Source: Closterium sp. NIES-65 (Eukaryota; Streptophyta; Zygnematophyceae; Desmidiales; Closteriaceae). Taken from it: DNA of 64,000 nt. How positions within the stretch are numbered: position 1 is the first letter of the stretch; each line of letters begins with the position of its first letter. A program made the translations under genes and the position numbers. The stretch spans positions 62,001 through 126,000 of the forward strand of contig CANXME010002320.1 in the NCBI GenBank assembly GCA_948144175.1, given 5' to 3'. The notes beneath the pieces are model-generated. The model did no database searches. It was not told the DNA's origin and worked only from the letters and a program-made list of their open reading frames with translations. Positions 1-64,000 of the stretch are shown here, piece after piece.

Positions 1-1510
1 ACGCTGAGCGGCAAAGTGCAGCAGCACCCGAAGAGTGGTCATCTTCGGGGTCAGGGAGAAGGTCTGGAAGAAGTCAACTCCTTGTCGCTGACTGAAGCCA
101 CATGCCATCGAGGATGTTCGCCCCAGGAGGGGGAACTGCGTCGACGTAAGTACATGTGGACTTCCAGGATGCCATCTCTGCATCCATGGCTGTCTGCCAT
201 TGAGAGGAGTACTCACCCGCGATCGCCTCAGCGTAAGAGCGCGGGGTCAGGATGTTTGGAGCACCCGGGTCTCCCTCAGAAGCAAGTAGCATGGCCACGA
301 GATGAGGTGCAGCGGCTACAAGACTCTCAAAGTCCTCCTGCCTGTCCTCAAGGACGTTCGTGCCAAGAGCACAATCACCCCCGATGGACGGAGGACAGAC
401 AGACTCAAACTCAGCAACAAGACTAGCAGCGAAGTCTAGACGAGAGGCAGTAGCAAAGTCAACAAGCTTTGAGACTAAGGCAGACGCAGCAGCAGACTCA
501 AACGACGGGTCAGTGACAACAGTGGCTAGCAGACGTGTGACAGTAGGGTGAGCAGCACGAACCAGGTCAGACTCAGGGTCCGGAACGTCAGACAGAGAAG
601 ACGCAGGAGGAGACGGCAGGGGAACAGAATGTGGAACAGAGGAAGGATGAAGTGCCATAGTGTGCGTGCCGGGGACAGGAGGAGGACGCTCACGAGGAAC
701 ACAACGACCAGTGCGACCAGCGCGAACAGGCGAGGCAGGACGAGACGCAGGCTCACGACGCTCTGTAAGCAAGTCTGTCTGCTCAGTGTAAGGAGAAGGA
801 GCAGGCAGTGGAGAGCCTGGCTGTAACGGGAGGCCAGTAGAAGACGAGAGGCTAAGAATATGGCAAAGCATGGAGTCAGGCGGTGGCAGAGACGACGGTG
901 ACGGCGGAGCAAAGAACAGTCGCGGCGGTGCACTACCCCGAGCACCAGTACCACCAGCACCAGCACCTCCAGCAGCAGCAGAACCTCCAGCTCCAGAACC
1001 TCCAGCTCTAGGTTCTCCAGCTCCAGCGCCTTCAGCGCCAGCGCCTCCAGCTCCAAAGCCCGCAGCAACACCAGCTCCGGCAGCTCCAGCACCTCCAGAA
1101 CAAGCACCAGCAGCACCAGCTCCTCCAGTAGCTCCAGAACCTCCAGCCCCAGGACCTCCAGCAGTAGCACCCCCAGAACCGACACCTCCAGCTCCGGGGT
1201 CTCCAACTCCAGGGTCGACAACACAAGCTCCAGGGCCTCCAGCTTTAGTGCCCCCAGCAGCAGCACCCCCAGAACCGGCACCTCCAGCTCTAGGGTCTCC
1301 AACTCCAAGGTCGACATCACCAGCTCCAGGTCCCCCAGCTCCAGTGCCTCCAGCAGCAGTACCCCCAGAACCGGCACCTACAGCCCCAGGGTCTCCAGCT
1401 CCAGCGCCCCCAGCTCCAGTGCCTCCAGCTCTGGCCGCGCAACTCCGAAGGCGGGTGCGCGATGCAAGCCACTCGCGCAGCTGCCGTGGTGAGAGAGGTG
1501 ATCGCTGCAA
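1..1510 (-). pseudogene. A1 pol: integrase-RT spacer and start of reverse transcriptase
   Basis: The minus frame 1510 to 74 begins with a short conserved stretch (LSPRQLREWLA), followed by about 130 residues of imperfect Gly/Ala/Val repeats, then a Pro/Ser-rich linker and the conserved lead-in to Copia RT (VLEDRQEDF, PRSYAEAI, SSQWQTAMDAEMASWKS, VPPPGANI). After GMW the frame fails: comparison with A4 suggests a deletion of roughly 75 bp between two CTTCAG copies that removes the usual FRVKRP block. RT homology resumes in another frame between about 70 and 1 (PKMTTLRVLLHFAAQR) and is cut by the window edge. The Gly/Ala block probably links integrase to RT and has no assignable activity. Confidence 0.8.
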
Positions 1511-2060
1511 CGCGGCACCAGGAGGTCCTCCAGCAGAATCAGCACCCCTAGGCTCAGCACCAACAGACTCAGTATCCCCGGGGCCAGCACCTCAAGGGCC
1601 AGCACCTCCAGCTCCAAGGTCTCGAACTCCAACGCGCGGCTCTCCAGCTCCAGTGCCTCCAGCACCACGGACCGCGGCAGCTCGAGTACCTCCGGTACGA
1701 GCACCTCCAGGACCCTCAGTGCCAGCACCCCCAGCGCCTCCACGACGAGCAGCTCCAGCAACTCCAAACGCAGCACTTCCAGCAGCAGCAGCACGACTCC
1801 TTAGGCGGGTACGCCACGCCAGCCACTCTCGTAGCTAGTGTGGTGAGAGAGGCCCCCGTCGTGAAGAGAGACCCCCAGACTCAGCACCCTCCGGCTCAGC
1901 ACCCCAGGCTCCGCACTTGTAGGCTCAGCACCCCCAGGCTTCGCACCCCCCAGGCTCCGCACCCCCCAGCACCTCACGCACAGGCTCAGCACCCCCAAAC
2001 GCAGTTCCCCGAGCAGCACCACCCGTAGCAGCACCTGAGTTGCTAGTGACCTCTACAGGC

Positions 2061-2882
2061 TCAGACAAGGGGAGTGGGTCTACCTGAGACACACCTGAGG
2101 GGGAGGACCCTGAGGGGGGGGGGGGGGTCTACTTGAGGGGGACTTGGAGCGAGGAAAAGCGGCGGGGGAGGGAGAGGGGTAGTGCGGTAGGGGAAGAGAT
2201 GGTAGAAAGGAACCAACTCGTCAAAGGTGACGTTCTGAGAGGGGAAGACTCGGCGCGAGGTGGGGTGGTAGAACTGCCAGCCAGGCGCGACAGGGACAAA
2301 GCCAAGGAGGACACAGGGAATGGTGCGGGAGGAGAGCTTGTCCGCGGACATATTACGGCCAAGGGCACGAGCACCCCTGACTCGGAAATGCGACGCATCG
2401 CCAACCTCTCCCGTCCAATGCAGTGTGGGCGAGGTCTCCGACAAGGAGACATGGGGCCAGATGTTGAGCTGCTGCGTGGCGTACCAGACCACAAACGGCC
2501 ACAGAAAATGGGGAGCCGCTGCATGGATCAAGGAGGTACGCGCGATCTCCATGACCAAGCCAATGCGGCGCTCAGCAACCCCATTTTTCTGCGGTGAGCG
2601 CGGAAGTGTGAACGACTACTCGATGCCCTCCCCCTGACAGAAGGCCCGTAAGAAGTTGGAGGTGAATTCACCACTTCTGTCGGAGTGCAGACACAGGACA
2701 GGAAGGTCCTGGCGGAACCTCCGGCGGAGTTGAAGACGAACTGCTCCGATCCAAGGGATCAGGACAGCAGGGACCTCCTTGGTGCACAAGGAGAAGACTG
2801 TGATGTAACGTGAATAGTCGTCGACAACCAGCAGAAAGTACCGCTCACCGCCCTGTCCACGAACGCGGGCTGGGCCCCACAT
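2061..2882 (-). pseudogene. A1 integrase core and C-terminal region
   Basis: Two minus frames (2882 to 2616 and 2558 to 2061) together cover a Copia integrase from WGPARV through FLLVVDDYSRY and the LHSDR-GEF block to the C-terminal FRVRGARA, FLGFVPVAPGWQFYHP and FDELVPF motifs. They are separated by a frameshift near 2590-2610, where the last catalytic Glu block should be. The RGGEF block reads RSGEF, a Gly to Ser change next to the second catalytic Asp. The downstream tail is Pro-rich. Family A4 has the same domains in the same order, so the assignment is secure, but this copy cannot make a complete enzyme. Confidence 0.8.
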
Positions 2883-2909
2883 GTCCAGGTGGAGGGTCTG
2901 CAGAGGAGC

Positions 2910-3935
2910 CTATGTCCGGGGAAACGAGGAGGAGTGAGGAGCGGCGCGCTGCCGCCCCTCGACACAAGGAAGGCAGGGCGGTGCAGGGGAGGCAGGGAGG
3001 GGAGGGAGAGACCTGGGAAGACCAGACACTAGGAGGTGACGGTGCATGCCACGGAGACGTGGCAAGGAAGGGTGACCCAGGCGGTGGTGCCAGAGAAGAG
3101 TCTGGTGCGACAGAGAGCGACACTCACAAGGGGAGGCTACCTGACCTGACGCAGACACCTGACCAGTAGCAGCTATCTGAGGGGACTCAGTAGTCAGTGT
3201 GCAAAGACTCGACCCTGGCCGTCGAGTGAACGTGGCCAGGTGACGGCCAGACCGGGAGCACGTACAGATCACCACACGCTGTCCTCCAGGGGTAAAGGTA
3301 TCAACCCATGCATCCAGGAGGACTGCCTTGCTCACCAGGTTCGTAGAGAACGAGAGGAGGTGAAGACGTGACAGTGAGCCAGACGGAACCGCCGGGCACG
3401 GAAGCACAGTGGAGGACCGTGCAAGAACTAGGCCCCCTGAGGGGTCAGCCAGAGACACTGCAACAGGTGTAGGGAGTGGCGTGAGTTTGGTATTGTCGCG
3501 AAAGAAACATCGGGAAGCACCTGAATCAAGCGTGAAGGTGTGCAACACCTCAGCAGGCGCAGTACTTGAGAGAGTAGACTCGCTAGCACCTAAGGCAGCA
3601 ACCTCACTACCACCTACTGTAGCAACCTCTATACCGGGGTCGTACTGCACACACAGGTAACAGTCACCCTCAGCACCACCAGGCAAAGCATACATAGAAG
3701 TAAGGATGGCGTCATAGTCTAAGGCAAAGACATCAACGCTTGACCTAAGCAGCTCATGCCAGTGGGGGATCTCAGCCTCGTCGCCAAACTCTGCGTGCCA
3801 GTCGTCACTCAAATAGGCAAAGCAGCGGGACTGTGCGTGAACAGGTGTCCCACAGATCTGACCAGCTTGACGACCTGTGCGAATGACGTACGCGCAATGA
3901 CCAGACTCGGAGACGTCCCATGCTGGTAAAGCCAC
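2910..3935 (-). pseudogene. A1 zinc-finger-like region, aspartic protease and integrase zinc-binding domain
   Basis: The minus frame 3935 to 2910 (341 codons) holds a Cys/His segment (CGTPVHAQSRCF) followed by WHAEFGDEAEIP, then the protease active site FTLDSGASRCFF near residue 138, then the integrase N-terminal zinc domain with HHRLGHPSLPRLRG and a C-x2-C pair (CLPCVEGRQR). This order is typical of Copia pol: protease, zinc-binding pre-integrase, integrase core. The catalytic DSGA is intact. The frame ends just before the integrase core, which continues in another frame at 2882, so a frameshift near 2900 separates them. Confidence 0.8.
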
Positions 3936-4105
3936 TCACGAAGCTGCTGGGACGTAAGGGTCGGACGCTACCGTAGCTGCATCTGGCCACCGCCAGAAAC
4001 TCCACACCAAACAGCGCCACATTGACTGCTACTACGACCGCCACCACTCCCACTACTGCCACCACCGCCGTCACCACTCCCACCGTTACTATAGAGTGAA
4101 GTCAT
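3936..4105 (-). pseudogene. A1 gag remnant, Gly/Ser-rich tract
   Basis: A minus-strand ATG at 4105 opens a short frame rich in Gly and Ser, followed in a shifted frame by the conserved TLTSQQLREWL block that in A4 precedes the Cys/His segment. The first roughly 180 residues of gag seen in A4 are missing. It is unclear whether this ATG is ever used. Confidence 0.5.
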
Positions 4106-4234
4106 GGCGGGCAAGCTAGGAGGAGCGCGACCTCTAGGGCAGTACGGAGTGAAGGTAGTAGCACGAAGAGTAGCAGCAGTAGTAAGAGCAGCAGAGCGGC
4201 TCGGTGAAGCTAGGCTGCATCACCTCGAGCACTC

Positions 4235-4790
4235 CTAGCAGCACCTCCACCAACAGCAGTAGTAGCACGAGCAGCAGGGCGGATCGGGCCAGGTAGGGCG
4301 GCTCGGCTCGGCTTGGGCGGCGCGGGCAACAGGGCACGTGCTGTGCAGGGCAGCAGGGCGCGACGCACGTGCTGCAGCAGGGCGCGACGCGTAGGGCAGC
4401 AGGGCGTGACGCGCGGGCTGCAGCTGAGCGCGACGCGCGGGGCAGCAGCGCGAGACTCGCGGGCTGTTGTAGGGCGTGATGCGCGGGGCATCAGGGCGCG
4501 ACGCATGGGCTGCAGCAGAGCGCGACGCGCAGGGCAGCAGCGCGCGACTCGCGGGCTGCCGTAGGGTGTGACACGCGGGACAGCAGCGCGCGACGCACGG
4601 GCTGCCGTAGGGCGTGACGCACAGGGCAGCAGCGCGGGCGTAGGGCAGGGCGCACGAGCAGGACAGGGCGCTGGCGCAGGGCAGGGCGCTGGCGCAAGGT
4701 GACATGAGCCAGGGCTGGGCAGGGCGTCCGCTAGGCAGTGCGACGCAGGGCAAGGCAGGGCGTGCGCAGAGCAGCGCGACGCAGGGCAGG
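4235..4790 (-). repeat. A1 leader minisatellite, GC-rich
   Basis: Imperfect tandem repeats built from words such as GCGCGACGC, GGGCAGCAG and CGGGCTGC fill the space between primer-binding site and gag on the minus strand. The same repeat resumes at 5043-5145 beyond the inserted solo LTR. All six frames stay open for long stretches because of composition, so predicted Ala/Arg-rich proteins here are not genes. Positions 4106-4234 hold leader sequence with no further recognisable feature. Confidence 0.7.
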
Positions 4791-5037
4791 TGTTACGAAA
4801 CGAACTTAGTCTAGGAACCGGAGTTTACTAAGGGCCTAGGCTTAGTAGCCTAGGCCAAGTGGGTGTCTAGGTGGTTGTACCAAAGAGAATCGAGAATGGA
4901 ATGTTTCACTATAGGTTTGCAAGAACATATAGCAAAAGAACATAGAGAAGGTGCACCACCAATGTAAGAAGGCATAACTACACTAAAGCTAATGCTATAG
5001 GCAGTTATAAACATACATATAAATATGTATCGCAACA
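4791..5037. mobile_element. Solo LTR (247 bp) of an unidentified family, with target duplication
   Basis: The AT-rich segment starts TGTTACGA and ends TCGCAACA, so its ends are near-perfect inverted repeats with canonical TG...CA. It is flanked by GCAGG on both sides (4786-4790 and 5038-5042), a 5-bp target-site duplication. It has no coding capacity and interrupts the GC-rich leader repeat of A1. This fits a solo LTR left after LTR-LTR recombination. A very short non-autonomous element is possible. No other copy of this family is in the window. Confidence 0.8.
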
Positions 5038-5145
5038 GCAGGGCACGGCGTGCGCGGGGCAGCGCGACGCAGGGTAGTGGGGTAACACGGTAACCGAAGT
5101 CGGTCGCTAAATATGGTGGGCCCGCAAAAAAACGGTCCTACGGAC

Positions 5146-5162
5146 CTACTGCACTGAAACCA
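5146..5162 (-). other. Primer-binding site of A1
   Basis: Read on the minus strand, TGGTTTCAGTGCAG directly follows the LTR end (TCTGGACA). It resembles the TGGTATCAGAGC site of plant LTR elements, complementary to the 3' end of initiator tRNA-Met, with two mismatches. Confidence 0.7.
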
Positions 5163-5297
5163 TGTCCAGATAGCAAGTCGGAAAATGACTGCATTGAATG
5201 AGTTGTGGGTACAAGTATTAACCCTAACATTGAGTTGTATCCCATATAGGCTACCCTACTATAGCCTACATAGAACTAGCAGAGATATAGTTTGACA
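5163..5297 (-). repeat. A1 5' LTR (135 bp)
   Basis: On the minus strand it begins TGTCAAAC and ends TCTGGACA. It is recognisably related to the A4 LTR (shared GTAGGCT, GGGTAGCC and ACTTGTACCC words) but strongly diverged, indicating an old insertion. Confidence 0.75.
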
Positions 5298-5789
5298 AAT
5301 AATAGCAAGCATCTTACGGAAACTATAAAGAACATGTAGCAATTTACAAAATCAGTCCATTCATTCAAATTGATTGAATTGGATTATTATCTAAGTGTAT
5401 GATATAAATCAGCTACCGGTCAAAAACTTAAGATAAGCAATTTTAACAATGCATGTAATACATAATTTGATATATCAAAATTTTGATTTCTAAATGCAGA
5501 TTTCAAGATTTTATATTAGAAAAATGATATTATCAAAATTTGATATTGTAATTTTTGTATCTTAATTTAGCTTCAAATCTTAAGATTCTTAAATATGTGT
5601 CTCGTAGAGTAAAACACTCTGTTTCACTATATTTATCACAATTTTTTTTTTTGGTGGCGTTTGTTTGATAACAATCCGTTCGCTTTTATTTATAGAGATT
5701 ACGAGTTAGCATATCGAGTTTTGAACGTGCAGCCTTGTAAACGCCGTTGCTATAAACCGAAATGCGCATTTTGTGGAGTACATGTGGAC
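5298..5789. other. AT-rich spacer between two divergent Copia elements
   Basis: About 490 bp of AT-rich sequence with no convincing gene. It contains a perfect 14-bp palindrome (TTTGATATATCAAA) and several diverged TTTGATAT/ATATCAAA words. A 60-codon frame at 5661-5843 runs into the A2 LTR and is not a plausible gene. This may be a small island of non-transposon DNA. Confidence 0.5.
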
Positions 5790-5930
5790 TGTCAATTTTG
5801 TGAAACATACATGCTGCCTATTGTGTGGACTGTAGTGGGGTAGCCCATATGGGGTACAACCCAAATTAGGGTTTCCTACTTTGTACCCATCCTGCTGCTA
5901 GTTCATTCATTCCTGTTCGTTATTCTGACA
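5790..5930 (+). repeat. A2 5' LTR (141 bp), subtype I
   Basis: Begins TGTCAATT and ends TTCTGACA. The central GTAGTGGGGTAGCCCATA-GGGGTACAACCC region matches the A4 LTRs, not the 3' LTR of A2. Confidence 0.7.
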
Positions 5931-5945
5931 TGGTTTCAGAGCAGG
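5931..5945 (+). other. Primer-binding site of A2
   Basis: TGGTTTCAGAGCAGG starts immediately after the LTR. It differs by one base from the plant initiator-tRNA-Met site TGGTATCAGAGC over 12 positions. Confidence 0.8.
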
Positions 5946-6109
5946 TCCTAGCCTAGAACCAATTTCTTAGGGCCCACCGAGTAGCGCTACCCCAACCGTC
6001 GCGCTAGTGTAATCGCGTTGTCCTACCCTACCCTGCCCTTCCCTGCCCTGTGCTGCCAGCAGCAGCGCAAACTGCTTTGCTCGCGCGCCGCCTGCTGCAG
6101 CGCGCCCTG

Positions 6110-6480
6110 CTGAGTCGCGCGCCGCCTACTGCAGCACGCCCTGCCCTGCCCGCGCGTCGCGCCGCCGCGCACGCCCTGCATGAGCGCCGAGCCGTCACGC
6201 GCCTTGCCCTGCCCGCGCGGCGAGCCGCCGCGCGCCCAGCTCTGCCCGCGCGCTGCCCGTGTCGTGCGCCCTGCCCTGCCCGCGCGCCGCGCCGCCGAGC
6301 GCCCTGCCCTGCCCGTGCGCTGCGCCGCCGTGCGCCCTGCCCTACCCGCGCGCCGAGCCGCCACGCGCTCTGCTCTGCCCGCGCGCCGCGCCGCTGCGCA
6401 CCCTGCCCTGTCTGCGCGCCGCGCCACTGCGCGCCCTGCCCTGCCCGCGCCCCTGCGCCGCGCGCCCTGCCCTTCCCGCG
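6110..6480 (+). repeat. A2 leader minisatellite, 33-bp unit
   Basis: Tandem copies of a 33-bp unit beginning CGCCCTGCCCTGCCCGCG follow one another with roughly 85-90% identity. Because 33 is divisible by three, every frame stays open and encodes an 11-residue Pro/Ala/Arg repeat. The array lies between primer-binding site and gag ATG (6644), the leader of the genomic RNA. The rest of the leader (5946-6109, 6481-6643) is similar GC-rich sequence without a clear unit. Confidence 0.8.
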
Positions 6481-6643
6481 CGCCGCGCCGCTACGCGCCC
6501 TGCTCTGCCGCGCGCCCTGTCCTGCCGTGCACACCCTGCCTTACCACGCGCCGCTCACTGCTGCACTGCTGCTAGCGCGCTCACTGGTGCACTGCTGCTA
6601 GCATGCTGCTCTGCTGCTAGCGCGCCCGACTGCTCTGCCCGCT

Positions 6644-8684
6644 ATGGCCACTCTCAACATTCTCACCTTCGATTCGGAGGGCCGCCCGATAGAGTTCAAT
6701 GCGTGGCTAGACGACTTACAGCTGTTCCTGCTGACAGACTCTAAGGACGGTACTTCGCTATTTCACCTCACTTCTGGCACCTCGCCCACCCCTAACGCCA
6801 CAGCTGACAGTGCGACTCGGTCACAGTGGCTTACCCGTAACGATGCTGCTCGCCTAGCCGTTCGCAACCACTGTCTACTTGTTGCTCAGCTTGTCGACTT
6901 TGCTACTCACTGTCGTCTAGACTACGCCGCTGGTCTTGTTGCTGAGTCCGAGTCTGTCTGTCCTCCGTCCGTCGGGGGTGAGTGTGCTGTTAGCACGGAC
7001 GTCCTTGAGGACAGGCAGGAGGAGTTCCAGTGTTTTGCCGCTGCTTTACCTCATCTCGTGTCCATGATGATTGCCCCTGAGGGAGACCCGGACGCACCAG
7101 ACATCCCGACCCCGCGCTCTTACGTAGAGGCGATAGAGGGTCCCTACTCTTCTCAGTGGCAGACAACCATGGGCGTAGAGATGGCTTCCTAGAAGTCCAC
7201 AGGCACTTATGTTGACGAGGTTCCCCCACCCGGGGCGAACATAATCGATGGCATGTGGATTTTCAGGGTGAAGCGGCCTACGAGTTCTCCGCCTGTCTTC
7301 AAGGTGTGTTATGTTGCTCGAGGTTTCAGTCATCGACAAGGAGTTGACTACGTTCAGACCTTCTCCCCTACCCCAAAGATGACCACTCTTCTGGTGCTGT
7401 TGCACGTTTTCGCTCAACGTGACTACGAGCTTCACTCTCTTGACTTCAGCACAGCTTTCCTACAGGGCAGCCTGCACAAGGAGATCTGGCTGCGCCGCCC
7501 ACCTGGCTTCTCTTGGTCGTTTCCTCCTGGCACCCAGTGGAGCCTCCGGTGGCCAGTCTACGGTCTCCGCCAGGCTCCTCATGAGTGGCACGACACAATG
7601 AGGACTACGCTTGCGGCTCTTGGGTTTGCTCCTTCCACTGCTGACCCGTCGCTGTTTCTTCGCACCGACACTACTCTGCCGCCATTCTGCATCCTCGTGT
7701 ACGTCAACAATTTGGTCTTTGCTACTGCTGGCACTGCTGGACTGGCCCAAGTATACTTGGAGCTGTAGAAGAGACACACGTTCATAGACTTGGGTGAGCT
7801 GCGCAGCTATATTGGCTTGCAGATCACCCGGGACAGAGCACGGTGCACCATTACCTTGACTCAGTCACACATGGTGCAGCAGGTCCTTCGGAGCTTCAGC
7901 TTCACGAACTCCTCGCCACAGTCCACTCCTTTGTCTACTCGCGACTCGCTCTCAGCTCTGCCTTCGGATGAGTCCGTAGAGCCGAGTGGCCCGTTCCCAG
8001 AGCTTGTGGGTTGCCTCATGTACCTGATGACCTGCACTCGACCTGACCTTGCTTACCCTCTTAGCATCCTAGCACGCTATGTTGCTCCTGGGAGACACCT
8101 ACCAGAGCACATGGATGCAGCTAAGAGGGTGTTGCGCTACTTGTGCAGTACGTCGGGCATGGGGCTCGTGCTTGGAGGACGGGCTCGAGTTGTCCTCACT
8201 GGTCATGCAGATGCTTCTTGGGTTGACGACTTGGCTATGCAGGGATTGTCACAGGGTTACACTTTCAGCCTTTGTTCCGGCTCTGTTTCATGGCGGTCTA
8301 CCCGCTCATCTTTTGTTCTCAGCTCCAGTTGTGAGGCTGAGATCTACGCAGGGACCATGGCTGCACAGGAGTTACGCTGGCTCACCTACCTGCTGACCGA
8401 CTTGGGAGAGGCGCCTCGTTCTCCTCCAGTTCTGTACGTCGACAACAAGGCCATGATTGCTTTGTGTCCAGGAGCACAGACTAGAGCACAGAACGAAGCA
8501 CATTGCTCTACGCTACTTCCTTTCTCGAGAGTTGCAGCAGCGTGGTTAGCTTTGTCTTGCTTACGTGGCCACTCGGGCCAACACTGCTGATATCTTTACC
8601 AAGGCACTTCAGCCTTGTGATCATCCGCGTTTTTGTATTATGCTAGGTCTTGTGCCTACCTGGCATCACTTGCTTACCTCGTGA
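6644..8684 (+). pseudogene. A2 gag-RT-RNase H fusion with stops
   Basis: An ATG at 6644 starts the family A gag N-terminus (LTFDSEGRPIEFNAWLDDLQLFL). After about 80 residues the frame passes directly into the pre-RT block (LVAQLVDFATHCRLDYAAGL, VLEDRQEEF), skipping the rest of gag, protease, integrase and the Ala/Gly spacer, without losing frame. RT (DYELHSLDFSTAFLQGSLH, VYGLRQAPHEWHD) and RNase H (TGHADASWVDD, SSSCEAEIYAG) follow. TAG codons occur at 7190-7192 (expected Trp) and 7766-7768 (expected Gln), and one extra C near 8465 shifts the frame. The RT active site reads YVNN where YVDD is expected, so polymerase activity is lost. The likely end is 8684, by comparison with A4. Confidence 0.85.
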
Positions 8685-8903
8685 CTTTGCTTGTACTGTG
8701 ATCTATATATTCCTGCACCTGCATGCTTACACTTGTGAGGTTGAGATCACTGTACTGCTTTTTCACCTTGATATATAACTCTGCATGTGAACTGGCCTTG
8801 TGGCCTTTTGCTTGTGCTCAGAATGCGTGGTGACGTTGTGATCCACCTTGAGCTTGACCTTGATTTGTTCTCTTGTTTGTCCCCCACTTTGCCTACGAGG
8901 GTG

Positions 8904-9027
8904 TGTCAGAACTATATTGTAGGCTGTAAGTGGGGCACTCCTTATGGGGTAGAGCCCTGTTAGGTTTTGCCTATACAAACATTCTACTGTTCTCATTCTA
9001 GTCATTCTCATTCCTTACTTTGTAACA
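8904..9027 (+). repeat. A2 3' LTR (about 124 bp), subtype II
   Basis: Begins TGTCAGAACTA and contains GGGGCACTCCTTATGGGG, a block shared with the A3 3' LTR but absent from the A2 5' LTR. The 3' end is taken at TAACA and is less certain than the start. Confidence 0.65.
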
Positions 9028-9235
9028 GCGTGACCCTATATGATCGCGCCTGATTGGACGTGCATATAATTGACCAATCATGCGTGGCAATTTATGGTCG
9101 GGCGCATTTTATATTAATGCCCGATCATATATTTCCGTGAATAACTGCAATGCCTAGGCGTCAATGCACGAGACCTTTAATGACCGCGCTTAATTGGTCG
9201 GTTATATGCGCGGTGCCTTTTATGGCAATGCGCGT
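9028..9235. other. 208-bp spacer between A2 and A3
   Basis: AT-rich sequence with two diverged copies of a TGA-CGCGC-T-ATTGG word and an imperfect inverted repeat (TATATGATCG near 9033 against CGATCATATA near 9123). No coding capacity. It could be host DNA or a remnant of a small element. Confidence 0.4.
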
Positions 9236-9357
9236 TGTCAGAATCTAGGAACCAAGAATGACTAGAAACACAGTAGTACGGGGTTTGTATATGAAAAACT
9301 AATTGGGCTCTGCCCCATAAGGAGTGCCCCACTACAGCCTACAGCATAGTTCTGACA
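9236..9357 (-). repeat. A3 3' LTR (122 bp), subtype II
   Basis: On the minus strand it starts TGTCAGAACTATGC and ends AGATTCTGACA, with perfect TGTCAG/CTGACA terminal inverted repeats. Confidence 0.75.
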
Positions 9358-9574
9358 CACCCTTATAGGCAAAGTGGGGGACAAGCAAGAGAACTAAGCA
9401 AGGTCAAGCCCAGGGTGGATCACAACGCCACCACACATTTTGAGCACCAGCAAATGGCCACAAGGCCAGTTCACATGCAGAGTTATGTATATATAGAAGA
9501 ACAAGTAGGACAATGATCACATCCTAGCAAGTGTAAGCATGCAGGTATAAATATATAGATCACAGTACAAGCAA

Positions 9575-10192
9575 AGTCAGGAAGTGAGCAAGTGAGGCCA
9601 AGTAGGCACAAGGCCTAGAACAGCACAGAACCGTTGATGATCACAAGGCTGAAGTGCCATGGGGAAGACATCAGCAGTGTTGGCCTGAGAGGCCACGTAA
9701 ACAAGATGAAGCTGACCACGCTGCTGCAACTCTCAAGGAAGGAAGTAGCGAAGAGCAATGTGCTTCGTTCTGTGCTCCAGTCTCTGCTCGCGACACAAGG
9801 CAAGCATTGCCTTGTTGTCGAAGTATAAAACTGGAGAAGAACGAGGTGCCTCTCCCAGGTAAGTCAGCAGGTAGGTGAGCCAGCGTAGCTCCTGTGCAGC
9901 CATGGCCCCTGCGTAGATCTCAGTCTCACATCTGGAGCTGAGAACAAAAGACGAGCGGGTAGACCGCCACGAAATAGAACCGGAGCCAAGGCTGAAGGTG
10001 TATCCCTGTGACGACCGCTGCGTAGCAAAGTCGTCAACCGAAGAAGCGTCTGCGCGACCAGTAAAGACAACTGGACCCCGTCCTCAAAGCACGAGCCCCA
10101 TGCCCGACGTACTGCACAAATAGCGCATCACCCTCTTAGCTGCCTTCCAGTGCTCTGGTCGGTGTCTCCCGAGCGCAACATAGCGTGTCAGG
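9575..10192 (-). pseudogene. A3 RNase H region, broken
   Basis: The minus strand carries the C-terminal third of Copia pol: the segment around GRHRPEHW-AAKRV, the RNase H block (GHADASS-D), a degraded SCEAEIYAG region and the ending LGLVPTW. Homology moves between frames, and a segment around 9830-9880 is shortened. It continues from the RT part at 23418-22768 on the far side of A4 and G1. Not functional. Confidence 0.7.
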
Positions 10193-10324
10193 TGTCAGAA
10201 CATTATAGCTTATACATTTGTGTAGGCTGTAGTGGGGTAGCCCATAAGGGGTACAACCCAATTAGGGTTAGAACTTGTACCCAACTGTTTCATAGTTCAT
10301 TCATTCCATTCTCACTTCTTGTCA
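10193..10324 (+). repeat. A4 5' LTR (132 bp)
   Basis: Begins TGTCAGAACATTATAGC and ends TTCTTGTCA. It differs from the 3' LTR at only a few positions, implying a fairly young insertion. The LTR is unusually short for a Copia element. Confidence 0.85.
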
Positions 10325-10338
10325 TGGTATCGAGCAGG
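10325..10338 (+). other. Primer-binding site of A4
   Basis: TGGTATCGAGCAGG adjoins the LTR. Relative to TGGTATCAGAGCAGG one base is missing, so priming by initiator tRNA-Met may be weakened. Confidence 0.7.
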
Positions 10339-10479
10339 TTCCCGACTGGGAATACTGCCTAGGGCCCACCACGAACTTTTTTTCCTTCCCTGCCCGGAGA
10401 GCGCTTAGCTCCTAACCCGAGTAGCACCTCGAGCCGCCTTAGTGGCCCCTATTGGCCGCCCTTACTGCCCCTCGAGCCG

Positions 10480-11000
10480 CCTTCTACGGCCTCACTTAGG
10501 CCGCTACGGCCCCGCTTAGGCCCCGTCGGCCCCGCTACGGCCCCGCTTAGGCACCGCTACGGCCCCGCTACGGCCCCGTCGGCCCCGCTTAGGCCCCGCT
10601 ACGGCCCCGCTACGGCCCCGTCGGCCCCGCTTAGGCCCCGCTACGGCCCCGCTACGGCCCCGCTTAGGCCCCGTCGGCCCCGCTACGGCCCCGCTTAGGC
10701 CCCGCTACGGCCCCGCTACGGCCCCGCTACGGCCCCGTCGGCCCCGCTTAGGCCCCGCTACGGCCCCGCTACGGCCCCGCTACGGCCCCGTCGGCCCCGC
10801 TTAGGCCCCGCTACAGCCCCGTACGGCCCTGTCGGCCCCGCTACGGCCCCGCTACGGCCCCGCTACGGCCCCGCTTAGGCCCCGCTACGGCCCCGCTTCG
10901 GCCCCGCTTAGGCCCCGCTGCGGCCCCGCTACGGCCCCACTTCGGCCCCGTCGGCCCCTCTACGGCCCCACTTAGGCCCCACTTCGGCCCCGTCGCCACC
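10480..11000 (+). repeat. A4 leader minisatellite, 11-bp and 9-bp units
   Basis: More than forty tandem units of three kinds, GGCCCCGCTAC, GGCCCCGCTTA and GGCCCCGTC, are mixed in varying order. On the opposite strand each unit carries GGGGCC, giving dense G-runs that could form structured nucleic acid. No coding role. Positions 10339-10479 are the approach to the array, built from the same words in degraded form. Confidence 0.85.
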
Positions 11001-11099
11001 GCGGCCCCGCCCACCATTGCGGCCCACCGCCACCTGCGACCTCGCCACCACCTGCGACCCCGCCTCCCAGCGCCCGCAACGCCGAGCAGCCGAACCGCC

Positions 11100-11335
11100 G
11101 GCCTCCTGAGCCGCCCGACCTCCCGAGCCGCCCAGCAGCCGAGCCGCCCAACAGCCGAGCCGCCCAGCACCGTGCAGCCGAGCCGCCCAGCAGCCGAGCC
11201 GCCCAGCAGCCGAGCCGCCCGACAGCCGAGCCGCCCCGCACCAGCAGCAGAGCCGCCCAGCAGCCGAGCCGCCCAGCAGACGAGCCGCCCTGCAGCTGAG
11301 TCGCCCGACAGCCGAGCCGCCGAGCAGCCCGATCG
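11100..11335 (+). repeat. A4 leader second repeat, about 16-bp unit
   Basis: Tandem copies of AGCAGCCGAGCCGCCC and close variants lie between the GGCCCCG array and the gag start at 11395. Antisense frames here encode Gly/Ala/Leu/Arg repeats and are composition artefacts. Confidence 0.75.
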
Positions 11336-11394
11336 CTCCACCTACCTGGTAAGAGCACAGTCTCTGCCACTGCACTGCCCTGCCTCCGGCTGTT

Positions 11395-14300
11395 ATGGCT
11401 TCCCCTAGCGTTCTCACCTTTGACGCTGAGGGTCGGGCAGTGGACTTTGAGGTCTGGGTAGATGATCTGCAGCTTTTCCTGCAGCGCGATAGGGCAGACG
11501 GCCTCTCCCTGTTTGACCTCACTTCTGGTGCCTCCCCTGCCCCCGCTGCTGATGCTGACGCCACTATTCGCTCACAGTGGGCCACACGTGACGCTGCTGC
11601 TCGCCTTGCTGTGCGCCGCCACTGACCGACCACTGAGCGTGCACACTTTAGCCAGTACAAGAGTGCTCAGACCTTGTACGACGCTGTAGTTGCACGCTAC
11701 TCTTCCCCTGCCACTGCTGCACTGAGCCGCCTCATGCTACCGTACCTCTTCCCTGACCTTGCTGCCTTTCCCACTGTTGCTGACCTCATTACGCACCTCC
11801 GCACTAGTGACACTCGCTACCGCGCTGCGCTTCCTGCTGAGTTCTGCGCCAAGAACCCCCCCCCCCATGTACATCACCCTCTACTACATAGTCACCCGTC
11901 TCCCTGACTCTCTCCATTTAGTCAAGGACCACTTCCTCTCTGTTTGCCCCACCACTCTCACCGTTGACCTCCTCGAGAAGGCCCTCCTAGCGATAGAGAA
12001 GAGCATAGTCGCTGTAGGAGCCTCTCGTGGTGACCCTCGCACCCCCGTCTTTGAGGGGTGTTCTCCCTCCCCCCTCTTGCCCTCTGTTGCCTCTGCTGCT
12101 GTGGCCGACCTCGTTGGTTTCGAGTCGGTCGGCGCTGCGTCTGCCCCGAGCGGGAGACGCCGCACCGGCAAGGGCAAGGGGGGCAAGGGCACTAGAGGAG
12201 GTGGAGGGGGCGGTGGAGGTGGTGGTGGAGGCGGTGGAGGGAGTGGGGGTGGTGGTGGGAGTGGTGCTGGGGGTGGCGGCGGCGGCAGCGGCAGCAGTGG
12301 AGGCGGCGGAGGCGGTGGAGGTGGCGGAGGGAGCGGAGGCGGCGGAGGTAGTGGAGGAGGCGGAGGTGGAGGAGGCGGCGGAGGCGGCGGAGGCGGCGGC
12401 GGCGGCGGAGGCGGCGGTGGTGGAGCGAGTCGCGACTCTGCGTCGAGGAGTGGCGCCGGTGGTGGTCAGCGCCAGCAGCAGCAGCGGAGTGGTGTGACCC
12501 TGTCCCCTCAGCAGCTTCGTGAGTGGTACACTGCACGCCAGCGCGGTGGGGGTTTTGGTCCCTGCTCTTACGTTCCCTGTACCGGCGACTGCACTGGTGA
12601 GCAGTGCGGGGGTCCACACTCCACCCAGCGCTGCTTTGGTCGCCTGACGGACGCGTGGCGTCGCCAGTTCCCTGAGGCGTCAGAGATCCCTCGCTTGGGA
12701 GATCTGGCTAAGGCCAGGGTTGCTATCTTTGATCTTGACTTTGATGCTATTCTTGCTGCCATGTATGCTGTTGCTGATAGTGTTGAGGGTGCCCGTAACC
12801 TGTGTGTACCGCCTGACCCGGGCATTGAGGCTGCTGCGCTAGGTGCTGGTGAGACTACTGCTCTAGGTGCTAGTGCGTCTGCTGCCCCAGGTGCCACTGC
12901 GTCTGCCGCCCCAGGTGCTGGTGAGTCTGCTCTCTCAGGTACTACGTCGGCTCAGGCCTTCCACACCTTCACCCTGGACTCGGGTGCGTCCCGCTCCTTC
13001 TTTCGAGACCGCACCACTCTTACGCCGCTTAGTCGACCGGTTGCAGTCTCCCTGGCAGACCCCTCTGCGGGTCCTGTCCTTGCTAGCTTCTCCACTGTCC
13101 TTCCGTGCCCTGCAGCCCCCTCAGGCTCCCTGTCTGGTCTCTACCTCCCCTCGTTCTCTACGAGCTTGGTGAGTGGAGCGGACCTACAGGATCGAGGGGT
13201 TGACCAGTTCACTCCTGCGAGTCAGCGAGTGACCCACTGCAGGTGTGCTCGGACAGGCCGACACTTGGCCACGTTCACCCGTCGGCCAGGGTCTAGCCTG
13301 TACACCCTTTCTGCTGAGTCTCCTCCTACTGCTGAGTCTGCCGAGGTAGCTGCGTCGAGTCAGGTGTTTGCTGCGGCGTCCAGGTCTGGTCCTGAGTCTG
13401 CCCCCTGCTCGTGTCGTCTGCTGTCCCACCAGACTCTCCTTTGGCACCACCGCCTTGGTCACCCCTCCTTGCCTCGTCTCCGAGGCATGGCCTCCCGTGT
13501 CCTTGTCTCTGGTCTTCCTTGGTCTCTCGCTCCCCTTCCTCCGGGGCCTGGCCCTACCTGCGTCCCCTGCGTCGAGGGGCGACAGCGCGCCGACCCTCAC
13601 TCCTCCGAGTTTCCTCCGACAGAGGCTCCGCTGCAGACTCTACACATGGACGTGTGGGGCCCAGCCCGCGTCAGTGGGCAGGGGAGAGAGCGGTACTTTC
13701 TGCTGGTCGTTGACGACTACTCGCGTTACACCATAGTCTTCCCCTTGCACAGCAAGGGTGACGTCACTGAGGTGTTGATCGGCTGGATCCGCGCAGCTCG
13801 TCTCCAGCTCAGAGAGAGTTTCGGCTCGGACTTTCCTGTTTTGCGTCTGCACTCGGACAGAGGAGGGGAGTTTTCCTCTGCCCGTCTGGGAGCCTTCTGT
13901 CGGGCACAGGGCATCCGCCAGACCTTCACGCTTCCGGCCTCTCCACAGCAAAATGGGATTGCTGAGCGCCGCATTGGCATGGTCATGGACGTCGCGCGTG
14001 CGTCCATGATGCATGCGGCTGCCCCCCATTATCTGTTGCCGTTTCCGGTTCAGTACGCCGCGCATCAGCTCAACCTTCAGCCCCGAGTCTCCTTGCCAGA
14101 GACCTCCCCCGCCTTGCGGTGGACAGGGAAGGTTGGCGATGCGTCTGCGTTTCGGGTCTGGGGATCTCGGGCGTTTGTCCGCGACTTGTCTGCGGACAAG
14201 CTGTCCCCCCGTGCTGTTCCTTGCGTCTTCCTTGGCTTCCCCCCTGACGCGCCTGGCTGGCAGTTTTACCACCCCACCACGCGCCATGTGTTCTGTCCTC

Positions 14301-14610
14301 CCAGGACGTCACCTTTGACGAGTCGGTGCCTTACTACCGTCTCTTCCCCTACTGCACTGCGCCCCTCCCCCCGCCGCCGCTCTTCCTTGCGCCAGGTGCT
14401 ACTCAGGTAGACCCCCTCCCTCCTCAGGGTCCTGCCCCTTCAGGTGTGTCCCAGGTAGACGCAGTCGAGCCTGTCGAGGTAGCTGTAGACTCTGGTGCTG
14501 CTAGAGGTGCTGAGCCTGCGGGTGCCGCGTCTGCGGGTGCCGGGTCTGGGGGTGCTGAGTCTGGGGGTGCTGTGACTGGAGGTGCTGAGCCTGGGGGTGC
14601 TGAGTCTGGG
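11395..14610 (+). pseudogene. A4 gag, protease and integrase (5' half of gag-pol)
   Basis: ATG at 11395 starts gag (VLTFDAEGRAVDFEVWVDDLQLFLQ). A TGA at 11623-11625 interrupts it in frame. An 11-base C run at 11856-11866 adds one base and moves translation to the frame used up to about 14300. Domains follow in order: gag helical region to about 12000; a Gly/Ser tract (about 12200-12425); LSPQQLREWY; a Cys/His segment; protease FTLDSGASRSFF at about 12970; integrase zinc domain HHRLGHPSLPRL with CVPCVEGRQR; integrase core with MDVWGP, LHSDRGGEF and PQQNGIAER (all three acidic catalytic residues present). A frameshift near 14300 precedes the Pro-rich tail and Ala/Gly spacer, which G1 interrupts at 14610. 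Confidence 0.9.
12200..12425 (+). repeat. Gly-codon microsatellite in A4 gag
   Basis: About 75 codons of nearly pure GGN with scattered AGT/AGC, encoding an almost unbroken poly-Gly/Ser linker between the gag N-terminal domain and the zinc segment. Probably a flexible, length-variable region. Confidence 0.85.
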
Positions 14611-14983
14611 TGTGAGAGTACGACGGCTTATGCCAGCTATGCTTGCCTGCCTCTACTTTATCATGCTATTTCTAGCATAGGATAATCATATGCATGCATG
14701 AATTGCTTGATTTCCTAGGCTAGGTGCTTTCCTATATTTTATTATAGTTATAGCACCGAGCTAGGTTGCGTGCACCGAATTCTGGCTTTTCGGTTGCCAC
14801 CGAATTGCCTTCTACCGAATTCGGTAAGGATCTGTTCGGGACGCTTCGCGACCCGCGGAACCTTCGCGTAACACCTGGTTACGGGGCCTTGTGTCGAGCC
14901 TATATATAGCCTCGTGTTGTACCCAGGTGATCATTCAATTCAATTTGAATCATCTTTTCTGAGCTCGATCCCAGATCCTCACA
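14611..14983 (+). repeat. G1 5' LTR (373 bp)
   Basis: Ends are TGTGAG and CTCACA. Contains a TATA-like TATATATAG near 14901 and several ACCGAATTC-type words. The differences from the 3' LTR are mainly C/T or G/A transitions. Confidence 0.95.
14901..14909 (+). promoter_or_regulatory. TATA-box candidate in G1 5' LTR
   Basis: TATATATAG lies 75 bp before the LTR end, a plausible distance for element RNA to start within the LTR. The same motif is at 19611-19619 in the 3' LTR. No transcript evidence is available. Confidence 0.55.
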
Positions 14984-14985
14984 CT

Positions 14986-15000
14986 TGGTAATCAGAGCGG
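14986..15000 (+). other. Primer-binding site of G1
   Basis: TGGTAATCAGAGCGG starts two bases after the LTR. It equals the plant initiator-tRNA-Met site with one extra A. Confidence 0.75.
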
Positions 15001-15413
15001 GTTTACACGCGAGGTCTTCAACCGCTTAGTTCCGGCCTTTAAAAACCGCGGGGGCGACGACGAAAGCGCCGATACGGGTATGTAAAACCAGTTCTGCGCA
15101 ATTTTTCTAAGTCCCCCTCGATTCGGTTTTCGAACACCCCTCAGATTTACTGGTGGAAAGGTTGGAGTTTCGACCGTTCGATCGAGTTTCATCTCAACGG
15201 CCCAGAGAATTTCGCCCAAAAAAGTTGGAATTTGGTGCGTCGGATCGATTTTCTCCTCAACGGCCAAGATCGGACGCGAATTTCGCCTAAGGGAGATTTA
15301 CGCAACCTACAGAATTCGCGCTCGTCGATTCTACAGTCAATTTGACTCGCAGTAAGTCGACCAGCCCCTTGAATTCAATTATTTTCGTCGCGCATCTTCC
15401 TGTAAATCGCCAA

Positions 15414-16554
15414 ATGGAGGGAAAAAAGAGATATTTTAGTACAGAAAATCGCGGAGTTACGTGCTGAGCATAAGCAAATATGTGCAGCGCTCCCACAACT
15501 TGAAAAACTCATTGCGAACCAGTCGGCAACCGCCACAGCAGCAGCGACAACAGTAGCAGCAACAGCAGCGGCAACACCGACAATTCTACATGCGACAACG
15601 GCAGCAGCTACAGTTAACCTCGAAGCAGTGAAGCTGAGGCTACCGGAGGCGTTCGATCCTACAGTAAAAAGGAACGACGTTCGTCGATTTGTAGCTGAAC
15701 TCGAAATTTACTTCGAAGCCGTTAGATGCACGACCCCGACAAAAGACGCAATGCGCATACGGCTCGCAGCAACACTGTTACGAGGCCCAGCTCTAGAGTG
15801 GATCAACAACAGAATAGTCCAAGGCGAGGGGACGTGGGCGCAGGTTCCGGCAGCACTGATCGAACAGTTTGACACGTTGAACAGTAGCTACTACGGAACA
15901 CGACGCAACAAGCCAACTAGTGGCATGGGGCGATTGGCACCACCCACGACTGCCGACCCGATGGAGAACGACGAGGGCGATGTGGAGCAGCGGCTAGCAA
16001 ATAATGAGACGTGCAAATTTTGCGGCGCTACAGGACATCGTATCTTGGCGTGTTGGAAAATGAAGAGAAGGTGTGCGGAGCTGAAGGACAAGAACAGTGC
16101 GGCACCCCCGAAGCAGAAAACGGACAACGTGGCAACTTCGGAGAGGGCGAAAAAAGGAGAATATGGTGGCGCAAATTTAAAACGTCACGACCAGCCGGCA
16201 CCAGGGGAAATCGCCGAGACTAATGGAGGATCCGCGAAACAAGACCCTGCACCGACCGGGAAACTCCAGCCGTATACCCCGACAAGTAAGAATATTACTT
16301 CTCGTGGGTTTCAAGCCTTTATTAAGGGAGAGTCAGAAATTAAACCGGTACCGGGTATTATGGGGACCCAACTCCAGAGCGCTAATACGGGTCGAGCGTT
16401 CCGAGGAGTTAATATTCTCTCCCAGCAGCACTGTTTAAAGGCTCCCTGTTCCCCACAGATGAAGCCTACACAGCTGCAAAGGCTTAGTGGAAGGTTCCAG
16501 GCCCAAGAGAAGCCGAATCGGCCTCGGATAAATCCTTCTAACCTTTCTCAGTAG
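15414..16554 (+). pseudogene. G1 gag with CCHC zinc knuckle
   Basis: The best start is ATG at 15414; one extra G near 15420 then separates it from the long frame that is open through 16554. The N-terminus (KRDILVQKIAELRAEHK) looks helical or coiled-coil and is followed by an Ala/Thr tract, the capsid-like region (RLPEAFDPT, FVAELEIYFEAV, LRGPALEWI) and the nucleocapsid knuckle CKFCGATGHRILAC (C-x2-C-x4-H-x4-C). The region between capsid and knuckle is shorter than usual. The frame ends with TAG at 16552, and protease follows in the same frame. No ATG exists near 15628, so a shorter product from there is unlikely. Confidence 0.8.
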
Positions 16555-17295
16555 AAAACTGATACTGAAGCTGCATCTTTGAGTGCAGGACCCAGGGATA
16601 ACATATTCGACGTACCCTACGATCCTATAAGCGATACCATCTACGGATACTCGGAGCAGCAGCAACCACTAGTACTCGAGGTGATCTGCAACGGGCGTCG
16701 CCTCCAGACCCTGGTGGACAGTGGTGCGTCCCACTCGGTGTGCGACCGCGGGACGTTGGAGAAAATTGGATAATCCTAAGAAGAAACCCAGTTTACAGCA
16801 ACGATGGTGGACGGTACGAAGCTTCCCATCCACGGAAAGTCAACACTGCAGCTGCAGATAGGGGCTTTGAGGTGGAAGCCGACGTTGCCGATCACAAACA
16901 TCAAGGGATTAGATTTTATCTTGGGGCGAGATTTCCTGAAGCAGTTCAACCCCGAGATCGATTGGGTCAACAGCAAGGTGTGCATCTACAACAACGGGAA
17001 ACGAGTGGAGCTGCGAAGCTTGACGGATACAGGGAGCGTTCCTGAAACGACACTGGCACGGTTCGAACGGACAGTGAACGAGAGTAACACGGGTTACTTA
17101 GCACTGGTTATAGCAGCAGCAGAGGAGGAGGTCTTGGAGCAGTACAAGGATATAATGCCCGACGACCTACCCACAGGCGTATCTCCAGCACGCACCCACG
17201 AGCACGAGATCGTGGAGGAACCAGGTGCGAAACCCGTCTCACGTGCACCATACCGACTGAGTCCAACTGAACTGACAGACATGAAAAACAGATAG
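16555..17295 (+). pseudogene. G1 aspartic protease region
   Basis: Downstream of the TAG at 16552 the same frame continues into a retropepsin-like domain: LVLEVICNGRR, the active site TLVDSGASHSVC, then two TAA codons at 16771 and 16777, then again in frame DGTKLPIHGK and the flap/second-half motif LDFILGRDFLKQFNPEIDW. The C-terminal stretch (EHEIVEEPGAKPVSRAPYRLSP) is the usual lead-in to Gypsy RT. The frame is lost at an A run near 17284-17288. Catalytic DSGA is present, but the stops prevent a complete product. Confidence 0.8.
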
Positions 17296-19310
17296 AGTAT
17301 CTACTAGACAGACAACTGATCCACCCATCCACCTCTCCCTACGGTGCACCAGTTCTCTTCACTCCAAAGCCAGACGGTAGTTTACGGATGTGCATCGACT
17401 ACCGCGCACTGAACAAACAGACAGCACTGACTACAGCGCCAGTACTCATCCTACCGGATCCAGACAGAGACTACGTGGTGGAAGCAGACGCTAGTGACCA
17501 AGCATTCGGAGCAGTACTGATGCAGCATCACGAACGCGGTTTGCAGCCCATCGCCTACCTCAGTAAGAAGCTACACGGAGCAGAACTAAACTACCCCATT
17601 CACGACAAGGAAGCCTTAGCGATAGTCATAGCCTTCAAGGCGTGGAGGTGTTACCTAGAGGGAGCCAAGACTACAGTCTATACTGACCACTGCAGTCTCA
17701 AATACCTGAAGTCACAGCCGACACTCTCACGACGACAGGTGCGGTGGGTGGACTTCCTGGAAACTCACTTCCACTACGACATCGTCTACAAGCCCGGGCT
17801 ACACAACAAGGCAGACGCGTTGAGCCGCCCCGGACATGTCGCAGGCATCCAGCTCGACGGGATGAACCCTCTGCTGAAGGGTCTATTCCAACATGGGTAC
17901 TCCGTGGACGCAGAGATTGCTACAGCACAGACCAAGAAGCTATTACAGTGGGAGAAAGACTTAGCTGTAAGGAAGGGTTCAGGAAAGATTTGGGTACCGA
18001 ATTACGCCCCGCTACGGCAGATCCTATTGGAGGAGTTTCACGACGTACCTTACGCGGGACATTTCGGGAGCAACAAGACGTTAGCAGGGATAGCGAAGTA
18101 TTACTACTGGCCCGGGATGGCAGTAGACGTGCAGCAGTTCGTCACCTCTTGCGACACGTGCCAGCGGATGAAGAGCAGCAAGCAGAAAAAAGCAGGGTTA
18201 CTTCAGCCTCTACCCGTACCGGAGCAGCCATGGCAGGTCGTTAGCCTCGACTTCATCACAGGACTTCCTTCGACCTCACGGGGACATGATTCCATCCTCG
18301 TGGTGATCGATAAGTTCTCCAAAATGGGTCACTTCATACCGACCAACGCCACAGCTACAGCTGAAGCAACTTCTCGCCTCTTCTTCGACCGCATCATCAC
18401 CATCCACGGCATCCCCACTACACTCATCTCAGACAGAGACCCCAAATTCACGAGTAAGTTCTGGAAGGAGCTCATGGGACTGTATGGGACAAAGCTTGCA
18501 ATGTCTTCTGCATACCACCCCCAGACTGACGGACAGACAGAGCGACTCAATCAAGTGGTTGAACAGATACTACGCACAGCTTGCAAGGACGACGTCAGCC
18601 ACTGGGACACACAGTTAGCGACCCTAGAGTTCGCTTACAACAACGCATCACATGCGGCCACAGGGAAAACTCCTTTCTTCCTATGTTCCGGACAGGAACC
18701 ACTCACACCACAGCAGCCAACCACACCGGCACACGTCCAAGCCGCACATGACTTCGTCACCACCATGGAGCAGCTATGGGAGAAGACTCAGCGACGTCTC
18801 ACCACGATGCAGAACTCCCAGAAGCAGTATGCCGATCGTCAGCGACGAGATCACTCAGTAGCAGTCGGAGATCAGGTGCTTCTTGACACACGCAACTTGA
18901 ACCTGTCTCACCTCCCATCCAAACTCCGGCCTCGCTTCTGTGGTCCTTTTCTCGTTGAGGCACAGGTGACACCAGTTACATTCCGCTTGCGCTTACCAGA
19001 TACATGGAAGCTTCACAACGGTTTCCATGTCCAGCTACTGAAGCCCTACAAGGACCCCAACCAACAGTTCCAGGGACGGCAACTACCGCCACCACCACCT
19101 GTTCTCATACAGGATGAACCCGAGTACGAGATCGAGCGCGTTCTCACCCATCGGCGCCGCGGTGGCAAGACCCTCGAGTTCCAGATATGCTGGAAGGGAT
19201 ACGACCCCACTGAGGACAGTTGGGTTGCAGAAGCTGATATGGGCAACACACGCCATGCTCTCAAGGACTATCTTGTCAAGCAGGGTGTATCTCACGCCAC
19301 CCAGCTTTGA
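17289..19310 (+). pseudogene. G1 pol: RT remnant, RNase H, integrase and chromodomain
   Basis: The frame reads the RT start (IEYLLDRQLIHPSTSPYGAP, GSLRMCIDYRALNKQT) and then, near 17420, jumps without frame loss to the end of RT (TTAPVLILPDPDRDYVVEADASDQAFGAVL). About 200 residues, including the YxDD active site, are gone. RNase H (DKEALAIV, TDHCSLKYL) is present. Integrase follows: zinc domain HFGSNKTLAGI and CDTCQRMK, core VSLDFITGLP, ISDRDPKFTS, SAYHPQTDGQTERLNQ with intact D, D and E. The C-terminus is a chromodomain (YEIERVLTHRRRGGKTLEF, CWKGYDPTEDSWV), marking a chromovirus. From 17388 to the TGA ending at 19310 it is uninterrupted (640 codons). Confidence 0.92.
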
Positions 19311-19320
19311 GGGGGGGACG
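19306..19320 (+). other. G1 polypurine tract
   Basis: TTTGAGGGGGGGACG ends exactly at the 3' LTR start. Such purine runs prime plus-strand DNA synthesis. Confidence 0.8.
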
Positions 19321-19693
19321 TGTGAGAGTACGACGGCTTATGCCAGCTATGCTTGCTTGCCTCTACTTTATCATGCTATTTCTAGCATAGGATAATTATA
19401 TGCATGCATGAATTGCTTGATTTCCTAGGCTAGGTGCTTTCCTATATTTTATTATAGTTATAGCACCGAGCTAGGTTGCGTGCACCGAATTCTGGCTTTT
19501 CGGTTGCCACCGAATTGCCTTCTACCGAATTTGGTAAGGATCTGTTCGGGACGCTTCGCGACCCGCGGAACCTTCGCGTAACACCTGGTTACGGGGCCTT
19601 CTGTCGAGCCTATATATAGCCTCGTGTTGTACCCAGGTGATCATTCAATTCGATTTGAATCATCTTTTCTGAGCTCGATCCCAGATCCTCACA
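19321..19693 (+). repeat. G1 3' LTR (373 bp)
   Basis: Same length and ends as the 5' LTR, with five substitutions. Followed by CTGGG, the second copy of the target duplication. Confidence 0.95.
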
Positions 19694-22435
19694 CTGGGGG
19701 TGCGGAGCCTGGGGGTGCTGGCTCTGCTCGTGTGGCCGCCGGCGGTACTTCGTCAAGGCGGGAAGCCGCTCTCTCCGCAGGAGCTGCGCGTGTGGTTCGC
19801 CCGCCGCTTGAGACGTGCTGCTGGAGCTGGAGCTGCTGGGGGTGTTGGCGCTGGTGTTTCTACTGGTGCTGGTGCGTCTGGGGGTGCTGCTGAGGCAGCT
19901 GGTGCTGACGGTCCTACTGGAGTTGGTGCTGCTGGAATTGGAGCTGCTGGGGGTGTTGGCGCTGGTGTTTCTACTGGTGCTGATGGTCCTACCGGAGTTG
20001 GTGCTGCTGGAGCTGGAGCTGCTCGGGGTGTTGGCGCTGGCGGTGCTGCTGGCGCTGGTGCTTCTGAGGGTACTGGAGTTGGCGCTGTTGGAGCTGGAGG
20101 TTCTGCTGGCGCTGGTGCTGCCGGTGGGGGTACTGGTGCCGTACTTGTTGGTTCTAGAGGCGCTGCGCGGCCGAGGCCGTACTTCGTTCCGCTCCTGGAG
20201 CAGGTTCTTGGTCTCCCGCCCTCTACTGGTCCTGCTCCTCCCCCTAGAGTGTCCACCGCGTGTCCAGTCGCAGTCACAATTACTGCCCGCCCTCCCCTCT
20301 ACCCTGCTCCTTCTCCCTACACTGGTCCTACTACAGGTCTTGCTGAGCGTCGTGAGCCGTCCGTCCCGCGTCACCTGTTCGTGCTGCTCGCACTAGTGGT
20401 CGTACTGCGCGTCCGCGTCCTCCTGCGGTTCCCGGCACACACCAGATGGCACTGCGTCCTTCCACTGCTCCGTTGCGTGTCCCGTTGCCGTCTCCTCCAG
20501 AGTCCCTCTCTTCCTTCTCTTGCTGACCCGGAGTCTGACTCCCTTCGTGCTGCTAGTCCTTCGGTCACGCGCCCTTCTTGCTACTGTCGTCACTGACCCT
20601 TCCTTTGAGTCTGCTGCTGTGTCTGCTTCTCGTTGCTGAGCTTGTCAACTTCGCTGCTCACTGTCGTCTAGACTACGCTGCCAGTCTTAATGCTGAGTCT
20701 GAGTCTGTCTGTCCTCCGTCCGTCGGGGGTGAGTGTGCTCTTAGCACGGACGTCCTTGAGGACAGGCAGGAGGAGTTCCAGTGCTTTGCGGCTGCTTTGC
20801 CCCATCTCGTGTCCCATGCTGATTACCCCTGAGGGAGACCCGGTGCACCAGACATCCCGACTCCTCGATCGTACGCTGAGGCGATCGAGGGTCCCTACTC
20901 CTCTCAGTGGCAGTCGGCCATGGACGCAAGAGATGGCTTCCTGGAAGTCCACAGGCACCTACATCGACGAGGTTCCCCCACCTGGGGCGAACATCGTCAG
21001 TGGGATGTGGAATCTTCAGGGTGAAGCGGCCGCCAGGCTCTCCGCCTGTCTTCAAGGCGCGTTACGTGGCTCGAGGCTTCAGTCAGCGGCAGGAGTTGAC
21101 TACTTTCATACCTTCTCTCCCACCCCGAAGATGACCACTCTTCGGATGCTGCTGCACATAGCCGCTCAGCGCGACTACGAGCTTCACTCTCTTGACTTCA
21201 GCACTGCTTTCCTGCAGGGCAGCCTGCACGAGGAGATCTGGCTGCGCCGCCCTCCTGGCTTCACTGGGTGTTTCCTCCTGGCACCCAGTGGAGCCTCCGG
21301 CGGCCAGTCTACGGTCTCCGCCAAGGCGCCCCGTGAGTGGCACGACATACTGAGGACTACACTTGCGGCTCTTGGGTTTGCTCCTTCTACAGCCGACCCG
21401 TCGCTATTTCTACGCACCGACACCTCTTTGCCGCCGTTCTACATCCTCGTGTACGTCGACGACCTGGTCTTTGCCCCTGCTGACACTACTGGACTCGCCC
21501 ACGTGAAGTCCGAGCTGCAGAAGAGACACACGTGCACAGACCTGGGTGAACTGCGCAGCTACCTTGGCTTGCAGATCACCCGGGAGAGAGCACAGAGCAC
21601 CATTACCCTGACTCAGTCACACATGGTGCAGCAGGTCCTTCAGCGCTTCGGCTTCACGTACTCCTCGCCTCAGGCCACTCCTCTGCCTACTCGCCACTCG
21701 CTCTCAGCTCTGCCTTCGGATGAGTCCGTAGAGTCGAGTGGCCCGTACCCAGAGCTTGTTGGCTGCCTCATGTACCTGATGACCTGCACACGACCTGACC
21801 TTGCATACCCTCTTAGCATCTTGGCACGCTATGTTGCTACTGGGAGACACCGACCAGAGCACATGGCTGCAGCGAAGAGGGTGTTGTGCTACATGTGCAG
21901 TACGTCGGGCATGGGGCTAGTGCTTGGAGGGCGACGTCGAGTACTCCTCACAGGTCATGCTGACGCTTCTTGGGCTGACGACCAGGCTACGCAGCGGTCG
22001 TCACAGGGTTAACACCTTCAGCCTTGGCTCCGGCTCTGTTTCGTGGCGGTCTACCTGCTCGTCCTCTGTTCTCGGCTCCAACTGTGAGGCTGAGATCTAC
22101 GCAGGGGCCAGGCTGCACAGGAGCTATGCTGGCTCACCTACCTGCTGATTGACCTAGGAGAGCCGCCTCGTTCTCCTCCAGTTCTGTACGTAGACAACAA
22201 GGCCATGCTGGCCTTGTGTCGGGAGCACAGACTGGAGCACAGAATGAAGCACATTGCTCTCCGCTACTTCTTGTCTCGTGAGCTGCAGCAGCGTGGTCAG
22301 CTCCGCCTCACCTACGTGGCCTCTGAGGCCAACACTGTTGATATCTTCACCAAGGCCCTTTCGCCTTGTGATCATCAGCGCTTCTGTACTGTGCTAGGTC
22401 TTGTGCCTACCTGGCCTCACTTGCTCACTTCTTGA
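19694..22435 (+). pseudogene. A4 pol 3' half: spacer, RT and RNase H
   Basis: It resumes the Ala/Gly spacer cut by G1 (repeats of GVGAG, STGAG, PTGVG), containing LSPQELRVWFARR, then a Pro-rich linker. The frame shifts several times before RT, which is readable from about 20930: VPPPGANI, FSPTPKMTTLRMLL, DYELHSLDFSTAFLQGSLHEE, ILVYVDDLVFA (intact YVDD), TCTDLGELRSYLGLQI, MTCTRPDLAYPLSILARY. RNase H has TGHADASWADD, then a one-base insertion near 22008, and ends ALRYFLSRELQQR, YVASEANTVDIFTKAL and LGLVPTW at about 22435. Catalytic motifs survive better than the frames, so the breaks look recent (or include sequencing errors). Confidence 0.85.
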
Positions 22436-22635
22436 TCTTGTTTGTACTGTCTTCTTTTCTATACCTGCCCTTGCTTGTTTTACCTTATATATATGACCTT
22501 GCATGTGAACTGGCCTTGTGGCCTTACTCTTGTGCTTGGACTGTGTGGTGACTTTGTGATCCACCCTGAGCTTGCTTTGCTTTGCTTGACTGGTCTTGTG
22601 ACCACTTGTTCTCCCCCACTTTGCCTATGGGGGTG

Positions 22636-22767
22636 TGTCAGAACATTATAGCTCATACATTTGTGTAGGCTGTAGTGGGGTAGCCCATAAGGGGTACAAC
22701 CCAATTAGGGTTAGTACTTGTACCCAACTGTTTCATAGTTCATTCATTCCATTCTCACTTCTCGTCC
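22636..22767 (+). repeat. A4 3' LTR (132 bp)
   Basis: Begins TGTCAGAACATTATAGC and ends CTTCTCGTCC, with the last base changed from A. Followed by CCAGG, the target duplication partner of 10188-10192. Confidence 0.85.
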
Positions 22768-23418
22768 CCAGGATGCTAAGAGGGTAAGCAAGGTTAGGAC
22801 GAGTGCAGGTCATCAGGTACATGAGGCAGCCCACAAGCTCTGGATACAAGCCACTCAGCTCTACATACTCATCCAAAGGCAGAGCTGAGAGCGAGTGACC
22901 GGTAGGCAGAGGAGTGGACAGTGGCGAGGAGTACGTGATGTCGAAGCGCTGAAGGACTTGCTGCACTATGTGTGATTGAGTCAGGGTGATGGTGCGGCGC
23001 GCTCTGTCCAGGGTGATCTGCAAGCCAAGATAGCTGTGCAGCTCACCCAGGTCTGTGCACGTATGTTTCTTCTGCAGCTCCGACTTCACTAGAGTCACTG
23101 CCTCAGCTTCAGCAGTGGCAAAAACCAAGTTCTTGACGTACACAAGGATGTAGAATGGCGGCAGCGAAGTGTCGGTGTGTAGAAATAGCGATGGGTCAGT
23201 AGTAGAAGGAGCAAACCCAAGAGCCGCAAGCGTAGTCCTCAGTGTGTCGTGCCACTCGCGAGGCGCCTGGCGGAGACCGTAGACTGGCCACCGGACGTTC
23301 CACTGGGTACCAAGAGGAAACGACCTAGTGAAGCCACGTGGGCGGCGCAGTCAGATCTCCTCGTGCAGGCTGCTCTGTAGGAAAAAAGTGCTGAAGTCAA
23401 GAGAGTGAAGCTCGTAGT
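22768..23418 (-). pseudogene. A3 reverse transcriptase part (5' side of the A4 insertion)
   Basis: Minus-strand Copia RT from DYELHSLDFSTFFLQ (cut at 23418 by the LTR of C1) through the substrate loop to GCLMYLMTCTRPNLAYPLSIL, where A4 interrupts it. The active site reads YVKN, with both Asp codons of YVDD replaced, so the enzyme is dead. Upstream A3 sequence is not found beyond C1, meaning the rest was lost or lies elsewhere. Confidence 0.85.
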
Positions 23419-24496
23419 TGTTGGTGTAAGGGCCTAATAAACTCAAGCTATTAAGACTTTATCACACTTAAAACCTCTCCTCGGGGTCACCTCCAAGGGT
23501 CCTTGGGTGCCTGGTACAAGACCAGCCCCTATCCTCGGGTCCGAGTTTGTAGAGAGAGGGATCAAGAGGGACTTAGTCAAAACAGCAAGAGTACCTTGAG
23601 CGTCGCGCAGCGTATCGTGCAGACCGTCGATCGGATTAAGCTGAGAATTTCCTATATCGAAGCTCACCCTAAGAGCTTTAAAATAAGCCAAGTTGCCTCG
23701 CGAAAAGTTCTGCCATTACGAAGTTATGGCTCGGACAGCGTTAGCCTAGCGTTGGAGTGCTAGCGTACTAGCGTTGACTCGGGTAGCATTCCGCCGTCGC
23801 ACCGCGTAGAAAGGAAATTCCAGCAAGGAAGGAATTCGCTTGAATCAATTTCACTATATTCAGGTACAAACAGAGAAGGAATAAATAGCTCTAGCTAGCA
23901 AGGACCTTGGGAATCAACCTGGGAACAACCAGGGATGATCCCAAATAATTCCAAGCAACAGAACCAACCTGGCTGGACAAAATAGCAGGTGATAGGTTGG
24001 TGAACAACCTCTGGTTCTGTTTTTCCAACCTGGGAAAGCAACAACCAGGTTCAGGTCCTAAAAACAGAACCTGTTCAGCCAAATGCTGGTTCCGCTGGTT
24101 TCCCCTGGCCCTATAGCATGCAGATACAGACAAACAACATCCAACCTTCACCTAAATTGTACCCCTATAGTGCCTGCCCTGCTACACTATAGTCAACCAA
24201 ACAAAACAGTACAATTTCGAGTTGGATAGAAATGAATCTGCGCAATCAAGTAAGTTGAACCGCAAAGCTTCCATCTTGGGTTCCTTTGCGAGCTCGTCCT
24301 TTCTGCTTGTACTGTTCATAGCGCGTACAATGTTATGCCGAAGCGCACATTTTGCGAGTACCTGCAAATGCTTCAAGCAAAAATTGCGAAAGCAAACAAA
24401 CACACAAACATACCATTCACACGCAAATGCATTCGCACACGCATACTCGTACAAACAGACGGCAGGATGTCGTGCAATGTGAATTTGCACCCAACA
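23419..24496 (-). repeat. C1 3' LTR (1078 bp)
   Basis: Plus-strand reading TGTTGGTGTAAGGG...TTGCACCCAACA. It lacks 15 bp (near 24080) that the 5' LTR has, and otherwise is almost identical. It contains the nested inverted repeat GGTTCTGTTTTT/AAAAACAGAACC conserved in other C LTRs. Confidence 0.95.
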
Positions 24497-24538
24497 CACT
24501 CCCCCTCAGCCTGCCGGCTGCATCCCCATCATTCCATA

Positions 24539-27500
24539 CTAGTTCATGCTCATTCCACTCATGCGCACACAACGCCAATGAGACTCATCCGCAAGCCTCT
24601 TGGTGAGGAAGTCTGCTGGCTGCTGGTGAGTCTTGATGTAGATCGGATTCACCGTCCCCCTCTTCACCTCCTTACGCAGCCAGTGCCACTTGATACGCAT
24701 GTGCTTATTCAGCCCATGAAGCACAGCGTTCTTGGCCATCCCAAGAGCTCCCTTGCTATCACAAAACAGCGGCGTAGCAACCTTTTGCTCCTGGCCAATC
24801 TCCTCCAACAGCCTCCTCAGCCAAATCACCTCCTTCACCCCATGGAACATCGCCATGTACTCTGATTCCACGGAAGAGAGTGCTGTCTCCGTCTGCTTCT
24901 TTGACCTCCAACTAACCGGTCCTCCCCCAACTACGCAGATGTATCCTCCCACAGACGAGGAATCCTCCTTCTCAGAGGCCCACGTAGCATCAGTAAAGCA
25001 AGTGAGAAAAAGCTTGCCTTCTCCAAGCCTCTCCCCCTTCTCTTTCAGCACCTCAACCCCCTTCTGCTTCACCTGTGCAGATGCGGAGTATTGAACTCCA
25101 ATGCTTGGGTGAGAGTTCAGATACTTCACCACACGCTCAGCTGCATCCACCTGCTCCTCTGATGGATTCTGCACTACCCTAGCCAGCTGCCCAATCGAGA
25201 AAGAGATGTCGGGTCTCGTGTGAACTGCTGCATACAAGAGGCTGCCCACCAAGGACTGAAATTGCTGCTGCTCCTCGGCTTCAACCCCTTCATCCTCTGC
25301 AGCTTTCACAAGCTTGAATTCTGCTGGCAGGGGAGTTGCAACCTTGCGCTCATTCTCAATTCCGTACTTCTCCCCAAGCTCCTTGATGAACTTCTCCTGG
25401 TGCAGCTTCAACCACCTGTGATCCAGATCCCTCTCCACGTGCATCCCGAGGTAGTACTTTACCTCCCCAAGGTTCTTGCACTTGAAGTTCTCCATCAGCT
25501 GCTGCTGCACCTTCTGGACCTCCTTCATGCTGCTGCTAAAGAGAAGAATGTCGTCCACATAGACCAGAAACAGCACCAGCTTCTCCCCCTCCCCCTTGAG
25601 AAAGAGGCTCTCATCACAGCTGCTGGTCCTGAATCCCATCTCCTCTAAAACAGTTGCCAACTTCTGGTACCAGCAGCGTGGCGCCTGCTTCAAGCCATAG
25701 ATGGACTTTTTCAGCTTGCACACCCTGCCCGTACCATCCTCATACCCAGGTGGCTGCGTCATGAACACCTCCTCCTCTAAAATCCCGTTGAGAAATGCCG
25801 TTGATATGTCCATCTGGATAATGAACTTCCCACTAACGGCTGCATCTGCCAACAAGACACGAAGGGTAGGGGGTTTGGCAGTGGGAGCAAAGATCTCATT
25901 GAAGTCCCGCTTCTCCTTCTGCATAAACCCCTTAGCCACCAACCTACTCTTGTAGATGGTGACCTGCCCCTTGTCGTCAGTCTTGATCCTTAGCACCCAC
26001 TTGCATTGTACCGCTTTCTTTCCTTCAGGAAGCACCACTAGTTCCCAAGTCCCATTCTCCAGCAGGCTCTGGTACTCAGCATCCCTGGAAGCTAGCCATT
26101 TGTCCCTATCTGGTCCAGCTAATGCCTCCTCCATGCTAGCTGGTTCCTCTGGTGCAGGGGCAAGAAAACAGTACGCAGGTTGATCCTCCTCATCCGGGTC
26201 ATAGCCATGCGGTAGAATCAGCAATGCCTCCTCGGTCCCAAGCTGCTGCTCCGCTACATCAGCTCCTGCAGTCAGCTTCTTAGTAGCCATACGGGTACGT
26301 CCTAGCCTGGAGACGGGTGTCTCCCATCCCTTCATAATAACACCCTTCGGCTTCTTAGTTTTCCCCTGCTGCTGCTCTCCTCCCTCGGATCCAGCAGCTC
26401 CACTAGTGCTACCGCTAATCTCCACACCATCACCTCCACCAGCAGGTGCCTCCTGCACCTTCTCTTTATCACCACCCTCTGCAGCTGCCTCCTCTCCCTC
26501 CTCCCACACACTAGGAGTCAGGTCCAGCTGCATGGTGATCTGCTCCATCTGCTGGGACACCCTGGCCTCCGGCTGTTTCTCCCAGCTCCCATACATCATG
26601 CCCTCAACAAACTTCACATCCCTGCTGTCAAACAACACACCCTTGGAAGGCTCCCACAGCAGCCATCCCTTGCTCTCAGCAGCCAGCCCCAAATGCACAC
26701 ACCAGATTGCACTCGCCCCCAACTTACTGCGGTAGGTCTTGGGAACGTGGGCGACTGCCATGCAACCGAACACCCTCAGCATGTCCATCGGCGGCTTCCT
26801 CCCAAGCCACCTCTCCAACGGCACCCACGAGTCATCCCCAACCTTTGTGAGTACCCTGTTCCTAGCGACGGTAGCGTGCCGAACAGCATGGGGCCACATC
26901 AAGTTGCCCAGCCCAGATTCTATGAGCAGCGCCCTAGCTGTCTCCAGAATTGTCCGGTTCGCCCGTTCTGCTACACCGTTGGACTGTGGGGTGTAAGCCG
27001 TGGTCAGCTCCCTCTGGATGCCCTGCTTCTTGAGCCAGGCCGTCATCTCAGCTCCAAGGAACTCACCACCCCGATCTGTCCTAATCCGCTTCACCACACA
27101 CTCCGCTTGCTTCTCCACGAACGGCAGCCAATCGTCCCGAATCGTGGAGGCGGCGTGATCTTTCTGCTTCAGCGGATACGCCCACATTAGCCTGCTCCAG
27201 TCATCCACTATGGTTAGGAAGTACCGCTCCCCCTTGTGCCCTTGCACCGGCAGCGGCCCCACCAAGTCCATGTGGACCAGCTCCAACGGCTTTTTGCTCC
27301 TGCCAGCCACACTATGGAAGGGGAAACGGGTGAACTTTGAAAGGAGGCAAATTTCACAGTTATCATCGGGTGGTTGTCCGTTCAGCTTTAAGCCCTTAAC
27401 GGCTCCATCCTTCTCCAGCTGCTTCAGCAAAGGCATTGCCACATGCCCCAAACGTCGGTGTGCAGTTGCCCAATCTGTCTCCCCAGATCTGGCCGACACT

Positions 27501-29119
27501 TTCACACCAACCCCTCCAACGGCGTTGCACTCCCCCTGGGATGCAGACCCCTCTCCAGCCTGCCCCCCACCGTGCCATGCCAGCGCCGGCAGCTGCCACA
27601 TAGATCTGTACACGTCCTTGCTCTCGTGCAGATCCCAAAGCACCCGATTGCCCAGCTTCCCCTTATAAGTGCGAGCCCCATCCGTGTTGGTGTTCACCCC
27701 AGCCTTGCCAAGCTTACGGAGGGAGATGAGGTTGGCCTTCGGGTCGGGGACGAGGAGAACGTCGTGCAGCACCACCGGCTTGCCATCCGCTCCCTTAAAT
27801 GCAGCTCGTCCCGCACCAGCCACCTTCAACATGTGTCCAGAGGCAGAGCACACCTCATTAATCGGTGCAGCGCGTACGTCGTCCAGCAGGTCCTTGCGCG
27901 GCGTCATTGTCCAAGCAGCGCCTGTGTCCAACACCCAATAGTCCAGGGGGTGCAGCTCTGCTCCAGCCTTAGCAGATGCGTCTCCTTGCTCCCCCTTGTC
28001 TCCCATATGGAAGAATTGGCCCGCGGTGCGCTCCTTCTTCTTCTCCGCACCGCCGTTGCCCTTCGGGTTGTTGTCGGACGAATCAGCGACCATGTTGGCG
28101 CCGTTTTTCTGGTTCCTCCGCGCGCCGCCATCCTGGTGACGATTCTGGGGGGTCCATCCATCGGGTTTCTTATAGCACAAAAACCAGGGGTGCCCTTCCT
28201 TCTCACAATACCAGCAACTCCCTTTCATTTTGCCACCAGCACCCGACTTGCCCCCACGTCCAGATTTCGCACCGCGACCCCAACCGGTACCTCCTTGTTG
28301 GTCGTTGGAGTCGTCGTCTTTCTTTGCACCGCGTCCAGCACCACCGAAGCCACGTCCTTTGCCACGTCGGCTCCCTTGCATCCCGTAGCCGCTGCTGCCG
28401 TCGTCTCCACCCCTCAGTTGGCGGCGACGGAAGTCCTCCTCCAGAATCTTCGTCCGCACCCACTCGAGCGTCCACAAGCTCTGGTTCTGCGGCAGGCTCA
28501 ATCCGCTCGTAAATTGAAGCCACGATTCCGGCAGCAGCGAGAGCATCTTCAAGCACTTTGTTTGCTCCGGGTAGGTGATCCCTGCGGTCGCCAACTTCGC
28601 GTAGAGGTCGCGCAATTTGTCCAGGACAGGTTGCACCGGCTCTCCCTCGCTCAGGCGCAACGCGGACAGCTCCCTCTCCAGCATCAATGTTGCAACAACG
28701 GAGGTCGGGGCGTGCAGCTCCTTCAACACCGTCCACGCCTTCGGACCGCACTCAACCTCCGGCAGCAGGTGCATGACGTGGTGACGCTGGTTCAGCTCCA
28801 AACTCTGCGACATCAAGTAGTAGCCAGCCGAGGCGCGCTCGTCCCAATCTTCCTGAAGGGCGGGGTCACTCGGTCTAGGCTCCTCCCCAATCATTAGTTT
28901 CAGCAATCCGATTTGACGGAAATAAAGTTGCATTTTCCAGGCCCAATCATCATAGCCCTCACCATTGAACTTCTCGACGGTAAAGTTTTTCAGCACCTCC
29001 TTGATCAGCGAGCCCTGGCTTGTTCGCGCTCCCCTTGGCGCAGAAACACCAGAATCATGGCTGCCGCTACGATCTTGGGCTGAAGATTCACCAGCTACCG
29101 CCGAGGTGTTGCCCGCCAT
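24539..29119 (-). CDS. Copia gag-pol polyprotein of C1 (1526 residues)
   Basis: A single frame from ATG at 29119 to the stop ending at 24539. Gag N-terminal region (FNGEGYDDWAWKMQLYF, LPESWLQFTSGL, EEDFRRRQLRG) is followed by a Gly/Arg-rich tract and the zinc knuckle CWYCEKEGHPWFLC at about residues 302-315. Protease active site DTGA is at 398-401. Integrase: HRRLGHV and CEICLLSK zinc ligands, core Asp618 (HMDLVGP), Asp682 (RTDRGGEF) and Glu718 (SNGVAER). RT has QMDISTAFLNG, YGLKQAPRCWYQ and YVDD at 1187-1190. RNase H has FTDATWAS, SSVESEYMAM, LFCDSKGAL. It ends HQQPADFLTKRLADE. It encodes packaging, maturation, cDNA synthesis and integration functions. No stop or frameshift and all catalytic residues present, so it may be autonomous. 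Confidence 0.95.
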   Translation of the reverse strand: MAGNTSAVAGESSAQDRSGSHDSGVSAPRGARTSQGSLIKEVLKNFTVEKFNGEGYDDWAWKMQLYFRQIGLLKLMIGEEPRPSDPALQEDWDERASAGYYLMSQSLELNQRHHVMHLLPEVECGPKAWTVLKELHAPTSVVATLMLERELSALRLSEGEPVQPVLDKLRDLYAKLATAGITYPEQTKCLKMLSLLPESWLQFTSGLSLPQNQSLWTLEWVRTKILEEDFRRRQLRGGDDGSSGYGMQGSRRGKGRGFGGAGRGAKKDDDSNDQQGGTGWGRGAKSGRGGKSGAGGKMKGSCWYCEKEGHPWFLCYKKPDGWTPQNRHQDGGARRNQKNGANMVADSSDNNPKGNGGAEKKKERTAGQFFHMGDKGEQGDASAKAGAELHPLDYWVLDTGAAWTMTPRKDLLDDVRAAPINEVCSASGHMLKVAGAGRAAFKGADGKPVVLHDVLLVPDPKANLISLRKLGKAGVNTNTDGARTYKGKLGNRVLWDLHESKDVYRSMWQLPALAWHGGGQAGEGSASQGECNAVGGVGVKVSARSGETDWATAHRRLGHVAMPLLKQLEKDGAVKGLKLNGQPPDDNCEICLLSKFTRFPFHSVAGRSKKPLELVHMDLVGPLPVQGHKGERYFLTIVDDWSRLMWAYPLKQKDHAASTIRDDWLPFVEKQAECVVKRIRTDRGGEFLGAEMTAWLKKQGIQRELTTAYTPQSNGVAERANRTILETARALLIESGLGNLMWPHAVRHATVARNRVLTKVGDDSWVPLERWLGRKPPMDMLRVFGCMAVAHVPKTYRSKLGASAIWCVHLGLAAESKGWLLWEPSKGVLFDSRDVKFVEGMMYGSWEKQPEARVSQQMEQITMQLDLTPSVWEEGEEAAAEGGDKEKVQEAPAGGGDGVEISGSTSGAAGSEGGEQQQGKTKKPKGVIMKGWETPVSRLGRTRMATKKLTAGADVAEQQLGTEEALLILPHGYDPDEEDQPAYCFLAPAPEEPASMEEALAGPDRDKWLASRDAEYQSLLENGTWELVVLPEGKKAVQCKWVLRIKTDDKGQVTIYKSRLVAKGFMQKEKRDFNEIFAPTAKPPTLRVLLADAAVSGKFIIQMDISTAFLNGILEEEVFMTQPPGYEDGTGRVCKLKKSIYGLKQAPRCWYQKLATVLEEMGFRTSSCDESLFLKGEGEKLVLFLVYVDDILLFSSSMKEVQKVQQQLMENFKCKNLGEVKYYLGMHVERDLDHRWLKLHQEKFIKELGEKYGIENERKVATPLPAEFKLVKAAEDEGVEAEEQQQFQSLVGSLLYAAVHTRPDISFSIGQLARVVQNPSEEQVDAAERVVKYLNSHPSIGVQYSASAQVKQKGVEVLKEKGERLGEGKLFLTCFTDATWASEKEDSSSVGGYICVVGGGPVSWRSKKQTETALSSVESEYMAMFHGVKEVIWLRRLLEEIGQEQKVATPLFCDSKGALGMAKNAVLHGLNKHMRIKWHWLRKEVKRGTVNPIYIKTHQQPADFLTKRLADESHWRCVRMSGMSMN

Positions 29120-29150
29120 AGCTACCTATATCGAGGATCACTATAACGCA

Positions 29151-29162
29151 GCTCTGATACCA
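29151..29162 (-). other. Primer-binding site of C1
   Basis: Minus-strand TGGTATCAGAGC, the exact 12-base plant initiator-tRNA-Met complement, begins three bases inside the 5' LTR. Confidence 0.9.
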
Positions 29163-29165
29163 GCT

Positions 29166-30258
29166 TGTTGGTGTAAGGGCCTAATAAACTCAAGCTATTA
29201 AGACTTTATCACACTTAAAACCTCTCCTCGGGGTCACCTCCAAGGGTCCTTGGGTGCCTGGTACAAGACCAGCCCCTATCCTCGGGTCCGAGTTTGTAGA
29301 GAGAGGGATCAAGAGGGACTTAGTCAAAACAGCAAGAGTACCTTGAGCGTCGCGCAGCGTATCGTGCAGACCGTCGATCGGATTAAGCTGAGAATTTCCT
29401 ATATCGAAGCTCACCCTAAGAGCTTTAAAATAAGCCAAGTTGCCTCGCGAAAAGTTCTGCCATTACGAAGTTATGGCTCGGACAGCGTTAGCCTAGCGTT
29501 GGAGTGCTAGCGTACTAGCGTTGACTCGGGTAGCATTCCGCCGTCGCACCGCGTAGAAAGGAAATTCCAGCAAGGAAGGAATTCGCTTGAATCAATTTCA
29601 CTATATTCAGGTACAAACAGAGAAGGAATAAATAGCTCTAGCTAGCAAGGACCTTGGGAATCAACCTGGGAACAACCAGGGATGATCCCAAATAATTCCA
29701 AGCAACAGAACCAACCTGGCTGGACAAAATAGCAGGTGATAGGTTGGTGAACAACCTCTGGTTCTGTTTTTCCAACCTGGGAAAGCAACAACCAGGTTCA
29801 GGTCCTAAAAACAGAACCTGTTTTGTCTTTGCCCAACCAGCCAAATGCTGGTTCCGCTGGTTTCCCCTGGCCCTATAGCATGCAGATACAGACAAACAAC
29901 ATCCAACCTTCACCTAAATTGTACCCCTATAGTGCCTGCCCTGCTACACTATAGTCAACCAAACAAAACAGTACAATTTCGAGTTGGATAGAAATGAATC
30001 TGCGCAATCAAGTAAGTTGAACCGCAAAGCTTCCATCTTGGGTTCCTTTGCGAGCTCGTCCTTTCTGCTTGTACTGTTCATAGCGCGTACAATGTTATGC
30101 CGAAGCGCACATTTTGCGAGTACCTGCAAATGCTTCAAGCGAAAATTGCGAAAGCAAACAAACACACAAACATACCATTCACACGCAAATGCATTCGCAC
30201 ACGCATACTCGTACAAACAGACGGCAGGATGTCGTGCAATGTGAATTTGCACCCAACA
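29166..30258 (-). repeat. C1 5' LTR (1093 bp)
   Basis: Full length, ends TGTTGG/CCAACA. It immediately adjoins the C2 RT gene at 30259, with no intervening base. Confidence 0.95.
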
Positions 30259-31577
30259 TCTTGTTGGCAGATGCAGCCGTTAGTGGGAAGTTCATTATCC
30301 AGATGGACATATCAACGGCATTTCTCAACGGGATTTTAGAGGAGGAGGTGTTCATGACGCAGCCACCTGGGTATGAGGATGGTACGGGCAGGGTGTGCAA
30401 GCTGAAAAAGTCCATCTACGGCTTGAAGCAGGCGCCACGCTGCTGGTACCAGAAGTTGGCAGCTGTTTTAGAGGAGATGGGATTCAGGACCAGCAGTTGT
30501 GATGAGAGCCTCTTTCTCAAGGGGGAGGGGGAGAAGCTGGTGCTGTTTCTGGTCTATGTGGACGACATTCTTCTCTTTAGCAGCAGCATGAAGGAGATCC
30601 AGAAGGTGCAGCAGCAGCTGATGGAGAACTTCAAGTGCAAGAACCTTGGGGAGGTAAAGTACTACCTCGGGATGCACGTGGAGAGGGATCTGGATCACAG
30701 GTGGTTGAAGCTGCACCAGGAGAAGTTCATCAAGGAGCTTGGGGAGAAGTACGGAATTGAGAATGAGCGCAAGGTTGCAACTCCCCTGCCAGCAGAATTC
30801 AAGCTTGTGAAAGCTGCAGAGGATGAAGGGGTTGAAGCCGAGGAGCAGCAGCAATTTCAGTCCTTGGTGGGCAGCCTCTTGTATGCAGCAGTTCACACGA
30901 GACCCGACATCTCTTTCTCGGTTGGGCAGCTGGCTAGGGTAGTGCAGAATCCATCAGAGGAGCAGGTGGATGCAGCTGAGCGTGTGGTGAAGTATCTGAA
31001 CTCTCACCCAAGCATTGGAGTTCAATACTCCGCATCTGCACAGGTGAAGCAGAAAGGGGTTGAGGTGCTGAAAGAGAAGGGGGAGAGGCTTGGAGAAGGC
31101 AAGCTTTTTCTTACTTGCTTTACTGATGCTACGTGGGCCTCTGAGAAGGAGGATTCCTCATCTGTGGGAGGATACATCTGCGTAGTTGGGGGAGGACCGG
31201 TTAGTTGGAGGTCAAAGAAGCAGACGGAGACAGCACTCTCTTCCGTGGAATCAGAGTACATGGCGATGTTCCATGGGGTGAAGGAGGTGATTTGGCTGAG
31301 GAGGCTGTTGGAGGAGATTGGCCAGGAGCAAAAGGTTGCTACGCCGCTGTTTTGTGATAGCAAGGGAGCTCTTGGGATGGCCAGGAACGCTGTGCTTCAT
31401 GGGCTGAATAAGCACATGCGTATCAAGTGGCACTGGCTGCGTAAGGAGGTGAAGAGGGGGACGGTGAATCCGATCTACATCAAGACTCACCAGCAGCCAG
31501 CAGACTTCCTCACCAAGAGGCTTGCGGATGAGCCTCATTGGCGTTGTGTGCGCATGAGTGGAATGAGCATGAACTAG
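30259..31577 (+). pseudogene. C2 RT and RNase H (N-terminally cut)
   Basis: The frame begins inside RT (LLADAAVSGKFIIQMDISTAFL) and runs without a break through YVDD, EVKYYLGMHVERDLDH, SLVGSLLYAAVHTRPDIS, FTDATWASEKED and SSVESEYMA to the normal C-terminus at 31577. It is near-identical to C1 at the protein level (for example KLAAVLEE for KLATVLEE). Lacking gag, protease, integrase and the RT start it is not independently functional. The frame extends upstream into antisense LTR by chance. Confidence 0.9.
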
Positions 31578-31619
31578 TATGGAATGATGGGGATGCAGCC
31601 GGCAGGCTGAGGGGGAGTG

Positions 31620-32712
31620 TGTTGGGTGCAAATTGACATTGCACGACATCCTGCCGTCTGTTTGTACGAGTATGCGTGTGCGAATGCATTTGCGTGTGAA
31701 TGGTATGTTTGTCTGTTTGCTTGCTTTCGCAATTTTCGCTTGAAGCATTTGCAGGTACTCGCAAAATGTGCGCTTCGGCATAACATTGTACGCGCTATGA
31801 ACAGTACAAGCAGAAAGGACGAGCTCGCAAAGGAACCCAAGATGGAAGCTTTGCGGTTCAACTTACTTGATTGCGCAGATTCAGTTCTATCCAACTCGAA
31901 ATTGTACTGTTTTGTTTGGTTGACTATAGTGTAGCAGGGCAGGCACTATAGGGGTACAATTTAGGTGAAGGTTGGATGTTGTTTGTCTGTATCTGCATGC
32001 TACAGGGCCAGGGGAAACCAGCGGAACCAGCATTTGGCTGGTTGGGCAAAGACAAAACAGGTTCTGTTTTTAGGACCTGAACCTGGTTGTTGTTTTCCCA
32101 GGTTGGAAAAACAGAACCAGAGGTTGTTCACCAACCTATCACCTGCTATTTTGTTCAGCCAGGTTGGTTCTGTTGCTTGGAATTATTTGGGATCATCCCT
32201 GGTTGTTCCCAGGTTGATTCCCAAGGTCCTTGCTAGCTAGAGCTATTTATTCCTTCTCTGTTTGTACCTGAATATAGTGAAATTGATTCAAGCGAATTCC
32301 TTCCTTGCTGGAATTTCTTTTCTACGCGGTGCGACGGCGGAATGCTACCCGAGTCAACGCTAGTACGCTAGCACTCCAACGCTAGGCTAACGCTGTCCGA
32401 GCCATAACTTCGTAATGGCAGAACTTTTCGCGAGGCAACTTGGCTTATTTTAAAGCTCTTAGAGTGAGCTTCGATATAGGAAATTCTCAGCTTAATCCGA
32501 TCGACGGTCTGCACGATACGCTGCGCGACGTTCAAGGTACTCTTGCTGTTTTGACTAAGTCCCTCTTGATCCCTCTCTCTACAAACTCGGACCCGAGGAT
32601 AGGGGCTGGTCTTGTACCAGGCACCCAAGGACCCTTGGAGGTGACCCCGAGGAGAGGTTTTAAGTGTGATAAAGTCTTAATAGCTTGAGTTTATTAGGCC
32701 CTTACACCAACA
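31620..32712 (+). repeat. C2 3' LTR (1093 bp)
   Basis: TGTTGGGTGCAAATTG...TTACACCAACA, preceded by GGCTGAGGGGGAGTG. Full length. Right flank TTTTG is Gypsy G2 integrase, so C2 inserted into G2. Confidence 0.92.
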
Positions 32713-33685
32713 TTTTGCACCATGCTGTACGACGATCACAACTGAAGAAACTGCGAAGCTGTTCATCTCAACCGTCGTCCGACTACACGGGTTATCTTCC
32801 GCGATAATCAGCGATCGGGATCCGAAATTTACGTCGAAGTTCTGGCAGGGGACGTGGGCACAGTACGGCACCCGCTTGCAGATTTCGTCGTCATACCACC
32901 CGCAAACCGATGGACAGACATAATGGACAAATCAAAGCAGTTGCTTCGTACGAACTTCCCTGCCTTGACCAAGTGGGAGGATTTACTCCCCATGCTGAAA
33001 TTTGCGTATAACAATGCACCATCTGCGACGACCAACCAGTCGCCGTTCTACCTCAAGTACGGGATAGATCCCGTACTACCCTCTTCAGCGACCCTCGACA
33101 ATCCAGTACTATGGTCGTTGCAGTTCATCTCAGAGCTTCAAGCAGCAGATTTTATCCAAAAGGCTAATACTGTTGCCAGCCAATACGCTGGCTGGTATCA
33201 ACGGTATTTACCCATCCGTGACGGGCAGATGGTCCTTTTGTACACGAAATATCTCCGCTTGCCCCAACCCGCTAAGCTGCGTTCGCGCCACGTGGGACCC
33301 TTCCGCATCCTTTGGATGCTGACACCTGTCACGGCAAAATCATTACTACCGGATGATTGGAAGATACATGATGCTTTCCACGTCAGTCTGCTCCGCCACT
33401 ACTTGGCTCCGCGGTCGTCTGACATCGCCCGTCCCAACGTTGCGCCATGTGTTGGGCCCGTCCCAGACCCGACACTTCAGCAATCCAAAATTCTGGCTCA
33501 CCGCATCCGTGCGACACCAGCAGACGTCACGTCGACTTCCTGCTACGATTTGTGGATCGCACAAACGGAGATGACATGTGGGTCCCGGCTAACTCGCTAC
33601 AAGGCCAATCGGTATCACGGGATTATCTTTCCCCCCGACGCGTGCCTGATTTTGACCACCTTTCTTAAGAGGGGGGGGGGGGTAG
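32713..33685 (+). pseudogene. Gypsy G2 integrase fragment with decayed chromodomain-like end
   Basis: The start reads ITTEETAKLFISTVVRLHGL, ISDRDPKFTSKFW and SSYHPQTDGQT, the second half of a Ty3/Gypsy integrase core. The frame then shifts at about 32920 and continues as LLPMLKFAYNNAPSATTNQSPF, LRSRHVGPFRILW and DAFHVSLLRHYL, the integrase C-terminal part. A further shifted segment (DDMWVPANSL) resembles the WEP part of a chromodomain. A G run at 33671-33682 just before a TGTGAG sequence looks like a polypurine tract. G2 differs in sequence from G1. Everything upstream of the integrase core was lost at the C2 insertion. Confidence 0.82.
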
Positions 33686-34190
33686 TGTGAGGCATGTTCC
33701 CTGATTCCTTACCGAGGCAGGTTCCTCTGGTCGACCACCAAGTGCCTCTGGTCGACCATAGCTCCCGTCGAGCTACCCCCTGGTCGAGGACCCCTCTATC
33801 GACCAGAATTGTCAGCTGTTGTCGCCGAGCTCTCCTCGTCGACCTCTGCTTACGTGTCACGTCGACGGACTGCTCTCTCGATTTCCCCGTCAAACTACTC
33901 CTCCTGATCGAAGGCCCACCCGTCAACCAGCCCAGTCAGCTGCAGCTGTTAAGCTCCGTGGTCCACGGCTCCAGTCCCGTGACAGACCTGTGCAGGTCGA
34001 CGATGACTTCGTCGTCCTGCCCCGCAGAAGATGGCCGTCGAACTCCCTGGTCGACGGCAACACCACACTGATTCCCTGCAGCTCGACAAAGCCCGTCGAG
34101 CAGCCCCCTTATTGTGAACAGCCGGCTGCTTCTCCCGTTCACCCGACCAGGATGTCGGCGTCACCCAAGCGTGGGCTGGGCCAACACTCC
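33686..34190 (+). repeat. Putative G2 3' LTR, GTCGAC-rich
   Basis: Starts TGTGAGGCATG directly after the polypurine-like run, as an LTR should. It is rich in GTCGACC words. The end cannot be fixed because no second copy is visible. The last part (about 34130-34200) resembles, when compared as protein, the Copia F segment around 42330, so the LTR may end earlier. Confidence 0.45.
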
Positions 34191-34194
34191 ATTC

Positions 34195-34505
34195 CCGTTA
34201 ACATAAGTAACGCAACTTACTCTAACTACCAACAACATGGGTAATTAACGCACTTACCTTTACGTGAGTAAGTAACGCACGTACTTATTCTTATTACCAA
34301 CAACATGGGCAAGTAACGCACTTACGCTTAATATTACCAACCATATGGGTTAGTAACACACTTATTTATAGTACCAACAACATGTGTAAGTAATGCACTT
34401 ACTCGTTACACCAACCTCAGGGGTAAATAATGCACTTACTATTACTACAATAACCTCGACAAGTAGTGCACTTATTCTTAATATTAACAACATGGGTAAA
34501 TATGG
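34195..34505 (+). repeat. Minisatellite array 1, about 36-40 bp unit
   Basis: Roughly eight diverged tandem copies of a unit near TACCAACAACATGGGTAAGTAACGCACTTACTCTTA. The same unit recurs in the same orientation at 48155-48503. No coding role is visible. The right end meets C3 gag leader sequence. Confidence 0.85.
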
Positions 34506-34526
34506 TGATCCTCGATATAGGTAGCT

Positions 34527-34924
34527 ATGGCGGGCAACACCTCGGCGGTAGCTGGTGAATCCTCGGCCCAAGATCGTAGCGGCAGCCATGATTCTGGTGT
34601 TTCTGCGCCAAGGGGAGCGCGAACAAGCCAGGGCTCGCTGATCAAGGAGGTGCTGAAAAACTTCACCGTCAAGAAGTTCAATGGTGAGGGCTATGATGAT
34701 TGGGCCTGGAAAATGCAACTTTATTTCCGTCAGATCGGATTGTTGAAACTAATGATTGGGGAGGAGCCTAGACCGAGTGACCCCGCCCTTCAGGAAGATT
34801 GGGACGAGCGCGCCTCGGCTGGCTACTACTTGATGTCGCAGAGTTTGGAGCTGAACCAGCGTCACCACGTCATGCACCTGCTGCCGGAGGTTGAGTGCGG
34901 TCCGAAGGCGTGGACGGTGTTGAA
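34527..34924 (+). pseudogene. C3 gag N-terminal fragment
   Basis: ATG at 34527 opens the same gag start as C1 (SHDSGVSAPRGARTSQGSL, YDDWAWKMQLYFRQIGL, LNQRHHVMHLLPEVE) and stops matching after AWTVLK, where antisense LTR sequence begins. Only about 133 codons of gag remain. The leader TGATCCTCGATATAGGTAGCT before the ATG is the family C leader, but primer site and LTR have been replaced by minisatellite. Confidence 0.85.
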
Positions 34925-35756
34925 AAGTAAGCCAAGTTGCATCGCGAAAAGTTTTGCCATTACGAAGTTATGGCTCGGACAGCGTTAGCCTAGCGTTGGA
35001 GTGCTAGCGTACTAGCGTTGACTCGGGTAGCATTCCGCCGTCGCACCACGTAAAAAGGAAATTCCAGCAAGGAAGGAATTCGCTTGAATCAATTTCACTA
35101 TATTCAGGTACAAACAGAGAAGGAATAAATTGCTCTAGCAAGTTAGGACCTTGGGAATCAACCTGGGAACAACCAGGGATGATCCCAAATAATTCCAAGC
35201 AACAAAACCAACCTGGCTGGACAAAATAGCAGGTGGTAGGTTGGTGAACAACCTCTGGTTCTGTTTTTCCAACCTGGGAAAACAACAACCAGGTTCAGGT
35301 CCTAAAAACAGAACCTGTTTTGTCTTTGCCCAACCAGCCAAATGCTGGTTCCGCTGGTTTCCCCTGGCCCTGTAGCATGCAGATACAGACAAACAACATC
35401 CAGCCTTCACCTAAATTGTACCCCTATAGTGCCTGCCCTGCTACACTATATAGTTAACCAAACAAAACAGTACAATTTCGAGTTGGATAGAACTGAATCT
35501 GCGCAATCAAGTAAGCCGAACCGCAAAGCTTCCATCTTGGGTTCCTTTGCGAGCTCGTCTTTTCTGCTTGTACCGTTCATAGCGCGTACAATGTTATGCC
35601 GAAGCCGACATTGTGCGAGTACCTGCAAATGCTTCAAGCGAAAATTGCGAAAGCAAACAAGCATACGAACATACTATCACACGCAAATGCATTCGCACAC
35701 GCATACTCGTACAAACAGACGGCAGGATGTCGTGCAATGTGAATTTGCACCCAACA
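34925..35756 (-). repeat. Antisense partial family C LTR inside C3
   Basis: About 832 bp of LTR in minus orientation, from inside the LTR (TAAGCCAAGTTGC) to its perfect outer end CACCCAACA at 35756. The internal breakpoint against gag shares only a few A residues, suggesting end-joining. Confidence 0.85.
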
Positions 35757-37106
35757 TTTGTTCCCATTGCCAAACCCCCTACCCTTCGTGTCTTGTTGGC
35801 AGATGCAGCCGTTAGTGGGAAATTCATTATCCTGATGGACATATTAACGGCATTCCTCAACGGGATTTTAGAGGAGGAGGTGTTCATGACGCAGCCACCT
35901 GAGTATGAGGATGGTACGGGCAAGATGTGCAAGCTGAAAAAGTCCATCTACGGCTTGAAGCAGGCGCCACGCTGCTGGTACCAGAAGTTGGCAGCTGTTT
36001 TAGAGGAGATGGGATTCAGGACCAGCAGCTGTGATGAGAGCCTTTTTCTCAAGGGGGAGGGGGAGAAGCTGGTGCTGTTTCTGGTCTATGTGGACGACAT
36101 TCTTCTCTTTAGCAGCAGCATGAAGGAGATCCAGAAGGTGCAGCAGCAGCTGATGGAGAAGTTCAAGAGCAAGAACCTTGGGGAGGTAAAGTACTACCTC
36201 GGGATGCACGTGGAGAGGGATCTGGATCACAAGTGGTTGAAGCTGCACCAGGAGAAGTCCATCAAGGAACTTGGGGAGAAGTACGGAATTGAGAATGAGC
36301 GCAAGGTTGCAACTTCCCTGCCAGCAGAATTCAAGCTTGTGAAAGCTGCAGAGGATGAAGGGGTTGAAGCCGAGGAGCAGCAGCAATTTCAGTCCTTGGT
36401 GGGCAGCCTCTTGTATGCAGCAGTTCATACGAGGCCCGACATCTCTTTCTCGGTTGGGCAGCTGGCTAGGGTGGTGCAGAATCCATCAGAGGAGCAGGTG
36501 GATGCAGCTGAGCGTGTGGTGAAGTATCTAAACTCTCACCCAAGCGTTGGAGTTCAATACTCCGCATCTGCACAGGTGAAGCAGAAAGGGGTTGAGGTGC
36601 TGAAAGAGAAGCGGGAGAGGCTTGGAGAAGGCAAGCTTTTTCTCACTTGCTTTACCGATGCTACGTGGGCCTCTGAGAAGGAGGATTCCTCATTTGTGGG
36701 AGGATACATCTGCGTAGTTGGAGGACCTGTTAGTTGGAGGTCAAAGAAGCAGACGGAGACAGCACTTTCGTCTGTGGAGTCAGAGTACATGGCAATGTTT
36801 CATGGGGTGAAGGAGGTGATTTGGCTGAGAAGGCTGTTGGAGGAAATTGGCCAGGAGCAAAAGGTCGCTACGCCGCTGTTTTGTGATAGCAAGGGAGCTC
36901 TTGGGATGGCCAGGAACGCTGTGCTTCATGGGCTCAATAAGCACATGCGTATCAAGTGGCACTGGCTGCGTAATGAGGTCAAGAGGGGGACGGTGAATCC
37001 GATCTACATCAAGACTCACCAGCAGCCAGCAGACTTCCTCACCAAGAGGCTTGCGGATGAGCCTCATTGGCGTTGTGTGCGCATGAGTGGAATGAGCATG
37101 AACTAG
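35757..37106 (+). pseudogene. C3 RT and RNase H
   Basis: Open from FVPIAKPPTLRVLLADAAV through YVDDILLF, LGMHVERDLDHKW, SLLYAAVHTRPDIS and SSVESEYMAM to HQQPADFLTKRLADE and the natural stop at 37106. It carries more substitutions relative to C1 than C2 does (LMDILTAFL, PPEYEDGTGKMC, EKFKSKNL). The catalytic YVDD is intact, but there is no in-frame start of its own family. Confidence 0.9.
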
Positions 37107-37148
37107 TATGGAATGATGGAGATGCAGCCAGCAGGCTGAAGGGGAGTG

Positions 37149-38242
37149 TGTTGGGTGCAAATACACATTGCACGACATCCTGCCGTCTGTTTGTATGGGT
37201 ATGCGTGTGCGAATGCATTTGAGTGTGAATGGAATGTTCGTGTGTTTGTTTGCTTTCGCAATTTTAGCTTGAAGCATTTGCAGATACTCGCACAATGTGC
37301 GCTTCGGCATAACATTGTACGCGCTATGAACAGTACAAGCAGAAAGGACAAGCTCGCAAAGGAACCCAAGATGGAAGCTTTGTGGTTCAGCTTACTTGAT
37401 TGCGCAGATTCAGTTCTATCCAACTCGAAATTGTACTGTTTTGTTTGGTTGACTATAGTGTAGCAGGGCAGACACTATAGGGGTACAATTTAGGTGAAGG
37501 TTGGATGTTGTTTGTCTGTATCTGCATGCTACAGGGCCAGGGGAAACCAGCGGAACCAGCATTTGGCTGGTTGGGCAAAGACAAAACAGGTTCTGTTTTT
37601 AGGACCTGAACCTGGTTGTTGTTTTCCCAGGTTGGAAAAACAGAACCAGAGGTTGTTCACCAACCTACCACCTGCTATTTTGTCCAGCCAGGTTGGTTCT
37701 GTTGCTTGGAATTATTTGGGATCATCCCTGGTTGTTCCCAGGTTGATTCCCAAGGTCCTTGCTAGCTAGAGCAATTTATTCCTTCTCTGTTTGTACCTTC
37801 ATATAGTGAAATTGATTCAAGCGAATTCCTCCCTTCCTGGAATTTCGTTTCTACGCGGTGCGACAGCGGAATGCTACCCGAGTCAACGCTAGTACGCTAG
37901 CACTCCAACGCTAGGCTAACGCTGTCCGAGCCATAACTTCGTAATGGCAAAATTTTTCGCGAGGCAACTTGGCTTATTTTAAAGCTCTTACAGTAAGCTT
38001 TGATATAGTAAATTCTCAGCTCAATCCGATCTACGGTCTGCACGATACGCTGCGCGACGTTCAAGGTACTCTTGCTGTTTTGACTAAGTCCCTCTTGATC
38101 CCTCTCTCTACAAACTCGGACCCGAGGATAGGGGCTGGTCTTGTACCAGGCACCCAAGGACCCTTGGAGGTGACCCCGAGGAGAGGTTTTTAAGTGTGAT
38201 TAAGTCTTAATAGCTTGAGTTTATTAGGCCCTTACACCAACA
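37149..38242 (+). repeat. C3 3' LTR (1094 bp)
   Basis: TGTTGGGTGCAAATAC...TTACACCAACA, full length, preceded by GGCTGAAGGGGAGTG. Its outer end abuts antisense C4 integrase at 38243. Confidence 0.92.
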
Positions 38243-40012
38243 CTCCAATCATCCACTATTGTCAGAAAGTACCGCTCCCCCCTTGTGCCCTTGAACCGGC
38301 AGCGGCCCCACCAAGTCCATGTGGACCAGCTTCAATGGCTTCTTGCTCCTACCAGCCACACTATGGAAGGGGAAACGGGTTAACTTTGAGAGCAAACAGA
38401 TTTCACAATTCTCATCAGGTGGCTGTCCGTTCAGCTTCAGACCCTTAACGGCTTCATCTTTCTCCAACTGCTTCAACAAGGGCATTGCCACATGCCCCAT
38501 GCGTCAGTGTGCTGTTGCCCAATCCGTCTCACCAGATCTGGCCGACACTTTCACACCAACCCCTCCAACGGCGTTGCATCCCCCCTGGGATGCAGACCCC
38601 TCTCCAGCCTGCCCCCCATCATGCCACGCCAACGTCGGCAGCTGCTAGTTGGATCTGTACACGTCCGTGCTCTTGTGCAGATCCCAAAGCACCCGATTGC
38701 CCAGCTGCCCCTTGTAAGTGCGTGCCCCATCCGTGCTAGTGCTCACCCCAGCCTTGCCAAGCTTACGGAGGGAGATGAGGTTGGCCTTGAGTTCAGGAAC
38801 GAGGAGAACGTCGTGCAGCACCACCGGCTTGCCATCCGCTCCCTTAAACGCGGCTCGTCCCGCACCAGCCACCTTCAGCGCGTATCCAGAGGCGCAGCAC
38901 ACCTTGTTGATCGGTGCAGCTCGTACGTGGTCCAGCAGGTCCTTGCGCGGCGTCATCGTCCAAGCAGCGCCTGTGTCCAACACCCAATAGTCTACGGGGT
39001 GCAGCTCTGCTCCAACTTTGGCAGATGTGTCTCCTTGCTCCCCCTGCTCCCCCTGATCTCCAATATGGAAGAACTGGCCCGCAGTGCACTCTTTCTTATT
39101 TTCCGCACCGCCGTTGCTCTTCGGGTTATTGTCGGACGAATAGGCGACCATGCTCGCGCTGTTTTTCTGGTTCCTTCACGCGCCGCCATCCTGGTGACGA
39201 TTCTGAGGGGTCCATCCATCGGGTTTCTTATAGCACAAAAACCAGGGGTGCCCCTCCTTCTCACAATACCAGCAACTCCTTTTCATTTTGCCACCAGCAC
39301 CCGACTTGCCCCCACGTCCAGATTTCGCACCGCGACCCCAACCGGTACCTCCTTGTTGGTCGTTGGAGTCGTCGTCTTTCTTTGCACCGCGTCCAGCACC
39401 ACCGAAGCCACGTCCTCTGCCACGTCGGCTCCCTTGCATTCCGAAGCCGCTGCTGCCGTTGTCTCCACCCCTTCCCGCAGTCGCCAACATCGCGTAGAGA
39501 TTGCGCACCTTGTCCAGAACAGGTTGCACCGGCTCTCCCTCGCTCAGGCGCAACGCGGACAGCTCCCTCTCCAGCATCAACGTTGCAACAACGGAGGTCG
39601 GGGCGTTCAGCTTCTTCAGCACGGTCCACGCCTTCGGACCGCACTCAACCTTCGGCAGCAGGTGCATGACGTGGTGACGCTGGTTCAGCTCCAAACTCTG
39701 CGACATCAAGTAATAGCTAGCCGAGGAGCGTTCATCCCAATCTTCCTGCAGCGTGGGGTCACTCGGTCAAGGCTCCTCCCCAATCATTAGTTTCAGCAAA
39801 CCGATCTGACGGAAATACAATTGCATTTTCCAGGCCCAATCATCATAGCATTCACCTTTGAACTTCTTGACGGTGAAGTTTTTCAGCACCTCCTTGATCA
39901 GCGAGCCCTGGCTTGTTCGCGCTCCCCTTGGCGCAGAAACACCAGAATCATGGCTGCCGCTACGATCTTGGGCTGAAGATTCACCAGCTCCCGTAGAGGT
40001 GTTGCCCGCCAT
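38243..40012 (-). pseudogene. C4 gag, protease and integrase start, broken
   Basis: Minus frames starting with ATG at 40012 cover family C gag (GSHDSGVSAPRGARTSQGSL, YDDWAWKMQLYFRQIGL), then a shifted frame (LNQRHHVMHLLPKVECG). About 60 codons of gag between ATAG and GGDNGSSG are deleted in frame, removing the LPESWLQF and RRRQLRG blocks. The zinc knuckle CWYCEKEGHPWFLC and protease LDTGAAWTM are intact. Stops or shifts at about 39770, 39175 and 38645 separate the parts. Integrase is read to HMDLVGPLPVQGHKG and then cut. Clearly dead and older than C1. Confidence 0.85.
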
Positions 40013-40058
40013 AGCAACCTATATCGAGGATCACAATATCGCAGCTGTGATACCGGCT

Positions 40059-41151
40059 TGTTGGTGAAAGGGCCTAATAAACTCAAGCTCTTAAGAATTT
40101 ATCAAACTTAAAACCTCTCCTCGGGGTCACCTGCAAGGGTCCTTGGGTGCCTGGTACAAGACCAGCCTCTATCCTCAGGTCGGAGTTTGTATAAAGAGGG
40201 ATCAAGAGGGACTTAGTCAAAACAGCAAGAGTACCTTAAACGTCGCGCAGCGTATCGTGCAGACCGTTGACCGGATTAAGCTGAGAATTTACTATACCGA
40301 AGCTCACTCCAAGAGCTTTAAAATAAGCCAAGTTGCCTAGCGAAAAATTCTGCCATTACAAAGTTATGGCTCAGGCAGCGTTTGCCTAGCGTTGAAGTGC
40401 TAGCGTACTAGCATTCACTTGGGTAGCATTCCGCCGTCGCACCGCGTAGAAACCCAATTCCAGCAATGAAGGAATTCGCTTGAATCAATTTCACTAAATC
40501 CAGGTACAAACAGAGAAGGAATTAATAGTTCTAGCTAGCAAGGACCTTGGGAATGAACCTGGGAACAACCAAGGATGATCCCAAATAATTCCAAGGAAAA
40601 GAACCAAACTGGCTAGACAAAACAACAGGTGGTAGGTTGGTAAACAATCTTTGGTTCTGTTTTTCCAACCTGGGAAAACAACAACCAGGTTCAGGTCCTA
40701 AAAACAGAACCTGTTTCGTCTTTGCCCAACATGCCAAAAACTGGTTCCACTGGTTTCCCCTGGCCCTGTAGCATGCAGATACAGACAAACAACATCCAAC
40801 CTTCACCTAAATTGTACCTCTATAGTGCCTGCCCTGCACCATTATGGTCAACCAAACAAAACAGTACAATTTCGAGTTGGATAGAACTGAATCTGCGCAA
40901 TCAAGTACGTTGAACCGCAAAGCTTCCATCTTGGGTTCCTTTGCAAGCTGGTCCTTTCTGCTTGTACTGTTCATAGCGCATACAATGTTGTGCCGAAGCG
41001 CACATTGCGCGAGTACCTGCAAATGCATCAAGCGAAAATTGCGAAAGCAAACAAACACACGAACATTCCATTCACACCCAAATGCATTCGCACACGCATA
41101 CTCGTACAAACAGACAGCAGGATGTCGTGCAATGTGAATTTGCACCCAACA
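40059..41151 (-). repeat. C4 5' LTR (1093 bp)
   Basis: TGTTGGTGAAAGGG...TTGCACCCAACA on the plus strand, full length but with several percent substitutions relative to C1, marking an older copy. Confidence 0.9.
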
Positions 41152-42490
41152 GCAGCCCCACACTCGCAGCGTGTCAATTGTTAGCTTCTTGCTAACCCAA
41201 TGCTCATACCGCACTCAGTGGTTGTCACCAACATTCGCCAAGACTCTATTCTTGTCTGAAAAATAATGTCAAACAGCGCCACGCCAGAACTTGTAGGGCA
41301 TTCTAGCAGCTCCTAACAAGGTCTTAGCCGCCTGGCCAATGGTCTGGTTGACACGCTTGGCAATGCTGTTTTGCTGCGGTGTTCTCGGGCATGTCAGCTG
41401 GTGTCGGATGCTGTTCCTTTTGAGAAACCTGGTGAAATCAGTTCCAAGGAACTCACCAACACGATTACTCCTAATCACTTTCACCAGTCTCATGGACTGT
41501 CGCTCTACCATCAGTATCCAATCCTCTTTAATTTCTGCCGCAACATCATTCCTTTTGGAGAAGGGACGAGCCCATGTGAATCGGCTCCAGTCGTCCATCA
41601 TGGTGAGAAAGTACAATGCTCCCCTAGTCCCGTCAGTCCGCGTAGGACCTACAAGATCTATGTGCACCACCTCTAATGGTGCCTTCGCTGATCCCTCCGC
41701 ACGTGGGAACGGGAACCGCACGAACTTGTTCTGCATCCCTGTCTCGCAGCCGCCAAAGGCAGCGCCATCTCTATGCACTTGCAGGCCGTGCATGCACTTC
41801 TCATTGTACATTAATTTCAAAGTGGAGACAATTACATATGCAAGTCGTCGTAGCTATGTCTCCCAAGACGCTTGGCCCGAGGTAGATGACGCCTTTATGG
41901 CTGCGCTTGCGCTAATCAACTTCTCACTTTGCACACAATATTGCTCCTCCATTGAAGCCACCGCAGCCGCATCGCCCGATTTATGCCAAGAGAGTACCAA
42001 AATTTGCCACATGCGTTGGTCGACATCTCCATTGCGCTGCAGATCCCAAATATGGCGCGTATCATTATGTGCACGATAGTGAGCCAATTGTCTTGGTGTC
42101 CCCACCTGCATCTCCCAATCGGCCAGTCGAAATCAGGTTCGCGCACCCATAGCGCGTTATTGAATCCCACAAGCTCACCATCCGCTCCCATGAACTTAGT
42201 GCTTCCCATGCCATGACTTTGGCCTTCGCCAATCTTGGATGTGACCGTAGAGATCCTTGCGGACTAGATCTCATCAATAAGATCCGCACGAGGATCATGT
42301 GTGTCAACAGGAGTTGGATGTTGGCCCCATCCTCGCTTGGGCTGAGTCGACTTCGTCATCAGGTATGCGGGAGGTGCAGCCGACCTGATAAAGTGGGAGA
42401 CGCCGCCTTGGGCGCGCAGGTCGACCAGTTTTGTCAACCTGTCACACATGTGGGGAGCTTGGGTATCTGAGGCAGGAGTGTCCGAGCGCC
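41152..42490 (-). pseudogene. Copia element F: protease-like region to integrase, decayed
   Basis: A third Copia lineage on the minus strand. From right to left: a linker (STQPKRGWGQHPTPVDTH), degraded protease-downstream motifs (ADGELVGFNNALWV), then integrase from 41820: GMQNKFVRFPFPRAEG, VVHIDLVGPTRTDG, FLTMMDDWSRFTWA, VIRSNRVGEFLG, and TPQQNSIAKRVNQT. The second catalytic Asp is Asn (RSNR for RTDR) and Glu is replaced by Lys (IAKR for VAER), so it is inactive. It ends in DTLRVWGC at the C4 LTR. RT, RNase H and LTRs of F are not visible. Confidence 0.75.
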
Positions 42491-42884
42491 CCAACGTGCG
42501 ACCGATGCGGGAGAATGGGTATCGTTCAAACGACTGCTATCACGGAAAAGCGGGAGCGGAGACGCAATCCAAGGACGACCTGCAGGAGGAGATAAGGGAG
42601 CTGCTGTCTCGGTTAGAATGGATGCCGAAGGCAAGAGATAAAAGCCAGGATGTTGGCCATCAAATTGGTAGTGGAGGGAGAATTGCGGGAAGACGAGCTC
42701 GTGCCGGATATGGCTTTATGGCGCATTCCCGGGAGAAAAGCGACATAGACTTATAGTCATGCACGGAACTGACAGGAGAGTCGAACACGACCAGCCGAAG
42801 GGAGCGGGGGCCAGCACACAGGGAAGGTGCTACTAGAAGCAACATGCGGAGGCACCCTAACGAAATGATGGTGTACCAGGCCTA

Positions 42885-43130
42885 AGTTCTCATTGCCGAG
42901 AAGGGCAATTTGACGGTGGGAGGGCGTCCAGTCGGGCAAGGGATCATCAATACCGGCGCATACCAGGTCATCATCAGCAAGAGATTGGCTAAGCAGCTAA
43001 AACAAGATCTGCCTGAAAAGCAGATCGAGAGAGGCATCCTGTAAATGATGGCCGAAGGAGGGGAGCCGAAATGGATGCCGAGCACCAAGAGACCCGTGGA
43101 GATCGCGCTTCTTCCCAGCACGGATAAAGA
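42885..43130 (+). pseudogene. G3 retropepsin-like remnant
   Basis: Translation gives VLIAEKGNLTVGGRPVGQGI followed by INTGAYQVIISKRLAKQL, which fits a retroviral-type protease start with DTGA changed to NTGA, then a stop at 43042 and PKWMPSTKRPVEIALLP. Position upstream of RT agrees with a protease. The similarity is short, so this is a moderate call. Confidence 0.5.
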
Positions 43131-43479
43131 ATGCTCTATCCGGCTGAGTGTGGGGTGTCGCGGTCGGAGGAATACGACAACCTGGTGGGGATGGAACTAT
43201 TGTACAAGGTGGGGCCAACAATATGCACATGGCAAGACAAGATGCTGTATAGGGTGCCGTATTGGGACCCAAAGAGTTCAGTGGGGACGTTGCCGTTCCG
43301 CTTCGTGAAGCAAGGACCCAGGGTGGCTTACAGAGCGGAGGAAGCAGACCTGTCCAAGGATCTAGATGACTGGACGTGGCAGGAATATGCCAAAGAAGGG
43401 ATGCGAAGGATCGAACAGAGCGAGACGGGGAGGAGAGTGACGGACCTGAAGGAGCCAGTAAGTAAGATTTGGTGTCTTG
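43131..43479 (+). pseudogene. G3 linker between protease and methyltransferase-like domain
   Basis: Open, in one frame with the following domain: LVGMELLYKVGPTICTWQDK, YRVPYWDPKSSVGTLPFRF, LDDWTWQEYAKEGMRRIEQS. The first part (LVGMELLYKVGP) could be the C-terminal part of the protease. I recognise no other domain. Confidence 0.45.
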
Positions 43480-44037
43480 AAGGAGCCGCGTATATCCTGG
43501 AGTTACATGGAGGCATCGGGATGTGGTTGGCCGCGGCGTTGAAGGCAGGCTGCTTTACGAGGAAGTGGATACACGTGGAGAAGGATCAAGTCGTGCGTAA
43601 GATGGCGTGACATCACGTGCTTAAGCTACCGAAGGAATACACACAGCAGATGGTGATTACGGCTGTCCCAACCGAGAAAGAAGAGGCGGTCCACGATATG
43701 AGAGACATCACTGGCCAGCAGCTGGAGAGGTGGGGACCCATAGACCTGGTAGTGGCCGGGTGAGAATGTCAGGGATAATCACGAGTTGAAGAAGGGAGGG
43801 GAATGGACGAACCCAGAGGCAGAGGCTACACCCCCGACTGGTGAAGGACATACTAGGCCAGAACCGGGTCCTTGCGCCGGTGATTACCAAGGATCATCAC
43901 GCGCAGTACCAGTGTAACGTGCCGGGGGAGCCCAGGAGAGCGTGGCTGACCTTGGTTTCTTTTGCAGACGCGCGAGGCTTTGTAATGGAGGGGTACATGC
44001 CGGGTCCTGGGATGGTTTACGACTCGCGTGCGGAGAT
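43480..44037 (+). pseudogene. Cytosine-5 DNA methyltransferase-like domain, N-terminal part, in G3
   Basis: In the frame ending at a TGA (43608) and continuing beyond it: ILELHGGIGMWLAAALKAG fits motif I (cofactor-binding, ELFxGIGG-type); WIHVEKDQVVRKMA fits motif II; GPIDLVVAG-x-ECQG-x-S fits the region around catalytic motif IV, with CQG kept but the Pro before Cys replaced and both x being stop codons (TGA, TAA); RGMDEPRG follows as in many family members. The segment expected to hold motifs VI and VIII is missing, and a frame change near 43835 leads to VKDILGQNR, GEPRRAWLTLVSF and GPGMVYDSRAE. An active enzyme would transfer a methyl group from S-adenosylmethionine to cytosine; this copy cannot. 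The family call is by motif pattern only. Confidence 0.7.
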
Positions 44038-44998
44038 AACTCTATGAACGGGAGCTTCTACAGGCAAGGCACAAGGTAGAAGTGTTCTCTGCGTTCAATC
44101 CTTAGCCGTTACTCGTACTCACACTACTTAGGTATTCACAGGGAAATCCGGCAAGAGTTCCACTAGCAAGAGTTCATAGAACAAAGGTTCAGAATGACAA
44201 CAAGGTTAGCAAGACTGACTACATCAGAGCTAGCATGCAAGTCGATCGACTGCCAGCGTAGCACGGTCGACCGCGGTCCAGCACGACATGGTCGACCACG
44301 CTCCAGCAGTGCAAAGTCGCAGCCCGCCAACGCTGCTAACGACGGCGTGCCAACATCGCAAGGCGACAACGTGCCAACGTCGCAACTCGCAGGACACCCG
44401 CGCACTTGCATTATAGGTGCTCATTGATGATTGGCGTGCTGTGCCTTGTCACCTGCACAGCGCACACACCAAATCGTCCTCGTGCTGACGACGGCACCTG
44501 ACCAGCTACTTCGACTTCGGGATACCACCACCGCGGTCGGTCTCGCCAAAACCACCTGGGCGACCGTCGCACTCCTCCACAGAACCTCGTCGCCCGGGTA
44601 ACCTGGTCGACCGTGCAACCTCATCAACCAGCTCCTTCTCCTGGTGCTCGTCGACCTCCCAAGTCGATGACCACCTCCAGTCAACCACACCAGGTCGACC
44701 TCACCCATAGTCGACCAATTTCAGGTCGACCACACTCCTGGTGGACCAACTCCAGGTCGACCAGCACATCTGTCGGCCGACCGCCCTAGTCAGCTTTTAT
44801 AATTCGGTGTCATCAAGTCGACGCCCTCCACAGGTCGACCTCCTGAAGTTGGTGCCGTCGGCGCCCCCGTGCAGGTCGACCCGTCGACCAGCTCGCCCAC
44901 TACTGCAGATCGGCTGCACCTCCCACACACCCGACCACGAGGTCGGCTCCGCCCAACCGAGGACGGGGCCAAACACAACTCGCGTTGACATCGCGTAC
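44038..44998. other. GTCGAC-rich insertion inside the G3 methyltransferase-like domain
   Basis: About 960 bp unrelated to the coding sequence on either side. GCGGAGAT occurs at both borders (44030-44037 and 44999-45006), which could be an 8-bp target duplication. No clear terminal inverted repeats or TG...CA ends were found. GTCGACC occurs about a dozen times, mostly 44260-44900, the same bias as the putative G2 LTR. Could be a decayed element or LTR; type unknown. Confidence 0.5.
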
Positions 44999-45002
44999 GC
45001 GG

Positions 45003-45175
45003 AGATGTGACGCACCGACGGCGGAAGAAAGGGAGTTGGCAATGAGGCACAAGTAGGGGGCAACGGCACACCCAAAAGTGACAGAAGCTCAGAGGAGGGC
45101 GGCACTCGGACAGGCAATGGACCTGAATGTGATGAGATGGGATACTGAAAACCATTTGCATCTGAAGACTAAGGC
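45003..45175 (+). pseudogene. Methyltransferase-like domain, C-terminal part, in G3
   Basis: Reads CDAPTAEERELAMRHK, a TAG, then GATAHPKVTEAQRRAALGQAM followed by DLNVMRW. TAEERELAM before a short gap and LGQAMDLN fits the late region and motif X (GNAV-type) of a C5 methyltransferase, and it continues what was interrupted at 44037. The following 45176-45460 is open but low-complexity (RGSNNQNRGGQERGREGFG), probably a linker to RT. Confidence 0.6.
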
Positions 45176-45459
45176 AATACATCGAGAATTTGAGGGGAGC
45201 TTGCGCTACCAAGACGAGAGGGAGGCGGTGTGGTGGAAAGCATCAAAGCCTAGCGCACCGAGAGGATGATGAAAGGGTGGTCTTTGATGGCAGTAAAGAC
45301 GAACCCGGACGCCAAGGAAGGGGAGCAAGGGGTTCGAATAACCAAAATAGAGGAGGTCAAGAGAGAGGAAGAGAAGGATTTGGAGATAGGCAAAGGAATG
45401 GGGGCAGAAGCCGCAGCCGCCTTAAGGGAAGTATTGAAGGAACATTGAGGAACGTCCGC

Positions 45460-46265
45460 ATTCAGACTGAAGGAACTGGGCTGCTGCAAGGTACAAAAGA
45501 TAGGTATAACACACAGCAGTGAGTCACCAGTGTACCAACGGAAGAGGAGGCTGGGTCTCGGCGACATGGAACTTTGTGTCTCTAAGTGCGAAGAGCTGCC
45601 GAGGCGGGGCTGATACAGAGGTCCGAGAGTGAGTTTGCAGTGGCAACAGAAGTGGCGGCTCGGACTGATATCACCGGGGAGGTGTCAGCCAAACGAACGT
45701 GCAGGGATTACCGAGGGATGAACAAAGCGACCGTGCCAGATATGTACCCGATGCAGTCGTCGGAAGAAATATTCGATAAACTGCATGGGGCTGTCGTGTT
45801 CTCCACCTTGGACCTAAGACAGGGCTTCAACCAGATCCTTGTCAGGAAAGAGGATCGCAAGAAGATGGCTTTCCATGGCTCTGATGGTCAGTACGAGTGG
45901 AAGGTGATGTCGTTCGGCATGATCAACGCGCCGTCAGTGTTCTAGCGCACCATGTATACCATACTTCGGGGTGTACTGGAATTAGCTTGCTGCATAGATG
46001 ATGTGATAGTATTCAGTTTGATGGAGGAGGAGCACATGAAGGACATTAAGGAAACCTTAGAGGCGATAAGAGATGCGGGCCTGACATGTCACCCGAGGAA
46101 ATGCAACTTCGGGCTACGGACTGTGTAGTACTTGGGTTTCGGGGTAGGAGACGGAAAGCTGGGAGTACATGAGGCTAAGGTGGAGGTCCTGGATCGAGTC
46201 CCTAACCCCACAGACCGATCCTCGTTACGGGCAGGCCTCGAATTCTTGGGGTATTACTAGACGTT
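45460..46265 (+). pseudogene. G3 Gypsy reverse transcriptase
   Basis: Begins with an N-terminal lead (about 45445-45590, shifted frames), then EAGLIQRSESEFAVATEV, CRDYRGMNKATVPDMYPM, FSTLDLRQGFNQILV (motif A Asp present), YEWKVMSFGMINAPSVF. A TAG at about 45943 replaces an expected Gln (F-stop-RTM), followed by CCIDDVIVFS, in which the YxDD tyrosine is Cys but both Asp remain. HPRKCNFG, a second TAG and YLGFGVG follow. The order and motifs are those of Ty3/Gypsy RT. Decayed by point stops rather than deletions. Confidence 0.8.
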
Positions 46266-46329
46266 CGTGACAAACTTCAGCAGAACGGCGGCAGTACTGA
46301 ATAAGCAGCCGAGAGAAGAGCAAAAATGT

Positions 46330-46730
46330 CAGAGGAGAGAAGAAGAGCAGACAGCCACAGTACTGGTACTGCCGACCAAGGAAGATCTGTTCGTGCTGTT
46401 CACCGACTGGAGCAACGCAGGAATGGGAGCGATATTGTACCAGGAGAAAATGGGGAAGAAAGGGTAGTCGAGTTCGCAAGCCGTAGTTGCAACCCCGCGG
46501 AAGCAAACTACAGCACATACGAAGGGGAAGGATTGGCAGAGGTGTGGGCGATTACTCGTTTCAGATTGTATCTGCAAGGAAGGCCTTTCACGCTAGTCAC
46601 ATACAGGCGCTTATGGGGAGGAACGGCAGATGTGCCATGAGGCTGCAGGAGTACGACTTCGTCATCAAACACAGGCCGGGCAAGAGCATGCAACACGTAG
46701 ATGGTTTCTCGTGGAATACTGCGCTGGAGA
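46330..46730 (+). pseudogene. G3 RNase H
   Basis: LFVLFTDWSNAGMGAILYQE carries the first catalytic Asp of retroelement RNase H. After a frame change, SCNPAEANYSTYEGEGLAEV and WAITRFRLYLQGRPFTLVTY follow, and in another frame LQEYDFVIKHRPGKSMQHVDGFS, the usual end of Gypsy RNase H. At least three frame changes. Non-functional. Confidence 0.75.
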
Positions 46731-46929
46731 GATCCGCGGCATGCCTAGTGGCTATGGCGCTAGGAATCGATCAAGAAGGAGCAAGGAAGAGCAAGGAAAG
46801 AGGACCTGAGGATGTATGGGAGGATACGGAGGTGCTACGATGGGTGCAAGGCAAGATCAAAGAAGAAGAGGCGGTAGCTGAGAGGGTAAGAGCCAGAGGA
46901 GCCCATGACAGATGATACCAGGACCAGCT

Positions 46930-47500
46930 ACAGGTGAAAAACGATGGAAGGTAGAGCTCGAGCCAGCCCAGTGAGAAGACATCAGCGCGCGAGTGCACCG
47001 GTATCTAGGGCACTATGGGAGGCTAAGGACGCAGCTACTAGTGGAAACCACGTGGCGGTGCGTGGGATTGCGCAAGCACTGGAGTGAGTGAAGAGCTGCG
47101 AGCTCTGCAACAGAAACAGGGCGGAACTGGACAGAGGAAGGCAGGAACTACAACCCTTGCCAATATCGGACTGGGGTCCCCGTGGTCCTTAGATTTGGCA
47201 GGAGAGATGCTGAGTCGCAAGGAGAAGAGGTATAACCTCATTATGATAGAACATGCACGTAGCTGCACGTAGCTCAGCTGACGGATGTGCAGAGCTACAA
47301 GCAGAGGCGAGCCAAGAAGGAAGGAGGCGGACCAAGGACATCCAGCCAGGAGGGGAAGTATACTTGAGGCAGGCAAAAAGCGATCTGTTGGACAAAGGGC
47401 TAACTACAGAACGGTGGAACGTAAAGGAGGTGAAGGAATTAGGAGTAATAGTGTTGGTGAGCGCTAAGGGAGAGGAGCGGAAGGACCATCGTGGTAGTGG
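46930..47500 (+). pseudogene. G3 integrase zinc region and C-terminal tail
   Basis: GHYGRLRTQLLVETTWRCVGL followed by CELCNRNRAEL matches the H-H/C-C zinc-binding start of Gypsy integrase (HYGIKKT...C-x2-C). The core begins (GPRWSLDLAGEML-like) but is cut after about 47250; most of the DDE core is missing. A tail (DIQPGGEVYLRQAKSDLLDKG, TTERWNVKEVKELG) follows. The region 46731-46929 holds only a charged linker. 47500-47616 ends in a purine-rich stretch (CTAGGAGGGGGCAC) that may be the polypurine tract. Confidence 0.6.
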
Positions 47501-47616
47501 CTAGACCTCGGCATGGAAAAGCTGTCCTGAAGAAAGGAGTAAATCAAGGCCCCTCTGTCAACAGAGGAAATAATCAATTGGCTATCCCAGGAGAGAGGCG
47601 CCTAGGAGGGGGCACA

Positions 47617-48150
47617 TGAGGAGACAGAGAGAGAGGGCACCCGAACTAGAAGGGAGACAAGAAGGATTCAACGAAAGGAGAGGCAAGACCGGGAACAAGG
47701 TCAGGAGGAGCAAGATTCCGACAGCTGCCACACAATAAAAAACGCAGCAGTAGAAGTTATAGGAGATATGGAACCTTGATATAATTGTGTAACAGGGTAG
47801 TGTAGAAGCATACTGTAGAGAGAACAAAGGGCTAGGCGGGAACCGAACCTGGCGAGACCCACAACGCAGGAAAGCTCAGAAGTAACAACGGTTGGTAACG
47901 GTAAGTGTCTGAATCGTACTTCGAAAAGCAGTGCGCCGTAAACTCACTGCTTGCTTGTTTGTTTATTTGATTAGCTAAAGAATCATTCAACCCTACCTAG
48001 AGAAGCCAGATCAAGCAGCAGCCAGCCGAGCTAATCAAGCCCGAGTCCAGGAGACAGAAAGAAAGGGCACCCGAACAATAAGGGAGGCAAGAAGGATTCA
48101 AAGAAAGGAGAGGAAAGACCGGGAACAAAGGAAGGAGGTGAAAGATTCCA
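47617..48150 (+). repeat. Direct repeat pair of about 100 bp (47617-47720 and 48047-48150)
   Basis: Both copies share GGAGACAGA, GGGCACCCGAAC, AAGAAGGATTCAA, GAAAGGAGAGG and AAGACCGGGAACAA in the same order, roughly 85% alike, with starts 430 bp apart. The interval has no coding capacity. It could be parts of two G3 LTR-like copies or a local tandem duplication. Confidence 0.6.
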
Positions 48151-48154
48151 ACAA

Positions 48155-48503
48155 CTTAGTACCAACAACATGGGCAAGTAACGCACTTACCCTTTGTACC
48201 GATGCACTTACTCTCGGTACCAACCTCATGGGATTAACGTACATACTCTCAGTACCAACCTCATGAGAAGTAACGCACTTGCTCAAAGTACCAACCACAT
48301 GGGAGAATATCCAACCTACACTCAGTACAGACCACATGGGTAAGTAACGCACTTACTCTTAGTACCAGCCACATCAATAAGTAACGCACTTACTCTTCGT
48401 ACCAACCACATCGGAAAATAACAAACTTTAGCACCAGCCACCCGGGGAAAGTAACGCCCTTACTCTTCGCACCAACTATATAGGAAATGAACGCACATAC
48501 TCT
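48155..48503 (+). repeat. Minisatellite array 2, about 36-bp unit
   Basis: About ten diverged tandem copies of TACCAAC-ACATGGG--AAGTAACGCACTTACTCT-G, same unit and orientation as array 1 at 34195-34505. C5 inserted at its right edge after ACTCT. Confidence 0.85.
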
Positions 48504-49549
48504 TGTTGAGTGCAAATTCACATTGCATTACATCCTGCCGTCTGTTAGTACGAGTATGCTTGTGCGAATGCATTTCCGTGTGAATGGTGTGTTCGTTTGT
48601 TTGTTTGATTTCACAATTTTTCGCATGATGAATATGCAGTACTTGTGCAATGTGCGCTTCGGCACAACATTGTATGCGCTATGAACACTGCAAGCAGAAA
48701 GGACGAGCTCGCAAAGGAACCCAAGATGGAAGTTTTGCGGTTCGGTTTATTTGATTGTGCAGATTCAGTTCTAACCAACTCGAAATTGAGCTGTTTTGTT
48801 CGGTTGACTATAGTGTAGCAGGGCAGGCCCAAAGGAGTATCTGCATGCTACAGGGCCAAGGGAAACCAGCGGAACCAGCATTTGGCTGGTTGGGCAAAGA
48901 CAAAGCAGGTTCTGTTTTTAGGACCTGAACCTGGTTGTGGTTTTCCCATGTTGGAAAAACAGAACGAGAGGCTGTTTACCAACCTAGCTGCTGGTTTGTC
49001 CAGCCATGTTGGTTCTGTTGCTTGGAATTATTTGAAATCATCCTCAGTTGTTCCCAGGTTAATTCCCAAGGTCCTTGCTAGCTATAACTATTATATTCTT
49101 CTCTGTTTGTACCTGGATATAGTCTATATGATTCAAGCGTATTCCTTCCTCGCTAGAATATCGTTTCTACGCGGTTCGACGGTAGAATGCTACCGAATCA
49201 ATGCTAGTACGCTAGCTCTCCAAATGCTAGGCAAACGCATGTCTGAGCCATAAATTCGTAATGGCACAACTTTTCGCGAGGCAACTTGGCTTATTTCATA
49301 GCACTTGGAGCGAGCTTTGATAAAGCGAAATCTCAGCTTAATCCGATCGACGGTCTGCACAGCACGCTGCGCGATGTTCAAGGTACCCTTGCTCATTTGG
49401 CTAAGTCATTCTTGACTCCTCTCTCTAGAAACTCAGAACCGAAGATAGGGGCTGGTCTTGTACCAGGCAAGGACCCTTGGACCCCGAAGAGAGATTTTAA
49501 GTTTGAGTTAGTCTTAGTAGCTTAGGTTTATTAGGCCTTTACACCAACA
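48504..49549 (+). repeat. C5 5' LTR (1046 bp, diverged)
   Basis: TGTTGAGTGCAAATTC...TTACACCAACA with many substitutions and small deletions relative to C1, the oldest-looking C LTR here. TGGTTTCAGAGC, the primer-binding site, follows at 49553. Confidence 0.85.
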
Positions 49550-49596
49550 AGCTGGTTTCAGAGCCTGCGTTATACTGATTCTCGTTATAGGTAGCT

Positions 49597-49951
49597 ATGG
49601 CAGGCAACACCTCGACGGGAGCTGGTGAATCTTCAGCCCAAGATAGTAGCGGCAGCCAAGATTCTGGTGTTTCAGCCCCAAGGGGAGCGCAAACAAACGA
49701 AAGCTCGCTGGTCAAGGAGGTGCTGAAGAACTTCACCGTCGAGAAGTTCAATGGTGAGGACTATGATGATTGGGCCTGGAAAATGCAACTCTATTTCCGT
49801 CAGTTTGGATTGCTGAAACTAATGATTGAGGAGAAGCCTAGACTGACTGACCCCATGCTGTAGGAGGATTGGGACAAGTGCGCCTCGGCTGGCTACCATT
49901 TGATGTCGCAGAGTTTAAAGCTGAAGCAGCATCACCACGTCATGCACTTGC
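49597..49951 (+). pseudogene. C5 gag, first part
   Basis: ATG at 49597 starts family C gag (SSGSQDSGVSAPRGAQTNES, YDDWAWKMQLYFRQFGL). A TAG at 49861 replaces a codon after DPML. The gene is interrupted at 49951 by a solo LTR and continues at 52144. The flanking CTTGC is duplicated. Together with the diverged 5' LTR this shows an old, dead copy. Confidence 0.85.
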
Positions 49952-52143
49952 TGTTGGGTGCAAATTCACATTGCACGATCTCCTGCCGTCTGTTTGTACG
50001 AGTATGCGTATGCGAATGCATTTGGGTGTGAATGGAATGTTCTTGTGTTTATTTGCTTTCGCTATTTTCGCTTGATGCATTTGCAGGTACTCGCGCAATG
50101 TGCGCTTCGGCACAACATTGTACGCGCTATGAACAGTACAAGCAGAAAGGACGAGCTTGCAAAGGAACCCAAGATAGAAGCTTTGCGGTTCAACTTACTT
50201 AATTGTGCAGATTCCGTTCTATCCAACTCAAAATTGTACTGTTTTGTTTGGTTGAGTATAGTGTAGTAGGGCAGGCACTATAGAGGTCCAATTTAGGTGA
50301 AGGTTGGATGTTGTTTGTCTGTATCTGCATGCTACAGGGCCAGGGGAAACCAGTGGAACCAGCATTTGGCTGGTTGGGTAAAGACAAAACAGGTTCTGTC
50401 TTTAGGACCTGAACCTGGTTGTTGTTTTCCCAGGTTGGAAAAACAGAACCAGAGGTTGTTTACCAACCTACCACCTGCTGTTTTGTCCAGCCAGGCTGGT
50501 TCTGTTGCTTGGAATTATTTGGGATCATCCCTCGTTGTTCCCAGGTTGATTCCCAAGGTCCTTGCTAGCTAGAGCTATTTATTCCTTCTCTGTTTGTACC
50601 TGAACATAGTGAAATTGATTCAAGCGAATTCCTTCCTTGCTGGGATTTCCTTTCTACGCGGTGCGACGGCGGAATGCTACTCGAGTCAACGCTAGTACGC
50701 TAGTACTCCAACGCTAGGCAAACGCTGTCCAAGCCATAACTTTGTAATGGCAGAACTTTTCGCAAGGCAACTTGGCTTTTTTTAAAGCTCTTGGAGTAAG
50801 CTTCGATATAGGAAATGTTGGTGTAAGGGCCTAATAAACTCAAGCTATTAAGACTTTATCACACTTAAAAACCTCTCCTCGGGGTCACCTCCAAGGGTCC
50901 TTGGGTGCCTGGTACAAGACCAGCCCCTATCCTCAGGTCCGAGTTTGTAGAGAGAGGGATCAAGAGGGACTTAGTCAAAACAGCAAGAGTACCTTGAACG
51001 TCGCGCAGCGTATCGTGCAGACCGTAGATCGGATTAAGCTGAGAATTTACTATATCGAAGCTCACTATAAGAGCTTTAAAATAAGCCAAGTTGCCGCGCG
51101 AAAAGTTTTGCCAGTACGAAGTTATGGCTCGGACAGCGTTAGCCTAGCGTTGGAGTGCTAGCGTACTAGCGTTGACTCGGGTAGCATTCCGCCGTCGCAC
51201 CGCGTAGAAACGAAATTCCAGGAAGGGAGGAATTCGCTTGAATCAATTTCACTATATTCAGATACAAACAGAGAAGGAATAAATAGCTCTAGCTAGCAAG
51301 GACCTTGGGAATTAACCTGGGAACAACCAGGGATGATCCCAAATAATTCCAAGCAACAGAATCAACCTGGCTGGACAATATAGCAGGTGGTAGGTTGGTG
51401 AACAACCTCTGGTTCTGTTTTTCCAACCTGGGAAAACAACAACCAGGTTCAGGTCCTAAAAACAGAACCTGTTTTGTCTTTGCCCAACCAGCCAAATGCT
51501 GGTTCCGCTGGTTTCCCCTGGCCCTGTAGCATGCAGATACAGACAAACAACATCCAACCTTCACCTAAATTGTACCCCTATAGTGCCTGCCCTGCTACAC
51601 TATAGTCAACCAAACAAAACAGTACAATTTTGAGTTGGATAGAACTGAATCTGCGCAATCAAATAAGCCCAACCACAAAGCTTCCATCTTGGGTTCCTTT
51701 GCAAGCTCGTCCTTTCTGCTTGTACTGTTCATAGCGCGTACAATGTTATGCCGAAGCGCACATTGTGCGAGTATCTGCAAATGCTTCAAGCGAAAATTGC
51801 GAAAGCAAACAAACACACGAACATACCATTCACGCGCAAATGCATTCCCACACGCATACTCGTACAAACAGACGGCAGGATGTCGTGCAATGTGAATTTG
51901 CACCCAACAGGAAATTCTCAGCTTAATCCGGTCGACGGTCTACACGATACACGGCGCGACGTTCAAGGTACTCTTGCTGTTTAGACTAAGTCCCTCTTGA
52001 TCCCTCTCTCTACAAACTCGGACCTGAGGATAGAGGCTGGTCTTGTACCAGGCACCCAAGGACCCTTGGAGGTGACTCTGAAGAGAGGTTTTAAGTTTGA
52101 TTAAGTCTTTATAGCTTGAGTTTATTAGGCTCTCATACCAACA
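49952..52143 (+). mobile_element. Solo LTR of family C in C5 gag, itself interrupted
   Basis: A complete plus-strand LTR (TGTTGGGTGC...ACCAACA) of 1093 bp, once the inserted antisense LTR (50816-51909) and one copy of its duplication are taken out. Target duplication CTTGC is at 49947-49951 and 52144-52148. No internal element sequence remains, so LTR-LTR recombination removed it. Confidence 0.93.
50816..51909 (-). mobile_element. Solo LTR of family C nested in the solo LTR
   Basis: Complete 1094-bp antisense LTR (TGTTGGTGTAAGGG...GCACCCAACA on plus) with target duplication GGAAA at 50811-50815 and 51910-51914. Third level of nesting: LTR in LTR in gag. Confidence 0.94.
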
Positions 52144-52604
52144 CTTGCTGCCGGAGGTTGAGTGTGGAGCGAAGGCGTGGACGATGTTGAAGGAGCGAAG
52201 GCGTGGACCGTGTTGAAGGAGCTGCACGCCCCAACCTCTGTTGTCGCAACGTTGATGCTGGAGAGGGAGCTGTCCGGGCTGCGCCTGAGCGAAGGATAGC
52301 TGGTGCAACCTGTCCTAGACAAGGTGCGCGATCTCTACGCGAAGTTGGCGACTGAGGAATCACCTCCCGGAGTAGACCGGGTGTTTGAAGAAACTCTCTC
52401 TGCTGCCAATCAGTGGCTTCAATTCACGAGCGGATTGAGCCTGCCGCAGAACCAAATCTCGTCGACAGTCAATGGGTGCGGAAAAAGATTCTGGAAGAAG
52501 ACCTCCGTCGCTGCTATCTGAGAGGTGGAGACGACGGTAGCAGCGGCTGCGGGATACAAGGGAGCCGATATGGTAGAGGACGTGGCTTCGGTTGTGCTGG
52601 TTGC
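52144..52604 (+). pseudogene. C5 gag, second part, cut at family C LTR
   Basis: Continues gag after the nested solo LTRs: LLPEVECGAKAW-like start with a partial internal duplication (GAAGGCGTGGAC twice), then APTSVVATLMLERELS, a TAG, VQPVLDKVRDLYAKLAT, WLQFTSGLSLPQNQ, EDLRRCYLRGGDDGSSG. It stops at the Gly-rich region, where GGTGCAAA is shared between gag and the LTR start, and the following sequence is the LTR. Protease, integrase and RT of C5 are gone. Confidence 0.82.
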
Positions 52605-53694
52605 GGTGCAAATTCACATTGCACGACATCCTGCCGTCTGTTTGTACGAGTATGCGTGTGCGAATGCATTTGCGTGTAAATGGTATGTTCGTGAGTTTGT
52701 TTGCTTTCGCAATTTTCGCTTGAAGCATTTGCAGGTACTCGCACAATGTGCGCTTCGGCATAACATTGTACGCGCTATGAACAGTACAAGCAGGAAGGAC
52801 AAGCTCGCAAAGGAACCCAAGGTGGAAGCTTTGCGGTTCAACTTACTTGATTGCGCAGATTCAGTTCTATCCAACTCGAAATTGTACTGTTTCGTTTGGT
52901 TGACTATAGTGTAGCAGGGCAGGCACTATAGGGGTACAATTTAGGTGAAGGTTGGATGTTGTTTGTCTGTATCTGCATGATACAGGGCCAGGGGAAACCA
53001 GCGGAACCAGCATTTGGCTGGTTGGGCAAAGACAAAACAGGTTCTGTTTTTAGGACCTGAACCTGGTTGTTGTTTTCCCAGGTTGAAAAAACAGAACCAG
53101 AGGTTGTTTACCAACCTACTACCTGCTGTTTTGTCCAGCCAGGTTGGTTCTGTTGCTTGGAATTATTTGGGATCATCCCTAGTTGTTCCCAGATTTATTC
53201 CCAAGGTCCATGCTAGCTAGAACTTATATATTCCTTCTCTGTTTGTACCTGAATACAGTGAAATTGATTCAAGCGAATTCCTTCCTTGCTGGAATTTCAT
53301 TTCTACGCGGTGCGACGGCGGAATGCTACCCGAGTCAACGCTAGTACGCTAGCACTCCAACGCTAGGCTAACGCTGTCCGAGCCATAACTCCGTAATGGC
53401 AGAACTTTTCGCGAGGCAACTTGGCATATTTTAAAGCTCTTAGAGTGAGCTTCGATATAGGAAATTCTCAGCTTAATCCGATTGACGGTCCGCACGATAC
53501 GCTGCGCAACGTTCAAGGTACTCTTGCTGTTTTGACTTAGTCCCTCTTGATCCCTCTCTCTACAAACTCGGACCCGAGGATAGGGGCTGGTCTTGTACCA
53601 GGCACCCAAGGACCCTTGGAGGTGACCCCGAGGAGAGGTTTTAAGTGTGATAAAGTCTTAATAGCTTGAGTTTTATTAGGCCCTTACACCAACA
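52605..53694 (+). repeat. Family C LTR, 5' LTR of C6 (first five bases missing)
   Basis: Starts at GGTGCAAATTCAC, lacking TGTTG, and ends TTACACCAACA. Followed by a primer-binding site and C6 gag, so it is the C6 5' LTR. The left end is fused to C5 gag through the GGTGCAAA microhomology. Confidence 0.88.
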
Positions 53695-53697
53695 AGC

Positions 53698-53709
53698 TGG
53701 TATCTGAGC
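53698..53709 (+). other. Primer-binding site of C6
   Basis: TGGTATCTGAGC, one base different from the exact site of C1 (TGGTATCAGAGC). Confidence 0.8.
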
Positions 53710-53740
53710 TGCGTTATAGTGATCCTCGGTATAGGTAGCT

Positions 53741-56486
53741 ATGGCGGGGAACACCTCGGCGGTAGCTGGTGGATTTTCAGCCCAAGATCGTAGCGGCAGC
53801 CATGATTCTGGTGTTTCTGCGCCAAGGGGAGCGCGAACAAGCCAGGGCTCGCTGATCAAGGAGGTGCTGAAAAACTTCACCGTCGAGAAGTTCAATGGTC
53901 AGGGTTATGATGATTGGGCCTGGAAAATGCAACTTTATTTCCGTCAGATCGGTTTGCTGAAACTAATGATTGGGGAGGAGCCTAGACCGAGTGACCCCGC
54001 CCTTCAGGAAAATTGGGACGAGCGCGCCTCGGCTGGCTACTACTTGATGTCGCAGAGTTTGGAGCTGAACCAGCGTCACCACGTCATGCACCTGCTGCTG
54101 GAGGTTGAGTGTGGTCCGAAGGCGTGGACGGTGTTGAAGGAGCTGCACGCCCCTACCTCCGTCGCTGCGACGCTCATGATGGAGAGGGAGCTGTCCGCGT
54201 TGCGCCTAAGCGAGGGAGAGCCGGTACAACCCACCCTGGACAAGATGCGTGATCTCTACGCAAAGTTGGCGATCGCGGGAATCACCTACCCAGAGCAGAC
54301 CAAGTGCATGAAGATGCTCTCGCTGCTGCCGGAATCGTGGCTTCAATTCACGAGCGGATTGAGCCTGCCGCAGAACCATAGCTTGTGGACGCTCGAGTGG
54401 GTGCGGACGAAGATTCTGGAGGAGGACTTCCGTCGCCGCCAACTGAGGGGTGGAGACGACGGCAGCAGCGGCTACGGGATGCAAGGGAGCCGACGTGGCA
54501 AAGAACTTGGCTTCGGTGGTGCTGGACGCGGTGCAAAGAAAGACGACGACTCCAACGACCAACAAGGAGGTACCGGTTGGGGTCGCGGTGCGAAATCTGG
54601 ACGAGGGAGCAAGTCGGGTGCGGGTGGCAAAATGAAAGGGAGTTGCTGGTATTGTGAGAAGGAAGGGCACCCCTGGTTTTTGTGCTATAAGAAACCCGAT
54701 GGATGGACCCCCCAGAATCGTCACCAGGATGGCGGCGCGCGGAGGAACCAGAAAAACGGCGCCAACATGGTCGCTGATTCGTCCGACAACAACCCGAAGG
54801 GCAACGGCGGTGCGGAGAAGAAGAAGGAGCGCACCGCGGGCCAATTCTTCCATGTGGGAGACAAGGGGGAGCAAGGAGACGCATCTGCTAAGGTTGGAGC
54901 AGAGCTGCACCCCTTGGACTATTGGGTGTTGGTCACAGGCGCTGCTTGGACAATGACACCGCGCAAGGACCTACTGGACCACGTACAAGCTGCACAGATC
55001 AACGAGGTGCGCTCCGCCTCTGGACACGCGCTGAAGGTGGCTGGTGCAGGACGAGCTGCGTTTAAGGGAGCGGATGGCAAGCCGGTGGTGCTGCACGACG
55101 TTCTCCTTGTTCCTGAATTCAAGGCCAACCTCATCTCCCTCCGTAAGCTTGGCAAGGCTGGGGTGAGCACTAGCACGGATGGGGCACGCACTTACAAGGG
55201 GCAGCTGGGCAATCGGGTGCTTTGGGATCTGCACGAGAGTACGGACGTGTACAGATCCATGTGGCAGCTGCCGGCGCTGGCGTGGCACGGTGGGGGGCAG
55301 GCTGGAGAGGGGTCTGCATTCCAGGGGGAGTGCAACGCCGTTGGAGGGGTTGGTGTGAAAGTGTCGGCCAGATCTGGGGAGACAGATTGGGCAACTGCAC
55401 ACCGACGTTTGGGGCATGTGGGAATGCCTTTGCTGAAGCAACTGGAGAACGATGGAGCCGTTAAGGGCTTGAAGCTGAACGGACAACAACCTGATGATAA
55501 CTGTGAAATTTGCCTCCTTTCAAAGTTCACCCGTTTCCCCTTCCATAGTGTGGCTGGCAGGAGCAAAAAGCCGTTGGAGCTGGTCCACATGGACTTGGTG
55601 GGGCCGCTGCCAGTACAAGGGCACAAGGGGGAGCGGTACTTCCTAACCATGGATGACTGGAGCAGACTACTGTGGGCGTATCCGCTGAAGCAGAAAGATC
55701 ACGCCGCCTGCACGATTCGGGACGATTGGCTGCCGTTCGTGGAGAAGCAAGCGGAGTGTGTGGTGAAGCGGATTAGGACAGATCGGGGTGGTGAGTTCCT
55801 TGGAGCTGAGATGACGGCCTGGCTCAAGAAGCAGGGCATCCAGAGGGAGCTGACCACGGCTTACACCCCACAGTCCAACGGTGTAGCAGAACGGGCGAAC
55901 CGGACAATTCTGGAGACAGCTAGGGCGCTGCTCATAGAATCTGGGCTGGGCAACTTGATGTGGCCCCATGCTGTTCGGCACGCTACCGTCGCTAGGAACA
56001 GGGTACTCACAAAGGTTGGGGATGACTCGTGGGTGCCGTTGGAGAGGTGGCTTGGGAGGAAGCCGCCGGTGGACATGCTGAGGGTGTTCGGTTGCATGGC
56101 AGTCGCCCACGTCCCCAAGACCTACCGCAGTAAGTTGGGGGCGAGTGCAATCTGGGTGTGCATTTGGGGCTGGCTGCTGAGAGCAAGGGATGGCTGCTGT
56201 GGGAGCCTTCCAAGGGTGTGTTGTTTGACAGCAGGGATGTGAAGTTTGTTGAGGGCATGATGTATGGGAGCTGGGAGAAACAGCCGGAGGCCAGGGTGTC
56301 CCAGCAGATGGAGCAGATCACCATGCAGCTGGACCTGACTCCTATTGTGTGGGAGGAGGGAGAGGAGGCAGCTGCAGAGGGTGGTGATAAAGAGAAGGTG
56401 CAGGAGGCACCTGCTGGTGGAGGTGATGGTGTGGAGACTAGCGGTAGCACTAGTGGAGCTGCTGGATCCGAGGGAGGAGAGCAGCA
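53741..56486 (+). pseudogene. C6 gag, protease and integrase; RT missing
   Basis: Open for 833 codons from ATG at 53741. Gag and the zinc knuckle CWYCEKEGHPWFLC match C1. The protease site reads LVTGAAWTM, so the catalytic Asp of DTGA is Val. Integrase has HRRLGHV, HMDLVGP, FLTMDDWSR (one residue shorter than C1), RTDRGGEF and SNGVAER, all catalytic residues kept. One base lost near 56154 shifts the frame; the shifted frame continues LGLAAESKGWLLWEPS to EGGEQQ. At about 56486 the gene joins the inside of an LTR, so RT and RNase H are deleted. Confidence 0.9.
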
Positions 56487-57338
56487 GCTTACTTGATTGC
56501 GCAGATTCAGTTCTATCCAACTCGAAATTGTACTATTTTGTTTGGTTGACTATAGTGTAGCAGGGCAGGCACTATAGGGGTACAATTTAGGTGAAGGTTG
56601 GATGTTGTTTGTCTGTATCTGCATGCTACAGGGCCAGGGGAAACCAGCGGAACCAGCATTTGGCTGGTTGGGCAAAGACAAAACAGGTTCTGTTTTTAGG
56701 ACCTGAACCTGGTTGTTGTTTTCCCAGGTTGGAAAAACAGAACCAGAGGTTGTTCACCAACCTACCACCTACTATTTTGTCCAGCCAGGTTGGTTCTGTT
56801 GCTTGGAATTATTTGGGATCATCCTTGGTTGATCCCAGGTTGATTCCCAAGGTCTTTGCTAGCTAGAACTATATATTCCTTCTCTGTTTGTACCTGAATA
56901 TAGTCAATTTGATTCAAGCGAATTCCTTCCTTGCTGGAATTTCCTTTCTACGCGGTGTGACGGCGGAATGCTACCCGAGTCAACGCTAGTATGCTAGCAC
57001 TGCAACGCTAGGCTAACGCTGTCCAAGCCATAACTTCGTAATGGCAAAACTTTTCGCGAGGCAACTTGGCTTATTTTAAAGCTCTTAGAGTGAGCTTCGA
57101 TGTAGAAAATTCTCAGCTTAATCCGATTGACGGTCTGCAGGATACGCTGCGCGACGTTCTAGGTACTCTTGCTGTTTTGACTAAGTCCCTCTTGATCCCT
57201 CTCTCTACAAACTCGGACCCGAGGATAGGGGCTGGTCTTGTACGAGGCACCCAAGGACCCTTGGAGGTGACCCCGAGGAGAGGTTTTAAGTGTGAAAAAG
57301 TCGTAACAGCTTGAGTTTATTAGGCCCTTACACTAACA
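56487..57338 (+). repeat. Family C LTR, 5'-truncated (852 bp)
   Basis: Starts inside the LTR at CTTACTTGATTGCGCAG and ends TTACACTAACA (one substitution at the end). Adjoins C8 gag at GTAGC. Confidence 0.85.
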
Positions 57339-57593
57339 GTAGCGGCAGCCATGATTCTGGTGTTTCAGTGCCAAGGGGAGCGCGAACAAACCAGGGCTCG
57401 CTGGTCAAGGAGGTGCTGAAGAATTTCACCATCGAGAAGTTCAATGGTGAGGGCTATGATGATTGGGCCTGGAAAATGCAACTTTATTTCCGTCAGATCG
57501 GATTGCTGAAACTAATGATTGGGGAGGAGCCTAGACCGAATGACCCCACCTTTCAGGAAGATTGGGACGAGCGCGCCTCGGCTGGCTACTACT
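57339..57593 (+). pseudogene. C8 gag fragment between two LTRs
   Basis: 85 codons of family C gag (SGSHDSGVSVPRGARTNQGS to DERASAGYY) with no start or end. Left border is the outer end of one LTR, right border the start of another (TGCTGGGTGC). It looks like gag hit by two independent insertions of its own family. Confidence 0.82.
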
Positions 57594-58344
57594 TGCTGGG
57601 TGCAAATTCACATTGCACGACATCCTGCCGTCTGTTTGTACGAGTATGCGTGTGCGAATGCATTTCCGCGTGAATGGTATGTTCGTGTGTTTGTTTGCTT
57701 TCGCAATTTTCGCTTGAAGAATTTGCAGGTACTCGCACAATATGCGCTTCGACATAACATTGTACGCGCTATGAACAGTACAAGCAGAAAGGACGAGCTC
57801 GCTAAGGAACCTAAGATGGAAGCTTTGTGGTTTGGCTTACTTGATTGCGCAGATTCAGTTCTATCCAACTCGAAATTGTACTGTTTTGTTTGGTTAACCA
57901 AGTGTAGCCGGGCAGGCACTATAGGGGTTCAATTTAGATGAAGGTTGGATGTTTGTCTATAAATGCATGCTACAGGGCCAGGGGAAACCAGCGGAACCAG
58001 CATTTGGCTGGTTGGGCAAAGACAAAACAGGTTCTGTTTTTAGGACCTGAACCTGGTTGCTGTTTTCCCAGGTTGGAAAAACAGAACCAGAGGTTGTTCA
58101 CCAACCTACCACCTGCTATTTTGTCCAGCCAGGTTGGTTCTGTTGCTTGGAATTATTTGGGATCATCCCTAGTTGTTCCCAGGTTGATTCCCAAGGTCCT
58201 TGCTAGCTAGAGCTATTTATTCATTCTCTGTTTGTACCTGAATATAATGATATTGATTCAAGCGAATTCCTCCCTTCCTGGAATTTTGTTTCTACGCAGT
58301 GCGACGGCGGAACGCTACCCGAGTGAACGCTAGTACGCTAGCAC
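57594..58344 (+). repeat. Family C LTR, 3'-truncated (751 bp)
   Basis: Starts TGCTGGGTGCAAATTC (T to C at base 3) and breaks off at GTACGCTAGCACT, where an antisense LTR begins. Confidence 0.85.
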
Positions 58345-59219
58345 TAAGCTGAGAATTTCCTATATCGAAGCTCACTTCAAGAGCTTTAAAATAAGCCAAG
58401 TTGCCTCGCGAAAAGTTCTGCCATTACGAAGTTATGGCTCGGACAGCGTTAGCCTAGTGTTGGAGTGCTAGCGTACTAGCGTTGACTCGGGTAGCATTCC
58501 GCCGTCGCACCGCGTAGAAACGAAATTCCAGGAAGGAAGGAATTCGCTTGAATCAATTTCACTATATTCAGGTACAAACAGAGAAGGAATAAATAGCTCT
58601 AGCTAGCAAGGACCTTGGGAATCATCCTGGGAATAACCAGGGATGATCCCAAATAATTCCAAGCAACAGAACCAACCTGGCTGGACAAAATAGCAGGTGG
58701 TAGGTTGGTAAACAACCTCTGGTTCTGTTTTTCCAACCTGGGAAAACAACAACCAGGTTCAGGTCCTAAAAACAGAACCTGTTTTGTGTTTGCCCAACCA
58801 GCCAAATGCTGGTTCCACTGGTTTCCCCTGGCCTTGTAGCATGCAGATACAGACAAACAACATCCAACCTTCACCTAAATTGTACCCCTATAGTGCCTGC
58901 CCTGCTACACTATAGTCAACCAAACAAAACAGTACAATTTCGAGTTGGATAGAACTGAATCTGCGCAATCAAGTAAGCCGGACCGCAAAGCTTCCATCTT
59001 GGGTTCCTTTGCGAGCTCGTCCTTTCTGCTTGTACTGTTCATAGCGCGTACAATGTTATGCCGAAGCGCACATTGTGCGAGTACCTGCAAATGCTTCAAG
59101 CGAAAATTGCGAAAGCAAACAAACACACGAACATACCATTCACACGCAAATGCATTCGCACACGCATACTCGTACAAACAGACGGCAGGATGTCGTGCAA
59201 TGTGAATTTGCACCCAACA
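58345..59219 (-). repeat. C7 3' LTR, truncated (875 bp)
   Basis: Begins inside the LTR at TTAAGCTGAGAATTTCC and runs to the perfect end CACCCAACA (plus strand). It meets a plus-strand LTR head-on at 58344/58345. Confidence 0.88.
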
Positions 59220-59261
59220 CACTCCCCCTCAGCCTGCCGGCTGCATCCCCATCATTCCATA

Positions 59262-62200
59262 CTAGTTCATGCTCATTCCACTCATGCGCACACAACGCCA
59301 ATGAGGCTCATCCGCAAGCCTCTTGGTGAGGAAGTCTGCTGGCTGCTGGTGAGTCTTGATGTAGATCGGATTCACCGTCCCCCTCTTCACCTCTTTACGC
59401 AGCCAGTGCCACTTGATACGCATGTGCTTATTGAGCCCATGAAGCACAGCGTTCCTGGCCATCCCAAGAGCTCCTTTGCTATCACAAAACAGCGGCGTAG
59501 CAACCTTTTGCTCCTGGCCAATCTCCTCTAACAGCCTCCTCAGCCAAATCACCTCCTTCACCCCATCGAACATCGCCATGTACTCTGATTCCACAGAAGA
59601 GAGTGCTGTCTCCGTCTGCTTCTTTGACCTCCAACTAACAGGTCCTCCCCCAACTACGCAGATGTATCCTCCCACAGATGAGGAATCCTCCTTCTCAGAG
59701 GCCCACGTAGCATCGGTAAAGCAAGTGAGAAAGAGCTTGCCTTCTCCAAGCCTCTCCCCCTTCTCTTTCAGCACCTCAACCCCTTTCTGCTTCACCTGAG
59801 CAGATGCCGAGTATTGAACTCCAATGCTTGGGTGACAGTTCAGATACTTCACCACACGCTCAGCTGCATCCACCTGCTCCTCTGATGGATTCTGCACCAC
59901 CCTGGCCAGCTGCCCAACCGAGAAAGAGATGTCGGGCCTCGTGTGAACTGCTGCATACAAGAGGCTGCCCACCAAGGACTGAAATTGCTGCTGCTCCTCG
60001 GCTTCAACCCCTTCATCCTCTGCAACTTTCACAAGCTTGAATTCTGCTGGCAGGGGAGTCGCAATCTTGCGCTGATTCTCAATTCCGTACTTCTCCCCAA
60101 GCTCCTTGACGAACTTCTCCTGGTGCAGCTTCAACCACCTGTGATCCAGATCCCTCTCTACGTGCATCCCGAGGTAGTACTTTACATCCCCAAGGTTCTT
60201 GCACTTGAAGTTCTCCATCAGCTGCTGCTGCAATTCTGGATCTCATTCATGCTGCTGCTAAAGAGAAGAATGTCGTCCACATAGACCAGAAACAGCACCA
60301 GCTTCTCCCCCTCCCCCTTGAGAAAGAGGCTCTCATCACAGCTGCTGGTCCTGAATCCCATCTCCTCTAAAACAGCTGCCAACTTCTGGTACCAGCAGCG
60401 TGGCGCCTGCTTCAAGCCGTAGATGGACTTTTTCAGCTTGCACACCCTGCCCGTACCATCCTCATACCCAGGTGGCTGCGTCATGAACACCTCCTCCTCT
60501 AAACTCCCGTCGAGAAATGCCGTTGATATGTCCATCTGGATAATGAACTTCCCACTAACGGCTGCATCTGCTAACAAGACACGAAGGGTAGGGGGTTTGG
60601 CAGTGGGAGCAAAGATCTCATTGAAGTCCCGCTTCTCCTTCTGCATAAACCCCTTAGCCACCAACCTACTCTTGTAGATGGTAACCTGCCCCTTGTCGTC
60701 AGTCTTGATCCTTAGCACCCATTTGCATTGTACCGCTTTCTTTCCATCAGGCAGCACCACTAGTTCCCAAGTCCCATTCTCCAGCAGGCTCTGGTACTCA
60801 ACATCCCTAGAAGCTAGCCATTTGTCCCTATCTGGTCCAGCTAATGCCTCCTCCATGCTAGCTGGTTCCTCTGGTGCAGGGGCAAGAAAACAGTAGGCAG
60901 GTTCATCCTCCTCATCCGGGTCATAGCCATGCCGTAGAATCAGCAATGCCTCCTCAGTCCCAAGCTGCTGCTCCGCTACATCAGCTCCTGCAGTCAGCTT
61001 CTTAGTAGCCATACGGGTACGTCCTGGCCTGGAGACGGGTGTCTCCCATCTCTTGATAACGACACCCTTCGGCTTCTTAGTTTTCCCCTGCTGCTGCTCT
61101 CCTCCTTCAAATCCAGCAGCCCCATTAGTGCTACCGCTAGTCTCCACACCATCACCTCCACCAGCAGGTGCCTCTTGCACCTTCTCTTTATCACCACCCT
61201 CTGCAGCTGCCTCCTCTCCCTCCTCCCACACACTAGGAGTCAGGTCCAGCTGCATGGTGATCTGCTCCATCGGTTGGGACACCCTGGCCTCCGGCTGTTT
61301 CTCCCAGCTCCCATACATCATGCCCTCAACAAACTTCACATCCCTGCTGTCAAACAATACACCCTTGGAAGGCTCCCACAGCAGCCATCCCTTGCTCTCA
61401 GCAGCCAGCCCCAAATGCACACACCAGATTGCACTCGCCCCCAACTTACTGCGGTAGGTCTTGGGGACGTGGGCGACTGCCATGCAACCGAACACCCTCA
61501 GCATGTCCACCGGCGGCTTCCTCCCAAGCCACCTCTCCAACGGCACCCACGAGTCATCCCCAACCTTTGTGAGTACCCTGTTTCTAGCGACGGTAGCGTG
61601 CCGAACAGCATGGGGCCACATCAAGTTGCCCAGCCCAGATTCTATGAGCAGCGCCCTAGCTGTCTCCAGAATTGTCCGATTCGCCCGTTCTGCTACACCG
61701 TTGGACAGTGGGGTGTAAGCCGTGGTCAGCTCCATCTGGATGCCCTGCTTCTTGAGCCAGGCCGTCATCTCAGCTCCAAGGAACTCACCACCCCGATCTG
61801 TCCTAATCCGCTTCACCACACACTCCGCTTGCTTCTCCACGAACGGCAGCCAATCGTCCCGAATCGTGGAGGCGGCGTGATCTTTCTGCTTCAGCGGATA
61901 CGCCCACATTAGCCTGCTCCAGTCATCCACTATGGTTAGGAAATACCACTCCCCCTTGTGCCCTTGTACCGGCAGCGGCCCCACCAAGTCCATGTGGACC
62001 AGCTCCAACGGCTTTTTGCTCCTGCCAGCCACACTATGGAACGGGAAACGGATGAACTTTGAAAGGAGGCAAATTTCACAATTATCATCGGGTGGTTGTC
62101 CGTTCAGCTTCAAGCCCTTAACGGCTCCATCCTTCTCCAGCTGCTTCAGCAAAGGCATTGCCACATGCCCCAAACGTCGGTGTGCAGTTGCCCAATCTGT

Positions 62201-63841
62201 CTCCCCAGATCTGGCCGACACTTTCACACCAACCCCTCCAACGGCGTTGCACTCCCCCTGGGATGCAGACCCCTCTCCAGCCTGCCCCCCACCGTGCCAC
62301 GCCAGCGCCGGCAGCTGCCACATAGATCTGTACACGTCCTTGCTCTCGTGCAGATCCCAAAGCACCCGATTGCCCAGCTTCCCCTTATAAGTGCGTGCCC
62401 CATCCGTGCTAGTGCTTACCCCAGACTTGCCAAGCTTACGGAGGGAGATGAGGTTGGCCTTGAGTTCAGGAACAAGAAGAACGTCGTGCAGCACCACCGG
62501 CTTGCCATCTGCTCCCTTAAACGCAGCTCGTCCCGCACCAGCCACCTTCAGCGCGTGTCCAGAGGCGGAGCACACCTCGTTGATCGGAGCAGCTCGTACG
62601 TCGTCCAGCAGGTCCTCGCGCGGCGTCATTGTCCAAGCAGCGCCTGTGTCCAACACCCAATAATCCAGGGGGTGCAGATCTGCTCCAGCCTTAGCAGATG
62701 CGTCTCCTTGCTCCCCCTTGTCTCCCATATGGAAGAATTGGCCCGCGGTGCGCTCCTTCTTCTTTTCCGCACCGCCGTTGCCCTTCGGGTTGTTGTCGGA
62801 CGAATCAGCGACCATGTTGGCGCCGTTTTTCTGGTTCCTCCGCGCGCCGCCATCCTGGTGACGATTCTGGGGGGTCCATCCATCGGGTTTCTTATAGCAC
62901 AAAAACCAGGGGTGCCCTTCCTTCTCACAATACCAGCAACTCCCTTTCATTTTGCCACCAGCACCCGACTTGCCTCCACGTCCGGATTTCGCACCGCGAC
63001 CCCAACCGGTACCTCCTTGTTGGTCGTTGGAGTCGTCGTCTTTCTTTGCACCGCGTCCAGCACCACCAAAGCCAAGTCCTTTGCCACGTCGGCTCCCTTG
63101 CATCCCGTAGCCGCTGCTGCCGTCGTCTCCACCCCTCAGTTGGCGGCGACGGAAGTCCTCCTCCAGAATCTTCGTCCGCACCCACTCGAGCGTCCACAAG
63201 CTCTGGTTCTGCGGCAGGCTCAATCCGCTCGTGAATTGAAGCCACGATTCCGGCAGCAGCGTGAGCATCTTCAGGCACCTGGTCTGCTCCGGTTAGGTGA
63301 TTCGCGCGGTCGCCAACTTCGCGTAGAGATCACGCATCTTGTCCAGGATAGGTTGCACCGGCTCTCCCTCGCTTAGGCGCAACGCGGACTGCTCCCTCTC
63401 CATCATGAGCGTCGCAGCGACGGAGGTAGGGGCGTGCAGCTCCTTCAACACCGTCCACGCCTTCGGACCGCACTCAACCTCCGGCAGCAGGTGCATGACG
63501 TGGTGACGCTGGTTCAGCTCCAAACTCTGCGACATCAAGTAGTAGCCAGCCGAGGCGCGCTCGTCCCAATCTTCCTGAAGGGCGGGGTCACTCGGTCTAG
63601 GCTCCTCCCCAATCATTAGTTTCAGCAAACCGATCTGACGGAAATAAAGTTGCATTTTCCAGGCCCAATCATCATAACCCTCACCATTCAACTTCTCGAC
63701 GGTGAAGTTTCTCAGCACCTCCTTGATCAGCGAGCCCTGGCTTGTTCGCGCTCCTCTTGGCGCTGAAACACCAGAATCATGGCTGCCGATACGATCTTGG
63801 GCTGAAGACTCACCAGCTACCGCCGAGGTGTTGCCCGCCAT
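59262..63841 (-). pseudogene. C7 gag-pol with one stop and one frameshift
   Basis: From ATG at 63841 the frame matches C1 through gag. A TAC to TAA change at about 63292 (in the ITYPEQ block) stops it after 182 codons. The frame then stays open past the zinc knuckle CWYCEKEGHPWFLC, protease LDTGAAWTM, integrase HMDLVGP, RTDRGGEF, SNGVAER and RT to YVDDILLFSSSM, where a one-base loss near 60231 shifts the frame. The remaining RT tail and RNase H (FTDATWAS, SSVESEYMAM, DFLTKRLADE) run to 59262. All catalytic residues remain. Confidence 0.92.
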
Positions 63842-63887
63842 AGCTACCTATAACGAGGATCACTATAACGCAGCTCTGATACCAGCT

Positions 63888-64000
63888 TGTTGGTGTAAGG
63901 GCCTAATAAACTCAAGCTATTAAGACTTTATCACACTTAAAACCTCTCCTCGGGGTCACCTCCAAGGGTCCTTAGGTGCCTGGTACAAGACCAGCCCCTA
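63888..64000 (-). repeat. C7 5' LTR, cut by window end
   Basis: Starts TGTTGGTGTAAGGGCC after the primer-binding site and continues beyond the window. Confidence 0.9.

Follow-up and report, generated by a model that had tools for sequence, protein, structure and literature searches.

The 64,000-nt window of Closterium sp. NIES-65 analyzed here (contig CANXME010002320.1, positions 62,001 to 126,000, forward strand) contains a relic that, by comparison with related loci, is confirmed as a decayed Gypsy-type retrotransposon copy that carried its own predicted DNA methyltransferase (DNMT). The relic is of the Ty3/Gypsy type and combines a DNMT3-like domain in Pol with split terminal repeats, and the predicted methyltransferase probably serves to mark new element DNA. 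It spans approximately positions 42440 to 48153 of the window and lacks the 5' end, DNMT motifs VI to VIII, and part of the integrase. An earlier note on this DNA gave the extent as 42885 to 47500; this interval lies inside the element but is too short, with gag remnants starting at ~42440 and 3' terminal repeats reaching 48153. The same relic is found on two other contigs at 99.97% and 99.8% (3,633 positions compared), which are perhaps haplotigs.

All coding remnants lie on the forward strand. A C-terminal remnant of gag with a degenerate zinc-knuckle region (42440 to 42861) is recognized by tblastn with the gag of the related locus L019, which matches 42440 to 42682 (31%, 2e-5) and 42514 to 42861 (40%, 1e-13). 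It is followed by an aspartic protease remnant with stop codons (42862 to 43215), seen through the alignment of residues 411 to 640 of the L013 polyprotein with 42517 to 43215 (36%); hmmscan of the relic pieces gave no protease Pfam match in the relic itself. The DNMT-like domain comes in three pieces, each matched by the L019 domain: motifs I to IV with internal stop codons (43386 to 43829; 55%, 8e-45), the target-recognition region, which holds QYQCN and GPGMVYD and lies in a different frame (43811 to 44023; L019 domain residues 228 to 298, 68%, 2e-25), ahead of which motifs VI to VIII are absent, and the C-terminal part with the motif IX-X region, ERELAM and LGQAMDLN (45000 to 45224; residues 302 to 377, 63%, 2e-21). 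The gap from 44023 to 45000 between the last two pieces corresponds to an insertion of ~960 bp (44042 to 45000), whose boundaries and apparent short duplication on both sides were judged by eye; within it, 44893 to 44990 resembles the inverted stretch 42302 to 42400 (79%). Downstream, a reverse transcriptase (RT) continues into RNase H at 45604 to 46461 (64% to L019 pol), with the Pfam matches RVT_1 at 45586 to 45942 (1.5e-11) and RT_RNaseH_2 at 45949 to 46470 (3e-6). The end of RNase H, the integrase N-terminal region, and the start of the integrase core follow with frameshifts at 46449 to 47257 (L019 pol residues 848 to 898 and 910 to 1132), and a C-terminal integrase remnant lies at 47340 to 47624 (residues 1329 to 1429, 40%, 2e-15), ahead of which ~200 integrase residues are absent. 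These matches and remnants downstream of the DNMT pieces bear out the proposal of a Gypsy relic.

The blocks on which the methyltransferase reading was originally based (ELHGGIG, WIHVEKD, DLVVAG..ECQG, GPGMVYDS, and LGQAMDLN) are all present in the window, with a stop codon inside motif IV and GPGMVYDS positioned between motifs VIII and X. When the DNMT domains of 14 relatives were aligned with the window by tblastn, 11 gave three collinear pieces, and the other 3, which were shortened queries, matched in one piece. The strongest single match is that of L026 (158 bits, 3e-47), and the top identity is that of L010 (75% over 80 amino acids), compared to a top score of 29.3 bits for the same 14 queries against 200 base shuffles of the region. 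Residues 148 to 227 of the L019 domain, containing motifs VI and VIII, have no counterpart in the relic by tblastn. The PF00145 profile search that the earlier note had proposed gave no match on the relic: hmmscan of its six pieces upstream of RT returned no Pfam family at an E value of 1 or better, and a PDB search with the relic DNMT piece gave DNMT3B/3A at E values of 0.019 and above only. The DNMT identity is nevertheless settled because relatives in the same genome match PF00145. All seven related loci tested, translated with X at stops, score above the cut-off (36 to 40 bits versus 22; E values of 4e-10 to 5e-9).

Among 901 candidates in the 874-Mb genome, 123 scored places show PF00145 (best, 2e-8), many of them in open frames of 1,000 to 2,300 amino acids. 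In the seven tested loci, the domain lies 3' of the aspartic protease in the four with a visible protease and 5' of RT in the two with a visible RT. The Pfam order in four polyproteins is protease (seen in three of the four), DNMT, RT, RNase H, and integrase, so that the placement of the methyltransferase after the protease and before RT, already suggested for the relic, recurs in its relatives. RT, RNase H, and integrase stand in Ty3/Gypsy order in all four, and the family, with the layout gag-CCHC-protease-DNMT-RT-RNase H-DDE integrase, is assigned to the Ty3/Gypsy type by domain order and the predicted DDE integrase. A tree of 18 DNMT copies shows five groups; groups held by both the DNMT and RT trees recur in both, and the deep order differs at moderate support. 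The RT of L019 forms an odd long branch in the RT tree. As judged from these comparisons, the genome holds hundreds of relatives in several groups, some of them young.

Matches to solved structures suggest a DNMT3-like domain, with phage C5 methylases matching as well. A PDB search with the domain of the relatives gave 45 matches, 29 of which are DNMT3A, DNMT3B, or DNMT3C (best, DNMT3A, 3.3e-8), and Cys, ENV, and HRxR are aligned in the nearest of these; beyond DNMT3, HhaI (5e-4) and 4onj (0.06), which we take to be a plant DRM, were matched. The phage search produced 117 matching records (best among the matches listed, 2e-11), and the best 10 of the 117 show 25 to 30% identity, with 9 of the 10 annotated as DNA methylases. 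Contigs of IMG/VR and GTDB searched with the DNMT alignment yielded 49 and 121 pattern stretches, respectively, none of them related by tblastn. That the DNMT resemblance is due to chance or to another domain is refuted by PF00145 in the related loci, the DNMT3 structure matches, and the tblastn matches to the window; the missing PF00145 match of the relic itself is all that speaks for this reading, against scores far above those of the shuffles, leaving it a vanishingly small probability.

The active site is largely conserved in the aligned open copies: the catalytic Cys of motif IV is found in 17 of 18, the Glu of motif VI in 18 of 18, and the two Arg residues of the motif VIII Arg-x-Arg in 17 and 18 of 18, residues whose roles in C5 methyltransferases are given in the excerpted text of PMC4802922. 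The ECQG site had been called unusual, and rightly so: the residue preceding the catalytic Cys, normally Pro, is Glu in 18 of 18 copies, and a genome-wide count of two exact motifs gave 645 sites for AGWECQG and 0 for AGWPCQG. ECQG is thus no local mutation of the relic. The Pro of the consensus PCQ/PCN is not found ahead of the Cys, and the Pfam cut-off does not demand it. Motif VI has His instead of Asn in 2 of 18 copies. Both exchanges could weaken catalysis and would fit a reading in which the DNMT fold has lost its catalytic function and is retained to bind DNA, AdoMet, or host DNMT partners, for example, for steering integration or competing with host silencing. The retained Cys, Glu, and Arg residues count against such a role because binding alone would not require them, as does the low dN/dS (median of 0.070 over 10 usable DNMT pairs and of 0.14 over 5 RT pairs, these pairs being few and related), making a dead fold unlikely.

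An active DNMT acting mainly on the host, either changing host methylation or reducing transposition and thereby host damage, is comparably improbable. Both versions are discussed in the cited part of the study by de Mendoza et al. from 2018 (PMC5890265), and the high copy number implied by the 645 motif sites is in their favor, but substitution patterns do not set the DNMT elements apart. Transitions between the terminal repeats A1 and A2 affect 15 of 392 CG, 9 of 522 CHG, and 12 of 1,629 CHH sites, and the control of other window repeats (78 overlapping, nonindependent pairs) gave, relative to CHH, an odds ratio of 2.0 at CG and of 1.1 at CHG sites. In seven element pairs, the CG odds ratio ranges from 1.7 to 8.7 (2.2 and not significant in L013/L020). 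The CHG odds ratio is 4.3 to 6.9 in three L017/L025/L027 pairs, 2.3 in L019/L026, 1.8 (not significant) in L013/L020, and 0.9 in both L012/L016 and L015/L023, confining the strong CHG excess to one subfamily. The young L017/L025/L027 pairs lie above the control, with differing ages. Since the CG-transition excess also occurs in other window repeats, it is no sign of element-specific methylation; the excess would at most reflect host methylation and is not proof of the element's own enzyme.

The 3' end of the relic consists of the terminal repeats B1 (47619 to 47723; 87% to 48049 to 48156, ending in ..CCGACA like the relatives), A2 (47726 to 48048), and B2 (48049 to 48153), a direct repeat of B1 and the 3' end of the element, all on the forward strand. 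The B1-A2 junction reads GACAGCTGCC at 47720 to 47729, and the window does not contain the A1 partner of A2. In L010, the B1/A2 junction is matched by 47716 to 47843 (76%), and positions 69 to 207, taken as the A1 of L010, are matched by 47917 to 48056 (73%). Among 19 fetched copies, mostly chosen for long open frames, 7 show split direct repeats of the DIRS-like order A1...B1-A2-B2. A1 and A2 are 97.1 to 99.7% identical in nine copies, seven of which also have B1/B2, and the other ten have no long A1/A2 pair; the near-identical repeats show the youth of some copies. Ten of the 19 have the junction (GACA-GC-TGTC), one mismatch being allowed, and the other 9 lack it. Target duplications of 4 bp occur in all five resolvable copies, and the integrase D-D-E is found in 9 of 10 polyproteins. 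Elements of the DIRS order carry a tyrosine recombinase and are not known to produce a target-site duplication. Membership in that order is ruled out by these duplications and by the rve integrase in four polyproteins, in which no tyrosine recombinase family was found by Pfam.

The likeliest role of the domain, as judged from these features, is self-methylation of element cDNA. RNA starting in A1 and ending in B2 would be copied into full cDNA, with the B1-A2 junction serving as a template joining both cDNA ends, and the DDE integrase would then insert this cDNA. Made along with RT, the DNMT would methylate freshly copied element DNA no later than its integration, and this DNA would arrive in the genome premarked, most likely to resemble host DNA or for protection. 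The presence of a DNMT1-RFD domain in the host genome is counted in favor of this explanation, as is the CG methylation by SymbioDIRS DNMT3s in yeast described below, and the yeast result for the KnitGypsy-Dnmt3 domain is counted against it. More tentatively, a lineage-wide remodeled cytosine methyltransferase, in which Glu stands for the near-universal Pro throughout five groups and hundreds of copies, may have changed its substrate within a hybrid life cycle of DIRS-like end-joining template and DDE integration; candidate substrates are the nascent hybrid of RNA and DNA, cDNA in single-stranded form, and cytosines outside CG.

These elements pose the puzzle of a parasite carrying the very enzyme class used by hosts for silencing. 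Hundreds of sites belonging to several groups, some of them young and with open frames, allow element-borne methylation to be compared among groups as well as with neighboring elements without the gene. The Glu beside the catalytic Cys represents a natural experiment on a methyltransferase active site, and the DDE integrase with split-repeat ends breaks the usual equating of such ends with tyrosine recombinases.

The animal enzymes DNMT3A and DNMT3B, the best solved-structure matches, share motifs I, IV, VI, VIII, and X in the usual order but have PCND in motif IV in contrast to ECQG, which here lies inside a retroelement polyprotein. PAT and Ngaro are tyrosine-recombinase elements. Together with VIPER, likewise a tyrosine-recombinase element, they share the A1...B1-A2-B2 layout according to the cited part of PMC6681497, whereas the Closterium family has a D-D-E integrase and target duplications. 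The dinoflagellate elements SymbioDIRS-Dnmt3 and SymbioLINE-Dnmt are also retrotransposons with a captured DNMT, of the DNMT3 type in SymbioDIRS, where it produced CG methylation in yeast; they are DIRS-class elements with a tyrosine recombinase or LINEs, in contrast to the DDE integrase and 4-bp duplications found here (PMC5890265, cited part). The precedent that the earlier note names from Klebsormidium proved correct: in the portion of their paper considered here, de Mendoza et al. describe KnitGypsy-Dnmt3 of Klebsormidium nitens, with Dnmt3 in the Pol ORF, Gypsy domains, and DIRS-like repeats, all features shared with the Closterium family, as is purifying selection on the DNMT (PMC5890265). 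Its domain gave no methylation in yeast, a result that those authors consider inconclusive, and they report fewer copies in K. nitens than in Symbiodinium, compared to 645 motif IV sites and five groups among 18 copies in Closterium. The DNMT position between protease and RT and the Glu before the Cys may be common to both families. Going by that portion of the paper, this kind of element is already described, and Closterium is another green host.

The relic of the Gypsy-type element (~42440-48153) is by itself too far decayed for profile detection. A Pfam search of nine relic pieces matches, among the relevant families, only the reverse transcriptase (RT) and RNase H, with PF00145 absent from all nine. 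The protein of 43128-43763 shows PDB matches to DNMT3B, DNMT3C and DNMT3A at E values of 0.019 to 0.85 (23 of 32 listed), the remaining 9 being unrelated proteins with E values of 1.0 or higher; 43480-44037 shows no PDB match. The identity of the domain is decided by relatives within the same draft genome (874,075,685 bases, 2400 contigs). The search for intact relatives proposed in the earlier note yields 123 scored PF00145 places among 901 candidates (best E 2.0e-8), many of the 123 lying in open frames 1000 to 2300 aa long, and PF00145 exceeds its cut-off in seven related loci. The 43128-43763 protein finds 150 scored places among 1162 candidates, headed by the window, followed by this relic on two further contigs and then by copies at 76% and lower. 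Identification of the domain as a methyltransferase is practically certain.

Open copies mapped back on the window place gag remnants from 42440, followed by the protease, the DNMT split over three pieces, RT, RNase H and the integrase in two pieces. This mapping bears out the position noted earlier for the methyltransferase, after the protease and before RT, and the motif blocks named there are present in the window sequence. Without match in this mapping are ~200 integrase residues and the part of the DNMT that carries motifs VI and VIII. The relic region reaches 158 bits, compared to a top score of 29.3 bits over 200 shuffles. Its DNMT is interrupted by a ~960-bp insertion (44042-45000), which contains short tandem repeats with GTCGAC; the end of the insertion is repeated in inverted orientation at 42302-42400 and in direct orientation at 34123-34204. 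A tandem repeat with a diverged 37-bp unit adjoins the relic 3' end (48154-48510) and is found again 14 kb off, at 34205-34503.

The element domain is classed from its sequence as a DNMT3-like C5 methyltransferase. The domain of one related locus, L006, matches 45 PDB sequences, 29 of them DNMT3 (best E 3.3e-8), in an alignment spanning residues 5-185 with the motif IV Cys, motif VI ENV and motif VIII HRxR in register. The motif order is not rearranged, in contrast to that described for plant DRM (PMC5890265). The catalytic chemistry is attributed to the motif IV Cys, motif VI Glu/Asn and motif VIII Arg residues (PMC4802922). Among the 18 copies with an open frame across the full domain, the Cys is kept in 17 (Arg in L035), the Glu in 18, the Asn in 16 (His in 2) and the two Arg in 17 and 18. 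The ECQG site, flagged earlier as unusual, proves to be the norm among the copies compared: Glu directly precedes the Cys in 18/18 open copies, and AGWECQG is present at all 19 fetched related loci, the relic not counted. Genome-wide, its codon pattern is matched exactly at 645 sites (313 on the forward and 332 on the reverse strand, against 0 for a reversed-pattern control), a raw pattern count that excludes decayed motifs and may double haplotigs; AGWPCQG has no site. In M.HhaI the carbonyl of the Pro at this position bonds the ENV Asn (PMC4802922), and the change to Glu therefore affects the point where two catalytic motifs connect. Among the literature matches listed for motif IV, none has a title on a Pro replacement of this kind. 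Median dN/dS (NG86) is 0.070 for the DNMT (10 of 153 pairs) and 0.14 for RT (5 of 105), from pairs with lineages in common and after omission of those with dS beyond 0.05-1.5, zero non-synonymous change or no computable value. These values resemble the Ka/Ks below 0.2 given for Klebsormidium nitens (PMC5890265). The DNMT is probably an active enzyme.

Four polyproteins, two of which (L011 and L018) have frames beginning within the coding region, show the Pfam order zinc knuckle (2/4), protease (3/4), DNMT, RT, RNase H, integrase zinc finger and integrase core (last five 4/4). The integrase D, D and E residues are present in 9 of 10 polyproteins, the exception, L013, losing its frame past the second D. 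The termini were studied in 19 relatives fetched for PF00145 matches and mostly picked for long frames. A direct repeat (A1/A2) of 403-675 bp at 97.1-99.7% identity is found in nine; L020 has a match of 118 bp at 80%, and no direct repeat is reported in the other nine. Sister-copy comparison extends the homology beyond the 3' repeat, with the segment immediately upstream recurring immediately downstream, which gives the layout A1-ORF-B1-A2-B2. B1/B2 are present in seven of the nine copies with the long repeat; L013 is without B2, and the L028 locus is cut there. The element starts with TGTC and ends with GACA, and B1 and A2 meet in the palindrome GACA-GC-TGTC, exact in 9/19 copies, one base off in L012 and absent in nine, none of which yielded a long A1/A2 pair. 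Read by eye in the five copies with both flanks and B2 found (L011, L016, L018, L023, L025), the 4 bases preceding TGTC equal those following GACA in every case. By sister-copy matches, L015, L022 and L027 apparently have a single B and no A2, a state that would fit A2 loss via B1-B2 recombination. Among L017, L025 and L027, which are young sister copies, CG and CHG transitions make up most of the differences (odds ratios 4.3-8.7); several other pairs do not show this. The relic has B1, A2 and B2; A1 was not found within the window.

At 17217-18704 lies another decayed Gypsy stretch, with RT-RNase H-integrase, about 27% identical to the pol of the DNMT family and without a DNMT domain match in tblastn with family domains and polyproteins. 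The window, mostly at 23418-64000, also contains nested elements with ~1.1-kb repeats (78 overlapping repeat pairs, 85-99% identity), copia-type as judged by eye. A DNMT1-RFD match (E 6e-17) on two contigs makes maintenance methylation likely in the host. The Rubisco large subunit encoded on the rbcL contigs has as its best PDB matches what we take to be green-plant chains. None of the 34 EF-Tu matches in the genome lies on these contigs, and tufA therefore seems to be outside the plastid, which fits land plants, Zygnematophyceae or close streptophyte kin. Full-length rbcL matches occur 2-4 times per contig on C40, C75, C97, C162, C824, C1848 and C2174, in alternating orientation and with uneven spacing, owing either to rearrangement of the plastid molecules or to an artefact of assembly.

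With parts, order, ends, duplications and conservation observed, the most likely mechanism is one in which the B1-A2 junction would serve as the template joining the element ends in reverse transcription and the DDE integrase would insert the product. The DNMT, produced along with RT, might methylate the new element DNA, a step we put forward tentatively, at slightly less than even chance. De Mendoza et al. themselves propose cDNA methylation, and the activity in yeast of the DNMT3 from SymbioDIRS, their dinoflagellate elements, supports this step; their yeast test of the K. nitens DNMT3 was inconclusive and gives no such support (PMC5890265).

Split direct repeats are described as characteristic of PAT, Ngaro and VIPER (PMC6681497). 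Those are tyrosine-recombinase elements, whereas the present family has a DDE integrase leaving target duplications. For KnitGypsy-Dnmt3 of K. nitens, one legend sentence gives DIRS-like repeats together with Gypsy domains (PMC5890265). Methyltransferase domains are also carried by DIRS1-like elements (PMC3266345), and a 2025 paper (PMC12344493) cites de Mendoza 2018 and names Copia and DIRS elements. Judged from titles and the opening lines of abstracts, PMC5890265 alone among the listed literature, whose scope lay outside bioRxiv and most subscription journals, treats cytosine methyltransferases in retrotransposons. The family thus belongs to an already known kind, as the earlier note had suspected: DNMT-bearing retrotransposons were described in 2018, and the large expansion and the ECQG motif are the distinguishing features of the family described here.
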